64,000 bases of DNA, from NCBI RefSeq assembly GCF_036711975.1, contig NC_091970.1:3231501-3295500 (forward strand), in the 5' to 3' direction. The first letter of the stretch is position 1. The number at the start of each line of letters is the position of its first letter. Below, piece by piece: positions 1 through 64,000 of the stretch. Below the pieces are notes generated by a model. It saw nothing but the letters and a program-made list of their open reading frames with translations. It was not told the origin of the DNA and searched no databases. Made by a program: the position numbers and the translations under genes. The DNA comes from Onthophagus taurus (Eukaryota; Arthropoda; Insecta; Coleoptera; Scarabaeidae).

Positions 1-2098
1 TCTTTAGCATAAGTACCCCGCACTATGGGGTCGCCATCCCCCAAGGGGTATAACCTCCCACCAGCTGCTGACCTTTGCGTAACACAGTTTCCTTCATAAA
101 ATATTCCCTATACATCAAATAAAGGAGATATGATTTTTTGAATTTTCTAATTTTTAACAGAGTTTTCTTTAACAAATATTTTCTCAATAATTTTTTTATC
201 CAACCCATATATTATTATAAACCGTCTTAAAGTAGACAATTTATACTTTAATTTAAGATAAAAATCATTGATGAATTCCTCCAAATAAAAGAGATATGAT
301 TTTTTGAATTTTAAGTATTTAAAGATGCCTCCTAATCTAGTTAATTTACAGTATTTTCTTAAAAAATGTTTTTCTCAATAATTTTTTTATCGAACCAATA
401 CTTTATTATACACCGTCTTAAAGAAAACACTTCATACTTTAATTTAAGATAAAAATCATTTTTGAATTCCTCCAAATAGAAGAGATATGATGATATGATT
501 TCCACATTCAACATTTTAAAAATAATTTCAAACTATATTAATTTTAATTAGATTACTTCATCATTTAATGAACAGAAAAACACAAAAAGTTAAAAAGGTG
601 AGGTCTTCTACGTGTCTATAGAAGGGAAGATCCAAATTCAATTAGTTAATTACACCGAGCTTTCGTTAAGCTCCCGACGAGAACTAACAAGTACACGAGG
701 CTTTTGAGGGAAAAGTAAGGATTTTGTGGACTAATTTTATTTTTCGTTATTTGATATGAACCTAATTAACGATATTGGATCACGATAATAAAACGGATTA
801 TTATTAAAACCCTGAATTCTCGAATCATGTGAACATAAAACCAAAATAAACCAACTTTATAAAAGGTTATCAAAATTAAACGATGTTTATACTAAAAAGC
901 CTATGTTTATTTATCAATTTTCTCAGACTGAAACATCTCGATGAAGAGAACCTCGTATATAAAATCAAAGAGAATTTAATCCAGTTTGATTATGTAGCTT
1001 TTTAATTTAGTAAATTAACCGACGAGTCAGCAATATATACACGCAGATAATTGAAATTGCAATCTCTAGTAATTGATTTGAGCACTAGATGATTAAATTC
1101 CGAATATGGATAAATTAGGTATGACGCATCGAAATTAAATTATGATCGAAGAAAAAACATAAATTAGGGTACACCGATTTGGGGTGTTGTAACCCGAGAT
1201 TGACAAACTTTTTAATAAACTTGGAACCGTAACGATAACGCATTACATTTCCAAAGAGACCCTAATTGCAATTCGACCCTAATTTTCAATGGAACCCCCA
1301 AAAACCATTCCCTATAGAAAACTTAGATCGAACAGAAACGTGCCGAAAATCCCAAAAAAAACGTTTTCGTTTCGATTCGTGTCGTTCACGATTTCTTCTT
1401 TTTAAGATAATAACTTTTTTCTCTAGCTCAATTAAAAGCGGAGAAACGAGAAGTGCCTTGGAGTTGTAACGCGCGCAATCCTTCACTCGGGGTTATCTTA
1501 ATTTTTCATCTTGCCGCTAACTAATCCTTCGCGTGCCCAGCTTTGTTTAATTCAACACTGTTTGCCGATGCAGATAAGCCGAGAGAGGAAGTTTGCGTTG
1601 AAATTTATACCTCGGACGACGGGAATTGTGCGAGAAACGTTACATATACAAGAGCCCTGATTAAATAGAAAACGGATTTGAGAATTATTTTAAATACAGG
1701 GTGGAAATAAAAGTTCTCATTTTAACGTAAATGAGGTATTGTAATATAATTATTTTTTACTGATTTAATCAGTTTTGGGTTGGTATGATATTAATTGCAA
1801 TGCCTTGGCTTAATCAAGTGGTATTAGACATCTTGCAACTTATGTTTAGCCGAGGTCGCTTGCGCCCGAGCTATCAGCACTTTACACTACACCGACACTA
1901 AATCGAACTGTATAATATATTATAGAGACTCGACCGTAAGTGACCTCGGTTTAATCATATAGTCTACGTTTTGAGTTAAGCCGAGGCGATGATGTTAGTA
2001 TGTGTTCGGTTAAAAATTAATATGTTATCAATAGCACTGCCTCGGCTCCTAGCGGTCTCGTCTTAATCAGACTGAGACTCTGATTCTCCCTCCTAACT
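1..2098. other. Intergenic DNA with a two-copy tandem duplication
   Basis: No gene is recognised. Bases about 115-500 are a tandem duplication of about 191 bp: the motif CCGTCTTAAAG recurs at 222 and 413, and a GAGATATGAT motif precedes each unit. The first 60 bases resemble a short GC-rich patch at about 41,715-41,755, with GGGGTCGC and CCCC palindromic runs, so a short dispersed repeat is likely. From about 1,760 there are degenerate relatives of the 123-bp array that follows, including one inverted copy of its GC-rich core at 1,851-1,872. Confidence 0.6.
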
Positions 2099-2149
2099 TT
2101 ACCTGAGGTTTCTTGAGGTTGAGGTGCTGTTGTTATTATTGGTAACCAA

Positions 2150-4815
2150 TTTTGAGTTGGTGTTAGTACGTGATAATAAAATTTGGATGTAGTATGGTAT
2201 CAATAGGACTGCCTCAGCCGCAAGTGACCGCGGCTTGATTAAACGAAAACATAGATTTTCCATTCTAAGTTTATACGAAGTCGTTTGAGGCGCTGATGTT
2301 AGTAGATAGTAATCAATTTTAGGTTGATATGGTATCAATAGCAGTGCCTCGGCCGCAAGCGACTTCGGCTTAATCTTGCGAAGATAGATTTTCCGCTCTA
2401 AGTTTACTCCAAGTGTTGATTTTAGTAGCTGGTAATCACTTTTGGGTTTATTTGGTATCAATAGCACTGTCTCGGCCGCAAGCGACCTCGGCTTAATGCA
2501 GATTTTCCGCTCTAAGCTTACTCCAAGCGTTGATTTTAATAGCTGGTAATCAATTTTAGGTTGATATGGTATCAATAGCACTGCCTCGGCCGCAAGCGAC
2601 CTCTGCTTAATCTTGCAAATACAAATTTTCCGTTCTAAGCTTACTCCAAGCGTTGATTTTAGTAGCTGGTAATCACTTTTGTGTTGATTTGGTATCAATA
2701 GCACTGCCTCGGCCGCAAGCGACCTTGGCTTAATCCAGATTTTCTGCTCTAAGCTTACTCCCTGCGTTGATTTTAGTAGCTGGTAATCATTTTTGGGTTG
2801 ATTTGGTGTCAATAGCACTGCCTCGGCCGCAAGCGACCTCGGCTTAATCTTGCAAATACAGATTTTCCGTTCTAAGCTTACTCCAAGCGTTGATTTTAGT
2901 AGCTGGTAATCACTTTTGTGTTGATTTGGTGTCAATAGCACTGCCTCGGCCGCAAGCGACCTCGGCTTAATCTTGCAAATACAGATTTTCCGTTCTAAGC
3001 TTACTCCAAGGGTTGATTTTAGTAGCTGGTAATCATTTTTGGGTTGATTTGGTGTCAATAGCACTGCCTCGGCCGCAAGCGACCTCGGCTTAATCTTGCA
3101 AATACAGATTTTCCGTTCTAAGCTTACTCCAAGCGTTGATTTTAGTAGCTGGTAATCACTTTTGTGTTGATTTGGTGTCAATAGCACTGCCTCGGCCGCA
3201 AGCGACCTCGGCTTAATCTTGCAAATACAGATTTTCCGTTCTAAGCTTACTCCAAGCGTTGATTTTAGTAGCTGGTAATCACTTTTGTGTTGATTTGGTG
3301 TCAATAGCACTGCCTCGGCCGCAAGCGACCTCGGCTTAATCTTGCAAATACAGATTTTCCGTTCTAAGCTTACTCCAAGCGTTGATTTTAGTAGCTGGTA
3401 ATCATTTTTGGGTTGATTTGGTGTCAATAGCACTGCCTCGGCCGCAAGCGACCTCGGCTTAATCTTGCAAATACAGATTTTCCGTTCTAAGCTTACTCCA
3501 AGCGTTGATTTTAGTAGCTGGTAATCACTTTTGTGTTGATTTGGTGTCAATAGCACTGCCTCGGCCGCAAGCGACCTCGGCTTAATCTTGCAAATACAGA
3601 TTTTCCGTTCTAAGCTTACTCCAAGCGTTGATTTTAGTAGCTGGTAATCATTTTTGGGTTGATTTGGTGTCAATAGCACTGCCTCGGCCGCAAGCGACCT
3701 CGGCTTAATCTTGCAAATACAGATTTTCCGTTCTAAGCTTACTCCAAGCGTTGATTTTAGTAGCTGGTAATCATTTTTGGGTTGATTTGGTGTCAATAGC
3801 ACTGCCTCGGCCGCAAGCGACCTCGGCTTAATCCAGATTTTCCGCTCTAAGCTTACTCCAAGCGTTGATTTTAATAGCTGGTAATCAATTTTAGGTTGAT
3901 ATGGTATCAATAGCACTGCCTCGGCCGCAAGCGACCTCTGCTTAATCTTGCAAATACAAATTTTCCGTTCTAAGCTTACTCCAAGCGTTGATTTTAGTAG
4001 CTGGTAATCACTTTTGTGTTGATTTGGTATCAATAGCACTGCCTCGGCCGCAAGCGACCTTGGCTTAATCCAGATTTTCTGCTCTAAACTTACTCCATGC
4101 GTTGATTTTAGTAGCTGGTAATCAATTTTAGGTTGATATGGTATCAATAGCACTGCCTCGGCCGCAAGCGACCTCGGCTTAATCTTGCAAATACAGATTT
4201 TCCGTTCTAAGCTTACTCCAAGCGTTGATTTTAGTAGCTGGTAATCATTTTTGGGTTGATTTGGTGTCAATAGCACTGCCTCGGCCGCAAGCGACCTCGG
4301 CTTAATCTTGCAAATACAGATTTTCCGTTCTAAGCTTACTCCAAGCGTTGATTTTAGTAGCTGGTAATCATTTTTGGGTTGATTTGGTGTCAATAGCACT
4401 GCCTCGGCCGCAAGCGACCTCGGCTTAATCTTGCAAATACAGATTTTCCGTTCTAAGCTTACTCCAAGCGTTGATTTTAGTAGCTGGTAATCATTTTTGG
4501 GTTGATTTAGTGTCAATAGCACTGCCTCGGCCGCAAGCGACCTCGGCTTAATCTTGCAAATACAGATTTTCCGTTCTAAGCTTACTCCAAGCGTTGATTT
4601 TAGTAGCTGGTAATCATTTTTGGGTTGATTTGGTATCAATAGCACTGCCTCGGCCGCAAGCGACCTCGGCTTAATCCAGATTTTCCGCTCTAAGTTTACT
4701 CCAAACGCTGATTTTAGTAGCTGGTAATCACTTTTGGGTTGATATGTTATTAATAGCACTGCCTCGGCCGCAAGCGACCTCGGCTTAATTAAGTTTACCC
4801 AAGGTTGCATCCAGC
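2150..4815 (-). repeat. 123-bp tandem array, 22 copies (114-bp variant units mixed in)
   Basis: CCTCGGCCGC recurs at 2,821 and 2,944, giving a 123-bp period; a 114-bp variant, which lacks nine bases beside the core, runs for example 2,707-2,821. Each unit contains the core CGGCCGCAAGCGACCTCGG followed by CTTAA. Both periods are multiples of three, so one minus-strand frame stays open through all 22 copies and mimics a 903-codon gene. A three-unit block with a 114-bp junction appears twice (about 2,500-2,800 and 3,830-4,110), which shows block-wise amplification. Low-coordinate copies are more diverged than the centre, as expected of a homogenising satellite. Confidence 0.92.
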
Positions 4816-6117
4816 CGAGGCGTCAATTTAGAAACTCAATGGATTTTTAAATAATAATTATAAACAAAAATTTTCTTTATTATTTTATAATTACCCACGA
4901 GATTAGAAAACCTTTAAAAACCCAATTTAAAAAAAAAGTCCTTAACTTCCGTTTACTTTACATTTAAACGGCTTCAAGTGTGAATTTTAATTTCTCCGGG
5001 TATTTATATTTCTATGTATTTTTTATTTCCTCCTTTTCGTTTCGTATCGTTTCGCGACGAAGCTTTTTTAAGATCCCCCAAAAAAAGATCCCATCCGAGA
5101 TAGAACCGGAATGGGCCTTATTTAAATTTTAACCACCTTTCCGGCTCGAATTTCCGCAGAGAAAACACCGGGTTCGACAGCACAATGGAATTTTCATTAA
5201 GGTAACAACATTATCGAAGCACCCCCGATTCCCTTTGAGCATTTTCGACGCACCAAGTTGGATCCATCACGTGTTTATATTTCCAAATAATTTTTTTTTA
5301 ATTATCTCCCTTTTAAAGCTTTTTATAAAAAATTTTTCTTCATTGTTTAATAATAATAAAAGCTTTTGCGACGGTTAATAAGTGCTTTACCCTCGAAACA
5401 GTGAAGGTACAAGGGTTTAAACACCGTCATCAGCGAACAATAAGGGTCCCATTCTGCTGCGTTATTGAGTTCTCGAGAGTAAATAGGGAAAAGGAAATGC
5501 TAAATAGGCGATCTGAGTGTACGATAAAGTAGATCGCGCGATCTAGCGGGCGCCATCTGTTGAGGGGCGAGAACCGGAAGTGCTTTCATTGAGTCGTTTA
5601 TCTGGCGAGTTTCTAAGCCCCGTTTCGGCGCGAACCGGGACATTTATTAATGCTCCGAAGTGCTCGAGAAAGAAGCACTCCTTTTTCGATGGTGTGTTTC
5701 TTAACGACTTTTGCGGGGGGATATCGTTGCGGCGGATGTTTGAGATGTTAAATTTATTAATTTTCGAGCGGAACGTTTTTGATTGCGCCATAAAAATTAT
5801 TGCGATCGTAAAATTCGACGGCAATTATTCGGCATGGTAGGCGCAGGAAGTATGTTGTGTTATGGTAGAAATAGAATTTTAATTTAAATCATTTACCTGA
5901 TATTGTAGAGACGTGGTTAAACCAACCAATAACAATTAAGAGTAGATACTCTTTTATCTTCCTCATCTTGATCACCCTTTCAACTCATCAAACCCAAAAC
6001 GTCCCAAACTCACAAAATATCATAAAATCATTACAACCAAGTTCTCATCATCTTTAAATTTTAAGTGTCTCGAAAAACATCACATCATCACCGATTAAAT
6101 GAAATGTTTTATAAACT
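4816..6117. other. Intergenic, no gene recognised
   Basis: AT-rich spacer with a GC-richer patch at about 5,500-5,850 that carries short overlapping open frames on both strands without recognisable domains. A GCGCCATCT word, an insect CTCF-like core in reverse, occurs near 5,549. Nothing else is supported. Confidence 0.5.
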
Positions 6118-6129
6118 TTTTTTTTTCAG

Positions 6130-6400
6130 CACGCGTGTTCTTGGTGGTTCGTGCTGAAAAGCTTACGAAGCGTCGCGTTCTGCGAACATCGGTCGACTGC
6201 CTGAAGCAGAAGAGTTCGGCTGCAACCCGGGTTCCAATGGGATGAGCGCACGCATCCCTATTGCCGGCGGCACGCTCCTGGCAATACCAGGAGAGAAACT
6301 TGAAGTGACTTGAAATTTGATCACCAACGAGAGAGAGAGCAAACTTGTGGATATTGTGACACCTGTATGTCTGGCCTCAAGGTTGAAGTACCTCAAAATA
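6130..6400 (+). other. Candidate exon bounded by strong splice signals
   Basis: A pyrimidine tract ending in CAG (6,118-6,129) precedes this GC-rich block, and a near-consensus donor (ATGG/GTAAGT) follows it at about 6,400. None of the three plus frames stays open throughout. The longest runs about 45 codons from the acceptor and then stops. A late ATG at about 6,367 would start a short frame reading MSGLKVEVPQNNG into the donor, so this could be a 5' exon holding mostly untranslated leader. No downstream partner exon was found within the window, and no family is recognised. A chance pairing of splice-like signals is possible. Confidence 0.25.
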
Positions 6401-7335
6401 ATGGGTAAGTAGCAAATCAAAAATCTTATTGTTCGCTAACGATTTATTACATCCATTGAATTCTTTCAAAAACTAGTATTAAAGCTCCTTTAGAATTCTT
6501 TTAAAATTCTTCCCTTTAGAATAATATAATGGTTTACCTGCTTATCCTCTCTTAACTCGAGTGGAGAACCAATTCAATTTGCCTCAATACTCCTATATGT
6601 TAAGCATTATTCAATATTTTGATAACGCAATCCTTAAAAATCTTGATTAATTTAAAAAAAATCTCATACTAAATCAACAATCTGTGAGAAAAATAACGTT
6701 TAAAATTTAACACCTCTTCACAGGTAACAATTACCTAGTTCCCCTAAGAAGCAGATGTTAACTCCGCCTACGGTACCTTTTCAAAGCGAAAAAAAAATTT
6801 TTTTTGAGGGGGCAAACGGTTTCTTTTTGCCTTAGCGTTCTCTCGTAGGCATTATTTATGTTAACAGCTCGAATAGGCCAGTTTTAAAAGCCTATTCGAG
6901 TTTTCTAGCGTTAGTGAATGGGACCCCCTGTCCAAATATTGGAATTTATACTTTTTTTTTAGCGGGTTTCAACTTTATGGGACCATTTTCTTCACGGTTC
7001 CCGTTGAGGAGCTTGGATACGTTATCTTCTTTTCGATTTTTTTTAGTAGGTGTGAATTGAGAGCAATCTAGATAAGGCTAAAAATAAATGCGGTGTATTA
7101 AATAAAAGTAAATATGGGTTTTCGTTTCTTAAGAATAATATTGATTCTTTTAATTGGCCCTCTCTAAAGAAAAAAAAAAAGATTTTTGGTGTGGTGAATT
7201 TAAATTAAATTTGCTTTAAAATGCTTCTTATTTGATGAAGATATCTCAATTAGTTTTGGAGATACGAATTTTTTAATATTGTTAAAGTAATTTCTAAAGT
7301 TATTAATTTTCTAATTTTTTAAAATTATCAATAAC
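6401..7335. other. Intergenic with one perfect hairpin
   Basis: No gene seen. A perfect 11-bp inverted repeat (CTCGAATAGGC, 6,868-6,878, with its complement at 6,890-6,900, loop 11) lies in the middle. It is followed by a T-rich stretch and has no terminator role in a eukaryote. It may be a decayed palindromic element. Confidence 0.5.
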
Positions 7336-7337
7336 TC

Positions 7338-7990
7338 TCAAAGACCAGAACTAATACTAGCACTATCACTAGAACTAACACTACACCTAGAAAAGTATTG
7401 GGTTTAGCCGTCTTGAGAGAAGTGGGACTAAAACTAGAACGAGAACTAGAAACATTCGGGTTTAGTCATGAAAAAACTTTCAGTTGTCAATGTCAACTTT
7501 AATTTTATAATTATATTCGTAATCTTCATAAAATAACCTTTAAAATGAGCCCAAAGATGACGTACTTATCTCAAAAAACAAAAAAGTTAGAATAAAAAAC
7601 ATTAAACCCGAAGTTAGCAACAATGAAGATAGCAATTTAATTTTTAAATATTGATACCAACCTTAATTTTTGATTTTTTTTATTATATTTTTGTTTTTGT
7701 GACAAATATTAAGACATTTTATAAAAATTAAGAATATGTCAAAATGACATTGACATTTCAAATCGGAAGTTGACTATAACTTCATTAATATTGAAGATAA
7801 ATATGTCGTGTTTGTACTCATTTTAAAGGATTTTTAATGAAGATTACAAATGTGTCAAAATTGAGGTTGATATTTTAAACCTGAAGTTGGTTATCATATA
7901 ATAGAAGTTCTATAACTGAAGTTAATCTAGTGTTAGTCACTTTTACGCATTTTCTTTTTATTTTGAACGTGTTTTTTGGGTCATTTCGCA
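7338..7990. repeat. Dispersed repeat: hexamer-rich arm plus ~115-bp internal repeats
   Basis: The block opens with CTAGAA/CTAACA-type hexamers and the phrase ACATTCGGGTTTAG, then carries diverged internal repeats built around AACCTTTAAAATGAG and GACATTGACATTTC. The same composite recurs at 17,450-18,375, and a fragment lies near 63,240-63,500. It has no coding capacity. It is best read as a non-autonomous mobile element or its remnant; the class is not determined. Confidence 0.7.
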
Positions 7991-8214
7991 TTGATTAAAA
8001 AAAATCGTCGATTTTTAAGCCATATGAGTGCCACAAGTTTCTTAATATTTCTTTTGTTCAAAAAAGAGCGTTAATCTATTTGTAGAGTCTCTGAAGATGG
8101 CCAAGGGCTGAAATTAGTTAGACTTAAATTCTGTCTATTCTGAAAAGTCATATTTGTAGAGAGATGAAAACGAAAATTCCGTTTTTCTCAACAATGGTCG
8201 CTTAGTCAAGTGAT
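7991..8214. other. Short intergenic spacer
   Basis: AT-rich, no open frame or motif of note. It separates two copies of the hexamer-rich repeat family. Confidence 0.5.
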
Positions 8215-8400
8215 GCATAACGCGGTCCAATTGTTATTCAGCGTCAGATTGTTGTATATTTTTATTGAACTAAAAGTAGAACTAACACTAGACCTAGAAC
8301 TAGAATCATTCGAGTGAGAGACGTGCGGCTAAATTCGAATGTTTCTAGTTCTAGATCTAGTGTTAGTTCTAGTGATACTGCTAGTGTTAGTTCTAATTTA
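8215..8400. mobile_element. Palindromic MITE-like element with CTAGAA-hexamer arms
   Basis: The left end reads TTGTTATTCAGCGTCAGA and continues through TTGTATATTTTTATTGAAC into hexamers (CTAGAA, CTAACA, CTAGAC). A central inverted pair (ATTCGAG... / ...AATTCGAATG) is followed by the complementary hexamers. The fold-back layout without coding sequence and the multiple copies in the window (29.2, 34.3, 57.0 and 63.6 kb) support a miniature inverted-repeat element. Target duplications could not be defined. Confidence 0.6.
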
Positions 8401-9043
8401 AGTTTAATCGCAAAGATGTATTCAAAAAATCGTACCTTCCACACTTTATCAAATTCCAAACCAAGTAGGTGCTTTTTAAAGCCTTATATCAAAAAGAATC
8501 GTCATCCGAGAAACTTATAATTTTATATAATCCAAGCAGAAACGTTTCTTTATAACCTGAACAAATTTTATCTCTTAAATCGTGATAGTTTTCTTAATTA
8601 ATGCGTTTTGGCTTTCAATAAAGGATGATGTTAAAAAGTAAAGCAACTAATTGATTAACGTAATGAAATTAATGATAAATATCTAACCGTAAAACCTTAT
8701 TGGGATAAGAATCTACTTGAATATCTAGCGTTGGAAATTTTAGAGAGTAAAAAAGAGCTAATTAAATTAAAACCGAGTCCATTTCGATTGGAGGTTCCCC
8801 AAAAACCGTAAAACGCGCCCTAAGGTTTACTCCTCGCCTTAGAAAAGGTCAAATGCGCGGGGGTTAAAAGGCTCCCTTCACTTAGTTTCCTTTCGTTTTG
8901 TGAAGAGAAAACTTTCGCTTTCAACGCGGACTTTTTATCGCCCTAATGAAGATTGAAGCCGGTGCGAAAAAGTTTAGATTTTATTCATACAGATTCAATG
9001 GGTTCTGTACGACAGGGAAGATTATTTTTACATCTTAAGTTCA
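8401..9043. other. Intergenic, nothing recognised
   Basis: AT-rich downstream flank of the carboxylesterase gene, with a more GC-balanced patch around 8,790-8,960. No gene, RNA or clear repeat is seen. Confidence 0.5.
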
Positions 9044-9049
9044 TTTATT
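9044..9049 (-). terminator. Poly(A) signal of the carboxylesterase gene
   Basis: AATAAA on the minus strand, about 30 bases beyond the stop codon at 9,080-9,082. Confidence 0.7.
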
Positions 9050-9079
9050 TAAATTAAATTATTAAAGTGCAAAAATTAA

Positions 9080-10975
9080 TTAATAGGTATCAAAAGGTCT
9101 GTTTCCATATTCAGAATAAATTTTTTCCCAAAATTCGACGTCTTCACGATGTGGGTTTTCGATGATATTGATTTTTTTATCGATTTCAAAGCACGTGGTG
9201 TGGTCCGTGTCTGCGTTTACAGGTTCCCAAATTTGATTGTTAAATAGGTCGTCTTTTGATGGGGTTGGATTGCTAAAATAATTTAATTCGATTAAAATCT
9301 TTTTTTTTTGGAGTTATTTCTTACCCAGTTTTTATGAAATTGCACCATAATTTAACTAATTTTTCGCGCATCTTTTTATCGTCGTTATCGATATTTCCTT
9401 GGTGTTTCCCGTAGAATAAATATTCGAGTTCTTCGCCATGTTCGACCCCATTTAACGTTCGATTTCTTTTCCCCAAATTCCCTTGATAAGTGAAGTGATA
9501 AAGATAAGTTTTAGCGAATGGGGATGCTAAGTAAACATCTTTTAAGATGGGTCTAACGAATTGGTCATCACTTGCAAACTAAAATTAAATAAATTAAAAA
9601 ACCCCTACTTGTTTAAGATTAATTCGATTTTACATGAACCGTGTTTGATATATTCGAGGTAAAACTATGATTTCCTATGTAATGGTCTTTAATTAATTTC
9701 GCTGCGAGTTCATTTCTTGAATTTAAATCGTTTGGGAGGTACCTCCTTATATTTTGATCATAATTTTGGTAATACTTATTAAAAGCTTGAAATTCTCCAA
9801 TCATGAACGCCGCCTCCAAGGAATTAATCCCAATCATTTTTGGGATTCTCTTAAATTCGCCTCTCTTTAAATCTTCGAACGCCATAGAACTGAAATAACT
9901 TCCTTTATGCGGGGGTTCCCTAACAGGGATAAAAAGCAAACTATTAAAAGTTCCACCGCCAAAAACAACTTCCATGTGAGTACTAAATGAGGCATTTCGC
10001 AACTCCTCCGTCGATTTTTTTCTTAACTCTTTCAACAAAATTGTTGAGTCAGTTGTTGAAACTCCTAATTTGCCCCCAAGAACGTACGCCCCTGTCCTAG
10101 GATATCTCGATAAGGCCCAAGGAACCAAAACAGAACCACTTTGTTGGATGATCCCGCTTATTTTTCCTTCCAATCTTTTATGCATCGTTAAATATTGGGC
10201 TGAAACAGCCCCCGCGCTTTGCCCAACTAAAGTTATTTTATTTGGGTTACCCCCAAAATGATGGATATTTTTATGGATCCACTCAACCGCCATTAATTGA
10301 TCTTTCAATCCAAAATTTCCAGGAATCGTTTCGTCCTCAGTACTCAAAAACCCAAACACTCCAAGCCTGTAATGAACCGTCACAACGATTACATCCTCCT
10401 CAATAAAATAATCAACACCATTTAGAGTATGCGACCCATAAATAAAAACGAAAGCTCCTCCATGGAACCAAATCATTATTGGTAAAGAACGATTTATGTT
10501 CTAAAAATGTTAATGTAAAAATCATTTTGATACAATAATTAATCTTACCGGGGTGAAAATATTTAAATACAAGCAATCCTCATTTCCTTTATTTTCGTAC
10601 AACTCAACGCAAGTACTTTTCGGTTTAGTCGCATCATAAACATGATCCCAACGATCAAAAGAAACTGGTGCCTAAAAAAACAAACTTAAATTACGACATA
10701 TTCATTTAATTAAGTAATTACCGCAAATCTAAGCTCCCCCAAAGGTGGTTTAGCATAAGGAATACCTTGGAAAGCCACATAAGCTTTTCCTTTACCAACG
10801 GTGTAAACATTTTTTCCCTTTACACTCCCATATTGCGTTTTAACTCTAACCTTCTAAAACAATTATATTAATTATATTAAAATAATTATATTAAAAGAAT
10901 TGTATTTACTTGTTCGGAATACCCAATAAAACCACATAATACGACGTAAATTAATATCGTTTTTGTTGTTATCAT
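9080..10975 (-). CDS. Secreted type-B carboxylesterase, six exons, 544 aa (juvenile-hormone-esterase-like motifs)
   Basis: Exons read on the minus strand are 10975-10910, 10853-10722, 10671-10549, 10500-9634, 9578-9325 and 9272-9080. All junctions are GT/AG and keep frame, giving 544 residues, normal for insect carboxylesterases. The start codon opens a signal peptide ([16 protein letters not shown]). The HGGAF oxyanion loop is at 120-124, the nucleophile Ser202 lies in GQSAG, Glu336 in NSLEAAF and His443 in GVEHGEEL, so the catalytic triad is complete. GQSAG rather than GESAG, and GxxHxxE, are features of juvenile hormone esterases, but other insect esterases share them. The substrate is therefore open: hormone, pheromone, odorant or dietary ester. 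The protein should be secreted. Introns are about 50-57 bases. Confidence 0.93.
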
Positions 10976-11104
10976 GTCGACGATGTCAGGGACACTGCGA
11001 AAATTGTGGACAAGTCTAAAATTAACGCGCATATTATCTGATATCCGCATCGTTGTTGCTGGAATGTTTGAAATGTTTTTGGAATTACCAAGCAGCATTT
11101 ATGA

Positions 11105-12240
11105 CATCATTAAGAACTTTTCTAAGTTTAGCGCCATCTCTACGTATTAATTGGTACTAAAGCGATCGGTCATTTTTTTAATCTGCTTTTAGGACGTATT
11201 AATTTAAGAATTACTTAGTAAGAAACCATTTTAATTATAAATAACTTGTAACAAGTATTCATACAAGTTTTTTTGAAGTGATTTTATTCTTGTTTAGTAA
11301 CTGACATGAACATCGTGAGATTAAAAATTTTACTTAATCCTTAAAATCGCCCAATTTAATTAGATTATTAGAAAAAATCAATAATAATAATTGTTTTGAT
11401 AGTTAGTATTTAAATTTGCATTAACTAAAAATAAATTAAACAAAATTATATTTTAAATTAAATTGTTTACAACATTTTTCTAGGTTTAGCGCCATCTCTA
11501 CGTATTAATCAGCACAAAAACCATCTCATTTTTAAGGCTGCTTTTAAGCCATTAATTAAGAATTATTTGGTAAGATTCTTTAATAATTAACTGTTTATAA
11601 CAAGTAGTTAAACATCATTTTAAACATCGTACAAGTTTTTTATGAATTTATTTTATTTTTTGACATGAACATCGTCTGATGAAAAGTTTTACTTAAATCC
11701 TTGAAATCGCCCAATTTAATCGGGTTATTTGCAAAAACCTAAAATTATAATTGTTTTGACGGTTAGTATTTAAATTTACTTTAATTTAAAAAAATTTAAG
11801 TTTAAATTAAAATGTTTACAAATTTTTTCTACGTTTAGCGCCATCTCTACGTATTAATTAGCACTAAAGCAACTGTCATTTTTAAGACAGCTTTTAAGTC
11901 TCATTACTTGGTAAGAAACCCTTTCAATTCAAAATTAAGATACTTTAACAACTACTTATACACCCAACTACTAACTATTCATATAAGTTTTCATGAAATT
12001 ATTTTATTTCTTTAATTCTAGATAAGTCGTAAAATCTTAATGTTTATGGATTTAAAATTTTATACAATTCTTCAAATCGCCGGATTTAATCGGATTATTC
12101 GGAAAACCCTGAAATAACGATTGTTTTGAAGGTTAGTATTTAAATTTACATTATTTAAAAAAAATTAAATAAATAAATTTTGATTCAATACTAATGCGAT
12201 CTGTCATTTTGACATTTCATCATTAACTTATTATAAATTT
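11105..12240. repeat. ~355-bp tandem repeat, three copies plus a remnant
   Basis: The phrase TTTAGCGCCATCTCTACGTA recurs at about 11,128, 11,486 and 11,835 (spacing 358 and 349). Each copy is followed by similar blocks (GCACTAAAG...TGTCATTTTTAAG, then ...ATTTAATCGGATTATT). A partial fourth copy fades out near 12,240. The copies are diverged in their AT-rich parts but keep the GCGCCATCT word exactly. The array lies just upstream of the esterase start. Confidence 0.8.
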
Positions 12241-15200
12241 GTTTTTATTAAAGTTTTTTAATTGATTTTTTTAGGTGTAACTAGAAACTTGGAAACCACG
12301 TAGAACTTTAGCTTTTGCAATGTACATAACGCAGGTGCGATTGCGGTTGCCACAAGCGATGACTTAAAGTGCTTTCTGAGGTAAAGTTGGACTACACTTG
12401 AAGGAGCGAACATGGTTCGATGTTGTAACGATAAAACAGGAAATTTATCTCGGCTTTACGTGCCTTAGTATTTGGAAGTTGAACAAAACGGTGGCAATTA
12501 ATGATAAAAAGTTTAATCCGACGACAAATAAATTATGCGCGCCGTTGCGGGCCACAGTCACGTTCGCGTTCACGTTCAAGGCGGTTTCTCAATTAATACA
12601 CACCGAACAATAACCGGCGGTGGGGGGATAGAGATTTCCACTTCCGGTTCGCGAACCCAGCACAATCACCTGCATTCAATAATAATTTATCTGGCTGAAA
12701 ACGGCCCCCCGTATCGCGGATTATTTCGGTTAGAGGGGAGGCGACACCGTAATTCCCCCCATTGTTGCCGAGCTTTCTGAAGTCTAATCTAGGCAAAACT
12801 GGGCCCTGGATATTCCAGATACGCTGTGTTACCAACAAACTAGTATCGGACTTTAAATAATTTTTGTAGTAAAATTTAATTTTGTTTTCTTTGATCCTTT
12901 ACGTTTCCGTAAAGAACAAAAGGGAAGGCAATTCTGAAAAACAGGGCGTTTAGAAAATCCCAGATGGGGTGGGAATTATTCAAATGCGGCGAAGAGGGCT
13001 TTAGGTTCCCGGTGGTTCGGAGCCGTAACGCACGCAAATTCTTTCCTAATAACTGAAGTTTGCGCGATTTGGCGTACGCCGTCGGAATAAAGATCCCTCG
13101 GAAAATCCGGCCTTTGCGGAAAGCGTAAGTGTGTAATAATTCCCAGGGACGGCTAAAATTTACATCGAAAGTTCGATTGGACTGAATTTCGAATTCCCAA
13201 AACGATTCGGTTAAGATGTGTTGTTTATATTGTATTGAATTTTAATTTGATATATAAACACAATATTCGAACGCTACATTTTATGGCTAATACGATTACA
13301 AGAGCAATTGGTATAAATCAGTCTCAAAATTAAATAAATCGTTACGCGAACTATAAATGTAATTACTAGTTTAAATTTTAACACAGTTTATCGATTTATT
13401 TTTATGAAATTAATCTTTGAATATACGCCTGCAATTTATATTTGTAATTTCGCACTAGTGCCATCTTTTGTTGGCTAGATATTTCAAATGACAGTATTTA
13501 AAAAGTAATTATAGTAATTATAATAAATAAATAATACCCTGTTTAGCCGTGCGTCTGAAGATATAGCTACAAAAATCGGACACATCTAACTCCAAATTAA
13601 GGTTTTTAATGTTTTGATGGCGGAAGTGTTAGTTTTATACAAGATCTAATTCGTAAGATTTTCAAAATTTTTTTATCGAACACCCTTCGACGTCGGTAGT
13701 TTTTTTTTTTTCAAATCCCACAAAGGCCAACGACGTTTTGGAATGCCCCCCACGTAACAGTGATATACACGCTTTCCAACCAAACGCGAAAAATCAGGTT
13801 TGATGTTTTACACAAATGGAATCCAAATGTCATAGGCAGGATTTCAGGCCTCCGTATGGGGAATGTTCGGCGTCAATATGTATGAAAGGAGATGCGGGCG
13901 GCGGTATCGTTCGATACCCGACTCTGAAAACGTCCCCCCCCAAAGAAGAAATTTACACCCTTACACTTATTAAATATTGATTGAAAGCGTCGCTTCTTCG
14001 CGATGGCAAAACGTTATGAACGCGGATGGTTTCGGATGGTCCAAGACGAGTATGCCTCCAGGATAGCCGGAGATACCTATTCCCTTGATAAATTGTGTCA
14101 TTCAAACTACTCCGTCGGGATGTTAAGTTCAGGCGATAAGACGAACTAAAACCTGGCCTTATCCGTCTCAAGGAACGAAAACTTCACACTCCGTGAATTT
14201 TTCGAAAGAAAATCTGCAGGGATGCATCGATTTTTATCTTAGAGACATCACAAAAATAACTCTTAAACTAGAATTCCTTTTAAAGACGTAAAGGTTTGAA
14301 GCTAATCCAAGGTGAGAATCCAAGAATTTTAAGCGGGATCGTCACCCTTGGGACCGGAATAATTAAGTAGGGATGTCCCGAGACAATCGTCGCAACTTTT
14401 AATCCCAACTGGGGTGTTTACCCCCGTTTAAAAGCAAAAGAAAAGTTTTCTAATTTCGGATATCTGCATTTAAAGCGTTTGAAACATATGGGATTTTAAG
14501 ACGTGATTTTTTTTCGTCGTCGTTGATTATCATTTGCGTTAGGGTGTACTAGAAAATGCATATGTTATAATCGTAAATCGTAATATCGTAAATTTCCGCA
14601 AGAAGCTGTTCTAACACGCCCTGAGGAGTCTCATCCCGTATTCATAAACAAATCAGAGACGGCCGCGTAACCGTCTGCTACTGAAATATTCATGGCGACG
14701 CCCGGTTTTTACGCTAGATGGTGCCCACCTACCACCACGTCGTCTTGATCCTCGAGTTTCGTATTGTCGGGATTACGTACTTTCGCGAGTTTCACCGCCC
14801 CCGCGCGACAAGAACTCAAGAAGGATTTAAGGGGCTGTCGGTTTTTTCTTCTCTAACCATTTCCTCTCTCTCAATCGCTTAGGAAAAAAAAATAAAGTAA
14901 AGTACAGTCAACGAGTTCAAGTCAACACCGTATTTACTTTATAAATCGTTAATAATAAATCATTAGAGTTCCGGTAAACGGCGGGTACGAAGTTAGGACC
15001 GCCCTTCAATTTCCTCTTTCAATATTTATGGCTACGGATAATGCTAACTAAGCGGTTTAACGTACGAAATCCGCCGTCGACGCGCGGAATCATACAACAA
15101 ACGTCGCAGGGACCGTGTTTGCTCTTGGGACGCCATATCAAGATAGTGCGCAGCCCTCTATCGCCCTGCAATATTAAACAGGTCCGTCATAAATGGAAGA

Positions 15201-15419
15201 TTTGGGTTCCATGCACCCTCGGGCCTTCGAGACGTGACCGACGCATATCTTGTACAACTACGTGAACACGTATGATAAATAAAATAGAGGTAAGGGAGAA
15301 TAATTGATCCAAACCAACACCAACTTGGCTATATCAAGATTCGAGGAAACTTAAATCAACAAAAATTGATACAACTCCAGTGATTTAATAGTCAAAACAA
15401 ATTTTTAAGACATTTAGAA
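12241..15419. other. Long gene-poor stretch, GC-balanced in places
   Basis: Short open frames in this stretch (for example 12,398-12,838 and 13,953-14,171) show no domain, start context or splice signals that I can defend. GC is higher than in neighbouring spacer at about 12,530-13,160 and 13,700-15,250. That could mean regulatory DNA or undetected non-coding exons. Confidence 0.45.
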
Positions 15420-15610
15420 AGCTTCGTTGAGTTAATTGGAAATTAGTTAACTGAGAATTAGTTAACAGACGGTTAATTAACAGAGAGTTAGTTAACAGAG
15501 GGTTATTGAACGAAAAGTTAGTTAACAGGCGGTTACTTAACAGACGATTAGTTAACAGAGTATTATTTATTTGATAGAGTTATTTAACAGGGAGTTAGTT
15601 AACTGTATGA
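15420..15610. repeat. Short tandem repeat of ~19-20 bp GTTAACAGA-type units
   Basis: Imperfect units of the form AGTTAGTTAACAGACGG recur about nine times. Simple tandem repeat; no function inferred. Confidence 0.8.
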
Positions 15611-17449
15611 GTAAAACATGATGATGTTAACAATATTTATATTTTAATTTAATTTGATGAGATCTATTTTATTTTTGAATAAGAGATCACATTCAATTTG
15701 AATATTTATACAAAGATAAGCACCGAGGGGACCACTTCCTCAATCATCAAACCGGATATCTCTATATCAAACCAGTGGTCAGTACGCACCCTTTCCATTT
15801 CCTCTACACCCCAATTTATTTCGCCTCAGATAGAATTAGCATTTCACGTACACAACAACAATTTTTTTTCGGGTTAGATTTAGTCAACCGAAGTATTTAT
15901 CTGAACGCATGGTGGTTTTAATCAGGTTTTGGGGTTGATCCTCGGTCGAGTGAATTATTATCGTGGAAGATTTGACTTTTGTGCCCATGTCAACGAGAAA
16001 TCGCGGCGCTCGTATAGATTAGGCCAAACCGCAACGCTACATTGAGTTCTAGTGCGCGTCTGGATTACGGATAACGATCGGGCGTTGATGAATAAGACCA
16101 ACGTTCCTCGTACATTGCACCGTGCATTTGCTGCGGATTAAACAGGCTGTGATCTCGTTGTTGCGACTAAGTTCTATACACAGGTTATAAATTGATTTAT
16201 TTTAATTTGTACGTTTGTTGGGTGTACATTTATATGCAAACAAATAGGATATATTTGTTTTTGGGTCTCTATTTTGGTAAGGGGGGTGACACGAAGACGA
16301 TTCCGTGAAATTGCTCGACGGCTATTAAAGGGTGGTCCGGAACGTTTCGGGGGTTCCCGGGGGCCCGGTGACGAGACACCGGGAAAGCCTCGCAGTTAAT
16401 ACAATTCATTAAATAGAATGGTGCCGTTGGGCATACGGTCCGTGTACCGGAATCCAACGGGCCAGTTGTCGCCAAACGCTGGGACATTTGTCACTTGTAC
16501 ATTGGAGCTAACAGCGACGGCAAACGTTGAGCTGAATTTATGAATTTTCCAACTCCTCTTTGATTAGTAATTGTTTTGAAAATGTAAATTTTCGTTTTAT
16601 TTATAAATAGTATAAATAAATATCTTCTTGAAACGACTAGAAACGTAGGAAAGAATTTATGCCCCGTATTTATTCGAAACCCCCTCCGACAATGGCGTAG
16701 AATACAGGTCATTTCTCTAGTTGTATCTTTGCCGAAAAGCACTAAATCGTCCGGCGTACCGTTACGGCTACGGCGAGCCTCGGTTGGGGCAACTTTATGT
16801 GAGCCCCCTGCACAATAGGATGGTAAATTGAGTGGGATACTACGTACTTAAAACGGGCAATAAACGAAACGTAAAATATAACGTTTCATGAGTTATGACC
16901 GCGCGCGGTTTCGCCCGAAAATTTCTCTTTGAGAATTGGATGAAGCAACATCCAAATCTTACTTAATTTACCCTCGCTCTAATTCCGAGAAAAATGTGAT
17001 TTATTACCCCTCGTAACAGAGACAACAAACTTTTCTCCAAGATTACACCGACCGCCCTTTTCTTCCTGAATTAATATCGACAGTCTTTATGTAAATTGTT
17101 CAGTTTCTTAGCTTGGCGCATGTCGTAAAAGTTTCCCCCCCAAAATGGCTGGGCCCCATTCACCAGACCGCGAGACATTGTATTAGCATAATGAATGTGT
17201 ATAGTTCGCTTTTGCTCCGGAGAGAACTGCAAGAGAAATTTTATAAATGGTTCACATTATTCAACAATCCCGATATTACGGGCTTACAAAAACCATCCCT
17301 TATCATTTTCACTTATAATTAGCACATCTTTTACCATCTGCTTAATATATTTTCTGATATATTAATCTTTCAGTATAAACGCTTACACTCGTTGGGCAAA
17401 AGATGGGGTAGTTAGAAGTTATTAAAGTTATTAAACTTAAAATTATAAA
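15611..17449. other. Intergenic, nothing recognised
   Basis: The GC-rich patch at about 16,270-16,500 and the AT-rich flanks carry small open frames on both strands without recognisable domains. No RNA gene was found. Confidence 0.45.
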
Positions 17450-18375
17450 CTAGAACTTGAAATATTCAGATTTGTTCAGAATAGTGTTAGTTCTATGCAT
17501 AAGATGTTACTATGTTGTATATTTTTATTGAAGTACAACTAGAACGAGAAGTAGGTTTAGTCGTGAAAAAAACTTTCAGTTGTTAATGTCAACTTTAATT
17601 TTATTATTATATTCGTAATCTTCATGAAATAACCTTTAAAGTGAGTCCAAACTTGACACATTTATCTCCAAAAAGTTTTAATTTTGACATATTTGTCAAC
17701 TTCATAAAAAATCCTTTAAAATGAGTCCGAACTCGACATATTTAACTATAATATTAATGGAAATACAATCACTTCCGGTTTGAAATGTCAACGTCAATTT
17801 TGACATATTCGTCATCTTCATTAAAAAACCTTTAAAATGAGTACAAACACGACGCACTTATCTCGAAAAACAAAAAAGTTAGAATAAAAAACATTAAACC
17901 CGAAGTTAGCAATTTAATTTTTAAATATTAATACCAACCTTAATTTTTGATTTTTTTTTATTATATTTTTGTTTTTGTGACAAATATTAAGACGTTTTAT
18001 GAAAATTATGAATATGTCAAAATGACATTGACATTTCAAACCGGAAATTGCTTATATCTCCATTAATATTAGAATTAAACGTATCATGTTTGGACTCATT
18101 TTAACGGATTTTTCACGACGATTACAAATATGTCAAAATTGACGTTGACATTCTTAACCGGAAGTTGACCATAACTTCATTAATATTGAAGATAAATATG
18201 TCGTGTTTGTACTCATTTTAAAGGATTTTTAATGAAGATTACAAATATGTCAAAATTGAGGTTGAAATTTTAAACCTGAAGTTAGTTATCATGTAATAGA
18301 AGTTTTATAACAAATTAATCTAGTGTTAGACACTTTTCCGCACACTCTTTTTATTTTTAACGTGTTTTTTTGAAA
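17450..18375. repeat. Second copy of the dispersed composite repeat
   Basis: Same order of elements as at 7,338-7,990: a hexamer-rich arm, TAGTCGTGAAAAAACTTTCAG, then repeated blocks with CCTTTAAAATGAGT (near 17,630, 17,715 and 17,830) and GACATTGACATTTC. Long stretches are nearly identical between the copies, so dispersal was fairly recent. This copy has extra internal repeats. Confidence 0.8.
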
Positions 18376-18445
18376 ACCCCGTTTTTCTCAACATTATTCA
18401 TTAATTACTTCTGTGATTTCGCCTAATTAAGGCGAGTACAAGACA

Positions 18446-18451
18446 TTTATT
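18446..18451 (-). terminator. Poly(A) signal of the four-repeat channel-like gene
   Basis: AATAAA on the minus strand, 19 bases past the stop codon, which implies a very short 3' UTR. Confidence 0.65.
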
Positions 18452-18470
18452 ATTACTAAAAACATACATA

Positions 18471-21400
18471 TTAATAACCGCGATAATTTTTGGCACGTTC
18501 ATAAATAAGTTCTTTCGACGCCGGGAAAAAAGTTAACAAATGCCTCCAATCTTGATACTTTAAAACAATAACAATGGTAGTTTCCACACACCTATAACTA
18601 TATTTATAAGTCGTATTTTCATAAACACCTTGCACGATACCAAACGACTCCCCAACTTCTAAAGTAGCCACAACTTGATTTCTAAATATATCGCTAATAA
18701 CCTCAACCTTCCCCTGTAAGATACAAAACAAAGAGTCCTCGACGTTATCCCTAAATTGAAGGTAACCGTTATCGAACGACATCCGAAAAGTGACCTTACT
18801 GATCATTTGCCTTAAAAAATCTTGGTGGCAATCTTTGAAAATGGGGTGATTCATAAAGAATTTGTTGCAACATGAAGCTAAAACGACGTCTTTTATGTAG
18901 GGATTCATGGTTTCTAGGAGTGATGGGTATTGGACACCTTTGTAAAGGTACCAGAGGAGGTCGGTGTACGTGGACATTCTCCACATAACAGCGGCGTCCA
19001 AATCTTGAGAGACGCAATAAAATTCTAATCGTCGCCGAATCATTTTAAACGTTAAATGAATTTGGTTAACTTCTGCAATCGAGCAGAATACTTGCCCGAA
19101 AATGATCGCTTTTAAGCTGTGGTTAATTAACATCATTATGGCAAATATAATCATAATTAGTGGGTGTTGCGGGGAGTAGGAGTATTGCGCGGTTAACGTT
19201 AAACTATACGTAACGATCGACAATAACCTGCTATGAAGGACACCCATTTGATAGCCATCCATGCTGTGTAATTTACTGCAAGAATAAACGTGGGGTATCA
19301 TATTAATAGTTAAGCAACAAGCTAAAACTCCAAGAATCGCGGCCATTCCACACAAAACCAAAGACGTCCACACAAATATAAAAGCAAATCTGATTACGTA
19401 AAGATTAATTTTTAATTTTCTATTCATAATATCGAAAAATTCGACGATATAAGAAAGTCGAAGCATACGATTCATCCTAAATATACTATAAACGGTTTTT
19501 ATTACCTCAGCTTCAATCGGCAATAAGAAAATGAGGAGATCAAACGGGATAATACTACAAAAAGTTAACCAATACTTAAATTTATTTTCGTAATTTCTCG
19601 CTTTAATTTTTTTAGGGTCACGCACCAAAACCCCGTTATCGTTGATATAAGCAATCCGATTTCGCAAAATAAAATGAACGGCGAAGAGGACGTCGCAAAA
19701 ATATTGGCAAGAAATAATCCAATAACTGTGATTCCCAGTACTCATTTGAAAAAAATCCAACAAAATCCCAAAATAACACGGCAACAATAATTGACAAGTT
19801 AACCAAAATCGAATCAAAAATGAGTCGGGGTTGTAAGTTTTAACGCAAGGAATATTTTTTTTGATTTCATCTTCATCTAATTCCCCGGGGGCGAGGATTT
19901 TGAGTAAACCGGGGATGTAAAAGGTGTGTTTTAGGGTGAGAGTATCAAATTCGGTTTTCGTTGTAGGAAATTTCGATAAAATCGAATGAAATTGTCTACT
20001 TTTTACGCTGATTAATTCGACGTGGCAATTCGCGAGGACGCTAACTTTGGCGCGACTCATTTCGGTGTTCTTTAAATTCCCGATTATTGACCCGGAAGAT
20101 AACGTGGTTAACACAGTCCCATCGGGAGCTATAACATCGACGTTACCTCGAATAATCACGTCGATAGTCGTTGTTACATCATTAATCGTTAAAGCATATC
20201 CATCTTTAACAACAACGTCGTAATTCGATATTGAGATGATGTTTTTGTAAAAAGAGATCGATTTTGATTTAAACGGTGAAGTTTGATACGCTAATTTTCC
20301 GTAATGATCGAATAAGATGTCGATTTGGATCGGGTGGTGGAGTTTGTTGATCACGTATTGAAGCGGTTTTCCTTGGGAGAGCTCGAATTTGTTTTCGCAA
20401 CAAGTTATGGCGAGTTTTTGTAGATTTTTCGGGATGTTTAATAGTTTCATGAAGGCTAATAATTGCTTCATTGCGTGTTGGTACTCGATTAAGAGGCCGT
20501 GTCGGTGCATGAAATGCGTCATCACGTACCCCGTTGCTATAATTAATAAAGTTTGCCCGATTAACCCCGAAATTTGGACGAGAATTTGGGTGTTTTTGTG
20601 AATTACCACGAAATTTTGCCAATTCGTTGATGTTATAAACGAGATTCCTATGTAAAATCCGATTGCTTGGGCTAACGTGGGAGTTAAGGGTGTAACGAGA
20701 TAATTTGTCACAAAGGATTGGTCAATACAGGTGGATGAGATGTTTTTGGGCAAATTTGAGGAAGAAACCGCGAAATCGCACTCGGTGTGGATTATGAGGC
20801 TCCCAAAAAAATTTCCAATCACCAACAAAATCGGGAGATACGATATGATATAAATCGGGGGAACCCCCGTTAATGAATCAACCTGCTTTAAATACATAAA
20901 ACTTAGATATCGATGGATTTGCAACAACCGATTTCCGTACATCATGAAATAACTCACATTATCGTAAGGCATCGAAGCGAAATTAAGCGGCAAAACCCCT
21001 AATAAATCCATCAAAAAGCCGTGCGAGAAATAATGTTTTGCTGTAATTAAGGGATGCGTCACTAAAATCCCATCGGGGTTATAAAAACAAACGTGCATTC
21101 TCACGTAAATATCAACATAAGCGGTTATGTCTAATAAAATAAGCACGAATTTAAACGGGGTTAAATGAATCGGCGGGATCATGTAGAGAATCGCCGAGAA
21201 AATCGCGAAAAAGCACCGAAAAATCTCCCAAATCATCAAAAATTTGCTATCGGGGTAAATCGTTACCCTTAAAAACAACACTCTAAGAGTACTAAACGGG
21301 TAAAGCCGATCAAAAGGGACGTAATAATCGTATTCTTCTCGACTCCCATGAACAAAATTGTACCCGAACGAATGAAATTGTTTCTTTTTTGGTAACTCTT

Positions 21401-24400
21401 TCGGGGGAATAACCGAATTTTTGTGTAACTTAATTAATTCTTGTGAGATATCGGAACATTTTGAGATGGTTTTATTTAAAATTTCGTTTAATTCGGGGTG
21501 TTTAAGCATGGATAATCTTAAATCTTCGAGATTAAAAACGACGAATCGATTCACGGTGATTGTTCGCATCGTAAACAAAGTCGGCGTGTTTAATAATCCC
21601 GGAACTAAATTAATCACGCGATGTTCCGTTTCGTCTTCTTGCCCCAAAACGTTCCCGAATTCATCGATAATCTCGATAATCCCGAAATACTTGATGTAAC
21701 ATTTTTTGAAATAATCCCCGCTGTAAACGATGATTTCATTCGGAGGTAACGTCTCAACACTCATAATCGAGTACATCTCATCGGTGATTTCGCCCAAAAA
21801 TTCGTTAAAAAACTCAAAATGTTTCCAAATACTCGAAGTGATCGCGTTGATTGTTGCGTTGTGTAGTTGTTGGGTTACTTTTGAGAGGTAAAATAAATTC
21901 GAGCGGAGATTCACCCCAAGATTTTCCTCGCACTGGAGTTTTAAATACTCGGACGTTCTTAATTTATAAATTTTCGGGGTTCTCATCAAATCCAATTTCG
22001 TGATGACGTCGTTGCAATATTGTTGCGAATAAACCCGATTAGATTGCGAAATAAGAATCGATGAGATCACTAAAATCGTTTTAATCATTTGGAAAATTTG
22101 AAACAAAGCGTTCAAAATCACGAAAAAAATCTCATGGTGGGATTGCAAATGATATCCTTCGATTGGTAACCCGAGCACCGACATTAAAGTGGTCCAATAC
22201 AACAAAGTATTCGATTTGGTATCTTTAACCATATAAATTAAGACGCAATAAACGAAATAAATGATGTAAACTTGGAGGATTGTGTATCTGATTAAGCTAA
22301 TTACCGCGACGTTTGCGTTAAATTGTTTTTCGTAGTCGTTTAGCATCGTGGTGAGGGTGTACATTTTTAATAAGCGGTTTAATCGCAACATAGCCGAGGT
22401 TTGAGCGTTTAAATCGGTTAAAATGATCGACGTAAAAGTCTCCAAAGGAATCGAGGCCCCCATATCGGTCCAAAATTCCACCTCTTTGAGCCGATACAAA
22501 AAGATCTTCCTCATTTTTGTGGTAACCCCCGTTCTGTTGATAACAGCGGTCGATAACTTTAAATAAATGTGTCCTATGTAAATTAGGGTCACGATGTAGA
22601 TGGAAAAGAAATTTTTTGGGTCAACCTCTATGAACGCCATGTAAGGGATTAATAAGCAGGCGTAAATCGCGGTTGCGGCCACTAAATACTTGTATAGAAT
22701 TATTATAACCGCATCGGGTTGGAAAACATAAGGAAAGGTCGTTTTTACGAAAATCGTGTTTCTTTCTTCGTCGTACCGCTCGGCGATGCACAACATATCT
22801 AAGTAGTTCGCGGTGAAAATCATCGAGTTAAAAACGCTTTCATCGGTTTGATGCAACAAATAGATATTTTGCAACTCGTGTCTTCGCCTCGCATCCTCGT
22901 TAATCGACATTATCTTATGCAGCGTAAATTTAATCCATTGTATGGTGTATTTGTTTTGATTTTGGAGCTTCTCCGAGTTTTTACTCGCCACATCAGATCG
23001 ATTTTTCAAAATTTTCGCCTCAATCAACCTCTCTTTAATCCTCGATTTCAAAATAATCGCAACCCCGCGTAATTTCCTCATCAACTTAACAAAATCTTTC
23101 TTCTCAATAATGAGCAACTCGCAAAACGTTTTGCATTGGACCGAATTATTCGAGCGATACGGCACAATCAAAGAAAACTCCCCGATACAAGTCCCGTGCG
23201 TTAGCGAAATAATCGGGGATTCCCCGTCGATCTCCGACAGCAAATTTATAACCCCCGACACCACGTACACCATTTTATTCTTAATCTCCCCCTTTTTATA
23301 AACAAATTCCCCGCTAACCAAATATCGCTGCTTAATCAAATCGGATAATTGGAGCATCACGTACATATCGAAGTCGTGGAACAATTTTGAGTGTTGAAAC
23401 GCGGGTAATGAGACATCAAAAAGGATTTCTTTCCTTAGAGCCGGGTGGCAGGCTTTGATAAAAAAGCTCGTATCTTGACTGTACCCCCCGCAAAACTTCC
23501 ACATCTTATTAAAATATTTCGTGGTTTGATTCTGCAACAAAACGGGAACCCCGTAAAGTTCTTGAACGCGGTGAAACGAGCGGTACAAAAAGATATAACT
23601 AAACTTGAGTATCCCCGAAGAAATCACCGTATAAATAACTTGCACGATACACGGCGTTATCAAAACAACAAACGAAGTCACCACGAAAATCGATCCCGCA
23701 AAGTTCCAAGTAACACTACTCGTATCGTCGTTCAACGAAGGAATCAACCCAATCGCCGAAATCCCCATCACGACGATCTTAAACGGGTTATTGCAAATCT
23801 CGTCGTGGGTACTCTCAAAGTTGCAATGAAACGCGATTAAGCTCAAAGAAAACGCAAAAATCCCCATCACCAAAACGATACAAATCACGATCGATTTGGT
23901 AATCAACAAAGAATAATAAACGCGCAAAAAATATAGCGACCTAATCACCCGCATCAAATATTTCAACAAAATCAAACAATGTATCTTCTTGTACCCCGAA
24001 AGAAAGCTCCAAGTCGGGACCAAATCAACGAACGGGATTAACGTGAAAGCTTCGATCGTTAACACGAAATAAGTCCGATCGGCCAAAGAAATTAGCGGCT
24101 TCTTCACTCGTAATATCTTAACGAGAAAGACTCCGATTACGTCGTAACCATACAAGTAATCGAAACTTTTTAAAACTTCTACAATAAAAAGATTAAATTA
24201 ATTTTGAAAAAGAATCGAATTAAATTAAAAGACTCACGATTAGTTGAACCTGAAATTGGGGCGCATAATTGGGTGGCTGCGAAAAATAAGTTCATATTGA
24301 ACTGGACCATCACGATGACCATCATGGAGCAGTACCAAACTGGGTCGAAAGGGAGCATGATTAACATGTTGATTATCCGGGATTTAATCGCGTTGCGAAT

Positions 24401-24487
24401 TGCCTTTTTAAATCGGTGCCATAGATTTCGTAATCTCCTTTTGATGTGAATCGATTTGGATAAAGCTTGAAATTTTAAATTACGCAT
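18471..24487 (-). CDS. Four-repeat cyclic-nucleotide-gated-channel-like protein, 1,985 aa
   Basis: Exon 1 is 24487-24238 and exon 2 is 24178-18471, with a 59-base intron (donor GTGAGT, acceptor TTGTAG) in frame. The first ATG (context ACAAAAATG) was chosen. Four units of about 490 residues follow one another. Each has membrane helices, an S4-like segment with few basic residues (near 154, 679, 1161, 1650), a pore-loop-like segment (near 210, 741, 1253, 1735) and a CNBD-like beta roll (about 359-456, 888-979, 1399-1489, 1881-1973). FRMNRMLRLSYIVEFFDI and MLRLNRLLK match the CNG-type S4, and GVLVRDPKKI the CNG/HCN S2-S3 linker. No pore has GYG or the CNG filter; unit II (LLYWTTLMSVLGLP) and unit IV (SLTLTAQYSYSP) keep its outline. 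Phosphate-cassette residues are partly kept in units I and III and lost in II and IV. Known four-repeat relatives are the CNGK channels of sea urchin and fish sperm. This may be a divergent CNGK-like channel, or a membrane sensor that no longer conducts. Confidence 0.85.
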
Positions 24488-24639
24488 TTTTGTGACGTTT
24501 ATACGATTATTATGACAATTAATTGTATTGCCTTGGGGTTGCTTTGACAATTTGATGTTTTATAAAGTTTTCAAGAGGTTTAGTGAAATAATACTATCCT
24601 ATTGTATTCTTAGCTCAAAGATACGAGATCCCAAATTAA
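24488..24639. promoter_or_regulatory. Presumed 5' flank of the channel-like gene
   Basis: AT-rich sequence upstream of the start codon, with no stop-free ATG extension (the in-frame opening upstream begins only at TTG). No TATA box or initiator is convincing. Position alone supports a promoter role. Confidence 0.3.
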
Positions 24640-24951
24640 GTCAACCCAATATATTTTAATTTAAGGTTGATACATATTAGCACAAAATCAAATTTACAAC
24701 CTAATTTAATATTAAAGCAAGTTAACCCAACCTCAAAAGAAAGAATATAATCTTAATACAACTCAATCCAACCCGAAAGCACCCTAAACCAACTCAAATG
24801 CAAGACAATCAAGCTCTAAAAGAAATTAGTTCCAAGTAGTTCAACTCCAAAGTAATCCATCCCAAAAGAACGAATACAAGCCTAATACAATTCAATCCAA
24901 CTCCAAAGCCACTTAATTTATCCCTTAAGGAAGTTAAACTTAGCATAATCC
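24640..24951. repeat. Degenerate CCAACTCAAAGCAA-type minisatellite, left part
   Basis: Imperfect repeats of phrases such as CAACCCAACC, CTCCAAAGCAA and AATACAACTCAATCC. The same repeat resumes at 26,480, so a LINE inserted into it. Confidence 0.75.
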
Positions 24952-26269
24952 GTTCGTGGTCTTGTAACTAATTACCGTCCTATATCTATTTTACCAATAA
25001 TGGGAAAAATCTTTGAAAAATTGGTTTACAGCAGGCTATTTTTTTCAGATAAAGCCCTCTGTGAGTGCGGAGCAACACGGTTTTTATCCGGGGCGATCTG
25101 TGGACACCAACTTGTTAGAATATACCGACTTTCTTTTTTCGACTATTGATAAAAACATCCAAGTAGATGCGATATACACTGACTTTAGCAAAGCTTTTGA
25201 CAAACTGGATCATTGTTTATTACTGTTGAAGTTGGAGCGCGTTGGTGTCGCAGGTGTCCTTTTGAGCTGGTTTGCTTCGTACCTCTCCAATCGCACGCAG
25301 GTGGTTGGGGTTGGCGGATATTTGTCCGGTCCTGTTATCATGTCTTCCGGAGTGCCTCAGGGTAGTCATGTGGGCCCGCTCTTGTTTACGGTGTACATAG
25401 GTGACATCACCAGGTCTTTTCTTACCTCAAGATGTCTTATGTATGCTGACGACATTAAAATATTTTCTTCTGTTGCTGCTGTTTCAGACTGTGTTAACCT
25501 TCAGAATGACCTGAACAGATTTTATGATTTTTGTGAGATTAATAATTTGTCACTTAACATATCGAAGTGTCGGATTGTTACTTTTACGAGAAAAAAGCAG
25601 TTCTTTAAATTTGATTACCGGTGCGGAGCATGCTTATTGGATCGTGTTGACACTATTAAAGACCTGGGCATTACTTTAGATAGCAAACTACTGTTTGATC
25701 AACACGTTGATGCAGTGGTGGCCAGAGCTAATAGGATGCTGGGATTTGTAATGCGCTCTTCTGAATCGTTTTGCTGCCCTAGACCTATTATTTCTTTATA
25801 CAATGCTTTCGTTAATAGTATTTTATCGTTCGGCAGTACAGCTTGGAACCCTCAGTACGACGCATACATTAACAGAATAGAGAGGATTCAGATAAGGTTT
25901 CTGAAGTATCTCTCGCATAAATTCCGGCATCCTTATACAGATTACGAATCTGCCTGTCAAATGTATCATGTGCCCACACTTCAGCAGCGCAGAACTTGCA
26001 GTGATGCCTGCTTTCTGTTCAGGTTGGTCAGAGGTTACTGTGATTCTTTCTATCTTCTTTCACGCATTGATCTGCATGTTCCCCCTCGTCGGCTGCGCTA
26101 TGACTTTCTGTTCTATGCGCCGACTGCCCGGACAAATTCGTATAGAAATTCCCCAATTCTTCGCATGGAGAGGACAGTGGACCGTCTTGGGTTGGACATA
26201 TTCGCCGTCACGCCTCACAACTTCAAACAAATTATTCGTAATGCCGTGCTCGCCCTACCAGTTGTGTGA
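24952..26269 (+). pseudogene. LINE reverse transcriptase, truncated and frameshifted
   Basis: The N-terminal part reads TNYRPISILPIMGKIFEKL in one frame. At a T-run near 25,038-25,044 the reading moves to the frame that holds the rest, to a stop at about 26,269. Visible motifs are EQHGFYPGRS, TDFSKAFD (polymerase block A), SGVPQGSHVGPLLF, and YADDIKIF with the catalytic Asp pair, followed by the thumb-like region. The endonuclease and ORF1 are missing, and the one-base frame change makes the copy non-autonomous. The rest of the RT frame has no stops, so the insertion is not old. It lies just upstream of the channel-like gene and on the opposite strand. Confidence 0.88.
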
Positions 26270-26479
26270 TTTTATGTACATTATCTCGTTGCAGCGGCTT
26301 GAGTTCTGCCTTGAATTGATTTGATCACATATGCTTAAGGCCATTATCAATTGATCGATTGTCAATTTTGTGTTCATACAATGTATTGTATACAAAATGT
26401 ATTATAGTGGAGTAGCTTTTATGTGGGACTGTGTCCTGTTGCTACCCCCGTGTGTGTAATAAAATAAAATAAAAATAAA
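24952..26479 (+). mobile_element. 5'-truncated non-LTR retrotransposon (LINE) with target duplication
   Basis: The insert starts in mid-reverse-transcriptase and ends in a TAAAA-rich tail (about 26,457-26,479). ATAATCC flanks it at 24,945-24,951 and 26,480-26,486, and intact minisatellite copies elsewhere read ...TTAAAATAATCC... at the matching place, supporting a 7-bp target-site duplication. No endonuclease region is present, as in a 5'-truncated copy. Features of the reverse transcriptase place it near the Jockey/CR1-like group, though the clade is not settled. Confidence 0.85.
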
Positions 26480-27735
26480 ATAATCCAAATCCAATCCTAC
26501 CTAACGCAACGAATGAATTCCGAAAGAAAGCCAATTCCACTCCAAAACCACCTAATACCATTTTAAAGCAACCCAACCCATCTCAAGCAACGAATCTAAC
26601 CCAAAAGCAACCTAATTCTACTTCAAAGCAACCCAACCTATCTCAAAGCAACAAATCCAAGCTGAACGCTACCCAACACATCTCAAAGCAACAAATCCAA
26701 GCTGAACGCTACCCAACACATCTCAAAGCAACAAATCCAACCTCAAAAACAATCCAGTCCAACTCCAAAGCAAGCTAATTCAGCACCAAAAGAAGTCAAC
26801 TTAAAATAATCCCATTCCAAAGCAACCCAAGCCATCTCAAGCAACGAATCTAACCCGAAAGTAATCCAATCCCACTCTAAAGTAAGCTAATTCAGCCCCA
26901 AAAGAAGTCATCTTAAAATAATCACATTCCAAAGCAACCCAACCCATATCAAGCAACGAATCCAACCTGAACGTAACCCAACACATCTCAAAGCTACAAA
27001 TGCAACCTAAAAGCAACTCAACCCATCTCAAAACAACGAATCCAACCTCAAAAACAATCTAGTCCAACTCCAAAGCAAGCTAATTCAGCACTAAAAGCAA
27101 TTAACTTAAAATAATCCCATTCTATAGCAAACCAACCCATCTCAAAGCAACGAATCTAACCCGAAAGCAACCCAATCCCACTTTAAAGCAACTCAACCCA
27201 TCTCAAAGCAACGAATCCAACCAATCCAATCCAACTCCAAAGCAAGCTAATTCAGCACCAAAAGAAGTCAACTTAAAATAATCCTATTCCAAAGCAAACC
27301 AACCCATCTCAAGCAACGAATCCAACCCTGATCGCAATCGAATCCCACTCTAAAGTAAGCTAATTCAGCTCCAAAAGAAGTCAATTTAAAATAATCCCAT
27401 TCCAAAGCAACATAACCTATCTCAAGCATCGAATCCAACCTGAATGTAACCCAACACATCTCAAAGCTACAGATGCAACCTAAAAGCAACCTAATTCTAC
27501 TTTAAAGCAACCCAACCCATCTCAAAGCAACGAATCCAACCCCAAAAATAATCCAGTCCAACTCCAAAGCAAGCTAATTCAGCACCAAAAGAAATCAACT
27601 TAAAATATTCTCATTCCAAAGCAAACCAACCCATCTCAAAACAACGAATCTAACCTGAAGTCAACTCAATCCCACTTTAAAGCAATCCAACCCATCTCAA
27701 AGCAACGAATCCAACTCCAAAGCAAGGTAATCAAG
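26480..27735. repeat. Degenerate minisatellite, right part, with higher-order blocks
   Basis: CCATCTCAAAGCAACGAATCC-like phrases alternate with a longer block around AATTCAGCACCAAAAGAAG, which recurs at about 26,779, 26,888, 27,083, 27,249, 27,361 and 27,577. Irregular spacing of 109-216 bp indicates a multi-level tandem structure. The small open frames in it are by-products of the repeats. Confidence 0.85.
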
Positions 27736-28200
27736 AACCAAATCTGTTGGGATCGTCCACCGACTAAAATCCTTCCCCCTCTCTTCTTGAATCCGCCTTG
27801 GAATTCCTCTTCATTCTTCAGGCTCCTTTATCCTCTTCTTTTCATCTTCCCTTCCTCATCTTTCCTTCATCTCTTCCTCAAATGGGACAAAAGGGATCTT
27901 TTGTCCTCTCCATCTCCTATTTCCTCATCCTGATCTTCTACCACTTAGATATGAAGTAAATGCGGGCTCTATTTTCTCTTCCACTTCCATCACCTACCCT
28001 TGTTCTTGTTGGATCGCCTTACATATGATTAACCAAGAAACAAAACAATTTAATTATCGTGTCCACTCAAAGCTTGGATCTCTAGTCCAACCTTCCTGAT
28101 TGATCATCTCCAGTTCTTCATTAGATTTGTTTTTCTTCGAGTTTGTAAGTATTTTCTCTTTGCCGGTGAGGCATACAAGACTATATGCCATAACCCTCAT
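27736..28200. other. Pyrimidine-rich block, possible solo LTR
   Basis: After TGTTGGGATCGTCC at about 27,746 the plus strand is strongly C/T-rich for some 300 bases and holds a palindrome around GGGATCTTTTGTCC. An LTR-like TG start is visible, but no matching CA end with target duplication was found, so a solo LTR is only a guess. Confidence 0.25.
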
Positions 28201-29215
28201 CAGGATGTTTAACCAAAAAAAAATTGACAGCGTTACTTACTGAGGATTTTATTAATATAAATTTGAATACCGGTTTCAATTAGATTCATCTTGAGGTAAA
28301 TAATATCAGGGATTAATTAAAATTAATGTAATGAGGTTAAAATGTAATTATACTATAACTACAAAATGTACAACAATCATATCTGTTATTGATGTTTTGG
28401 CTGTCAGTTTCATGACCGCTACAAAATCAATAACACCCAGTGTTATTGACCTTCTAATTCCCGCATTATTCCACGCTCCCTTTTTTACCGAAAGATGACT
28501 GGCCTCTTCTTGGCCGATTTAAATTCAGACTGACCGGTTTGCAAAGGAGAAAATAGAGCGGTGACTGGGCGCGTTTCCTTGACAGTTGAACTCCTTGCGG
28601 ACAAAAAGGGTCTCGAAATACTATATACTATATTAAGCCCCTCGTTTCCCGTTGGCAAATTTCGGGGACTTGCTCCGAACTTGTCGCAGAAAATTAACCC
28701 AATCAAACGGGACCGTCGTTTGTTGGTATAAATACTTAGAGCTCAATTCTGGGACCCTGCATTATACAGAGAAGGTTGCCCCAAACTGACCGACAAACTT
28801 GTCAATTACCGTCTAGGAATATATTATGGAATCCCTTGAGCTTCTCAGCCAGCTTTTTTTATAAAGGACTCGTTTAAGATTGCTTTCCACGGGGGATTTG
28901 TGGTAAATAGACAAAAGGAGCCATTAGTAACCTCTGCGAAGGGTAAGGGTTAAGTCTTTAAGGGTGAAAGTAATTAGCTTAAATAGGGGTATATAAGACG
29001 AATTGGTGGGATAACCTACAATGGGGTGATTTACTTCATCTGTCCCTCACAGATCAACTTTAATAGAAGAGATTTGTTCGCAAGTAAAAATTTGAATGGG
29101 GGTGAATCTCGAACACCTGCTCATTTTTCCATTTAAATAATCGATTCGGAAATCTTCAAAGTTTAAGAGGCAAGTTAACGTAGTCTAATTACAAGATTAA
29201 AGAGGCATGGGTAAA
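28201..29215. other. Intergenic, nothing firm
   Basis: A TATAAATA box-like word at about 28,724 follows a GC-balanced segment. No gene downstream of it could be recognised on either strand, so no promoter is called. Confidence 0.4.
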
Positions 29216-29575
29216 CCCGAAACTTTCTAATTCTAGGTCTAGTGTTAGTCTAAAACTAGAACTAACACTAGACCTAGAACTAGAAAGTTTTTTGTTTAGC
29301 CGTGTGTTTGAAGACGTCACAAGATCTAGAACTAGATTCATTCGGGTTTAGCCGTCTTGAGAGACGTGCGGCTAAATCCGAATGTTTCTAGTTCTAGATA
29401 TAGTATTAGTTTTAATGATAATGCTAGTACAAAACTAGAACTAACACTAGAAATAGAACTAGAAAGTATAAATAGTATAATTATTTCTAGGTCTAGTGTT
29501 AGTTCTAGTTTTTGTTCAATGACAAAATATACAACAATCCAATGCTCAATAGCAACTAAAACTAGAACTACCCCT
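29216..29575. mobile_element. Palindromic MITE-like elements with CTAGAA-hexamer arms
   Basis: At least two fold-back units lie side by side. The clearest has complementary arms at about 29,323-29,352 and 29,369-29,398 around CTTGAGAGACGTG, with CGGGTTTAGCCG and CGGCTAAATCCG facing each other and TCTAG-type hexamers outside. The right part runs into TTGTTCAATGACAAAATATA, matching the element ends at 8.2 and 34.3 kb. Confidence 0.65.
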
Positions 29576-30420
29576 CTTGACGCCACGAGAGCTGGCAGTA
29601 AATCATCGTTTTCCGCTCTTACAAATGCCATACGTAGTTCACAAACCGCTAGAGAGTAATGTGTGTTAGAAAGAGATAGCATTAGTTTAATATGTCTGCT
29701 GTACAATTCAAATGGCCACGTCGAAAAAGTACGTCTGTTCTTCTAAGGGATGTAACTCTATAATTATAACTTCAAATCGAAACGTCTTGTCAGCGTTGTC
29801 ATGAATCTGTTAGTGTTTTCACAAGCCGAAAATGTTTTCTTTGAAAGGAAAATCATTAAATAATATCTTTGACAATGTTTGACATATAACCTCCATTACT
29901 AACATAACCTACATTTAAATGTATATGGTGAAATAATCTAAGTCGTACGTCCATATCTTGATTCATACCATTTTTAAGCGATCTGTCACTGCCAGCTCTC
30001 GTGGTTTCTACTATAACAACTGCTTGAAATTACCAAAAACCACTATCTGCTTCCACAATACTAGATACTGCGGGCAAAGACTTCTAACTGCTTGGAAGAA
30101 GGATATACTGTTTCCCAAAGACTACTTATTGCTTCCAGAACGCTAAATATTACTGCAAAAGACTACTATCTATTTGGAAAAGCAAGATACTGTTTCCTAA
30201 AGTTACCGTCTGCTTCCAGAATGGTAGGTACTGCGGGCAAAAGACTTCTAACTGCTTGGAAGAAGTAGATACTGTTTCCCAAACACTACTTACTGCTTCT
30301 AGAGTGCTAAATAACAAGATACTGCTTACAAATGACTAATAACTGCCTGGAAATAGGAGATATACTTTCCAAAAGGCTATCTACTGCTTCCACAACGTTA
30401 GACTTTTAATTACCCTTAAA
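29576..30420 (+). repeat. ~164-bp degenerate tandem repeat (CTGCTTGGAAGAAG family)
   Basis: CTTCTAACTGCTTGGAAGAA recurs at 30,081 and 30,245, and CTGCTTCCAGAATG-type phrases recur between. The same family lies in the opposite orientation at 32,340-32,567 and 34,088-34,335, on both sides of the Penelope-like insertion. Non-coding. Confidence 0.75.
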
Positions 30421-32339
30421 AAAGTGTTTTCCGAAAGTATTGTAATTTTGAGATTAACCTAACCAATCAAGGAAAATATTCAAACTTTTGGTTAATAAAA
30501 GAACAAGGTAAATATGACTTTATCGAGTACAAAATATCCCTAGTTATCCATCTATTAAACGTAAAGCGATTCGAAATTGATGGGAGTTAAAACCGAAAGG
30601 ATATCTGTATCGTTTCAGGTCCAATAGGTGGGGTGTCAGTGTGGGAAATGTGGGTTTCCTGACAGGGAGTTAGTCACGGCTTCTGGGTTACGTCCCGCGG
30701 GCATTTCTATAGGAAACCGGAGACGAAAATGGCCGGTAGAAATTCGCGAACACAAAAAAAAAAGTATAAAATTGAAATCGATTAAAGTTTCTTCGTAAAA
30801 TCTTATCGCGTTCCGGGTTAATTCCGCACCCCGCGAGGCCATCCGTCTCGTTGATAAAGGTCGACCCCCTCAGGTAATGGAAACATTGATCTGATAGCGA
30901 AAATCGGCGAGGAAATAAATAAAAAGGGCCTCGGCTCGGTTGACCGGAAACCGGTTAACTTAAATTGCTGATAGGGCTTTAGGAAATATCGGGAGAAGAA
31001 AACTCTCCCCGGATGCAATCTGCGAAGGACAATATTGTCCGGGAAGTTTTAGGAATACCTCTTCTTCTTTACTTTCAAGTTATATCTTAGATTATTATTT
31101 AATTTATCTCCAATAAGAATTAAATTTAAATATAGAAGTGAATTTGAATAAAGAATTTTTTTACATCCCCTTAATGAATACGAAGCTTGCAGCGGACGTG
31201 TGCGATAGAAAATTAATTGCACATGATGTAGAGGGCGTCTTCTCGAGTGCGTTGTGTTCGAGAGTGGCTTAATGAACGGACATGAATCACCAAAACGACC
31301 AAACCATCCATCCCCGGAAGCTCTAAATCCGAAAATTAAAAAAATAAAAATCCGGTTTTCATATAATTTTTAATTTAACTAAGGGAGAAACGTTGAAAAC
31401 CGATCGATACCGTATGAAGATTCCATCTAAAATTAAAAAAGCAATTTGCAGACTAGACAGAATGTGGTACAAAGAGTCACCCCCTACCGATGTTTGTGAA
31501 CGAACCAGAAGTGATTGAAAAGGGGTTTGTCTTCTGTACGATTAAATGCCCGTAGGCGAGACACCCCCCAAGGCGAGCCCCAATCTGTGTTAATTTTTAA
31601 AATCCATTTTGATGTGAGACTCACTTCTAACTTCTAAATCACCAGTTAGAACGGATGTGCCAACAACACGTGTTTGCAAAAAATATCGATGCGTTCATTT
31701 TCCGGGAGCAGGGTGGCAACAATGATGTCCTTATGTGCCGCTACTAAATCACTCACTTCCAATATCCAAACACATGGTGCGACTTTCCCTTTTCCGTACC
31801 TTTATTAACACTTTTCTTCTTTACGACGAAACTTTTTTCCAATGGGGTGCATAGGCAAAGTCAAAAGAGATGTTAAATTTTTTTCCTTTTATTAAAATCA
31901 AGTTAAAGTGTAACCATGCAGAAATTAGAACACAACCGAGATAAGAAGTCTCTAGAGAGTGCTTTTCCGTTTCCTGTCGGGGTGCGCAACTTTTTAGCTA
32001 TTAATTATGGTCCTGACTCATGACGACACGTGGCAGTCACGCGATCGGAGACGGGGTAACGCATCAAAGGCGGCCGCGACAACAATCGGACCAGGATTAT
32101 TTATGAGGATCGGGGCACGTGCCGCTTGTTTTACTACTTTTTCGTCGCTAACGAAAGGTTTTTATGTGTCGACTACTTTATGTGTAGTGGTGTTCGGTCC
32201 CTCGGGGGTTGTTTAGAACCGCACCGATGCCGCCCCCGTATTAAGCACCGTGAATTTCTTTTCGTTATATAACTTTAACTGGTTAGGTGTAAATTTACGA
32301 AGTACTTTGATTACAGTAAAATCTCGATATAATGGACCT
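30421..32339. other. Intergenic, nothing recognised
   Basis: Mixed AT-rich and GC-balanced DNA (higher GC at about 30,600-31,030 and 31,990-32,230). Short open frames occur on both strands, without domains or splice support. Confidence 0.45.
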
Positions 32340-32567
32340 CGTTCATTCTTCTTTCTAGTAACGTTCAAACTTTCTAGTTGGTTTTTGCAGCAGTGTCTAG
32401 CATTCTGGAAGCAGTAGGTAGCTTTTTGGAAAGAATATCTCTTATTTCCAGGCAGTAATTAGTCATTTGGAAGAAGTGTCTCGCCTGGCCATGTAGATAT
32501 TAGCCTTTTCTAGCAGTATTTAGCGTTCTGTAAGCAATAAGGAGTTTTTTGCGAAACAGTATCTATT
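32340..32567 (-). repeat. Inverted copy of the ~164-bp repeat family, left of the Penelope insertion
   Basis: Reverse-orientation phrases TCTAGCATTCTGGAAGCAG and AGCAGTATTTAGCGTTCTG match the 29.6-30.4 kb repeat. The family continues beyond 34,088. Confidence 0.7.
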
Positions 32568-32630
32568 TAAACTAAGATTAGAACTAACACTAGAAACTTT
32601 CGGGTTTTGCCGTGCGTCTTTTAATAAAAG

Positions 32631-32672
32631 GTTTGACGTTTCGGATGCCATGTTGCAACCTTCTTCAGAAAC
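32631..32672 (-). ncRNA. Hammerhead-ribozyme-like motif, left terminal repeat
   Basis: On the minus strand: GTTT, CTGAAGA, a hairpin with GGTTGC/GCATCC arms, then GAAAC, GTC and AAAC, the order of a minimal hammerhead with a very short stem III. Penelope-like elements are known to carry such ribozymes in their terminal repeats. Stem II has one U-U mismatch and an extra A, so activity is uncertain. Confidence 0.55.
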
Positions 32673-32757
32673 TGGTTCGAAGTGACGAGATCAAAAATCG
32701 GTAACTATATATAAGTCGGAAAAAACTAATTAATAATCAGTTAACGCTAATTACAAA

Positions 32758-33690
32758 CTAATTAATAACTAATTGCGTCGCGTCCGGTGTGAGGCGGGAA
32801 GAGGTCTTTGTGTTCACCACCATCTTCCATGTTCTGCTAAGCTCCCAGCCATCCTCTCTGTTGACGTTATTTTTATGTCGGTGGATCTCTATGGCTTCTC
32901 TTGTCAGTCTTTGGTAGTATCTGTTGTCCCTAGCCAGCACCTTTGTTTGTGCAACCGCCGACTGCTGGATCTTCTTCAGCCTTACATCCCTCTCATGCTC
33001 CTTGATGCGGCACTCAACGTTGCGCCCAGTTTGGCCAACATAAACCTTCCCACAACTACACGATAGTCGATAGACTCCTTTTAATGGAGTTAGTTTGTCC
33101 TTGGCTATCGGGAGTGTGTTCCGAATTTTGCTGACCGTGCCGTACCGCACTAAGATGTCGTTCTTCTTGAGGTGCCTAGCAATTCGTTCCGTTACACCTG
33201 AAACATAGGGAAGACAGATAAATCCAAGTGGTTTTGTACTTACCGTGTCCTCTTTCTGCTTTCGCTGCTTGATGGCCTGGTTGATGTCCCTCGAAGTGAA
33301 TCCATTCTTCTGCAGCACGCCTCGTAGAAAGTGTTGCTCCTTCTTCAAGTTCTCTCCTTCGCATAGTCTCGCTGCTCGCTGAAATAATGTACGGATCACG
33401 GACCTCTTCTGTTGGGGATGATGATGTGAACATGCCTGTAAATACCTGTTGGTATGGGTCTTCTTTCGGTATACACCAAGTTCTATATCTCCATTTGTCG
33501 TCCTGGTGACCAACACATCTAGTAAAGGTAGTTTTTTGGCAGTTTCTGTTTCCATGGTGAACTTAATCATAGGATGTTGAGAGTTCAAGTGATCCAAGAA
33601 CTTTTGGAGCCGTTTTTGACCATGTTGCCATATCACAAACGTGTCATCCACATATCGGAGCCATAGTTTTGGTTTCCACTGGCTCTTCTT
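32758..33690 (-). pseudogene. Penelope-like reverse transcriptase C-terminal half plus GIY-YIG endonuclease
   Basis: The frame is open from the inversion breakpoint to the stop at 32,758. It begins at KSQWKPKLWLRYVDDTFVIW, with the YVDD catalytic motif of Penelope-type polymerases, continues through the thumb region (LPLLDVLVTR, LGVYRKKTHTNRYL), and ends with a GIY-YIG nuclease (GVYRLSCSCGKVYVGQTGR, then ECRIKEHERD). The nuclease and YVDD residues look intact. The N-terminal fingers and palm are missing from this strand because the adjoining segment is inverted, so a working enzyme is not encoded. Confidence 0.88.
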
Positions 33691-33696
33691 CAAAAT

Positions 33697-33880
33697 CGTG
33701 TTACCAGCTGACAAGGGGAATGCAACCGTTGTTATGGACAGGAAAGAATACGACGACAAAATGATGAACCTACTGGACCCAGCTACCTACAGGAAGATCA
33801 AGAAGGACCCCACAGACAAAATCGTTAGAAAAATGAAGGAACTGATCAAATCCACAGGAATTCCAGCAGAACAGAGTTAG
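33697..33880 (+). pseudogene. Inverted N-terminal fragment of the Penelope-like reverse transcriptase
   Basis: The plus-strand frame reads LPADKGNATVVMDRKEY and then TYRKIKKDPT, the N-terminal signature of Penelope-type polymerases (DKGxxxVVMD, LxDxxTYxxLxxDPT). It runs for about 60 residues and stops just before the right terminal repeat. It faces away from the minus-strand C-terminal half, so an inversion or template switch joined two pieces head to head. Confidence 0.8.
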
Positions 33881-33942
33881 TCACATTAGTTTTTTCCGAC
33901 TTATATATAGTTACCGATTTTTGATCTCGTCACTTCGAACCA

Positions 33943-33984
33943 GTTTCTGAAGAAGGTTGCAACATGGCATCCGAAACGTCAAAC
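33943..33984 (+). ncRNA. Hammerhead-ribozyme-like motif, right terminal repeat
   Basis: GTTT (33,943-33,946) can pair with AAAC (33,981-33,984). Between them are CTGAAGA (33,947-33,953), the imperfect GGTTGC/GCATCC stem II and GAAAC-GTC (33,973-33,980). It is identical to the left copy, on the opposite strand. Confidence 0.55.
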
Positions 33985-34087
33985 CTTTTATTAAAAGACG
34001 CACGGCAAAACCCGAAAGTTTCTAGTGTTAGTTCTAGTTTTAGTTCTAATCTTAGTTTAATTCACACCGGCCGTGAAAGCCTTCGTA

Positions 34088-34334
34088 CTTATAATATCTA
34101 TTTCTTTCAAACAGTTAGAAGACTTTTCCCCGCAGTATCTACCATTCTGGAAGCAGACGGTAATTTTAGGAAACAGTATCTTGCCTTTCCAAGTAGATAG
34201 TAGTCTGTTCCAGTAATATTTACCATTCTGGAAGCAGTAAGTAGTGTATCCTTCTTCCAAGCAGTTAGAAGTCTTTTGCCCGCAATATCTAGCATTCTGG
34301 AAGCAGAATGTAATTTTTGGTAATTTCAAGTTCT
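34088..34334 (-). repeat. Inverted copy of the ~164-bp repeat family, right of the Penelope insertion
   Basis: Phrases TCTACCATTCTGGAAGCAG and CTTCTTCCAAGCAGTTAGAAG recur and complement the 29.6-30.4 kb repeat. This is the continuation of the segment that ends at 32,567. Confidence 0.7.
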
Positions 34335-34510
34335 AGTTTTAGTTACTATTCAGCATTGGATTATTCTATATTTTTCATTGAACAAAAACTAGAATCATTC
34401 GGATTTAGCCATCTTTAGAGACTAAATCCAAATCTTTCTAGTTTTACTTGTACTGTTAGTTCTACTTTTTGTTCAATAAAAATATACTACCATCTAACGC
34501 TGAATAACAA
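34335..34510. mobile_element. Near-complete palindromic MITE-like element
   Basis: The left end (ACTATTCAGCATTGGATT, then TATTTTTCATTGAACAAAAA) is complementary to the right end (TTTTTGTTCAATAAAAATATA, then CTAACGCTGAATAAC). The inner arms carry ATTCGGATTTAGCC against ACTAAATCCAAAT. About 165 bp; it shows the full fold-back layout of the family in its simplest form. Confidence 0.7.
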
Positions 34511-34640
34511 TTTCTTGGTTACCAAAAATAAAACGAAAGTGATTTTTTAAATATTACTCACGATGATTAAGTTTAAATTTTGTTATGTTGAATTCTTTAT
34601 TTATATAATGTTTTACAGTTTCCTGTAAATTACAGATTCC

Positions 34641-34646
34641 TTTATT
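34641..34646 (-). terminator. Poly(A) signal of the SCP2-domain gene
   Basis: AATAAA on the minus strand, about 64 bases past the stop codon at 34,710-34,712. Confidence 0.55.
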
Positions 34647-34709
34647 ATTTTCTTTTAATTATATTTAAATTTGAAACTAAATTATTTATATTTCTATCTA
34701 AACTCAAAC

Positions 34710-35341
34710 TTATTTTTTAAGTTCACCCATAATCTTATCAAGTTTTAGAGCAACCTGCAAATTTCCTTTAATTTTCAATTTTCCCGTCATGTAAGCCGTC
34801 GTGGGTTTTAGTTTACCATCGAACATTTTCAAAAAATTCTTACTGTCCATTGTTAGAGTTACATCGGCTGGTTGTGGTGGCTCTCCTTTTCCATATTTTC
34901 CAGTTTCACCTTTCAAATCTAAGAACCTACAACATTTATTAATTAATTTATCTATTAATTAACTTGATTATATTTACCATTTTCCTTTTTCGTCACCAGA
35001 TAAATCAAATTGATAAATCGAATTAACTTTTTTAACCAATTCCGGTGTTAAACTTTGTTGGACGGTTTGAAATAAAACTTCAACTTTCCCTTTATCAGTT
35101 GAATAGTTGCTTATAAAAGGGATGAAGACGCATTTAGGAATGTTTAAGATTTTTGGCTGCGTTTTAAGCAAGCTTGATGAAAATTTCTGAGAACTAACCC
35201 AAAGGATATGTTAAAATAAGTTTTAAAAAGGAATTATTTAGCTTACGAAATTTTTTGTTGCACACCCACACTTAATATTTCATTAAAATTCTTGTTAATC
35301 CCTTTGTTTAAAAGGGATCTGCTTAATTTCACGAGAGACAT
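34710..35341 (-). CDS. Single-domain SCP2 protein with mitochondrial-type leader, 175 aa
   Basis: Exons are 35341-35247, 35193-34978 and 34926-34710, with GT/AG introns of about 50 bases and preserved frame. The first ~45 residues (MSLVKLSRSLLNKGINKN...) are rich in Lys, Arg and Ser and nearly free of acidic residues, as in mitochondrial presequences. The last ~110 are an SCP2 sterol/lipid-binding domain: IYQFDLSGDEKGKW, LDLKGETGKYGKGEP, LTMDSKNFLKMFDGKLKP, AYMTGKLKIKGN. This matches the C-terminal half of the HSDL2 protein encoded 10 kb away on the other strand almost block for block, but the dehydrogenase half is missing and the end is LKK, not a peroxisomal signal. It probably binds or transfers lipid in mitochondria; localisation is inferred. 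The alternative acceptor six bases later (after CAG) would break the frame. Confidence 0.85.
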
Positions 35342-35344
35342 TTT

Positions 35345-35929
35345 ATTAAATTCGTGTGTTGTCTACCGATCTAGTGGAGATTGTGCTGCAATATAAATAT
35401 GCGGTTCGAGAATAAAGGTTAAAGTACAATCGTTGCGTTTAATAACTTGGCAAGTGGGTTTTATTTAGACCAACAGTTTGATTCATATCGTTTACGTTTA
35501 CATAAAGATATACAACATTTTATTTTTGTATGATAAAATGTAATTGAATCCGATAAAGTTATCTTAAATCAATAACTTAGATTTATTTTTGGTGTAAAAT
35601 CGGAAGCGTGTCATATACAGAAATGTAACATTCTTATATTCTATTTGTATTTGCCTACGGACTTTTTTTCCATACAGTCAGTGGAAAAGGAAAAGGAACA
35701 CGCCCCGTCGATATATTGAAGTAGGGAGATTGTAAGCTACGTGAACGCTTTCAGCAACGAAGTCGACGGCCGGAAAAAGCTGAAAATGCAAATAAAATCC
35801 CTCCGGAAAACGGCGCAACGCGCTGTCACTCCAACTTTAAGAAATATTACTTCGGTTTCGGGTACTTAATGAGCTTTCGAAGGATTTCGTAATTGATGAA
35901 TTCTCAAGAGATTTTCAAAAACTTAAATC
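35345..35929. other. Intergenic spacer upstream of the SCP2 gene
   Basis: AT-rich 5' flank, with a GC-balanced patch at about 35,690-35,830. No gene is seen. Confidence 0.45.
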
Positions 35930-38900
35930 GATCCTAAAAACATTCTCTTTTTTCCTAAATAAATTGGAATTATAAAATAAAACCACTTTTCAATTTGACA
36001 CTTTAAAAATTACTTTATCAAAAAAAATTTTTTTTTCTCTAATACAGCTAGGAATTAAGAAATAAAACTTTTTGGGATTGTAAAAGAATGTTTGAGGTTA
36101 GGTTATACCAAATTTAAAGTTTCTAAATTAAACGGTTCTGTTTATAAAAATGATTAAATTTCATCGATTTCAATTTGACGTTTTTGGACAATAAGATTAA
36201 GAAAATACTTGTTTCTCCAATACAGTTTGAAAATAAGAAATGAAACTTTTTGAGGTTATAAAAGAATATTTGAGGTTAGGTTATACCAAATTTAAAGTTT
36301 CTAGATTAAACGGTGCTGTTTATAAAAATGTTTAAAGTTCATTGATTTCAATTTGACGTTTTTGGACAATAAGATTAAGAAAAAATTTTTTTTCAATACA
36401 ATTTGAAAATAAGAAATTAAACTTTTTGAGGTTATAAAAGAATGTTTGAGGTTAGGTTATACCAAATTTAAAGTTTCTAAATTAAACGGTTCTGTTTATA
36501 AAAATGTTTAAATTTCATCGATTTCAATTTGACGTTTTTAGACAATAAGATTAAGAAAATACTTTTTTCTCCAATACAGTTTGAAAATAAGAAATGAAAC
36601 TTTTTGAGGTTATAAAAGAGTGTTTGAGGTTAGGTTATACCAAATTTAAAGTTTCTAGATTAAACGGTGCTGTTTATAAAAATTTTTAAAGTTCATTGAT
36701 TTCAATTTGACGTTTTTGGACAATAAGATTAAGAAAAAAAATTTTTCTCCAATGCGGTTTGGAATTGAGAAATGAAACTTTTTGAGGTTATAAAAGAATG
36801 TTTGAGGTTAGGTTATACCAAATTTAAAGTTTCTAGATTAAACGGTTCTGTTTATAAAAATGTTTAAAGTTCATCGATTTCAATTTAACATTTTTGGACA
36901 ATAAGATTAAGAAAATTTTTTTTTCAATACAATTTGAAAATAAGAAATGAAACTTTTTGAGGTTATAAAAGAATGTTTGAGGTTAGGTTATACCAAATTT
37001 AAAGTTTCCAGGTTAAACGGTGCTGTTTATAAAAATGTTTAAAGTTCATAAATTTCAATTTGACGTTTTTGGACAAAAAGATTAAGAAAAAACTTTTTTC
37101 TCCAATGCGGTTTGGAATTGAGAAATGAAACTTTTTGAGGTTATAAAAGAATGTTTGAGGTTAGGTTATACCAAATTTAAAGTTTCTAGATTAAACGGTT
37201 CTGTTTATAAAAATGTTTAAAGTTCATCGATTTCAATTTAACATTTTTGGACAATAAGATTAAGAAACTTTTTTTTTTCAATACAATTTGAAAATAAGAA
37301 ATGAAACTTTTTGAGGTTATAAAAGAATGTTTGAGGTTAGGTTATACCAAATTTAAAGTTTCCAGGTTAAACGGTGCTGTTTATAAAAATTTTTAAAGTT
37401 CATAAATTTCAATTTGACGTTTTTGGACAATAAGATTAAGAAAAAACTTTTTTCTCCAATGCGGTTTGGAATTGAGAAATGAAACTTTTTGAGGTTATAA
37501 AAGAATGTTTGAGGTTAGGTTATACCAAATTTAAAGTTTCTAGATTAAACGGTTCTGTTTATAAAAATGTTTAAAGTTCATTGATTTCAATTTGACGTTT
37601 TTGGACAATAAGATTAAGAAAAAACTTTTTTCTCCAATGCGGTTTGGAATTGAGAAATGAAACTTTTTGAGGTTATAAAAGAATGTTTGAGGTTAGGTTA
37701 TACCAAATTTAAAGTTTCTAGATTAAACGGTGCTGTTTATAAAAATTTTTAAAGTTCATAAATTTCAATTTGACGTTTTTGGACAATAAGATTAAGAAAA
37801 AACTTTTTTCTCCAATGCGGTTTGGAATTGAGAAATGAAACTTTTTGAGGTTATAAAAGAATGTTTGAGGTTAGGTTATACCAAATTTAAAGTTTCTAGA
37901 TTAAACGGTGCTGTTTATAAAAATGTTTAAAGTTCATTGATTTCAACTTGACGTTTTTGGACAATAAGATTAAGAAAATACTTTTTTCTCCAATACAGTT
38001 TGAAAATAAGAAATGAAACTTTTTGAGGTTATAAAAGAATGTTTGAGGTTAGGTTATACCAAATTTAAAGTTTCTAGATTAAACGGTGCTGTTTATAAAA
38101 ATGTTTAAATTTCATCGCTTTCAATTTGACGTTTTTGGACAATAAGATTAAGAAAATACTTTTTTCTCCAATACAGTTTGAAAATAAGAAATGAAACGTT
38201 TTGAGGTTATAAAAGAATGTTTGAGGTTAGGTTATACCAAATTTAAAGTTTCTAGATTAAACGGTGCTGTTTATAAAAATTTTTAAAGTTCATTGATTTC
38301 AATTTGACGTTTTTGGACAATAAGATTAAGAAAAAAAATTTTTCTCCAATGCGGTTTGGAATTGAGAAATGAAACTTTTTGAGGTTATAAAAGAATGTTT
38401 GAGGTTAGGTTATACCAAATTTAAAGTTTCTAGATTAAACGGTTCTGTTTATAAAAATGTTTAAAGTTCATCGATTTCAATTTAACATTTTTGGACAATA
38501 AGATTAAGAAACATTTTTTTTTTCAATACTATTTGAAAATAAGAAATGAAACTTTTTGAGGTTATAAAAGAATGTTTGAGGTTAGGTTATACCAAGTTTA
38601 AAGTTTCCAGGTTGAACGGTTCTTTTTATAAAAATGTTTAAAGTTCATAAATTTCAATTTGACGTTTTTGGACAACAAGCTTAAGAAAATACTTTTTTCT
38701 CCAATACAGTTTGAAAATAAGAAATGAAACTTTTTGAGGTTATAAAAGAATGTTTGAGGTTAGGTTATACCAAATTTAAAGTTTCCAGGTTAAACGGTGC
38801 TGTTTATAAAAAATTTTAAAGTTCATTGATTTCAATTTGACGTTTTTGGACAATAAGATTAAGAAAAATTTTTTTTTTCAATACAATTTGAAAATAAGAA

Positions 38901-40260
38901 ATGAAACTTTTTGAGGTTATAAAAGAATGTTTGAGGTTAGGTTATACCAAATTTAAAGTTTCTAAATTAAACGGTTCTGTTTATAAAAATGTTTAAAGTT
39001 CATCGATTTCAATTTAACATTTTTGGACAATAAGATTAAGAAACATTTTTTTTTTCAATACTATTTGAAAATAAGAAATGAAACTTTTTGAGGTTATAAA
39101 AGAATGTTTGAGGTTAGGTTATACCAAGTTTAAAGTTTCCAGGTTGAACGGTTCTTTTTATAAAAATGTTTAAAGTTCATAAATTTCAATTTGACGTTTT
39201 TGGACAACAAGCTTAAGAAAATACTTTTTTCTCCAATACAGTTTGAAAATAAGAAATGAAACTTTTTGAGGTTATAAAAGAATGTTTGAGGTTAGGTTAT
39301 ACCAAATTTAAAGTTTCCAGGTTAAACGGTGCTGTTTATAAAAAATTTTAAAGTTCATTGATTTCAATTTGACGTTTTTGGACAATAAGATTAAGAAAAA
39401 TTTTTTTTTTCAATACAATTTGAAAATAAGAAATGAAACTTTTTGAGGTTATAAAAGAATGTTTGAGGTTAGGTTATACCAAATTTAAAGTTTCTAAATT
39501 AAACGGTTCTGTTTATAAAAATGTTTAAATTTCATCGATTTCAATTTGCGTTTTTGGACAATAAGATTAAGAAAATACTTGTTTCTCCAATACAGTTTGA
39601 AAATAAGAAATGAAACTTTTTGAGGTTATAAAAGAATGTTTGAGGTTAGGTTATACCAAATTTAAAGTTTCTAGATTAAACGGTGCTGTTTATAAAAATG
39701 TTTAAAGTTCATAAATTTCAATTTGACGTTTTTGGACAATAAGATTAAGAAAAAACTTTTTTCTCCAATGCGGTTTGGAATTGAGAAATGAAACTTTTTG
39801 AGGTTATAAAAGAATGTTTGAGGTTAGGTTATACCAAATTTAAAGTTTCTAGATTAAACGGTTCTGTTTATAAAACCGTTTAAAGTTCATTGATTTCAAT
39901 TTGACGTTTTTGGATAGTAAGATTAAGAAAAAAATTTTTTTTTAATACAATTTGAAAATAAGAAATGAAACTTTTTGAGGTTATAAAAGAATGTTTGAGG
40001 TTAGGTTATACCAAATTTAAAGTTTCTAGATTAAACGGTGCTGTTTATAAAAATGTTTAAAGTTCATAAATTTCAATTTGACGTTTTTGGACAATAAGAT
40101 TAAAGAAAAAACTTTTTTCTCCAATGCGGTTTGGAATTGAGAAATGAAACTTTTTGAGGTTGTAAAAGAATGTTTGATGTTAGGTTATTTAACCAAATTT
40201 AAAGTTTCCAAGTCAAACAGTTTTTTAGAATTTTCAAATTGTTTTGTAATTGTGAAATAA
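35930..40260. repeat. ~177-bp satellite array, about 23-24 copies, with a 532-bp duplicated block
   Basis: GAGGTTAGGTTATACC recurs at 36,094, 36,272, 36,448, 36,626 and on to about 40,170, giving a 176-178 bp period. Each unit has a near-constant half (GAAACTTTTTGAGGTTATAA, then GAGGTTAGGTTATACC) and a variable half after the A/T-run. Two alternating unit types differ at TCCAATGCGGTTTGG versus TCAATACAATTTG. A three-unit block at about 38,440-38,980 is repeated almost unchanged 532 bp further on, including the rare AACAAGCTTAAG variant. Edge copies are diverged. Unit length is close to a nucleosome repeat, typical of satellites. Confidence 0.95.
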
Positions 40261-41924
40261 ATTTAAAAATAAAGTGTTAATCTGAAATAATCTCAAATTA
40301 AATAGAAATAGTATTAGAAAATCCTTAGTTCTGTTCATTGTGTATTTCGTTTTGAATGCGGGGTGCATACGCAATCTGATGATAAAGTCTGGGGGGTGCA
40401 CCCAACCCCAAACGAGGGGCTATTCTCTATAGGCCATAAATCAATACAGATCAATGCCTTATTATGGGGTCCAGTCTGTGACACACTAGCACACTGACTA
40501 GGGTAATGAGCAATGAACCCCTACATGCTCTATAGAGGGTGCACCATTTACTTTGTGCACACTCCAAGAGTGATAATTCCATTTTATCCCCTAAAATACC
40601 ACACATTCTATTTTAACATTTTCATCCTAGACTTTCCGAAATATTGAACATTGTGAATAAAAGAAGTAGATTCTAATCTTCTCCTCTTTCAATTCGGAAA
40701 ATGGGGTTCAATCTTTTGTTGGGACGCCACCTTTTAAGGGAAATTGTCATTTTCGCTTAAATCGGCCACCCAGGTTAAAGTTTATCCGGAATTCTTAAGA
40801 CGGCTTGAACGCAACCGATTTTAATAGTCTCTAAACCTTTTAACTCCCGTTTAATTAGGATTTCGCCCTTATTCTTGTTTTTGGAGGGCGAAAAACTTAG
40901 TTCGTTTACTTGCGACACGTACGCAGACCGACGAAGTCCGCAACTCGGGGTGCAAACAAAGGCTCGGTTACGGCGTGACATGAAAAATACGTTTTCGGCA
41001 TTGCTATGCGGCGGTTGTTCGACGCGCCCCGGGGGCGGTCGTAGTTAGTATAGCTCCTCGTGATTGCCATGTACCCCCGAGCCAACCGAAATCCCCCCAC
41101 TTCTTGTTGATCACACCAAAAAGAACTTTCTCCTATCAAATCGATTACAAATTCAAAACTTGGCTATTAAAAAGTAAATAGAAATCATATTTCATGTAAG
41201 TAGAAAAAAAAGTCCCCACGTAACTCGTAAATCCTCCTCGAAAACGTAAAAAGGGAATAGCAGAAGTTGGTAAAAACAACGCTGGTAATAGACCTATAAA
41301 TAACGACTGAATTACACAGGCCGATGCTTCACACACATGTTGCAAGCAATTAAAAAGATTTAAGAACTCAGCGGAGTGCAGTTCATGCATTTTAATGACC
41401 CAACCTAATAACTAATGGAAGCTGACTGGAGAAATTCGCTCCGTTCTAACATATTTAGCCCACCCAAAGCATTAATGTATTAATTTTAATACACCCCAAA
41501 AATGGACACTGTGTTTTGGGGGTATTCGCGATCCGAATGCAACATCGGTTTTTAATGGACGAAACGTGTATCTATCGATCAGATCATTAGCTAGAAACAG
41601 AGATAAATTACTGTCTACTATTAGCTTTACTTTAAAAGTTTCAAGGTCAATGGTACACTATTTAAAATCGTCGATTTTCCGGGACGATAAAGATGACGTA
41701 ATTCTAAGGGTTAAAATGGGGTCGCACCCCCATGGGGTGTCGCCCCCATAACCTAACAGACTATGTGACCTTATTTTGTTCTCCCAAAAAAAAAATTGTA
41801 ATGACCCAATAGTTCTCAAAGTGCGACATCGAGTTTTGTCACGCAGATGTCCCATTTTCTATGAGATTTTATTCGAATCTCAACTTACAGTGTTAGTCAA
41901 AAAGTTAGTAACACACTATTTTCT
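40261..41924. other. Intergenic, nothing recognised
   Basis: GC-balanced DNA at about 40,340-41,140, then AT-rich. Overlapping small frames on the minus strand (40,775-41,390) have no domains. Bases 41,710-41,760 resemble the first 60 bases of the window. Confidence 0.4.
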
Positions 41925-42185
41925 TCACTTTATTAGCTCTAAATTTGAAATTTTAATTTTTGAAAATTTTTTTAATTACTATGAAGTTCCCAATGACCTA
42001 AGGAACACGATGAGCACACACAATTTAAATTTGGCGGTAGCAAAAAAAATTACTTCACTTTATTAGCTCTAAATTTGAAATTTTAATTTTTGAAAATTTT
42101 TTTTTATTGGTAAGATGTTGAATGATCTAAAGAACACGATGAGCACACACAATTCAAATTTGGCAGTAGCAAAAAAAATTACGCG
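41925..42185. repeat. 130-bp tandem duplication of a dispersed repeat
   Basis: CACTTTATTAGCTCTAAATT starts at 41,926 and 42,056. Each copy ends in AACACGATGAGCACACACAA and a TTTGGCGGTAGC/TTTGGCAGTAGC phrase. The complement of the latter part recurs at about 63,905-63,975 at the window end. Confidence 0.85.
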
Positions 42186-43859
42186 ATCGCAAAAAGTCGT
42201 TTCCTTATCTCTAAATAAGCAATTTTAACTGCCGAGGTTGCTAGCAGTCGAACTACAACATGTCATAGTGCCTCGGCTCGGTGTCACCAGGTACAATTGT
42301 AGATAATTTAATTTATTAGACCGATTAAAACTATACCAAGAATACTTGCGGCCAAGCCATACAGATAAAAATCATATCAACTTAAAACTACTGCAGACTT
42401 TTTGACACAAATTGTATATTATTTCATATCTTTATATATCACAGATGGTATAATTAAAGTCAGTTGTGGAAGGGTGAAATCTTTCAAAGAGATTATTTGT
42501 GATCGATTGGGGTTTGAAAAAAGGGGTGTTAAGATCGATCGGAAAATTTCTTTTTTTCCCTAATAAACAACGATTTAATCTAAATCGCAAGGTGTGCAAT
42601 ACAACTAAAATATGTCTACGCTATTTAACCGAGTGTACTTAAATCAACAAGTTGTAGAATGAATTATTACCAAGTGTCACGCTACCCCCGTTTAGAACAC
42701 GAAAAGATCAGCGTCTTTATGCTAATCTCGTGTTAATGCAATATGTTTTAAAGTTGACACTTTACCTTCTGTCAACGGGTCTTAGTATTTGACCCGGTTC
42801 CAAATAATTAAGTACACCCAGACAGGCTCTAGAAAATGCGACGGTTCTCGCGCTAATTTAATTATAGTCGACAGTCTCGGCGTCCGCTCAACCCGCCATT
42901 AGAGAGTGGCCTGTCACTTGCACTAACTCGTTTAGTATGCTGGCAAACATGCTCGAACTACTTCGCATACTGGCGTTTATGAGTGATATCGTTTTATCAT
43001 CAAAAAAACTTTTCAAATTCCATTTAGTTAATTGAAAGTCAACTTTATTTGCGTGATGAAACCATGATGTTTGTAAAGTCATAAAATACAATTTACAACA
43101 CACAAAGCACCTGGTAAAGTTCATGACATTACCGGTTAGCCCAAAAACCTAACTTGAAATTACTTATTAAGGGGAGCGCGTCGTAAATCAGGCCTCTTCC
43201 ACGAACGGGGAGAGTAACACTTGCAGGGAACACTTGTAACTATAAATTGGGGAATAAGTTTGCGGTCGTTGGGAGGCACGGAGACACAGGCAAAGTTCTG
43301 AGGTTCAGGGTTAACTGGAGCGCAGGCGGAGGAGTAAGTGTCTCCTTATTTATGGTCCTGCCCGGCCAGTAACGGACGCCACTGACGTGGCAATTACCTA
43401 AGTGTGATTTACGTCCTCTTCTTACTTTAAATATCATCATTTTATTTTATCCAACTCCATCCAAAACAACTTTACCACACACACATTTATACAATCCCCA
43501 CAACCCCATCGGTCAATAACAGCTGATTAGCTTTAAAATCTGAGTCATGTAGGTGATCGCTCAAAGCCCTTTTTGACACGATCGCGTACTCGAGGATTGA
43601 AGAGAAGGGCGGCTTCGAATGACAAGGACAGTAAATGATATTCCAAGTTTGAAGGGACGCGTTAAAATCGTCGCCAGATGCGTTCGCTTTCTCCCTCGTT
43701 TTTCTCTTTGCCGATGATGAATTTTTATGCCCTCGATTTATGAGGATTTGCAAGGCGCAGGTGTGAACCGGCGAAAACGTCTTGATTTATGCAACGCTTT
43801 TTTTTGTTTTGGGATATTTCGATTTTGTTAATGGTATACATTTCAAGTTCGATTTTATG
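42186..43859. other. Intergenic with one diverged GC-core repeat
   Basis: At about 42,233-42,290 a diverged inverted pair related to the satellite core (GCCGAGGTTGCTAGC and GTGCCTCGGCTCGG) is visible. The rest carries no supported gene. Confidence 0.45.
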
Positions 43860-45120
43860 AAATTGAAAGTGTTGGTTAAAATAATATATCTTAAATAAAA
43901 GCTTGAAATATCCTTTTCAAAATGATATGTAAAGTAATAATACATATTTTATTTGCAATTTTATTCAAAAAAAACGTTGAAATTTTAATGTTAACCTATC
44001 CTATAAAAGAAAACGAACTTTATATGTTAAATAAAAGCTTAAAATGACCTCTTTAAAATGATGTGTGTTAATTTACCTGTTAGATTGTAAAATTTCTTAA
44101 AAAAACAATTACTGTAGTAAAAAATTTAGATTCAAATTTAAAGGTTATAATGAATGAAATGTCATTAAATGTCAAAACTAAATAAAGGAATCTATAATTT
44201 ACAGAAAACTGTAATGTATTTTTAAAAATAAAAAATTTAATTATTTAATGTTTATATTTAATTATTACAACTAATGACGTTTTTGAATTTTTTTGTTAAA
44301 TTTAAATTGTGCTTTATTTTTGGGAATTAAAAAATTCACTTCCGGTTTATATTCATAAATTAACGAATGAGTTATATCTTAAATGAAAGCTTTAAATATC
44401 CTATTTAAGATGATATATAACATATCATTACTTAAGCTTTAATTTCATTCAAAATAGTGATTTTCAAAATGTTGTAGTTTTGACATTAACCTAACTTATC
44501 AAAGAAAATACTCAAAATTTTAATAAATCATTCTCGCTTTAATTGTGATTATTAAGAAACGAATTATATCTTAAATAAAAGGTTAATGCATTCTTTTTAA
44601 GATGATATATAATGTATCGTTACTTCAGTTTTAATTTCATTAAAAAAAGTGATTTCCAAAAACGTTGTAATTTTGACATTAACCTAACCTATTACAGAAA
44701 ATACTTAAACTTTAATAAATCATTCTATCTTTAATTTTGGTTATTAAAAAATGACTTATATCTTAAATAAAAGCTTAAAACACCCTCTTTAAGATGATAT
44801 ATAATGTATCGTTACTTCAGTTTTAATTTCATTAAAAAGTGATTTTCAAAAATGTGATTTTGACATTAACCTAACTTATCAAGAAAAATACTAAAACTTT
44901 AATAAATCATTCTAGCTTTAATTTTGGTTATTAAGAAATGACTTATATCTTAAATAAAAGCTTAAAGCATCCTTTTTAAGATGATATATAATATATCATT
45001 AGTTCAGTTTTAATTTCATTTAAAAAAGTGATTTTCAAAAATGTGGTAATTTTGACATTAACCTAACCTATCAAGGAAAATACTCCAACTTTAATAAATC
45101 ATTCCAATTTATTTTTAGAA
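43860..45120. repeat. ~190-bp degenerate tandem repeat
   Basis: TTTTGACATTAACCTAAC recurs near 44,480, 44,672, 44,860 and 45,051. TATCTTAAATAAAAGCTTAAA and AAGATGATATATAAT blocks fall between. About five to six copies, older ones to the left. The array ends about 200 bases before the HSDL2 start. Confidence 0.85.
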
Positions 45121-45316
45121 ATGAAATTTAAATATTACACTTTGATCTTTGTGTCTTAAAATCATAAACAATAAACCCCCAATGAGTAGGCAACTTTTTA
45201 AACACTTGTAGAAATCGGACTTTACCCAGTAACACCATTTAACATAACTTACCGTAATTTATTGCTGTACGTTGTTGTTCCAATTTCTGTTGTACTTCTT
45301 CTTTTAAAAACTCAAG

Positions 45317-46712
45317 ATGGTATCGAATTTAGCGGGTCGTACTATTTTAATAACCGGTGCAAGTAGAGGAATAGGAAAAACTATTGCTTTAAGAGCAGCT
45401 CGGGATGGAGCTAACATTGTTGTAGCAGCCAAAACAGCCGAGCCCCATCCTAAATTACCAGGAACTATTTATACAGCAGCAAAAGAAAGTAAGTTAAGAA
45501 AGTGATTCTTAATGTAATAATTAATTTTTTTAAATCTTAATAGTTGAAGCAGCCGGTGGAAAAGCTTTACCATGCATTTTGGATGTGAGAGATGAAAAAC
45601 AAGTACGTTCAGTGGTCCAACAAGCTGTTGATAAATTCGGCGGGATCGATATTTTAATAAACAACGCTTCGGCGATTTCTTTAACTCCAACCCCTCAAAC
45701 AGAAATGAAAAGATATGATTTGATGCATAATATTAATACAAGAGGAACTTTTTTAATGTACTAACCAATTAATTAATAATTATAAAGCTTAAATTTCTCT
45801 TTTAAGGTCTAAAGAATGTCTTCCATATTTACAAAAAAGCTCCCACGCCCACATTTTAAACATTTCACCACCTCTAAATATGTCTCCGGGATGGTTTTCA
45901 AATCATGTAGCTTATACAATGGCTAAATATGGAATGTCAATGTGCGTTTTGGGGATGCATGAAGAATTTAGACAATATGGAATTGGTGTTAATGCTCTTT
46001 GGCCTTTAACTGGTATAAAAAGAATTTTTTTTTTGACATAACCTCACTTTATTATTAATTTTTATTTTTAGCGATTCATACGGCAGCAATTGAAATGCTC
46101 TCAGGTTCCGAATCGGCTAATTATTCAAGAAAACCCGAAATAATGGCGGATGCTGCTTATTTAGTGTTAACAAAAGACCCAAAAAAGACAACGGGTAATT
46201 TCTTTATCGATGAAGATGTTTTAAAAGAAGCCGGAATCACCGATTTAACCCCATACGCCGTTAACCCAGCGTTTAAAGATCAATTAATGCGCGATTTCTT
46301 TGTTGATGAGAACCCAGGTGGTTTATATGAACAAGCCGATAGCATAACAAACCGAAAACAATCACAAAGTGAAGCTGGTAAAGTCCCGTTTTTGTTTAAA
46401 AAAATTGGGGAGTCTTTGAATGCGGATTTAGTAGCCAGCGTAGGGTCGATTTATCAGTTTGTTTTAACCGGGGACGAAGCGGGAAAATGGTTTTTGGATT
46501 TGAAGAATGGGACTGGGAAATACGGACAAGGTGAACCATCGCATCCTGCTGATTGCACCTTAACTATGGATAGTAAGAATTTCTTTAGCATGTTCGATGG
46601 GAAATTAAAACCTAGTGCTGCTTATATGACCGGAAAATTAAAGATAGCGGGGAATTTGCAGAAAGCTTTAAAGTTGGAGAAATTAATGGGAAAATTAAAG
46701 GCTAAGTTGTAA
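45317..46712 (+). CDS. HSDL2: HSDL2: short-chain dehydrogenase fused to an SCP2 domain, 410 aa
   Basis: Exons are 45317-45488, 45544-45757, 45807-46012 and 46072-46712, with GT/AG introns of about 50-60 bases and preserved frame. The N-terminal Rossmann fold shows TGASRGIG at 13-20 and a LINNASAISL strand end. The catalytic set is Ser149, Tyr165 and Lys169 (HVAYTMAKYG). The linker is followed by an SCP2 lipid-binding domain from about 305 (GSIYQFVLTGDEAGKW, LTMDSKNFFSMFDGKLKP). Length and order fit animal HSDL2 (about 420 aa), which acts on fatty-acyl or steroid substrates in peroxisomes. The C-terminus AKL fits a type 1 peroxisomal signal. The start ATG has a good A-rich context (CTCAAGATGG). 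Confidence 0.95.
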
Positions 46713-47285
46713 GTTTTTAAGGAAGACTGATTTTATAACCAATATATTTTTTTATATTAAAAGCATTTCTTAAATAAAACGGGATTAAATTTATTTAGTT
46801 TTTTTATTATAACCTAACTTTATTATTACAAAACGTCAAATTTAGGAATAACCTCAAAAAAAATTTTCTGGAGTTTACAGAAAGATGTAAAATTGTTGAA
46901 ATTAATAGGAAAATTAAAAGCTAAGTTGTAAGTTTTTAAGGAAGACTGATTTTATAAGCAATATATTAAATTTATTTAGATTTTTTAAAACAACCTAACC
47001 TCATTATTACAAAACGTTAAAATTAGCAATAACGTCAAAAAAAATTTTTCTGGAGTTTACAGAAAGCTGTAAAATTGTTGAAATTAATAGGAAAATTAAA
47101 GGCTAAGTTGTAAGGTTTTAAGGAAGACTGATTTTATAAGCAATGTATTTTTTATATTAAAAGCATTTCTTAAATAAAACGGGATTAACTTTATTTAGTT
47201 TTTTTATTATAATCTAACCTCATTATTACGAAACGTCAAATTTAAATATAACCTCAAAAACAAAATTTTTGTGCAAATAATTTAT
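46651..47285 (+). repeat. Last-exon end and 3' UTR of HSDL2 present three times in tandem
   Basis: The stretch coding the last residues (GGAAAATTAAAGGCTAAGTT at about 46,687) and the following TTTTTAAGGAAGACTGATTT occur again at about 46,908 and 47,092, each preceded by a diverged match to the CAGAAAGCTTTAAAGTTGGA segment. The second and third copies still spell K-L-K-A-K-L-stop. Spacing is about 220 and 184 bp. They lie beyond the genuine stop and the AATAAA at 46,773. Confidence 0.85.
46773..46778 (+). terminator. Poly(A) signal of HSDL2
   Basis: AATAAA, 61 bases after the stop codon. Further AATAAA words occur in the downstream duplicates and could act as alternative ends. Confidence 0.6.
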
Positions 47286-47437
47286 TAATTATTTAATAAA
47301 GGCTTTGTGTATCACATAGTTCAACCTTACACTAACACACTAAACATAAAATAATAAATAATACGTTAAATATAGTCTACAACAAATTAAAACTAAGTCT
47401 CATTAACCTGATTTTTTTGTCCAATTCAAATGAATAA

Positions 47438-48659
47438 TTAATAATCTTGTAAAAACTCAATAATAACATTGGCTACGTCTTTTGCGTTATCAAGGTGTAA
47501 ATGATGTTTTCCTGGAACGACTTTTCGTACTAATCTCCCACAGGTTTTTTCAATTTCATCTAAAACCGCATCATATCTTTCTGGGGGAAAATCCATACCT
47601 GGATTACCCCTGATATTTAAAACATCACATTTAACACATTGTGCGAACCCCATCACTTGATCAACAGTGAAGAATCCTAACGCGCATACTTTTAATCGTA
47701 AATCTCTCGCAAATGAGTAACTCCCATCTTCGTTCTTTTTTAAACCTCGCTCTAACAATATCCGACATGATTCTTCATTCGCATTTTTTTCGTAGGCCTT
47801 TTTATAGATATCAAAAGCTTCTTGGTATGTGTAAGTTGGGGTTTTTTCTTCATCTAAGTTATCAAATTCTAAAAATTTGTCAACAGAGCCACCGAGAATT
47901 TGGTGGGTTTTTTCACTTTTAGTAACTGGGCCTGCTATATCTATACTGATGTATTTTCCTACTTCTTCAGGGTACACTGAGGCGTATAAAAACGACATTA
48001 TACCGCCTAAAGAGTGTCCTAATAAATCAATTTTTTCCCATTTAAAATGTTTTACAATTCTTCTTATTAAGTGGATACCATCCCAGAAAATGTAATAGTA
48101 AGTTCCTTGAGGATAATGTGATGATCGACCATGACCTGGTAGGTCAATCGCTAGAATTGAATGACCTTCCTGTATCAACAATGGGGCTAAATTATCGAAA
48201 GTGTTTGCATTATCTTGCCAACCATGTAATGCAAGAAATGGTTGTTGTTCTTTTGAGCCCCACCATTTTCCTACAAATAAAAATATTATTTTTATTAATT
48301 TATTATAAAAAAATTATTTATTTAAATATTCCATCAATTCAGTACCAACCTAATTTTTTTTTTTATTGAAAAATATTTTAATTAATTAATCCATTTTAAT
48401 GTAGTAATAATAATTTTTACTCACCACTAATAATACCCCATGGTACTGGAATTTCAATTTCTTCATAATCCAAGCTCTCAGACTTCCCGTTCACACCTTT
48501 AAACAGGTAAAATAAAAGTGAGGTTAATTATCTGTCACAGAAACGTCAAATTAAACGTCAAGTATTTTTTTAAAATAAATAGAAAATTCATATTTTTTAT
48601 ACAAATCGTATCTAAAACTTACCGTTACATCCATTTACGCCGTTTATGGGTTGTGTCAT
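47438..48659 (-). CDS. Alpha/beta hydrolase, serine hydrolase-like (SERHL/kraken type), 313 aa
   Basis: Exons are 48659-48623, 48496-48425 and 48270-47438, joined by GTAAGT and GTGAGT donors with frame kept. The protein starts MTQPINGVNGCNG. The core is an alpha/beta hydrolase: LALHGWQDNANTFDNLAPLL, then DLPGHGRSSHYPQGTYYY, then the nucleophile Ser123 in GHSLGG, with a late His cluster (GKHHLHLDNA, about 292-295). LHGWQDNANTFDNL and SHYPQGTYYY are typical of animal serine-hydrolase-like proteins, including insect kraken. There is no signal peptide, so it is cytosolic or peroxisomal. The substrate is unknown. It is tail to tail with HSDL2. Confidence 0.9.
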
Positions 48660-49144
48660 TTTTAATTCTCGTTAAATTTCGTTTTGTAACGGTCGTGTGC
48701 GGTCCGTCTGGGATCTTGAACGCAACTGATGTTTGTAAAACGATTTTTTTGCCAATTTCATCCTTACCTTGCGTTTAGATATGGATTTAATCTAGGAAAT
48801 CGTTTGGACTTTGAACTATGAGGTGTTCTTTGCGTTTTTGATGTAATTTCGATTTAAATTTAACGAGGACAAAAATTAGAAACTTTGAACTTGTGAATTG
48901 TAATTATTTTTAATATTATTATGCAAGAAATAATTTTTAGGTCCAAAATAAACTTAATTATCTATGTGTAGGGAAAGGTTAAAGATTACATTTAATCTTT
49001 TTATTATTGTTTAATGATTATCTTGCAAATTTTAATTATAATGGATAATTTTGATAACAGATATTGCGTCAGATGTTAAACTACTTATTAAACATTTATT
49101 GAGCACCTGTTGAAAGTGCAAAGTCCTTGAAAAGAAAAAAAAAG
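48660..49144. other. Spacer between the hydrolase start and the EXOSC3 end
   Basis: AT-rich. It should include the hydrolase promoter next to 48,660. No further gene. Confidence 0.4.
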
Positions 49145-49150
49145 TTTATT
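49145..49150 (-). terminator. Poly(A) signal of EXOSC3
   Basis: AATAAA on the minus strand, five bases past the stop codon; another AATAAA lies in the last codons. Confidence 0.5.
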
Positions 49151-49155
49151 AAATA

Positions 49156-49842
49156 TTAACGTTTATTACATGCTTCAATAATTTCTTTTTCCTTTTGATG
49201 TTGAGCAACTAATAAAGCTCTCATCAATGTTAAACAATCACTTGTACTCTTTGCATTAAACCAGACTTTTCCATTCATTCCCACTGCGATTTCAAACGGA
49301 AATTTCTTCCCTAACGTCCTCAATAAAGGATTTTCAACGTTTAATAATTTATAGACAAATTCCGGTAGAACGTTAACCAAAAATCCATCAGAACTTAATG
49401 GGCCTAAATTACCGGCTTTATAATATTTGTCAATACACACTAATTCCGGCTCCATCTCCTTGTTAGCACTTAATAACTTTGCATAAACTAAATCACCAAC
49501 TTGCAAATCAGGTTTTTGTTTCTTCGTGGCTCCTTCAAAAGACAATAATGATAAAGCGGCTTGCTCCGCGCTTCCTATATCGACTTTCAAAGCATCCCCA
49601 GATTTCTTTACGATCACCCCAACCACCAAATCACCTTTTTTCGGGATGTAACGTTTATGGGGAGTCTCAACCCAGTAAATATTGTGGGGTTTATGACAAA
49701 GTATTCCGGGTCTAGTTATTATTAAAGTATTTACATCGTTTCCTTGATGTAAACCGGGTCCTATAATAACTAAATTTTTAATTGATGATATATCTTTGAT
49801 GGTATCCCCTGGCATAACGAAATCACCCGGTTTAATATCCAT
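49156..49842 (-). CDS. EXOSC3: Exosome complex component RRP40 (EXOSC3), 228 aa, single exon
   Basis: EXOSC3 is one of the three RNA-binding cap subunits of the RNA exosome, which degrades and trims RNA in nucleus and cytoplasm. The sequence shows the N-terminal domain (KPGDFVMPGD), the S1-like barrel (RYIPKKGDLVVGVIVKKSGD, then VDIGSAEQAALSLLSFEGATKKQKPDLQ in two parts) and a C-terminal KH domain with VGMNGKVWF, the family's G-x-N-G signature. An open frame extends three codons upstream, but only to a TTG. The first ATG (AATAAAATGG) is the likely start. Length is slightly below the human protein (275 aa), mainly at the N-terminus. It shares a 423-bp divergent promoter region with TXNDC9. Confidence 0.95.
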   Translation of the reverse strand: MDIKPGDFVMPGDTIKDISSIKNLVIIGPGLHQGNDVNTLIITRPGILCHKPHNIYWVETPHKRYIPKKGDLVVGVIVKKSGDALKVDIGSAEQAALSLLSFEGATKKQKPDLQVGDLVYAKLLSANKEMEPELVCIDKYYKAGNLGPLSSDGFLVNVLPEFVYKLLNVENPLLRTLGKKFPFEIAVGMNGKVWFNAKSTSDCLTLMRALLVAQHQKEKEIIEACNKR

Positions 49843-50265
49843 TTTATTCAATTAACAAATATAACCTCACTAAACCAACATAACCTCAAAATTAAGCATG
49901 TCAAAATAATAAAGTGAAAGTTTTAATAAAAATATTTATTTTTATTTAATATTGCATTAATTTAATTAATACCAATAATTATATTATAAAAAAGAATTAA
50001 ATTAATTTTATTAAAAAAAAAAAATTATTTACATTTAGTTACGCTAATAAATCATAGAGTGCGTTTTTTGTTTTAATTTAACCTCAAACGTCAAATTTGA
50101 CACTTCCATTTCTTTCCACTCCTACAAAGAAAAAGTTCACCACCCGGTTAAAATTATCGTTAATTTCTATTAAAAAGCTTGTTTTAAACCGCAAATCTTA
50201 TTAAAAATCGATCCATTACTTACAAATACCTAAATTAGTATCAAACGTAATTAATTAATAAAGAA
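49843..50265. promoter_or_regulatory. Divergent promoter region between EXOSC3 and TXNDC9
   Basis: The two start codons point away from each other across 423 bp of AT-rich DNA. Words such as TAACCTCA and AAACGTCAAATTTGAC, the latter a near-palindrome, occur within. No TATA box is evident, as usual for housekeeping genes. Confidence 0.55.
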
Positions 50266-50985
50266 ATGTCGAAATTAGAAGACCAACTGCTTCAAGTAAC
50301 GAAGGTAATTGAAAAGCAAGTAGATGCGGCTATCGAAAAAATAGAGAATTTAGATGTAAACGATATAGAAAATATACGACAACAACGTATTAAGGAATTA
50401 AAAGAAAAGGAGCAAAAACGTATAGATTGGTTGGCAAATGGTCACGGACAATACGATGAACTCAAAGAAGAAAAGCAATTTTTCGAAATTATCAAAAAAT
50501 CCGACAATATCGTGCTGCATTTCTACACAAACACCAATGAGCGATCGAGAATAGTTGATATGCACATGAAAAAATTGGCCCCAAAGCATATAGAAACCCT
50601 TTTTACGAAAATAAACGCTGAGAAATCTCCCTTTTTATCCGAAAGACTCAAAATTAAGATAATCCCAACGATTGTTTGTATCCAAAAAGGGATTTTGGTT
50701 GATAAAATTATTGGTTTTTCCACTTTAGGGAATCGAGATGATTTCACCACCGATGTTTTTGAGTGGAGAATCGCTCAAAATCAAGTTATTGAGTATGAAG
50801 GTGATTTAACGATTCCCCCTGGGGAACAAGTTGATAAATCTATCTATAAAAGTGGGAGGAAGATTCGAAGTGGAATTTTTAATGGGGAAGATGATGATCT
50901 TGATGTTGAAGAGGTTCTTGTTGGAGAAAAACCAACTCAATCTTACGAGTTAACCGCTGAAGAAGAAGCTGAGTTGGGGCTTTAA
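50266..50985 (+). CDS. TXNDC9: Thioredoxin domain-containing protein 9 (phosducin-like), 239 aa
   Basis: Family members bind the CCT chaperonin and modulate folding of tubulin and actin in the cytosol. An N-terminal helix with charged repeats (QLLQVTKVIEKQVDAAIEKI, about 8-27) leads into DWLANGHGQYDELKEEKQFF, the family hallmark. A thioredoxin fold follows, in which the redox CxxC is replaced (HFYTNTNERSRIVD), as expected for non-redox phosducin-like members. APKHIETLFTKINAEKSPFL, IKIIPT with the cis-Pro, and LGNRDDFTTDVFEWRI are further family blocks. The acidic tail (GEDDDLDVEEV, ELTAEEEAELGL) is normal. Single exon, full length. The gene converges on CHMP6, 96 bp away. Confidence 0.95.
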   Translation: MSKLEDQLLQVTKVIEKQVDAAIEKIENLDVNDIENIRQQRIKELKEKEQKRIDWLANGHGQYDELKEEKQFFEIIKKSDNIVLHFYTNTNERSRIVDMHMKKLAPKHIETLFTKINAEKSPFLSERLKIKIIPTIVCIQKGILVDKIIGFSTLGNRDDFTTDVFEWRIAQNQVIEYEGDLTIPPGEQVDKSIYKSGRKIRSGIFNGEDDDLDVEEVLVGEKPTQSYELTAEEEAELGL

Positions 50986-51041
50986 CTTTTTTAGTATTAA
51001 CAAATTAAATTTTTTTTAAATTTTTATAAAAAATACTTATT

Positions 51042-51047
51042 AATAAA
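51042..51047 (+). terminator. Poly(A) signal of TXNDC9
   Basis: AATAAA, 56 bases past the stop codon and inside the short convergent gap to CHMP6. Confidence 0.6.
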
Positions 51048-51081
51048 TATTAAAAATTATAATCACAAATTTAAATAAATA

Positions 51082-51814
51082 CTAAGCTTCTAAAGCAACT
51101 TTTTCTTTCATTTTCTTTTGCTTTTTCACCTCTATTTCGTCCTCAGGAACATCGGGGAGTTCTAATACTCCCGGATCTTTCACATCATCAATAGTTGGTA
51201 ATTCATCAGCGACCATAGCATCAAATTCAGCTAAAACAGCGTCTTCATCATCTTGTGTAAGCACCCCACTAAGCAAATCATTAATTTCCTGTTGTTTCTC
51301 GACCCCTTCTCTAGTCTCATCCAAAATTTTTTCAATTTCATCGATACTCATAGCCTCGTTTAACTTTTTCAATGCTTCGTTTCCTTGTTTTAAGCCATTT
51401 ACAACTTGAATTTCAATTTGGGCGAATTCTATGTCGTGAGTCATTTTCTCCAAGTTTTGTAATTGCCCATCCGCCCGTTCCAATAATTGTTCTTGATAAC
51501 GTTTTTTGCGCAATAACAATTTAGCACGTCTAAAAGATATGATTAATAAACATAACCTCAAAAAAATATTTTAGATTAAAAATTTACTCTTTTTGGCCAT
51601 TATTAAGTAGCTTCTTGGCTAATAAACGATCCTTTTCTAAAAGCCCTTCTATTCTTTTTTGGTATTGCTTTATTTTATCCCTTTGTTGTTTTAATTGCTA
51701 AAATATAACCTCAAATTTTGGTTTAATTATTTGAGGGGGTTAACTTACTAAAACGGCTTTGTCTTGTTCGGTTATTCGACTTGGAGCTTTTTTCTTACTA
51801 AATATTAAACCCAT
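51082..51814 (-). CDS. CHMP6: Charged multivesicular body protein 6 (ESCRT-III, VPS20), 207 aa
   Basis: Exons are 51814-51749, 51697-51588 and 51529-51082, with introns of about 51-58 bases and frame kept. CHMP6/VPS20 nucleates ESCRT-III on endosomal membranes after contacting ESCRT-II. MGLIFSKKKAPSRITEQDKA opens with a Gly2 myristoylation context. A basic helical hairpin follows (QLKQQRDKIKQYQKRIEGLL, then RAKLLLRKKRYQEQLLERAD), and then the acidic, regulatory C-terminal half with DDEDAVLAEFDAMVADELP and LPDVPEDE, an MIM-like tail. Length matches the human protein (201 aa). Nothing is missing. Confidence 0.95.
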
Positions 51815-54230
51815 AGTTAAAAAATCACGTGCTTATTATCTTTTAAAAAGTCTTTATAAAATATATCAGATTTTACTTATCTTCCTCATTGATTTTTTTA
51901 TATACTATGTGGAAGTTGTCATTTAAGTGACGTTTTTATGCTTCATCTTTTAGTATTTAATGGATATTTTTCGCGTTCTAATTTAAGATTTATATTTTTA
52001 GTTTAACTTATATGTTCCTATTGTTATTGCAATAAAATGAATAAATTTATTTGTTTTTAATAATTGTAACAAAAATTAAAAATAACTCCGATAGATGTCT
52101 CCACTAGTAAGTGTAAAATTTCGTGTCTACATCTTTTTCTATTTAATAAATTTAGTATACTTCTTAATTTAAGATTTATATTTTAGGTTTAATTTATATG
52201 TTTTATTGTAATTGCAATAAAATTAACAAATTTATTTGATTTTAATAATTGTAATAAAAATTATAAATAACTCCGATAGATGTCCCCACTAGTGAGTGTA
52301 AAAATTTTTTGTCAAATGTCAAATATAAAAGTGTAAGTATTTCTTTTTTGATATTTCCTTATTTAATTTGATTAATTTTTAGGCGTGGAAGTGATTTTTG
52401 GAGAAATAATGCGTGAAAGAAGCATTTTCAAAAATTTATCTCGCCCAGAGGGTACGTATAAAAAAATCATCCGTTTTTTTCTTTATACACACGTCAACTG
52501 TGTGTCAAAGGGTAAAAGGGCCGAAAACCCTTCATTACTCACTCTTTTTTCAAACCAGAGGGGCAATTGATTTCCCTCTTTTTTTGGTGAAACCGATAAA
52601 ATGTATCAATACGTTTTTGGACAGAATTCGGGTTGCATGTTGAAGAGGGTCATTTTCACCGCTTTTTTAACATTCCTTTAAAAGTTTTTTGTTACGAAAT
52701 AAATTAATTGCCCCCGCTTTAGATAAGCCCGAAAAAGGTTCAAAGACATTTATATGGTTATATTGTGATTAAATAATACCAACTGTAAATCGAGTAACCA
52801 TAAATTTAAAACCCGACATTCATCAGTAACCTGAAATATAAAATACATATAGACATCCAAAACTGCGTATTGTATGGCTTGTTGATAGGATCGTGTTACT
52901 TCACAAATTGTCGATTTCTCTCGAAATTTTAACGCTTCGTTTAATTATAAAATATAAAACAAAATCGTGTTTTCGACAAATTTTTAGACAGTTTAACTTT
53001 GATATTTGTTTTTGTTGTTTAAAAAAAAAACCTTTAAAAAACAAAATATTAACGAGAATTAATATATTTTTCTGTATATACTCGCGGTTGATTCTGGTTT
53101 TCGCGGCGAATTTCGCGTCAGTTGAAACACCGGGAGGGTTCTGCTATTAATTTTAATTAGTCTGGGGGGGGCCCCCGACTCAACTGCTGCGGGCGAATGA
53201 TTTATTTCCGGTGTCTCGCAAGACACTCGCACGCCGTTCACCTGATGATTCAAACAATTATTGCACGCTATTCCAATTCCGCTTGAGGGTAATTGAGTGA
53301 AATGCTTCTAGCGCGACTTTGTATCCTTTATTCCGTACAATTAATAGAGTCTGAATCGTTTTAGTTTATAGTGAGCAATTATTCTTGTGTTAATGTAAGT
53401 GGATCTAATTTTGGAGGAAGTTTATTGATTAATCAGTAAGTTGTATGATATACCTACCAATTTAATTATTACTATTTTTATTTAGAACCTTATTATAAAA
53501 AATGACATTTCCTGGCCTTCTAGGTGGGAGAGAGAATTATTCGCCGCAGTAGCGGTATCGACTTTCAATGGAGATAAAGCTATAGAAAAGTTATTTTAAT
53601 GGAAATGTAATAATATTAAGGAATAGAGAGAAAGAAATATTACGACAATGAAATGGCAAACTGGATGAGATATGAGTAAGTGGTTAAGGAGGGATATGGA
53701 AAAAGTGAAGTGGAAGAGTTGTAGCGAAAGATGAATGTGTATGGAATTACACATAGATTTTTACATTGACGTTGGCATTCAAAGAAGTAATGCCGAAATA
53801 GCACAAGTTTCGGATGAAGGTGAGATAGGAGATGAAATAATTTTAGTGTTTTTTTCAAGCTCACGTTCACTTTCAATGTTAGCAACTTTCGATGTTAGCA
53901 TGAAAGACGTATCGTTTGGTTATAGATAAAACAAGACTTTAGTGAGGGTTGAGAAGGAGCAACGAGCAGGCATGGAAGAATTAGAGTTCGACAGAGGTTC
54001 ACTAAACAGAGTTCCTTCAATAATTGAACTATATACTAAACAATCATATCAAAAACAAACTGGTTTGGATTTTGAATTACATATAGGTTTCAAAAACAGT
54101 CTGATATCTTTGTTCTACGTATTCGTTCAAAAACAAGTTGAAATCTCTTTTAACTATCAAATCGGCTTGTTGATGTTTTTTTTATATTATTAACATCGAA
54201 CGTATTTTATTATCCTCGTTAGAGATGCAA
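51815..54230. other. Intergenic; contains a 180-bp tandem duplication
   Basis: Bases about 51,950-52,330 hold two copies of a 180-bp unit; CTCCGATAGATGTC recurs at 52,086 and 52,266. The remainder is AT-rich with small, unsupported frames on both strands (for example 52,385-53,150 and 53,640-54,193). Confidence 0.5.
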
Positions 54231-54437
54231 TTATATGTTGTAACTTAATCCTATTACCCTGTATAACGCTTGAATTGTTCTTTGAGCTCTCCCAGTTGCA
54301 TGATTAATGCGTTCTCCCCACTTTAAATCCATCCCCATCATTACTTTAATTTCCCTTTCTGCCTTCTCTTCTGGTTTTAAGCGTAATTGCCGCTGTGTTT
54401 TCATATCCGTCACTGTTATTAACGGTTCATCTTCCAT
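54231..54437 (-). pseudogene. Possible fragment of a non-LTR reverse transcriptase
   Basis: A 68-codon frame contains MDLKWGERINHATGRAQRTI followed by QALYRVIG. This resembles the segment after the polymerase core of some LINEs (a lgvxLDxxLxwxxHI...A.xxixALxRi pattern). No catalytic motif or upstream RT is present, so the call rests on a weak pattern and could be chance. Confidence 0.3.
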
Positions 54438-54631
54438 GTATCCTCAACTTTTGAGTCAATGACCTTACTTAACGTTCTTTTATACCCTTCCTGATAGATA
54501 AAATTTTTATGAAACTTCTTAGATAAATAATTAAGTAATAAAAACATTACGAAAAAATGGTGGAGGCGCCGGAATTTTTAATTTTTTATTTAATTTGATG
54601 TGTAAGGGGAATAAAAATATACGAATTATCG

Positions 54632-54951
54632 TTAAAAAAGCGAAGTTGTACCACGACGTCGACGACGACGTAACTTGCGTAGATTTGCGGACCCCAAGAA
54701 GAACGAAGACCGAACGAGGGGGTCATGTATAATACATACTCGGAGCGCGTTCCGGGTTCTCTCCATAACGTCGGTGTTGGGGACGATCGATGTCGGGGCG
54801 CAGGCGGGCCGCACCCCGCGCAGATCGGGCGGCAGCCCCGGCGTCGCGACGCCGACGTTTTCACGGAGCGCCCGCAGTCGAGCAGCGACGTTGGTCGTCG
54901 ACGGACGCTGCACCGGGACTCCGCGCCGACGTCCGAACATCCTCCCCCTAA
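54632..54951 (-). CDS. Possible GC-rich coding exon, unknown protein
   Basis: About 300 bases are much richer in GC and CpG than anything around. On the minus strand a TTTTATTTTTGTTAG acceptor-like tract precedes a frame that stays open for over 100 codons, from MFGRRRGVPVQRPSTTNV through AARLRALRENVGVATPGL to an Arg run and the stop (GTTSLF). A second minus frame is also open, as is common in GC-rich DNA, so frame choice is uncertain. No family is recognised. It could be a terminal exon whose partners lie upstream (beyond 54,951), a CpG-rich regulatory island, or inserted foreign DNA. Confidence 0.33.
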
Positions 54952-54990
54952 CAAAAATAAAACTCTATCTCCGGTGGTGAGCGGAAACAA

Positions 54991-56755
54991 GACGTGTTTT
55001 CGGTGCAGACTTTTTATTTTTCATTTTCTGGCCTTCAAGAAAAAAATGATTCCTCCGAATGTCGTCAAATTGGAAATGATAACCTAATAGAAATTGATTT
55101 TCGGATTATTTCTTTTACGTTTTGAATTTATTTTTGGTTTAGGGTTAATCTGAATCGAATAAGGTTACGTTACGTGACCTAGGTTGTTTTTAACGCCCGT
55201 TTTGTTACGTCGATCCATCGGGGTTAATCGAATCGGTTTCGACTTGGACGTGATGGTCCATGTCGTCGCGTTTCTAGGTTAAATTCAAAAGTGTAGCACC
55301 ACATCTATTTATAAAGAGACTGTTAGTGTATTTTTATTTACAATAAATTGACTTTTACCATTTAACTGAATGTTAACAAATTAAGAGGTGAGTTTATTTC
55401 TAATATATATCACCATGTTAAAGCTAGCATTGTGATTAGGTTACCTATTTAATCTACATAAATAAGCTGAACCATACTGCGCAACGTTTCTAATCCGAGA
55501 TTATAGTTGAAGTTATTTTCCATACTTACATTCTCCACACATTACTAAACAATAAGCCGAAATCCTCTTCTCGTAAAGGGAAATTGGTCGTTCATTTGAC
55601 CTAATGAAACAACTCGCAAGATGACGTATTGTGTAGTTTGATATATTAGGGGACATTCCGAGAGCTTAAAGCTCTCCTCGCTCGAAACTGTTCATATTGG
55701 ACTAACTAACGGACCTATTGTTTGATTGAAGCCGGTCTTCGGGTACAATGAATTATAAATTCTAGTGCAGTATGAATTGTGGGAAATTTCGAGATGAAAT
55801 ATCGAATGGTTTAAGTTGCACGGAAGTAAAATAATTATACGAAAAAAAGTGAAGACACAATACATAGTGGTTTTACGAGCCGTAATAATGTGTATTTTTA
55901 CGTTTTATTGTACGAAATTTTAAAACGAGCGCAAATATTGATTCTGCGAATACGCTGTTTTATGTTCGGTTTCCTGACACGGCAACGTTTTCAACGAATA
56001 ATAAACAAATTTTATCCTACCGCGTTTATATCGGACAATGGATGGGGTGAAAACATGACCCCGTTATTGGCGAAAGGCTCAAAAATCAACCAACTGGAAA
56101 ATAACTTATGAAATTTTCCATATATGAATAGCTAATTTGTCAATTTATCACAAATTGATCACGGCTTTTATCACATAATTTTTTATTTATAATAGATATT
56201 TTAATATTTTTGTTGTACAAATTGATTCATTACATTTATTTTTATTTAATCTATAATAATTCAAGTTTTTTTTTGGTCTTATTAACTCTCAAACATATTC
56301 AACGTACTCTCGGTTTAACAGGGTTAATATGGTGCATCATAGTAATTTACATGGAGCGTGTTTCCTCCGCCGAGTCGTTTTGAATAAATCTCTCCCCTGT
56401 TTATGGAGCATAATTTGCTCCTACTGTGACGTTCACAACATACTCTCTACTATCGAGTATACTATAAAGTAACCAGACTTAAGAGAGACATAAAGATAAA
56501 ATTGGTTTGTAGAAAAGAGATGCAAAAAGATGAGAAAAATTGGCCCCGTTAATCAATTGGACAGTTACGTTTTCTTGGCAAATATTTCTATCGTGATATT
56601 TTGGGGATATAGTACACAAATATAGGGTACAGTAAATTTCTTTCTTATATATAAGTTTAATTATATATATTTAGTTTAATGGAATATCAAAACTAACTAT
56701 TTTGTTTTTAACTATTGTATAACTGATAAATACTATTATATAGGATCACTGATTG
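54991..56755. other. Intergenic, nothing recognised
   Basis: AT-rich apart from a GC-balanced stretch to about 55,270. No exon, RNA or repeat could be supported. Confidence 0.45.
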
Positions 56756-57045
56756 TTGTTGCCTTCGCATGTAAGATGCCCTCACAGCTTTATCTCAAGG
56801 TCACTCGCGACCGAGACGCTGCAATGTGTGTTTGGTTAATTTATTTGATATTGGATTATAATAAAAGCAAATTAAATTCCTAGTTGCAATTCAAGTCACG
56901 CAGTGTACTTAAGCCGAGGTCGTTTGCGACCAATGCAGATTTTCTACCACATAGATTCAACATTAAGTAACCATTTTGTTAAATTATTGTATAATACATA
57001 ATGCAGCGCCTCGGTCGCAAGCGGTCTCGGTTTAAATCTGAAGAT
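56756..57045. repeat. Diverged units of the palindromic 156-bp satellite
   Basis: CTTAAGCCGAGGTCG at about 56,910, ACCACATAGATTCAACATTAAG, and GCGCCTCGGTCGCAAGCGG at about 57,005 follow the same order as the array units at 60-61.4 kb. About one and a half diverged copies. Confidence 0.75.
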
Positions 57046-57495
57046 GTCTAGTGTTAGTTCTAGTTTTACTCTAATACTGTTACTAAGCAGAACCAACACT
57101 ATACCTAGAACTAGAATCATTTGGGTTTAGCCGCACGCCTCTAAAGGCGGCTAAACCCGAATGATTCTATTTCTAGGTATAGTGTTAGTTCGAGTTTTAC
57201 ACTACCACTGTTACTATGTAGAACTAACACTAGACCTAGAACTAAACCCGAATAATTCTAGTTCTAGGTCTTGTGTTAGTTCTAGTGATAGTGCTAGTGT
57301 AAAACTAGAACTAACACTAAACCCGAATGTTTCTAGTTCTAGCTCTAGTGTTAGTGCTAGTTTTAGTGCAATAAAAATATGCAACAATGTGATATCTTAT
57401 GCCAACGAGCGCTACCTACCACTGTAACTAGAACTAACATTAGACCTAGAACTAGAAACGTTGGGATTTAACCGTCTTGAGAGAAGTGCGACCTC
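57046..57495. mobile_element. Cluster of palindromic MITE-like elements with hexamer arms
   Basis: Three fold-back centres are visible. One is GGGTTTAGCCGCACGCC facing GGCGGCTAAACCC (about 57,121-57,152); others are at about 57,240-57,265 and 57,310-57,340. TCTAGT/TCTAGG/GTTAGT hexamers lie between. The right end runs to GTGCAATAAAAATATGCAAC, the family's end sequence. Confidence 0.7.
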
Positions 57496-57529
57496 TATAA
57501 TATATAGGGCTATAACAGACTATGTTTTA

Positions 57530-57850
57530 CATTTTCGTCTTAATTTAAGCGGAGGTAACTTGCGGCCGAGGCGCTATACAATATTGTATCAAGATGGTAA
57601 CAATTGTATAGCAAAGCGACCTCGGTTAAAGTAAAATCATCAATGTGATAGCAATTTAGCCTCTGCTGCAAGCAACCTCGGGTTAAGTAAATGATGTAAC
57701 ATTTTTTGCTGTATCTTAAGCCAAAGTTGCTTGTAACCGAAGCGGCACAACATATGCTGTCTAATTTTGTATCGATGTGATAACAATTTTGCCTCGGCCG
57801 CAAGCGACCTCGGCTTAGGTAAGTCAAGGTCACTTACAGCCGAGACGCTA
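57530..57850. repeat. Diverged satellite-core units next to the SH2 exon
   Basis: Several inverted pairs of the GC-rich core in degraded form (57,550, 57,620, 57,660, 57,720), and one perfect CGGCCGCAAGCGACCTCGG at about 57,797. They lead up to the 3' end of the SH2 gene. Confidence 0.75.
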
Positions 57851-57906
57851 CAATATATATAGGTTTATATTAAGCTTAATAATATTTTTTAATTACAAAA
57901 TATTAC

Positions 57907-57912
57907 TTTATT
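57907..57912 (-). terminator. Poly(A) signal of the SH2 gene
   Basis: AATAAA on the minus strand, 39 bases past the stop codon. Confidence 0.55.
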
Positions 57913-57951
57913 ACCTTTTAAGGACTAATTAACAAGTCTTTCCGCTTAATC

Positions 57952-58295
57952 CTATTTTTTATAAGGTAATAATAAAGTCCTGTAGGTTTCACCCCTTGAA
58001 TACAAAATTAAATAATTGCTTATGTGGTAATTAATCATCGAGTTGAGTGTTTGGAAAGTTTTTTCGTTGTGTTTTTCGCTCCCCAAGGCGATCTTTCCGT
58101 CGGGCCTTTTCCGTATGTTTAAATGAAAAATTTTTTCGTCTTGATTAATGGAAATCGTCCCCAGCGAGTCCTCGTTTTGACTCGGTCTTATTAAAAATGT
58201 CCCGTTTTGTTTGCCACTTAATAACTCTTCGGCTTCCTCTCGATTAACGTCTTGATGTAATTGTTCTTTTGGTTGGTCGTAAATTATTTCAGCAC
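57952..58295 (-). CDS. Last exon of an SH2-domain protein (113 codons)
   Basis: The exon follows an acceptor (TTATTATTAG) and is open for 113 codons to a TAG. It encodes VNREEAEELLSGKQNGTFLI followed by RPS, the SH2 helix A and FLIRPS strand with the phosphotyrosine-binding Arg. Then come ISINQDEKIFHLNI with the beta-D His, GKIALGSEKHNEKTFQTLNS and a C-terminal TLLLPYKK. The usual Trp at the SH2 start is Leu here. The FH(L)xI...ALG...F.sl layout with a late LLLP resembles the SLP-76/BLNK class of adaptor SH2 domains, but assignment is tentative. An adaptor in tyrosine-kinase signalling is likely. The 5' exon is unresolved: an open block at 58,344-58,573 lies upstream, but its better-looking frame does not join in phase. 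Confidence 0.78.
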
Positions 58296-58343
58296 CTAAT
58301 AATAATGAGTTTTAATTAAAAAATAAATATATGTGAATACGTT

Positions 58344-58573
58344 TTACTTGCAATATTTTTGTTGTTCTATATTTGTGTTGATATCTTTTGAGCACGGTCC
58401 ACAAAAGGCGAACATTTTGTAAGAAGCATCGAGTACATCAACCCAAAGCCTTTCAGCCAAATTGCCAAAAACTCTAAAAAATACTTTGAATTCCCAACAC
58501 ATCGATTTAAACGCTGATATAACCGCAGCTGTTGGCACACTGAAGTGGTAGTATACAGAATATCTGTTTCCAT
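58344..58573 (-). other. Possible upstream exon of the SH2 gene
   Basis: Directly upstream of the SH2 exon, one minus frame reads NRYSVYYHFSVPTAAVISAF and on through GNLAERLWVDVLDASYKMFA to a GTAAAA donor-like site at about 58,346. That frame leaves two bases at the junction where the SH2 exon needs one. The frame that would fit has an in-frame stop 28 bases before the donor. Either a different donor is used, the base sequence has an indel, or this is unrelated. Confidence 0.3.
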
Positions 58574-59990
58574 TTTTTATTTTTTTTTGTGCTTTATTTT
58601 TCGATTTTTTCGCTGCGCTTGTGTTGTGTTATCTTCTCAACACATTCACATCGCACATATGCGGTTATAACTCGATTTTTTGTTCCCTTTTTTCGTTGTT
58701 ATTAGGTTTGGTTAAACCGGGCAATTGTGTCCTTTTTTAAATTTCGTATAACTCCATTTTTGTTCGTTTTAATTCTTTTAATCATCTAAGAATTGAAACC
58801 GATCAATATTCCATCTAGTAAAGCAATTTGCACATATAATAGTGAATTAATTACATGTTATAGACCCTTTCAAATCCAAAGTTCCTTTCAATAAACATAA
58901 CATAATGATATTCTAGGAATACTGAATTATTAAAGTTGGCTTTTGAATTAGAACAAAAATGTCGACGAATATTCCGGTTTTGTTTCGTCGTTGGTACAGA
59001 AGTTGACACAGGAATAACGTAGAAAGAAACACGATTCAAATGGGAGCATGAATAAACCATTTATCTGGCCGCTAGTACATGTAACACGACGCCAGATGGC
59101 GGCCGAGTCAATTTCAGGCGAAGAGATGACAAAATGAAAGAAAGAATGGAAACAGTACTACGTGGGATGGGGAAAGAGGGGTTTGGAGTCACGTTATTCG
59201 AACAGATGTTTCAGGAAGCGCACGTGGACCATGCGTCACGTTCTCAAGAACGCACTTGGACCTTTCGATTTTATTTCGGTTCGTTCATACATAAATTCAC
59301 ATCAATTTTAACCACGTTAGAATAGGGCTTCTTTGAAGTTTCCATTAAGGTTTAAATTCGATGTCGGTTTCCGTAGTGAGGGAGTAGCGAATTATTGAGC
59401 GTTCTCGATTGACCACCTAAGTGGACTTGTTTGTTAAATTCAGTCGGCCAGAATGGCACCCTCGAGGGGTACGTCCCGACGACGTCACTTTGATTCCAAC
59501 TGCGGGGTCAATTAGTGCCCCGTGCTGGGTCATTAGGTCGGAATTAGGAGGTTAATACCGGGGGCCCTGTCTACAGGGCTAAATGTCACCACTTCTAACC
59601 GCCTGACAGATGGCGAAGACATAATTGGAAACGCCCTTTCGCTGATTCCAGAAAAGCCAAAACAAACGGACCTCACGTTGAGAAGTTTTATTTGTTCGGG
59701 GAGATTTCATTTCGTTTCCATGTCGAACATAATTTAGAATTGTAATCCCTGGGAGGGCTTTTTGCTTTTCAACCTACATTTTCCATTCTCAGGTTTCCTG
59801 GTTGTAAAAGCAACAAATTGGGATTTACCTCTCTTTTATTACTAGCCATGGTCAAATTTCCAGTTTTTTCAATTACAATTATATTAAACGGAAGTTCGCC
59901 TCAATTTGCAACCAAAATTTACTGCAAATAATATTCCATTTGTTAACGTATAAAATTGTGCTTAAATCATATAATATATATAACACACAG
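58574..59990. other. Intergenic, GC-balanced in its middle
   Basis: Bases about 59,060-59,660 are GC-balanced and hold a CTCF-like AGATGGCGG at about 59,093. A 63-codon plus frame (59,134-59,325) has no recognisable content. No gene called. Confidence 0.4.
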
Positions 59991-59994
59991 CTCA

Positions 59995-61405
59995 ATTTTG
60001 TAGAACACCCATTGCAGCGCCTCGGCCACTTGGTGACCTTGGTTTAAATTAAGACGAAAATATATAATATACTTAAGCCGAGGTCGCTTGCGGCCGAGGC
60101 AGAATTTCTACCACATCGATGCATCATGCCGATACAATATTGTATAACATATATTGCAGCCGTTTCGGCTTAAATTATGGCAACAATATATGACGTATAT
60201 CTAGATATAAAAATATCTATCACATCGATACATCATCAAGTAACCATGCCGATATATATTGTATAAAACATATTGTAGCGTCTCGGCCGCAAGCGATCTC
60301 GGCTTAAATTATGGCATAAATATATGACGTAGTCTACTTAAGCCGAGGTCGCTTGCGGCCGAGGCAGAATATCTATCACATCGATACATCATTAAGTAAC
60401 CATGTCCATATATTTTGTATAAAACATATTGTAGCGCATCGGCCGCAAGCGACCTCGGCTTAAATTATGGCATAAATACATAACGTGGTTTACTTAAACC
60501 GAGGTCGCTTGCGGCCGAGGCAGAATATCTATCACATCGATACATCATTAAGTAACCATGTCCATATATTTTGTATAAAACATATTGTAGCGCATCGGCC
60601 GCAAGCGACCTCGGCTTAAATTATGGCATAAATATATAACGTTGTTTACTTAAACCGAGGTCGCTTGCGGCCGAGGCAGAATATCTATCACATCGATACA
60701 TCATTAAGTAACCATGTCCATATATTTTGTATAAAACATATTGTAGCGTCTCGGCCGCAAGCGACCTCGGCTTAAATTATGGCATAAATACATAACGTGG
60801 TTTACTTAAACCGAGGTCGCTTGCGGCCGAAGCAGAATATCTATCACATCGATACATCATTAAGTAACCATGTCCATATATATTGTATAAAACATATTGT
60901 AGCGTCTCGGCCGCAAGCGACCTCGGCTTAAATTATGGCATAAATATATGACGTAGACTACTTAAGCCGAGGTCGCTTGCGGCCGAGGCAGAATATCTAT
61001 CACATCGATACATCATTAAGTAACCATGTCCATATATTTTGTATAAAACATATTGTAGCGCCTCGGCCGTAAGCGACCTCGGCTTAAATTATGGCATAAA
61101 TATATGACATGGTCTACTTAAGCCGAGGTAGCTTGCGGCCGAGGCAGAATTTCTACCACGCGATACATCATTAAGTAACCATGCCGATACAATATTGTAT
61201 AACATATTATATTATAGCGCCTCGTGTGGTAGAAATTTTGCCTCGGCCGCTAGCGACCTTAATTACACAACTTCATATATTTCCGTCTTAAAATAAGCCA
61301 TCGCTTGCGATCGAGGCGCCGCAATGTAGCCAATACAATATATATTTAATGTTGCATCGATGTGATAGCAATTCTGCCTCGGCCGCAAGCGACCTCGGCT
61401 GAAAT
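59995..61405. repeat. 156-bp satellite with palindromic units, about nine copies
   Basis: GTAGCG-type unit starts lie at 60,275, 60,431, 60,587, 60,743, 60,899 and 61,055, exactly 156 bp apart, with diverged copies on both edges. In each unit the core CGGCCGCAAGCGACCTCGG and its inverted complement face each other about 30 bp apart, so single strands can form a ~26-bp stem. The other half of the unit (ACATCGATACATCATTAAGT) is not palindromic. The array separates the SH2 exon from its inverted decayed copy. Confidence 0.94.
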
Positions 61406-61436
61406 AGACGTCATAAATTCAAATCTAAGAGCTGCA

Positions 61437-61565
61437 ATACGTGTTACTCAAGATGGTAACAAATGTATTTAGATTAAAAATGGGAAGATAGCTTTGGGAG
61501 CGAAAACACAATATTATATTAAAGGGGTAAAACTTAGAACTTTATTATTACGTTATAAAAAATAA
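61437..61565 (+). pseudogene. Decayed inverted copy of the SH2 exon end
   Basis: The plus frame reads IRVTQDGNKCI, a stop, then IKNGKIALGAKTQYYIKGVK and LRTLLLRYKK before a stop. This matches the SH2 exon's ISINQDEKIF...GKIALGSEK...RTLLLPYKK. The DNA after the stop (to about 61,650) also matches the 3' flank of the SH2 gene in reverse. An internal stop and a deletion of about 20-25 codons between ALG and RTLLL make it a pseudogene. Its upstream end is cut off by the satellite array. Confidence 0.8.
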
Positions 61566-61659
61566 GATTAAGTGATAAGACTTGTTAATTAAGCCCTTAA
61601 AAGGGGTAATAAAGTTATATGTTGTCATTATAAATTATTATTAAGCTTAACATTGCATG

Positions 61660-63239
61660 TTATAAACCTATTAAATGCTACTTTATTATTTCTCAAGAAA
61701 ACAATATATAAAATTCCGAAGTTATTAAAAGATATATTAAAAGAACTTTATTATAGACTTGAAATTCTTAACGTTGAAATTCCTCGTTTAACTTAAAAGT
61801 AAAGTTTGATATTAAAATTTAAGTTGAACTAAATTAATATATTTTCGATAAGGACGTGAAGATATTCTCGGTGAATACGTCATTACGTTAAACCATAAAT
61901 TACGAACGTCGCTATCAGAAACAGTTTATTGCTCGGGGTTTAAGTTTCCGACAATTCTGTAAGGTTGTCAGGATATCTGAACGTTATTAATGACTCCGGC
62001 AAGTCTGAGCGTTGCTTGAAGCAGTTTAAGATCGTAATTTACTGGGTACTTGCCTTCGCTGATTACAAGAAGTTAAAAACACCAAGTCAACAGAACACAC
62101 CCTCAACGATTACGACCCCCGTTAAGGTAAAGAAAGAACTTTAACCTTTCAAGCTTTGAATTTCATTAATTTGTTATTCACGAGATAACGTTTTTACTAT
62201 CTAAATAAATTATCAACGTCGCAAAAATTTCTTCCTTTAAGTGTAGTACTTAAAAAAGGGTGCGTGCAATTAAAAAGTGTTCTCCTTCTCTTGCACAAAG
62301 TTAACAAAAGACCTGACGGCTTCAAAGCGCGAGATATTCATAAGGGAGGAAGTTTGATGTAAGAGGAATTCGGAAGCGACTTTGGAAATTGAAATGAGCC
62401 TCATGAATTTGTCATTAAGGACTTTTGAATTCAAACGATTTTTTTTGTATATGTATCAGTTAAAATATTTTTTGCAAAAAAAGAAAACGTCGAGATTTTA
62501 AATCGTAAACCCTCAGGATTTTCTGAAGTCCGGAAATTCCGGTCGACCGCTTTCTAGTGCGGAAGTTTTAAGTGTAAAAATCCCTTTAGAATTCGCGACG
62601 AAACTTGGCGCTATAAAACCGGCTGTTTTCTGCAGAAGGGCTTCTCGGCAATTTTTAATTTCGCATCAACCGGACTTCCAGTTATTTGCTGAAATATTCA
62701 CCTGGGGGGTGCTAACGCCCTCTGGTCACGCCACACAACTTCCAAACCAATCCCTTCTTCCTCCTTTTCGCCCCGTGTTTTTTGCGATTCGCGTGTTACA
62801 CTGCTTTATTTTTCCTTAATTAACCCCGGGTTTCTGTAATTGCCCTGTAAAAGGAAAAGCTATCGGCTCTATCAATGTTCCGCCGCGGTAAAGTGCTTAT
62901 TGTACGGGGATAAGAATGTTCTACAAGGAATTAAGGGGAGATACGACACCCTTAGCACATAATTTATTTGAGTTACTTTATTATACTAGGAATTTTATTA
63001 TTATGGGATCTTGTTTAATCAAACATGAATTTGCTTTGTTTGTTATCAATTGTAAATCTAAAAAATTAAGTTTTCAACTTTCAGTTTCACTCATGGTTCA
63101 TAAAATGGTGGGAATGCTGCTAAACAGTGTCAACTGTCAATGTTACTTGCTTCCGCTATCTTATCGATATGGTATACTGGCTTAGAATAGAGAATGTTTA
63201 AGCATAGAGAATGAACAGTTGTATTAATATTATGTCAAC
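61660..63239. other. Intergenic, nothing recognised
   Basis: AT-rich to about 61,850, then mixed. An 89-codon plus frame at 62,916-63,185 has no recognisable domain and a composition like its surroundings, so it is not called. Confidence 0.45.
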
Positions 63240-63820
63240 CTGAAGCTGGTCATCATATTGTAAATGATAAATTTTGAAATTCAAATTAATTCGAATCGAA
63301 TTCATAATCTACGCGAAAAATCCTTTAAAATGAGCTCAAACACCATAGGGTTATCTTTAAAAATGAGTAAAATATGGTAGTTTTAAAAATCGCGATCGTC
63401 GATTGTTTTTTTTTTGGGTATCTTGGTTAATTTTTGAAACAACCCCACCGAGTTTGGAGTCATTTTAAAGGATTTTTCGTGTAGATTAAGAATTTGTAAT
63501 CATTTTTTTAGCTTAATTACAAACAAACACATTTAATTCAAAATTATAACCTCAAATTAAAAAAATTGTGAAATATTCAATCAAAAATTTCTTCTTTTAC
63601 ATTTTAAACATCAATTTCGGTTGTATATTTATATCGAACTAAAACTAGAGCTAACACTAGACCTAGAATTAAAAGTTTCGGGTGTAGTCGTGCGTTTTCA
63701 GACGCTAGGTCTAGTTTTAGACTAGCACTATCACTAGAACTAACACTATACTAGTGTAAAACTAGAACTAACACTAGACCTAGAACTAGAAACATTCAGT
63801 GTATTAGTCGTGTTACAAAG
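63240..63820. repeat. Fragment of the dispersed composite repeat plus a hexamer-arm element
   Basis: CCTTTAAAATGAGCTCAAAC and CATTTTAAAGGATTTTT relate this stretch to the repeats at 7.4 and 17.6 kb. From about 63,625 the arms CTAGAGCTAACACTAGACC and ACACTAGACCTAGAACTAG surround a fold-back centre (TTTCGGGTGTAGTCGTGCG). Confidence 0.65.
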
Positions 63821-64000
63821 GATAATTTACATATTCTAGAAACAAAAAAATTTCAAAAAATGAAAATAGCAAATTTAGAGGTAACGAAATGACTTTTGAA
63901 ATAGCGTAATTTTTTTTGATACTGCCAAATTTGAATTGTATGTGCTTATCGTGTTCCTTAGGTCATTAGGAACATATTAGGAACAAAAAAAAATAAATAA
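63821..64000. repeat. Window-end copy of the 41.9-42.2 kb repeat, reversed
   Basis: TACTGCCAAATTTGAATTGT, GTGCTTATCGTGTTCC and the flanking A/T-rich phrases are the complement of the 130-bp unit at 41,925-42,185. It runs off the window. Confidence 0.65.

Follow-up and report, generated by a model that had tools for sequence, protein, structure and literature searches.

Gene structure and reading frame

The minus strand of the window, the whole 64,000-nucleotide stretch of Onthophagus taurus DNA analysed here, carries a gene that is predicted to consist of two exons and to encode a single large protein.

18471..24487, minus strand: whole gene, two exons, 1,985-residue protein
24238..24487, minus strand: exon 1, with the start codon, the N-terminus and S1 of unit 1
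24179..24237, minus strand: intron, 59 bp, GT-AG
18471..24178, minus strand: exon 2, with the remainder of unit 1, units 2-4 and the stop codon TAA
18446..18451, minus strand: AATAAA, approximately 20 bp 3' of the stop codon

The spliced reading frame is 5,958 nt long and encodes 1,985 residues with no internal stops. Exon 1 was joined to exon 2 by splice signals and domain fit only. The exon 2 frame is open over 1,908 codons; given how often stops occur in the window itself, such a stretch has a chance probability of approximately 2e-56, and a chance reading frame was rejected on this ground. A second AATAAA lies at 18355-18350 on the minus strand. The in-frame codon-usage score of the gene (0.006; -0.006 for unit 1 alone) exceeds those of all five other frames, as against 0.03-0.06 for the neighbouring genes, on which the score was itself trained. 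These neighbouring genes are eukaryotic and compatible with an animal.

A tblastn search of the window found nothing credible in the way of extra CNG-like copies outside the present gene, and the window contains no Rfam match at gathering threshold and no tRNA or tmRNA gene detectable by ARAGORN. In IMG/VR viral contigs a search for relatives of the exon-2 protein gave three pattern matches, none of them a relative by tblastn, and the 24-base core of a satellite motif was not found there.

Four channel-like units on one chain

We divided the protein into four units by our own cuts (residues 1-497, 498-1005, 1006-1515 and 1516-1985), which gives a spacing of approximately 500 residues. The repeats share 12-20% identity with one another.

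22938..24176, minus strand: unit 1, exon-2 part, residues 85-497
21414..22937, minus strand: unit 2, residues 498-1005, most diverged from known channels
19884..21413, minus strand: unit 3, residues 1006-1515
18474..19883, minus strand: unit 4, residues 1516-1985, with CNGA3 as its best PDB match

Three of the units match the Pfam cNMP-binding model PF00027 (E-values of 2.1e-11 for unit 1, 4.2e-4 for unit 3 and 3.3e-6 for unit 4), and unit 2 alone gives no match to this model. At the curated cutoff of 27.5 bits only unit 1 passes alone (44.1 bits; unit 4, 27.4 and unit 3, 20.7), and searching with the exon-2 protein left uncut gives 93 bits over three stretches. No unit was listed for the Ion_trans model PF00520 up to an E-value of 10 in the Pfam search, the filters of which drop most weak matches. 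Searches of the PDB with phmmer matched the unit 4 region to CNGA3 (4.5e-16, spanning the channel core), unit 1 to CNGB1 (1.1e-10), unit 3 to SthK (1e-9) and unit 2 to KAT3 (0.014).

All four units are detected by a profile built from seven solved CNBD channels, with scores of 119.8 bits for unit 4, 90.3 for unit 3, 80.8 for unit 1 and 54.4 for unit 2, against a maximum of 4.5 bits among 404 controls (400 of them locally shuffled and 4 reversed). KAT3 had entered this profile through unit 2, and unit 2 was therefore rescored with KAT3 left out, giving 31.2 bits compared with 6.3 for controls. Unit 2 also scored above controls with a profile of HCN1, KCNH1 and SthK (15.6 versus 8.4) and with KCNH1 only (6.7 versus 4.0), and did not exceed controls with the narrow profiles HCN1 plus KCNH1 (-2.0), CNGA3 plus CNGA2 (-0.2), HCN1 (1.3) and CNGA3 (-1.5). 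In unit 1 the alignment to the seven-channel profile begins only at S6, and its transmembrane half is indicated by hydropathy and by a low-confidence model. The S4 segments of units 2, 3 and 4 retain NR[LM]L, like CNGA, with basic residues at a spacing of 3 in units 2 and 4 and of 6 in unit 3.

An earlier note had read this gene as four successive CNG-channel-like units, a reading to be given up if no ion-transport or cNMP-binding match appeared in at least three of them. The four-unit layout stands, because the units match the Pfam cNMP-binding model (units 1, 3 and 4) and solved channels; of the two Pfam domains that the note expected, cNMP-binding was recovered in three units and Ion_trans in none of the four. 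At the level of sequence, a single chain carrying four CNBD-channel-like units is supported, weakly so for unit 2 and for the transmembrane half of unit 1.

Structure models of units 1 and 2

The structure prediction proposed in the earlier note was carried out for units 1 and 2 singly, and its outcome agrees with the channel assignment. The AlphaFold model of unit 2 (mean pLDDT 75.8) has six TM-like helices, a pore helix, a C-linker and a CNBD, and the best 50 of its 485 Foldseek matches (E ≤ 0.001) are all CNBD channels, the top match having an E-value of 5.2e-17 across 461 columns. For unit 1 the best 50 of 615 matches are likewise all CNBD channels; its CNBD blocks are modelled at a pLDDT of approximately 82-95, and the first 54 modelled residues and the filter-bearing stretch at a pLDDT below 50. 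Query-normalised TM-scores among the listed matches are 0.36-0.45 for unit 2 and 0.38-0.45 for unit 1, all below 0.5. The fold of both models is partly imposed, since the alignments behind them included 22 bacterial CNBD channels.

Pore filters and phosphate-binding cassettes

At the divergence of these units the registers of both filter and cassette are uncertain, and the positions given here are to be read accordingly.

23739..23759, minus strand: unit 1 filter position, SAIGLIP (TTIGETP in CNGA), from alignments read by hand; model pLDDT below 50
22161..22181, minus strand: unit 2 filter position, SVLGLPI, from alignments read by hand; the modelled pore helix ends there
20619..20639, minus strand: unit 3 filter position, FITSTNW, from alignments, register unsure
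19173..19193, minus strand: unit 4 filter position, TAQYSYS, from alignments, register unsure
23139..23195, minus strand: unit 1 cassette by alignment, Gly-Glu retained, Ser at the key Arg position
21552..21614, minus strand: unit 2 cassette region, aligning poorly, without Gly-Glu; Arg-Thr (residues 955-956) near the expected place
20037..20093, minus strand: unit 3 cassette by alignment, Asn for Glu, Ala at the key Arg position
18594..18653, minus strand: unit 4 cassette by alignment, Ile for Glu, without Arg-Thr

Motif searches of the whole 1,985-residue protein found neither G[YF]G nor TIGE, and no R[TS]A. The SAIGLIP of unit 1 aligns by hand, gap-free, with CNGA TTIGETP and CNGB1 TIGGLP. 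The available text of one survey describes the filter as strongly conserved among CNBD channels, metazoan CNG being the sole clade exception (PMC7576140). The complete Gly-Glu...Arg-Thr cassette set is retained in none of the four units, as far as the uncertain registers allow. In the portions available of the literature, the third repeat of ApCNGK is reported to have a working cNMP site (PMC4749565), and zebrafish CNGK is gated by pH although its CNBDs are termed canonical.

Relationship to CNGK and other channel families

The protein shares with the CNGK (tetraKCNG) channels of sea urchin, Ciona and zebrafish the arrangement of four 6TM-CNBD repeats on a single chain and, presumptively, a pseudotetrameric assembly. 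It differs from CNGK, as far as published descriptions in the accessible sources go, in several respects: CNGK pores carry the K+ filter GYG or GFG (PMC4749565), which is absent here, and the cassettes are degenerate; CNGK repeats are described as nearly identical (PMC6259924), unlike the 12-20% found here; and CNGK repeats pair 1 with 3 and 2 with 4 (PMC7576140), a pattern that our pair Z-scores do not show (units 3 and 4 closest at 12.7; units 2 and 4, 7.0; units 1 and 3, 2.3). Because it lacks GYG/GFG, TIGE and a full cassette, and its repeats are so dissimilar, we do not file the protein as a CNGK.

A tree of 24 rows (the four units, seven solved channels and 13 of 58 bacterial ORFs, with no CNGK and no insect CNG) did not recover the units as one clade, and one clade was not rejected (p-AU 0.186). 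At 3.4-4.2 changes per column, the terminal branches leading to the units are too long for the tree to place them. Descent from an ancient CNGK gene would be the simplest origin. CNGKs are named, in the text available to us, from choanoflagellates, marine invertebrates (sponge, anemone and tunicate among them) and fish (PMC4749565, PMC7576140), and the open literature searched, as far as accessible, names no insect CNGK or insect four-repeat example. The four-repeat channels of sea urchin, ascidian and zebrafish are described there as functioning in sperm (PMC4749565, PMC8835908); a sperm or sensory role for the present protein is conjecture.

Among single-repeat families, CNGA/CNGB resemble the protein in S4 style, in a filter that can be aligned with that of unit 1 and in providing the top PDB match for unit 4 and for unit 1; they differ in having one repeat per chain, a TIGE filter (CNGA) and a canonical cassette. 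A CNGA/CNGB gene was rejected on the four units per chain and the absence of TIGE; an HCN gene, since HCN has a single unit per chain and a CIGYG filter, compared with four units and no GYG here; and a Nav/Cav four-domain channel, on the CNBD Pfam matches in three repeats with no Ion_trans match. SthK, a bacterial CNBD channel and a homotetramer, is the best PDB match of unit 3 (pair Z-score 21.6, followed by KCNH1 at 18.1 and HCN1 at 17.4), and differs in its single repeat and TIGYG filter. Unit 2 scores best with KAT3 (14.5), and unit 4 with KCNH1 (26.4) and CNGA3 (25.3). KCNH channels (EAG/ERG) have an N-terminal PAS domain, which is not seen in the present protein, and a single repeat per chain with a GFG filter. 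The KCNH CNBD is described, in the text available, as one through which cyclic nucleotides do not gate (PMC7576140).

Proposed function and alternative explanations

We propose, at a probability of roughly one half, that the gene encodes a fast-evolving single-chain pseudotetrameric CNBD channel with the CNGK layout, lacking the K+ filter and a full set of cNMP contacts. The four units may fold as one pseudotetramer surrounding a single pore, and would therefore be free to diverge separately. Such a pore, which has neither a K+ filter nor the Glu ring of CNG channels and so would not be that of a K+ channel, could be an unusual cation pore or permanently closed. Judged from the sequence, cyclic nucleotides probably do not gate the protein. 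Since no CNBD retains the complete canonical contact residues, any gating would have to come from another signal. Voltage, pH or, as in KCNH, an intrinsic ligand are candidates, and the CNBDs would then form a gating ring of purely structural function.

The deviation of all four filters from both the K+ motif and TIGE, in a family where the filter is otherwise strongly conserved outside metazoan CNG (PMC7576140, available text), makes it a real if minority possibility that the chain is made and folded around a non-conducting central pore and either senses voltage or a ligand, serves as a scaffold, or conducts through its voltage-sensor part. Loss of a motif does not, however, prove loss of conduction, and few S4 charges are left for such a sensor. 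Somewhat less probable is an independent fusion, in which duplicates of insect CNG-type genes became linked in tandem and the likeness to CNGK is convergent. The matches of unit 1 to CNGB1 and of unit 4 to CNGA3, the unit 4 S4 (RMNRML...EFFD, compared with RFNRLL...EFFD in CNGA) and the gap-free overlay of the unit 1 filter, made by hand, speak for such an origin, but by pair Z-score KCNH1 is as near to unit 4 as CNGA3 is, unit 3 fits SthK, KCNH1 and HCN1 best and unit 2 fits KAT3, and the branches are long.

We think it improbable that the gene is decaying, its function gone and its frame still open because the loss is recent. The very long branches, lost motifs and weak codon-usage signal would suit such a history; against it are the 1,908 open codons, intact splice and poly(A) signals, folds recognisable in all four units and an in-frame codon score above the five other frames. 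An artefact in which four genes or exons were misread as one is very improbable: the manner in which exon 1 was joined leaves room for error there, but a single unbroken frame spans units 2-4 and the greater part of unit 1, which therefore require no joining.

Returning to the proposed single-chain CNBD channel, a more far-reaching version, which we advance tentatively and at less than even odds, is that an insect lineage has retained an ancient channel of this kind in which all four repeats lost the K+ filter and canonical cNMP binding. The outcome would be either a pore with four different, separately evolved walls and an altered selectivity, or a pseudochannel that senses voltage or pH. If so, the gene would show the fate of a four-repeat channel in a land animal once its task in sperm chemotaxis had gone, and would offer, on a single chain, a template whose four pore positions have each evolved separately.

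Gene structure and reading frame

The gene coordinates proposed in the earlier note (18471-24487) were borne out, with an ATG at 24487 and a TAA at 18471. Splicing of the two exons gives a predicted product of 1,985 residues.

Exon 1, minus strand: starts at ATG 24487; 250 nt
Intron, minus strand: between exons 1 and 2; 59 bp, GT-AG
Exon 2, minus strand: ends at TAA 18471; 5,708 nt

The chance of the 1,908-codon open frame that holds exon 2, calculated from the window's own stop frequency, is approximately 2e-56, and an AATAAA lies approximately 20 bp downstream of the stop codon. The codon-usage evidence for the gene is modest: its in-frame score is 0.006 (-0.006 for unit 1 by itself), compared with -0.019 to -0.051 for the five other frames and 0.03-0.06 for seven neighbouring coding stretches, which were the same stretches that trained the score.

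A single exon accounts for 5.7 of the 6.0 kb of coding sequence, which may reflect a retrocopy or intron loss. Over 18474-24176, GC3 declines steadily along the chain (0.55, 0.50, 0.47 and 0.40 for units 1 to 4), remaining above that of the seven neighbouring coding stretches (0.25-0.39).

Four CNBD-channel-like units

The protein was cut by us into four units, after residues 497, 1005 and 1515. Pfam cNMP-binding domain matches were obtained for unit 1 (2.1e-11), unit 3 (4.2e-4) and unit 4 (3.3e-6) and not for unit 2; with units scored singly, only unit 1 passed the curated cutoff, and Ion_trans was not among the Pfam matches listed for any of the four. In a comparison with PDB sequences, CNGA3 aligned with the region of unit 4 across the whole channel core (4.5e-16), unit 1 matched CNGB1 (1.1e-10), most strongly in the C-linker and CNBD, and unit 3 matched SthK (1e-9). 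The sole match of unit 2 was KAT3 (0.014).

A profile of seven solved CNBD channels scored units 4, 3, 1 and 2 at 119.8, 90.3, 80.8 and 54.4 bits, respectively, against 4.5 for the top control (n=404, shuffled or reversed sequences). As KAT3 had been selected via unit 2, the profile was rerun without it; unit 2 still scored 31.2 bits against a top control of 6.3. It also exceeded controls with a profile of HCN1, KCNH1 and SthK (15.6 against 8.4 bits) and with KCNH1 only (6.7 against 4.0), and was no better than controls with HCN1 plus KCNH1, two CNGA sequences, HCN1 alone or CNGA3 alone. On these scores, unit 2 is a genuine but strongly diverged CNBD-channel-like unit.

AlphaFold2 models were made for units 1 and 2. 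The alignment for unit 2 combined the remaining units with 22 bacterial CNBD channels; the resulting model shows six transmembrane-like helices along with a pore helix, C-linker and CNBD beta-roll, at a mean pLDDT of 75.8. In Foldseek, the best 50 of its 485 matches (E <= 0.001) are all CNBD channels, the top match giving 5.2e-17 over 461 columns, with query-normalised TM-scores of 0.36-0.45 among the 50 listed. Unit 1 was modelled without S1, which lies in exon 1 (mean pLDDT 70.6); its CNBD blocks reach approximately 82-95, the C-linker is mixed, and the first 54 residues and the filter-bearing stretch fall below 50. The best 50 of its 615 matches are likewise CNBD channels (TM 0.38-0.45). 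Because the bacterial alignment rows carry the fold, both models show compatibility with a CNBD-channel fold and are not independent proof of it.

The single-chain, four-repeat layout claimed earlier stands, with an intact frame and all four units above controls in the seven-channel profile. The gene is real, intact, four-repeat and CNBD-channel-like.

Kinship of the units

Repeat-to-repeat identity in MAFFT alignments is 12-20%. By Z-score the units are closer to known channels (2.7 to 26.4) than to one another (U3-U4 12.7, U2-U4 7.0, U1-U4 4.6, U2-U3 4.1, U1-U3 2.3, U1-U2 1.2), as is expected of two fast-evolving rows. In a tree of 24 rows (the four units, seven solved channels and 13 bacterial ORFs) each unit has a branch 3.4-4.2 changes per column long; the unconstrained tree does not join the units in one clade, although a single clade was not rejected (p-AU 0.186). 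CNGK repeats are described as grouping 1 with 3 and 2 with 4 (PMC7576140); this pattern was not seen among the four units, whose fast rows cannot decide the point.

Nucleotide-binding sites and pore filter

The cNMP-contact residues are a Glu and an Arg-Thr pair (E582, R591 and T592 in HCN2). In our alignments none of the four units has the Glu and Arg-Thr together. Unit 1 retains the GE, with Ser and Asn at the Arg and Thr positions; the corresponding residues of unit 3 are Asn, Ala and Lys; in unit 4 the contact residues are lost; and unit 2 aligns poorly here, lacking the Gly-Glu and carrying an Arg-Thr pair close to the expected place. In KCNH channels the CNBD does not mediate gating by cyclic nucleotides (PMC7576140).

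Neither G[YF]G nor TIGE was found in the whole protein. By hand reading, in a register that is uncertain throughout and least secure for units 3 and 4, SAIGLIP, SVLGLPI, FITSTNW and TAQYSYS occupy the filter position of units 1 to 4, respectively; alignments place there TTIGETP in CNGA, TIGGLPD in CNGB1, CIGYG in HCN1 and SVGFG in KCNH1. The filter of CNBD channels is described as highly conserved except in the metazoan CNG clade (PMC7576140).

The gene is CNGK-like in layout but not in filter; as the CNGK filter is missing, we do not file the gene as CNGK. The protein may form an unusual pore or be a pseudochannel, and the sperm or sensory role suggested in the earlier note is conjectural. 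Titles and abstract openings of open papers on CNGK or four-repeat CNG channels with insects, arthropods or Drosophila mentioned no insect CNGK. Because subscription papers and sequence databases lay outside this search, an insect family may well be present, without a name, in public annotation.

Surroundings of the gene

A 27-bp motif, CCTCGGCCGCAAGCGACCTCGGCTTAA, occurs in 36 copies at <=2 mismatches, where 0 are expected.

2347-4788: copies of CCTCGGCCGCAAGCGACCTCGGCTTAA
57792-57818: CCTCGGCCGCAAGCGACCTCGGCTTAA
60073-61403: copies of CCTCGGCCGCAAGCGACCTCGGCTTAA

Most copies lie inside two tandem arrays (123-bp and 156-bp units) that are otherwise unlike, and in the second array they occur in both orientations. 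The motif could represent the end of a mobile element, or else a binding box that satellites have spread. A 907-residue open frame on the minus strand (2099-4822) consists mainly of the 123-bp (41-codon) satellite in frame and is most likely not a gene. At 36031-40208 there are 23.5 copies of a 178-bp satellite, within the stretch where GC is low (0.24) and GC skew is strong. A reverse-transcriptase fragment (PF00078; 25001-26269) begins approximately 510 bp upstream of the channel gene's start codon, and 2.3 copies of an imperfect 117-bp repeat (18011-18283) lie directly downstream of the gene.
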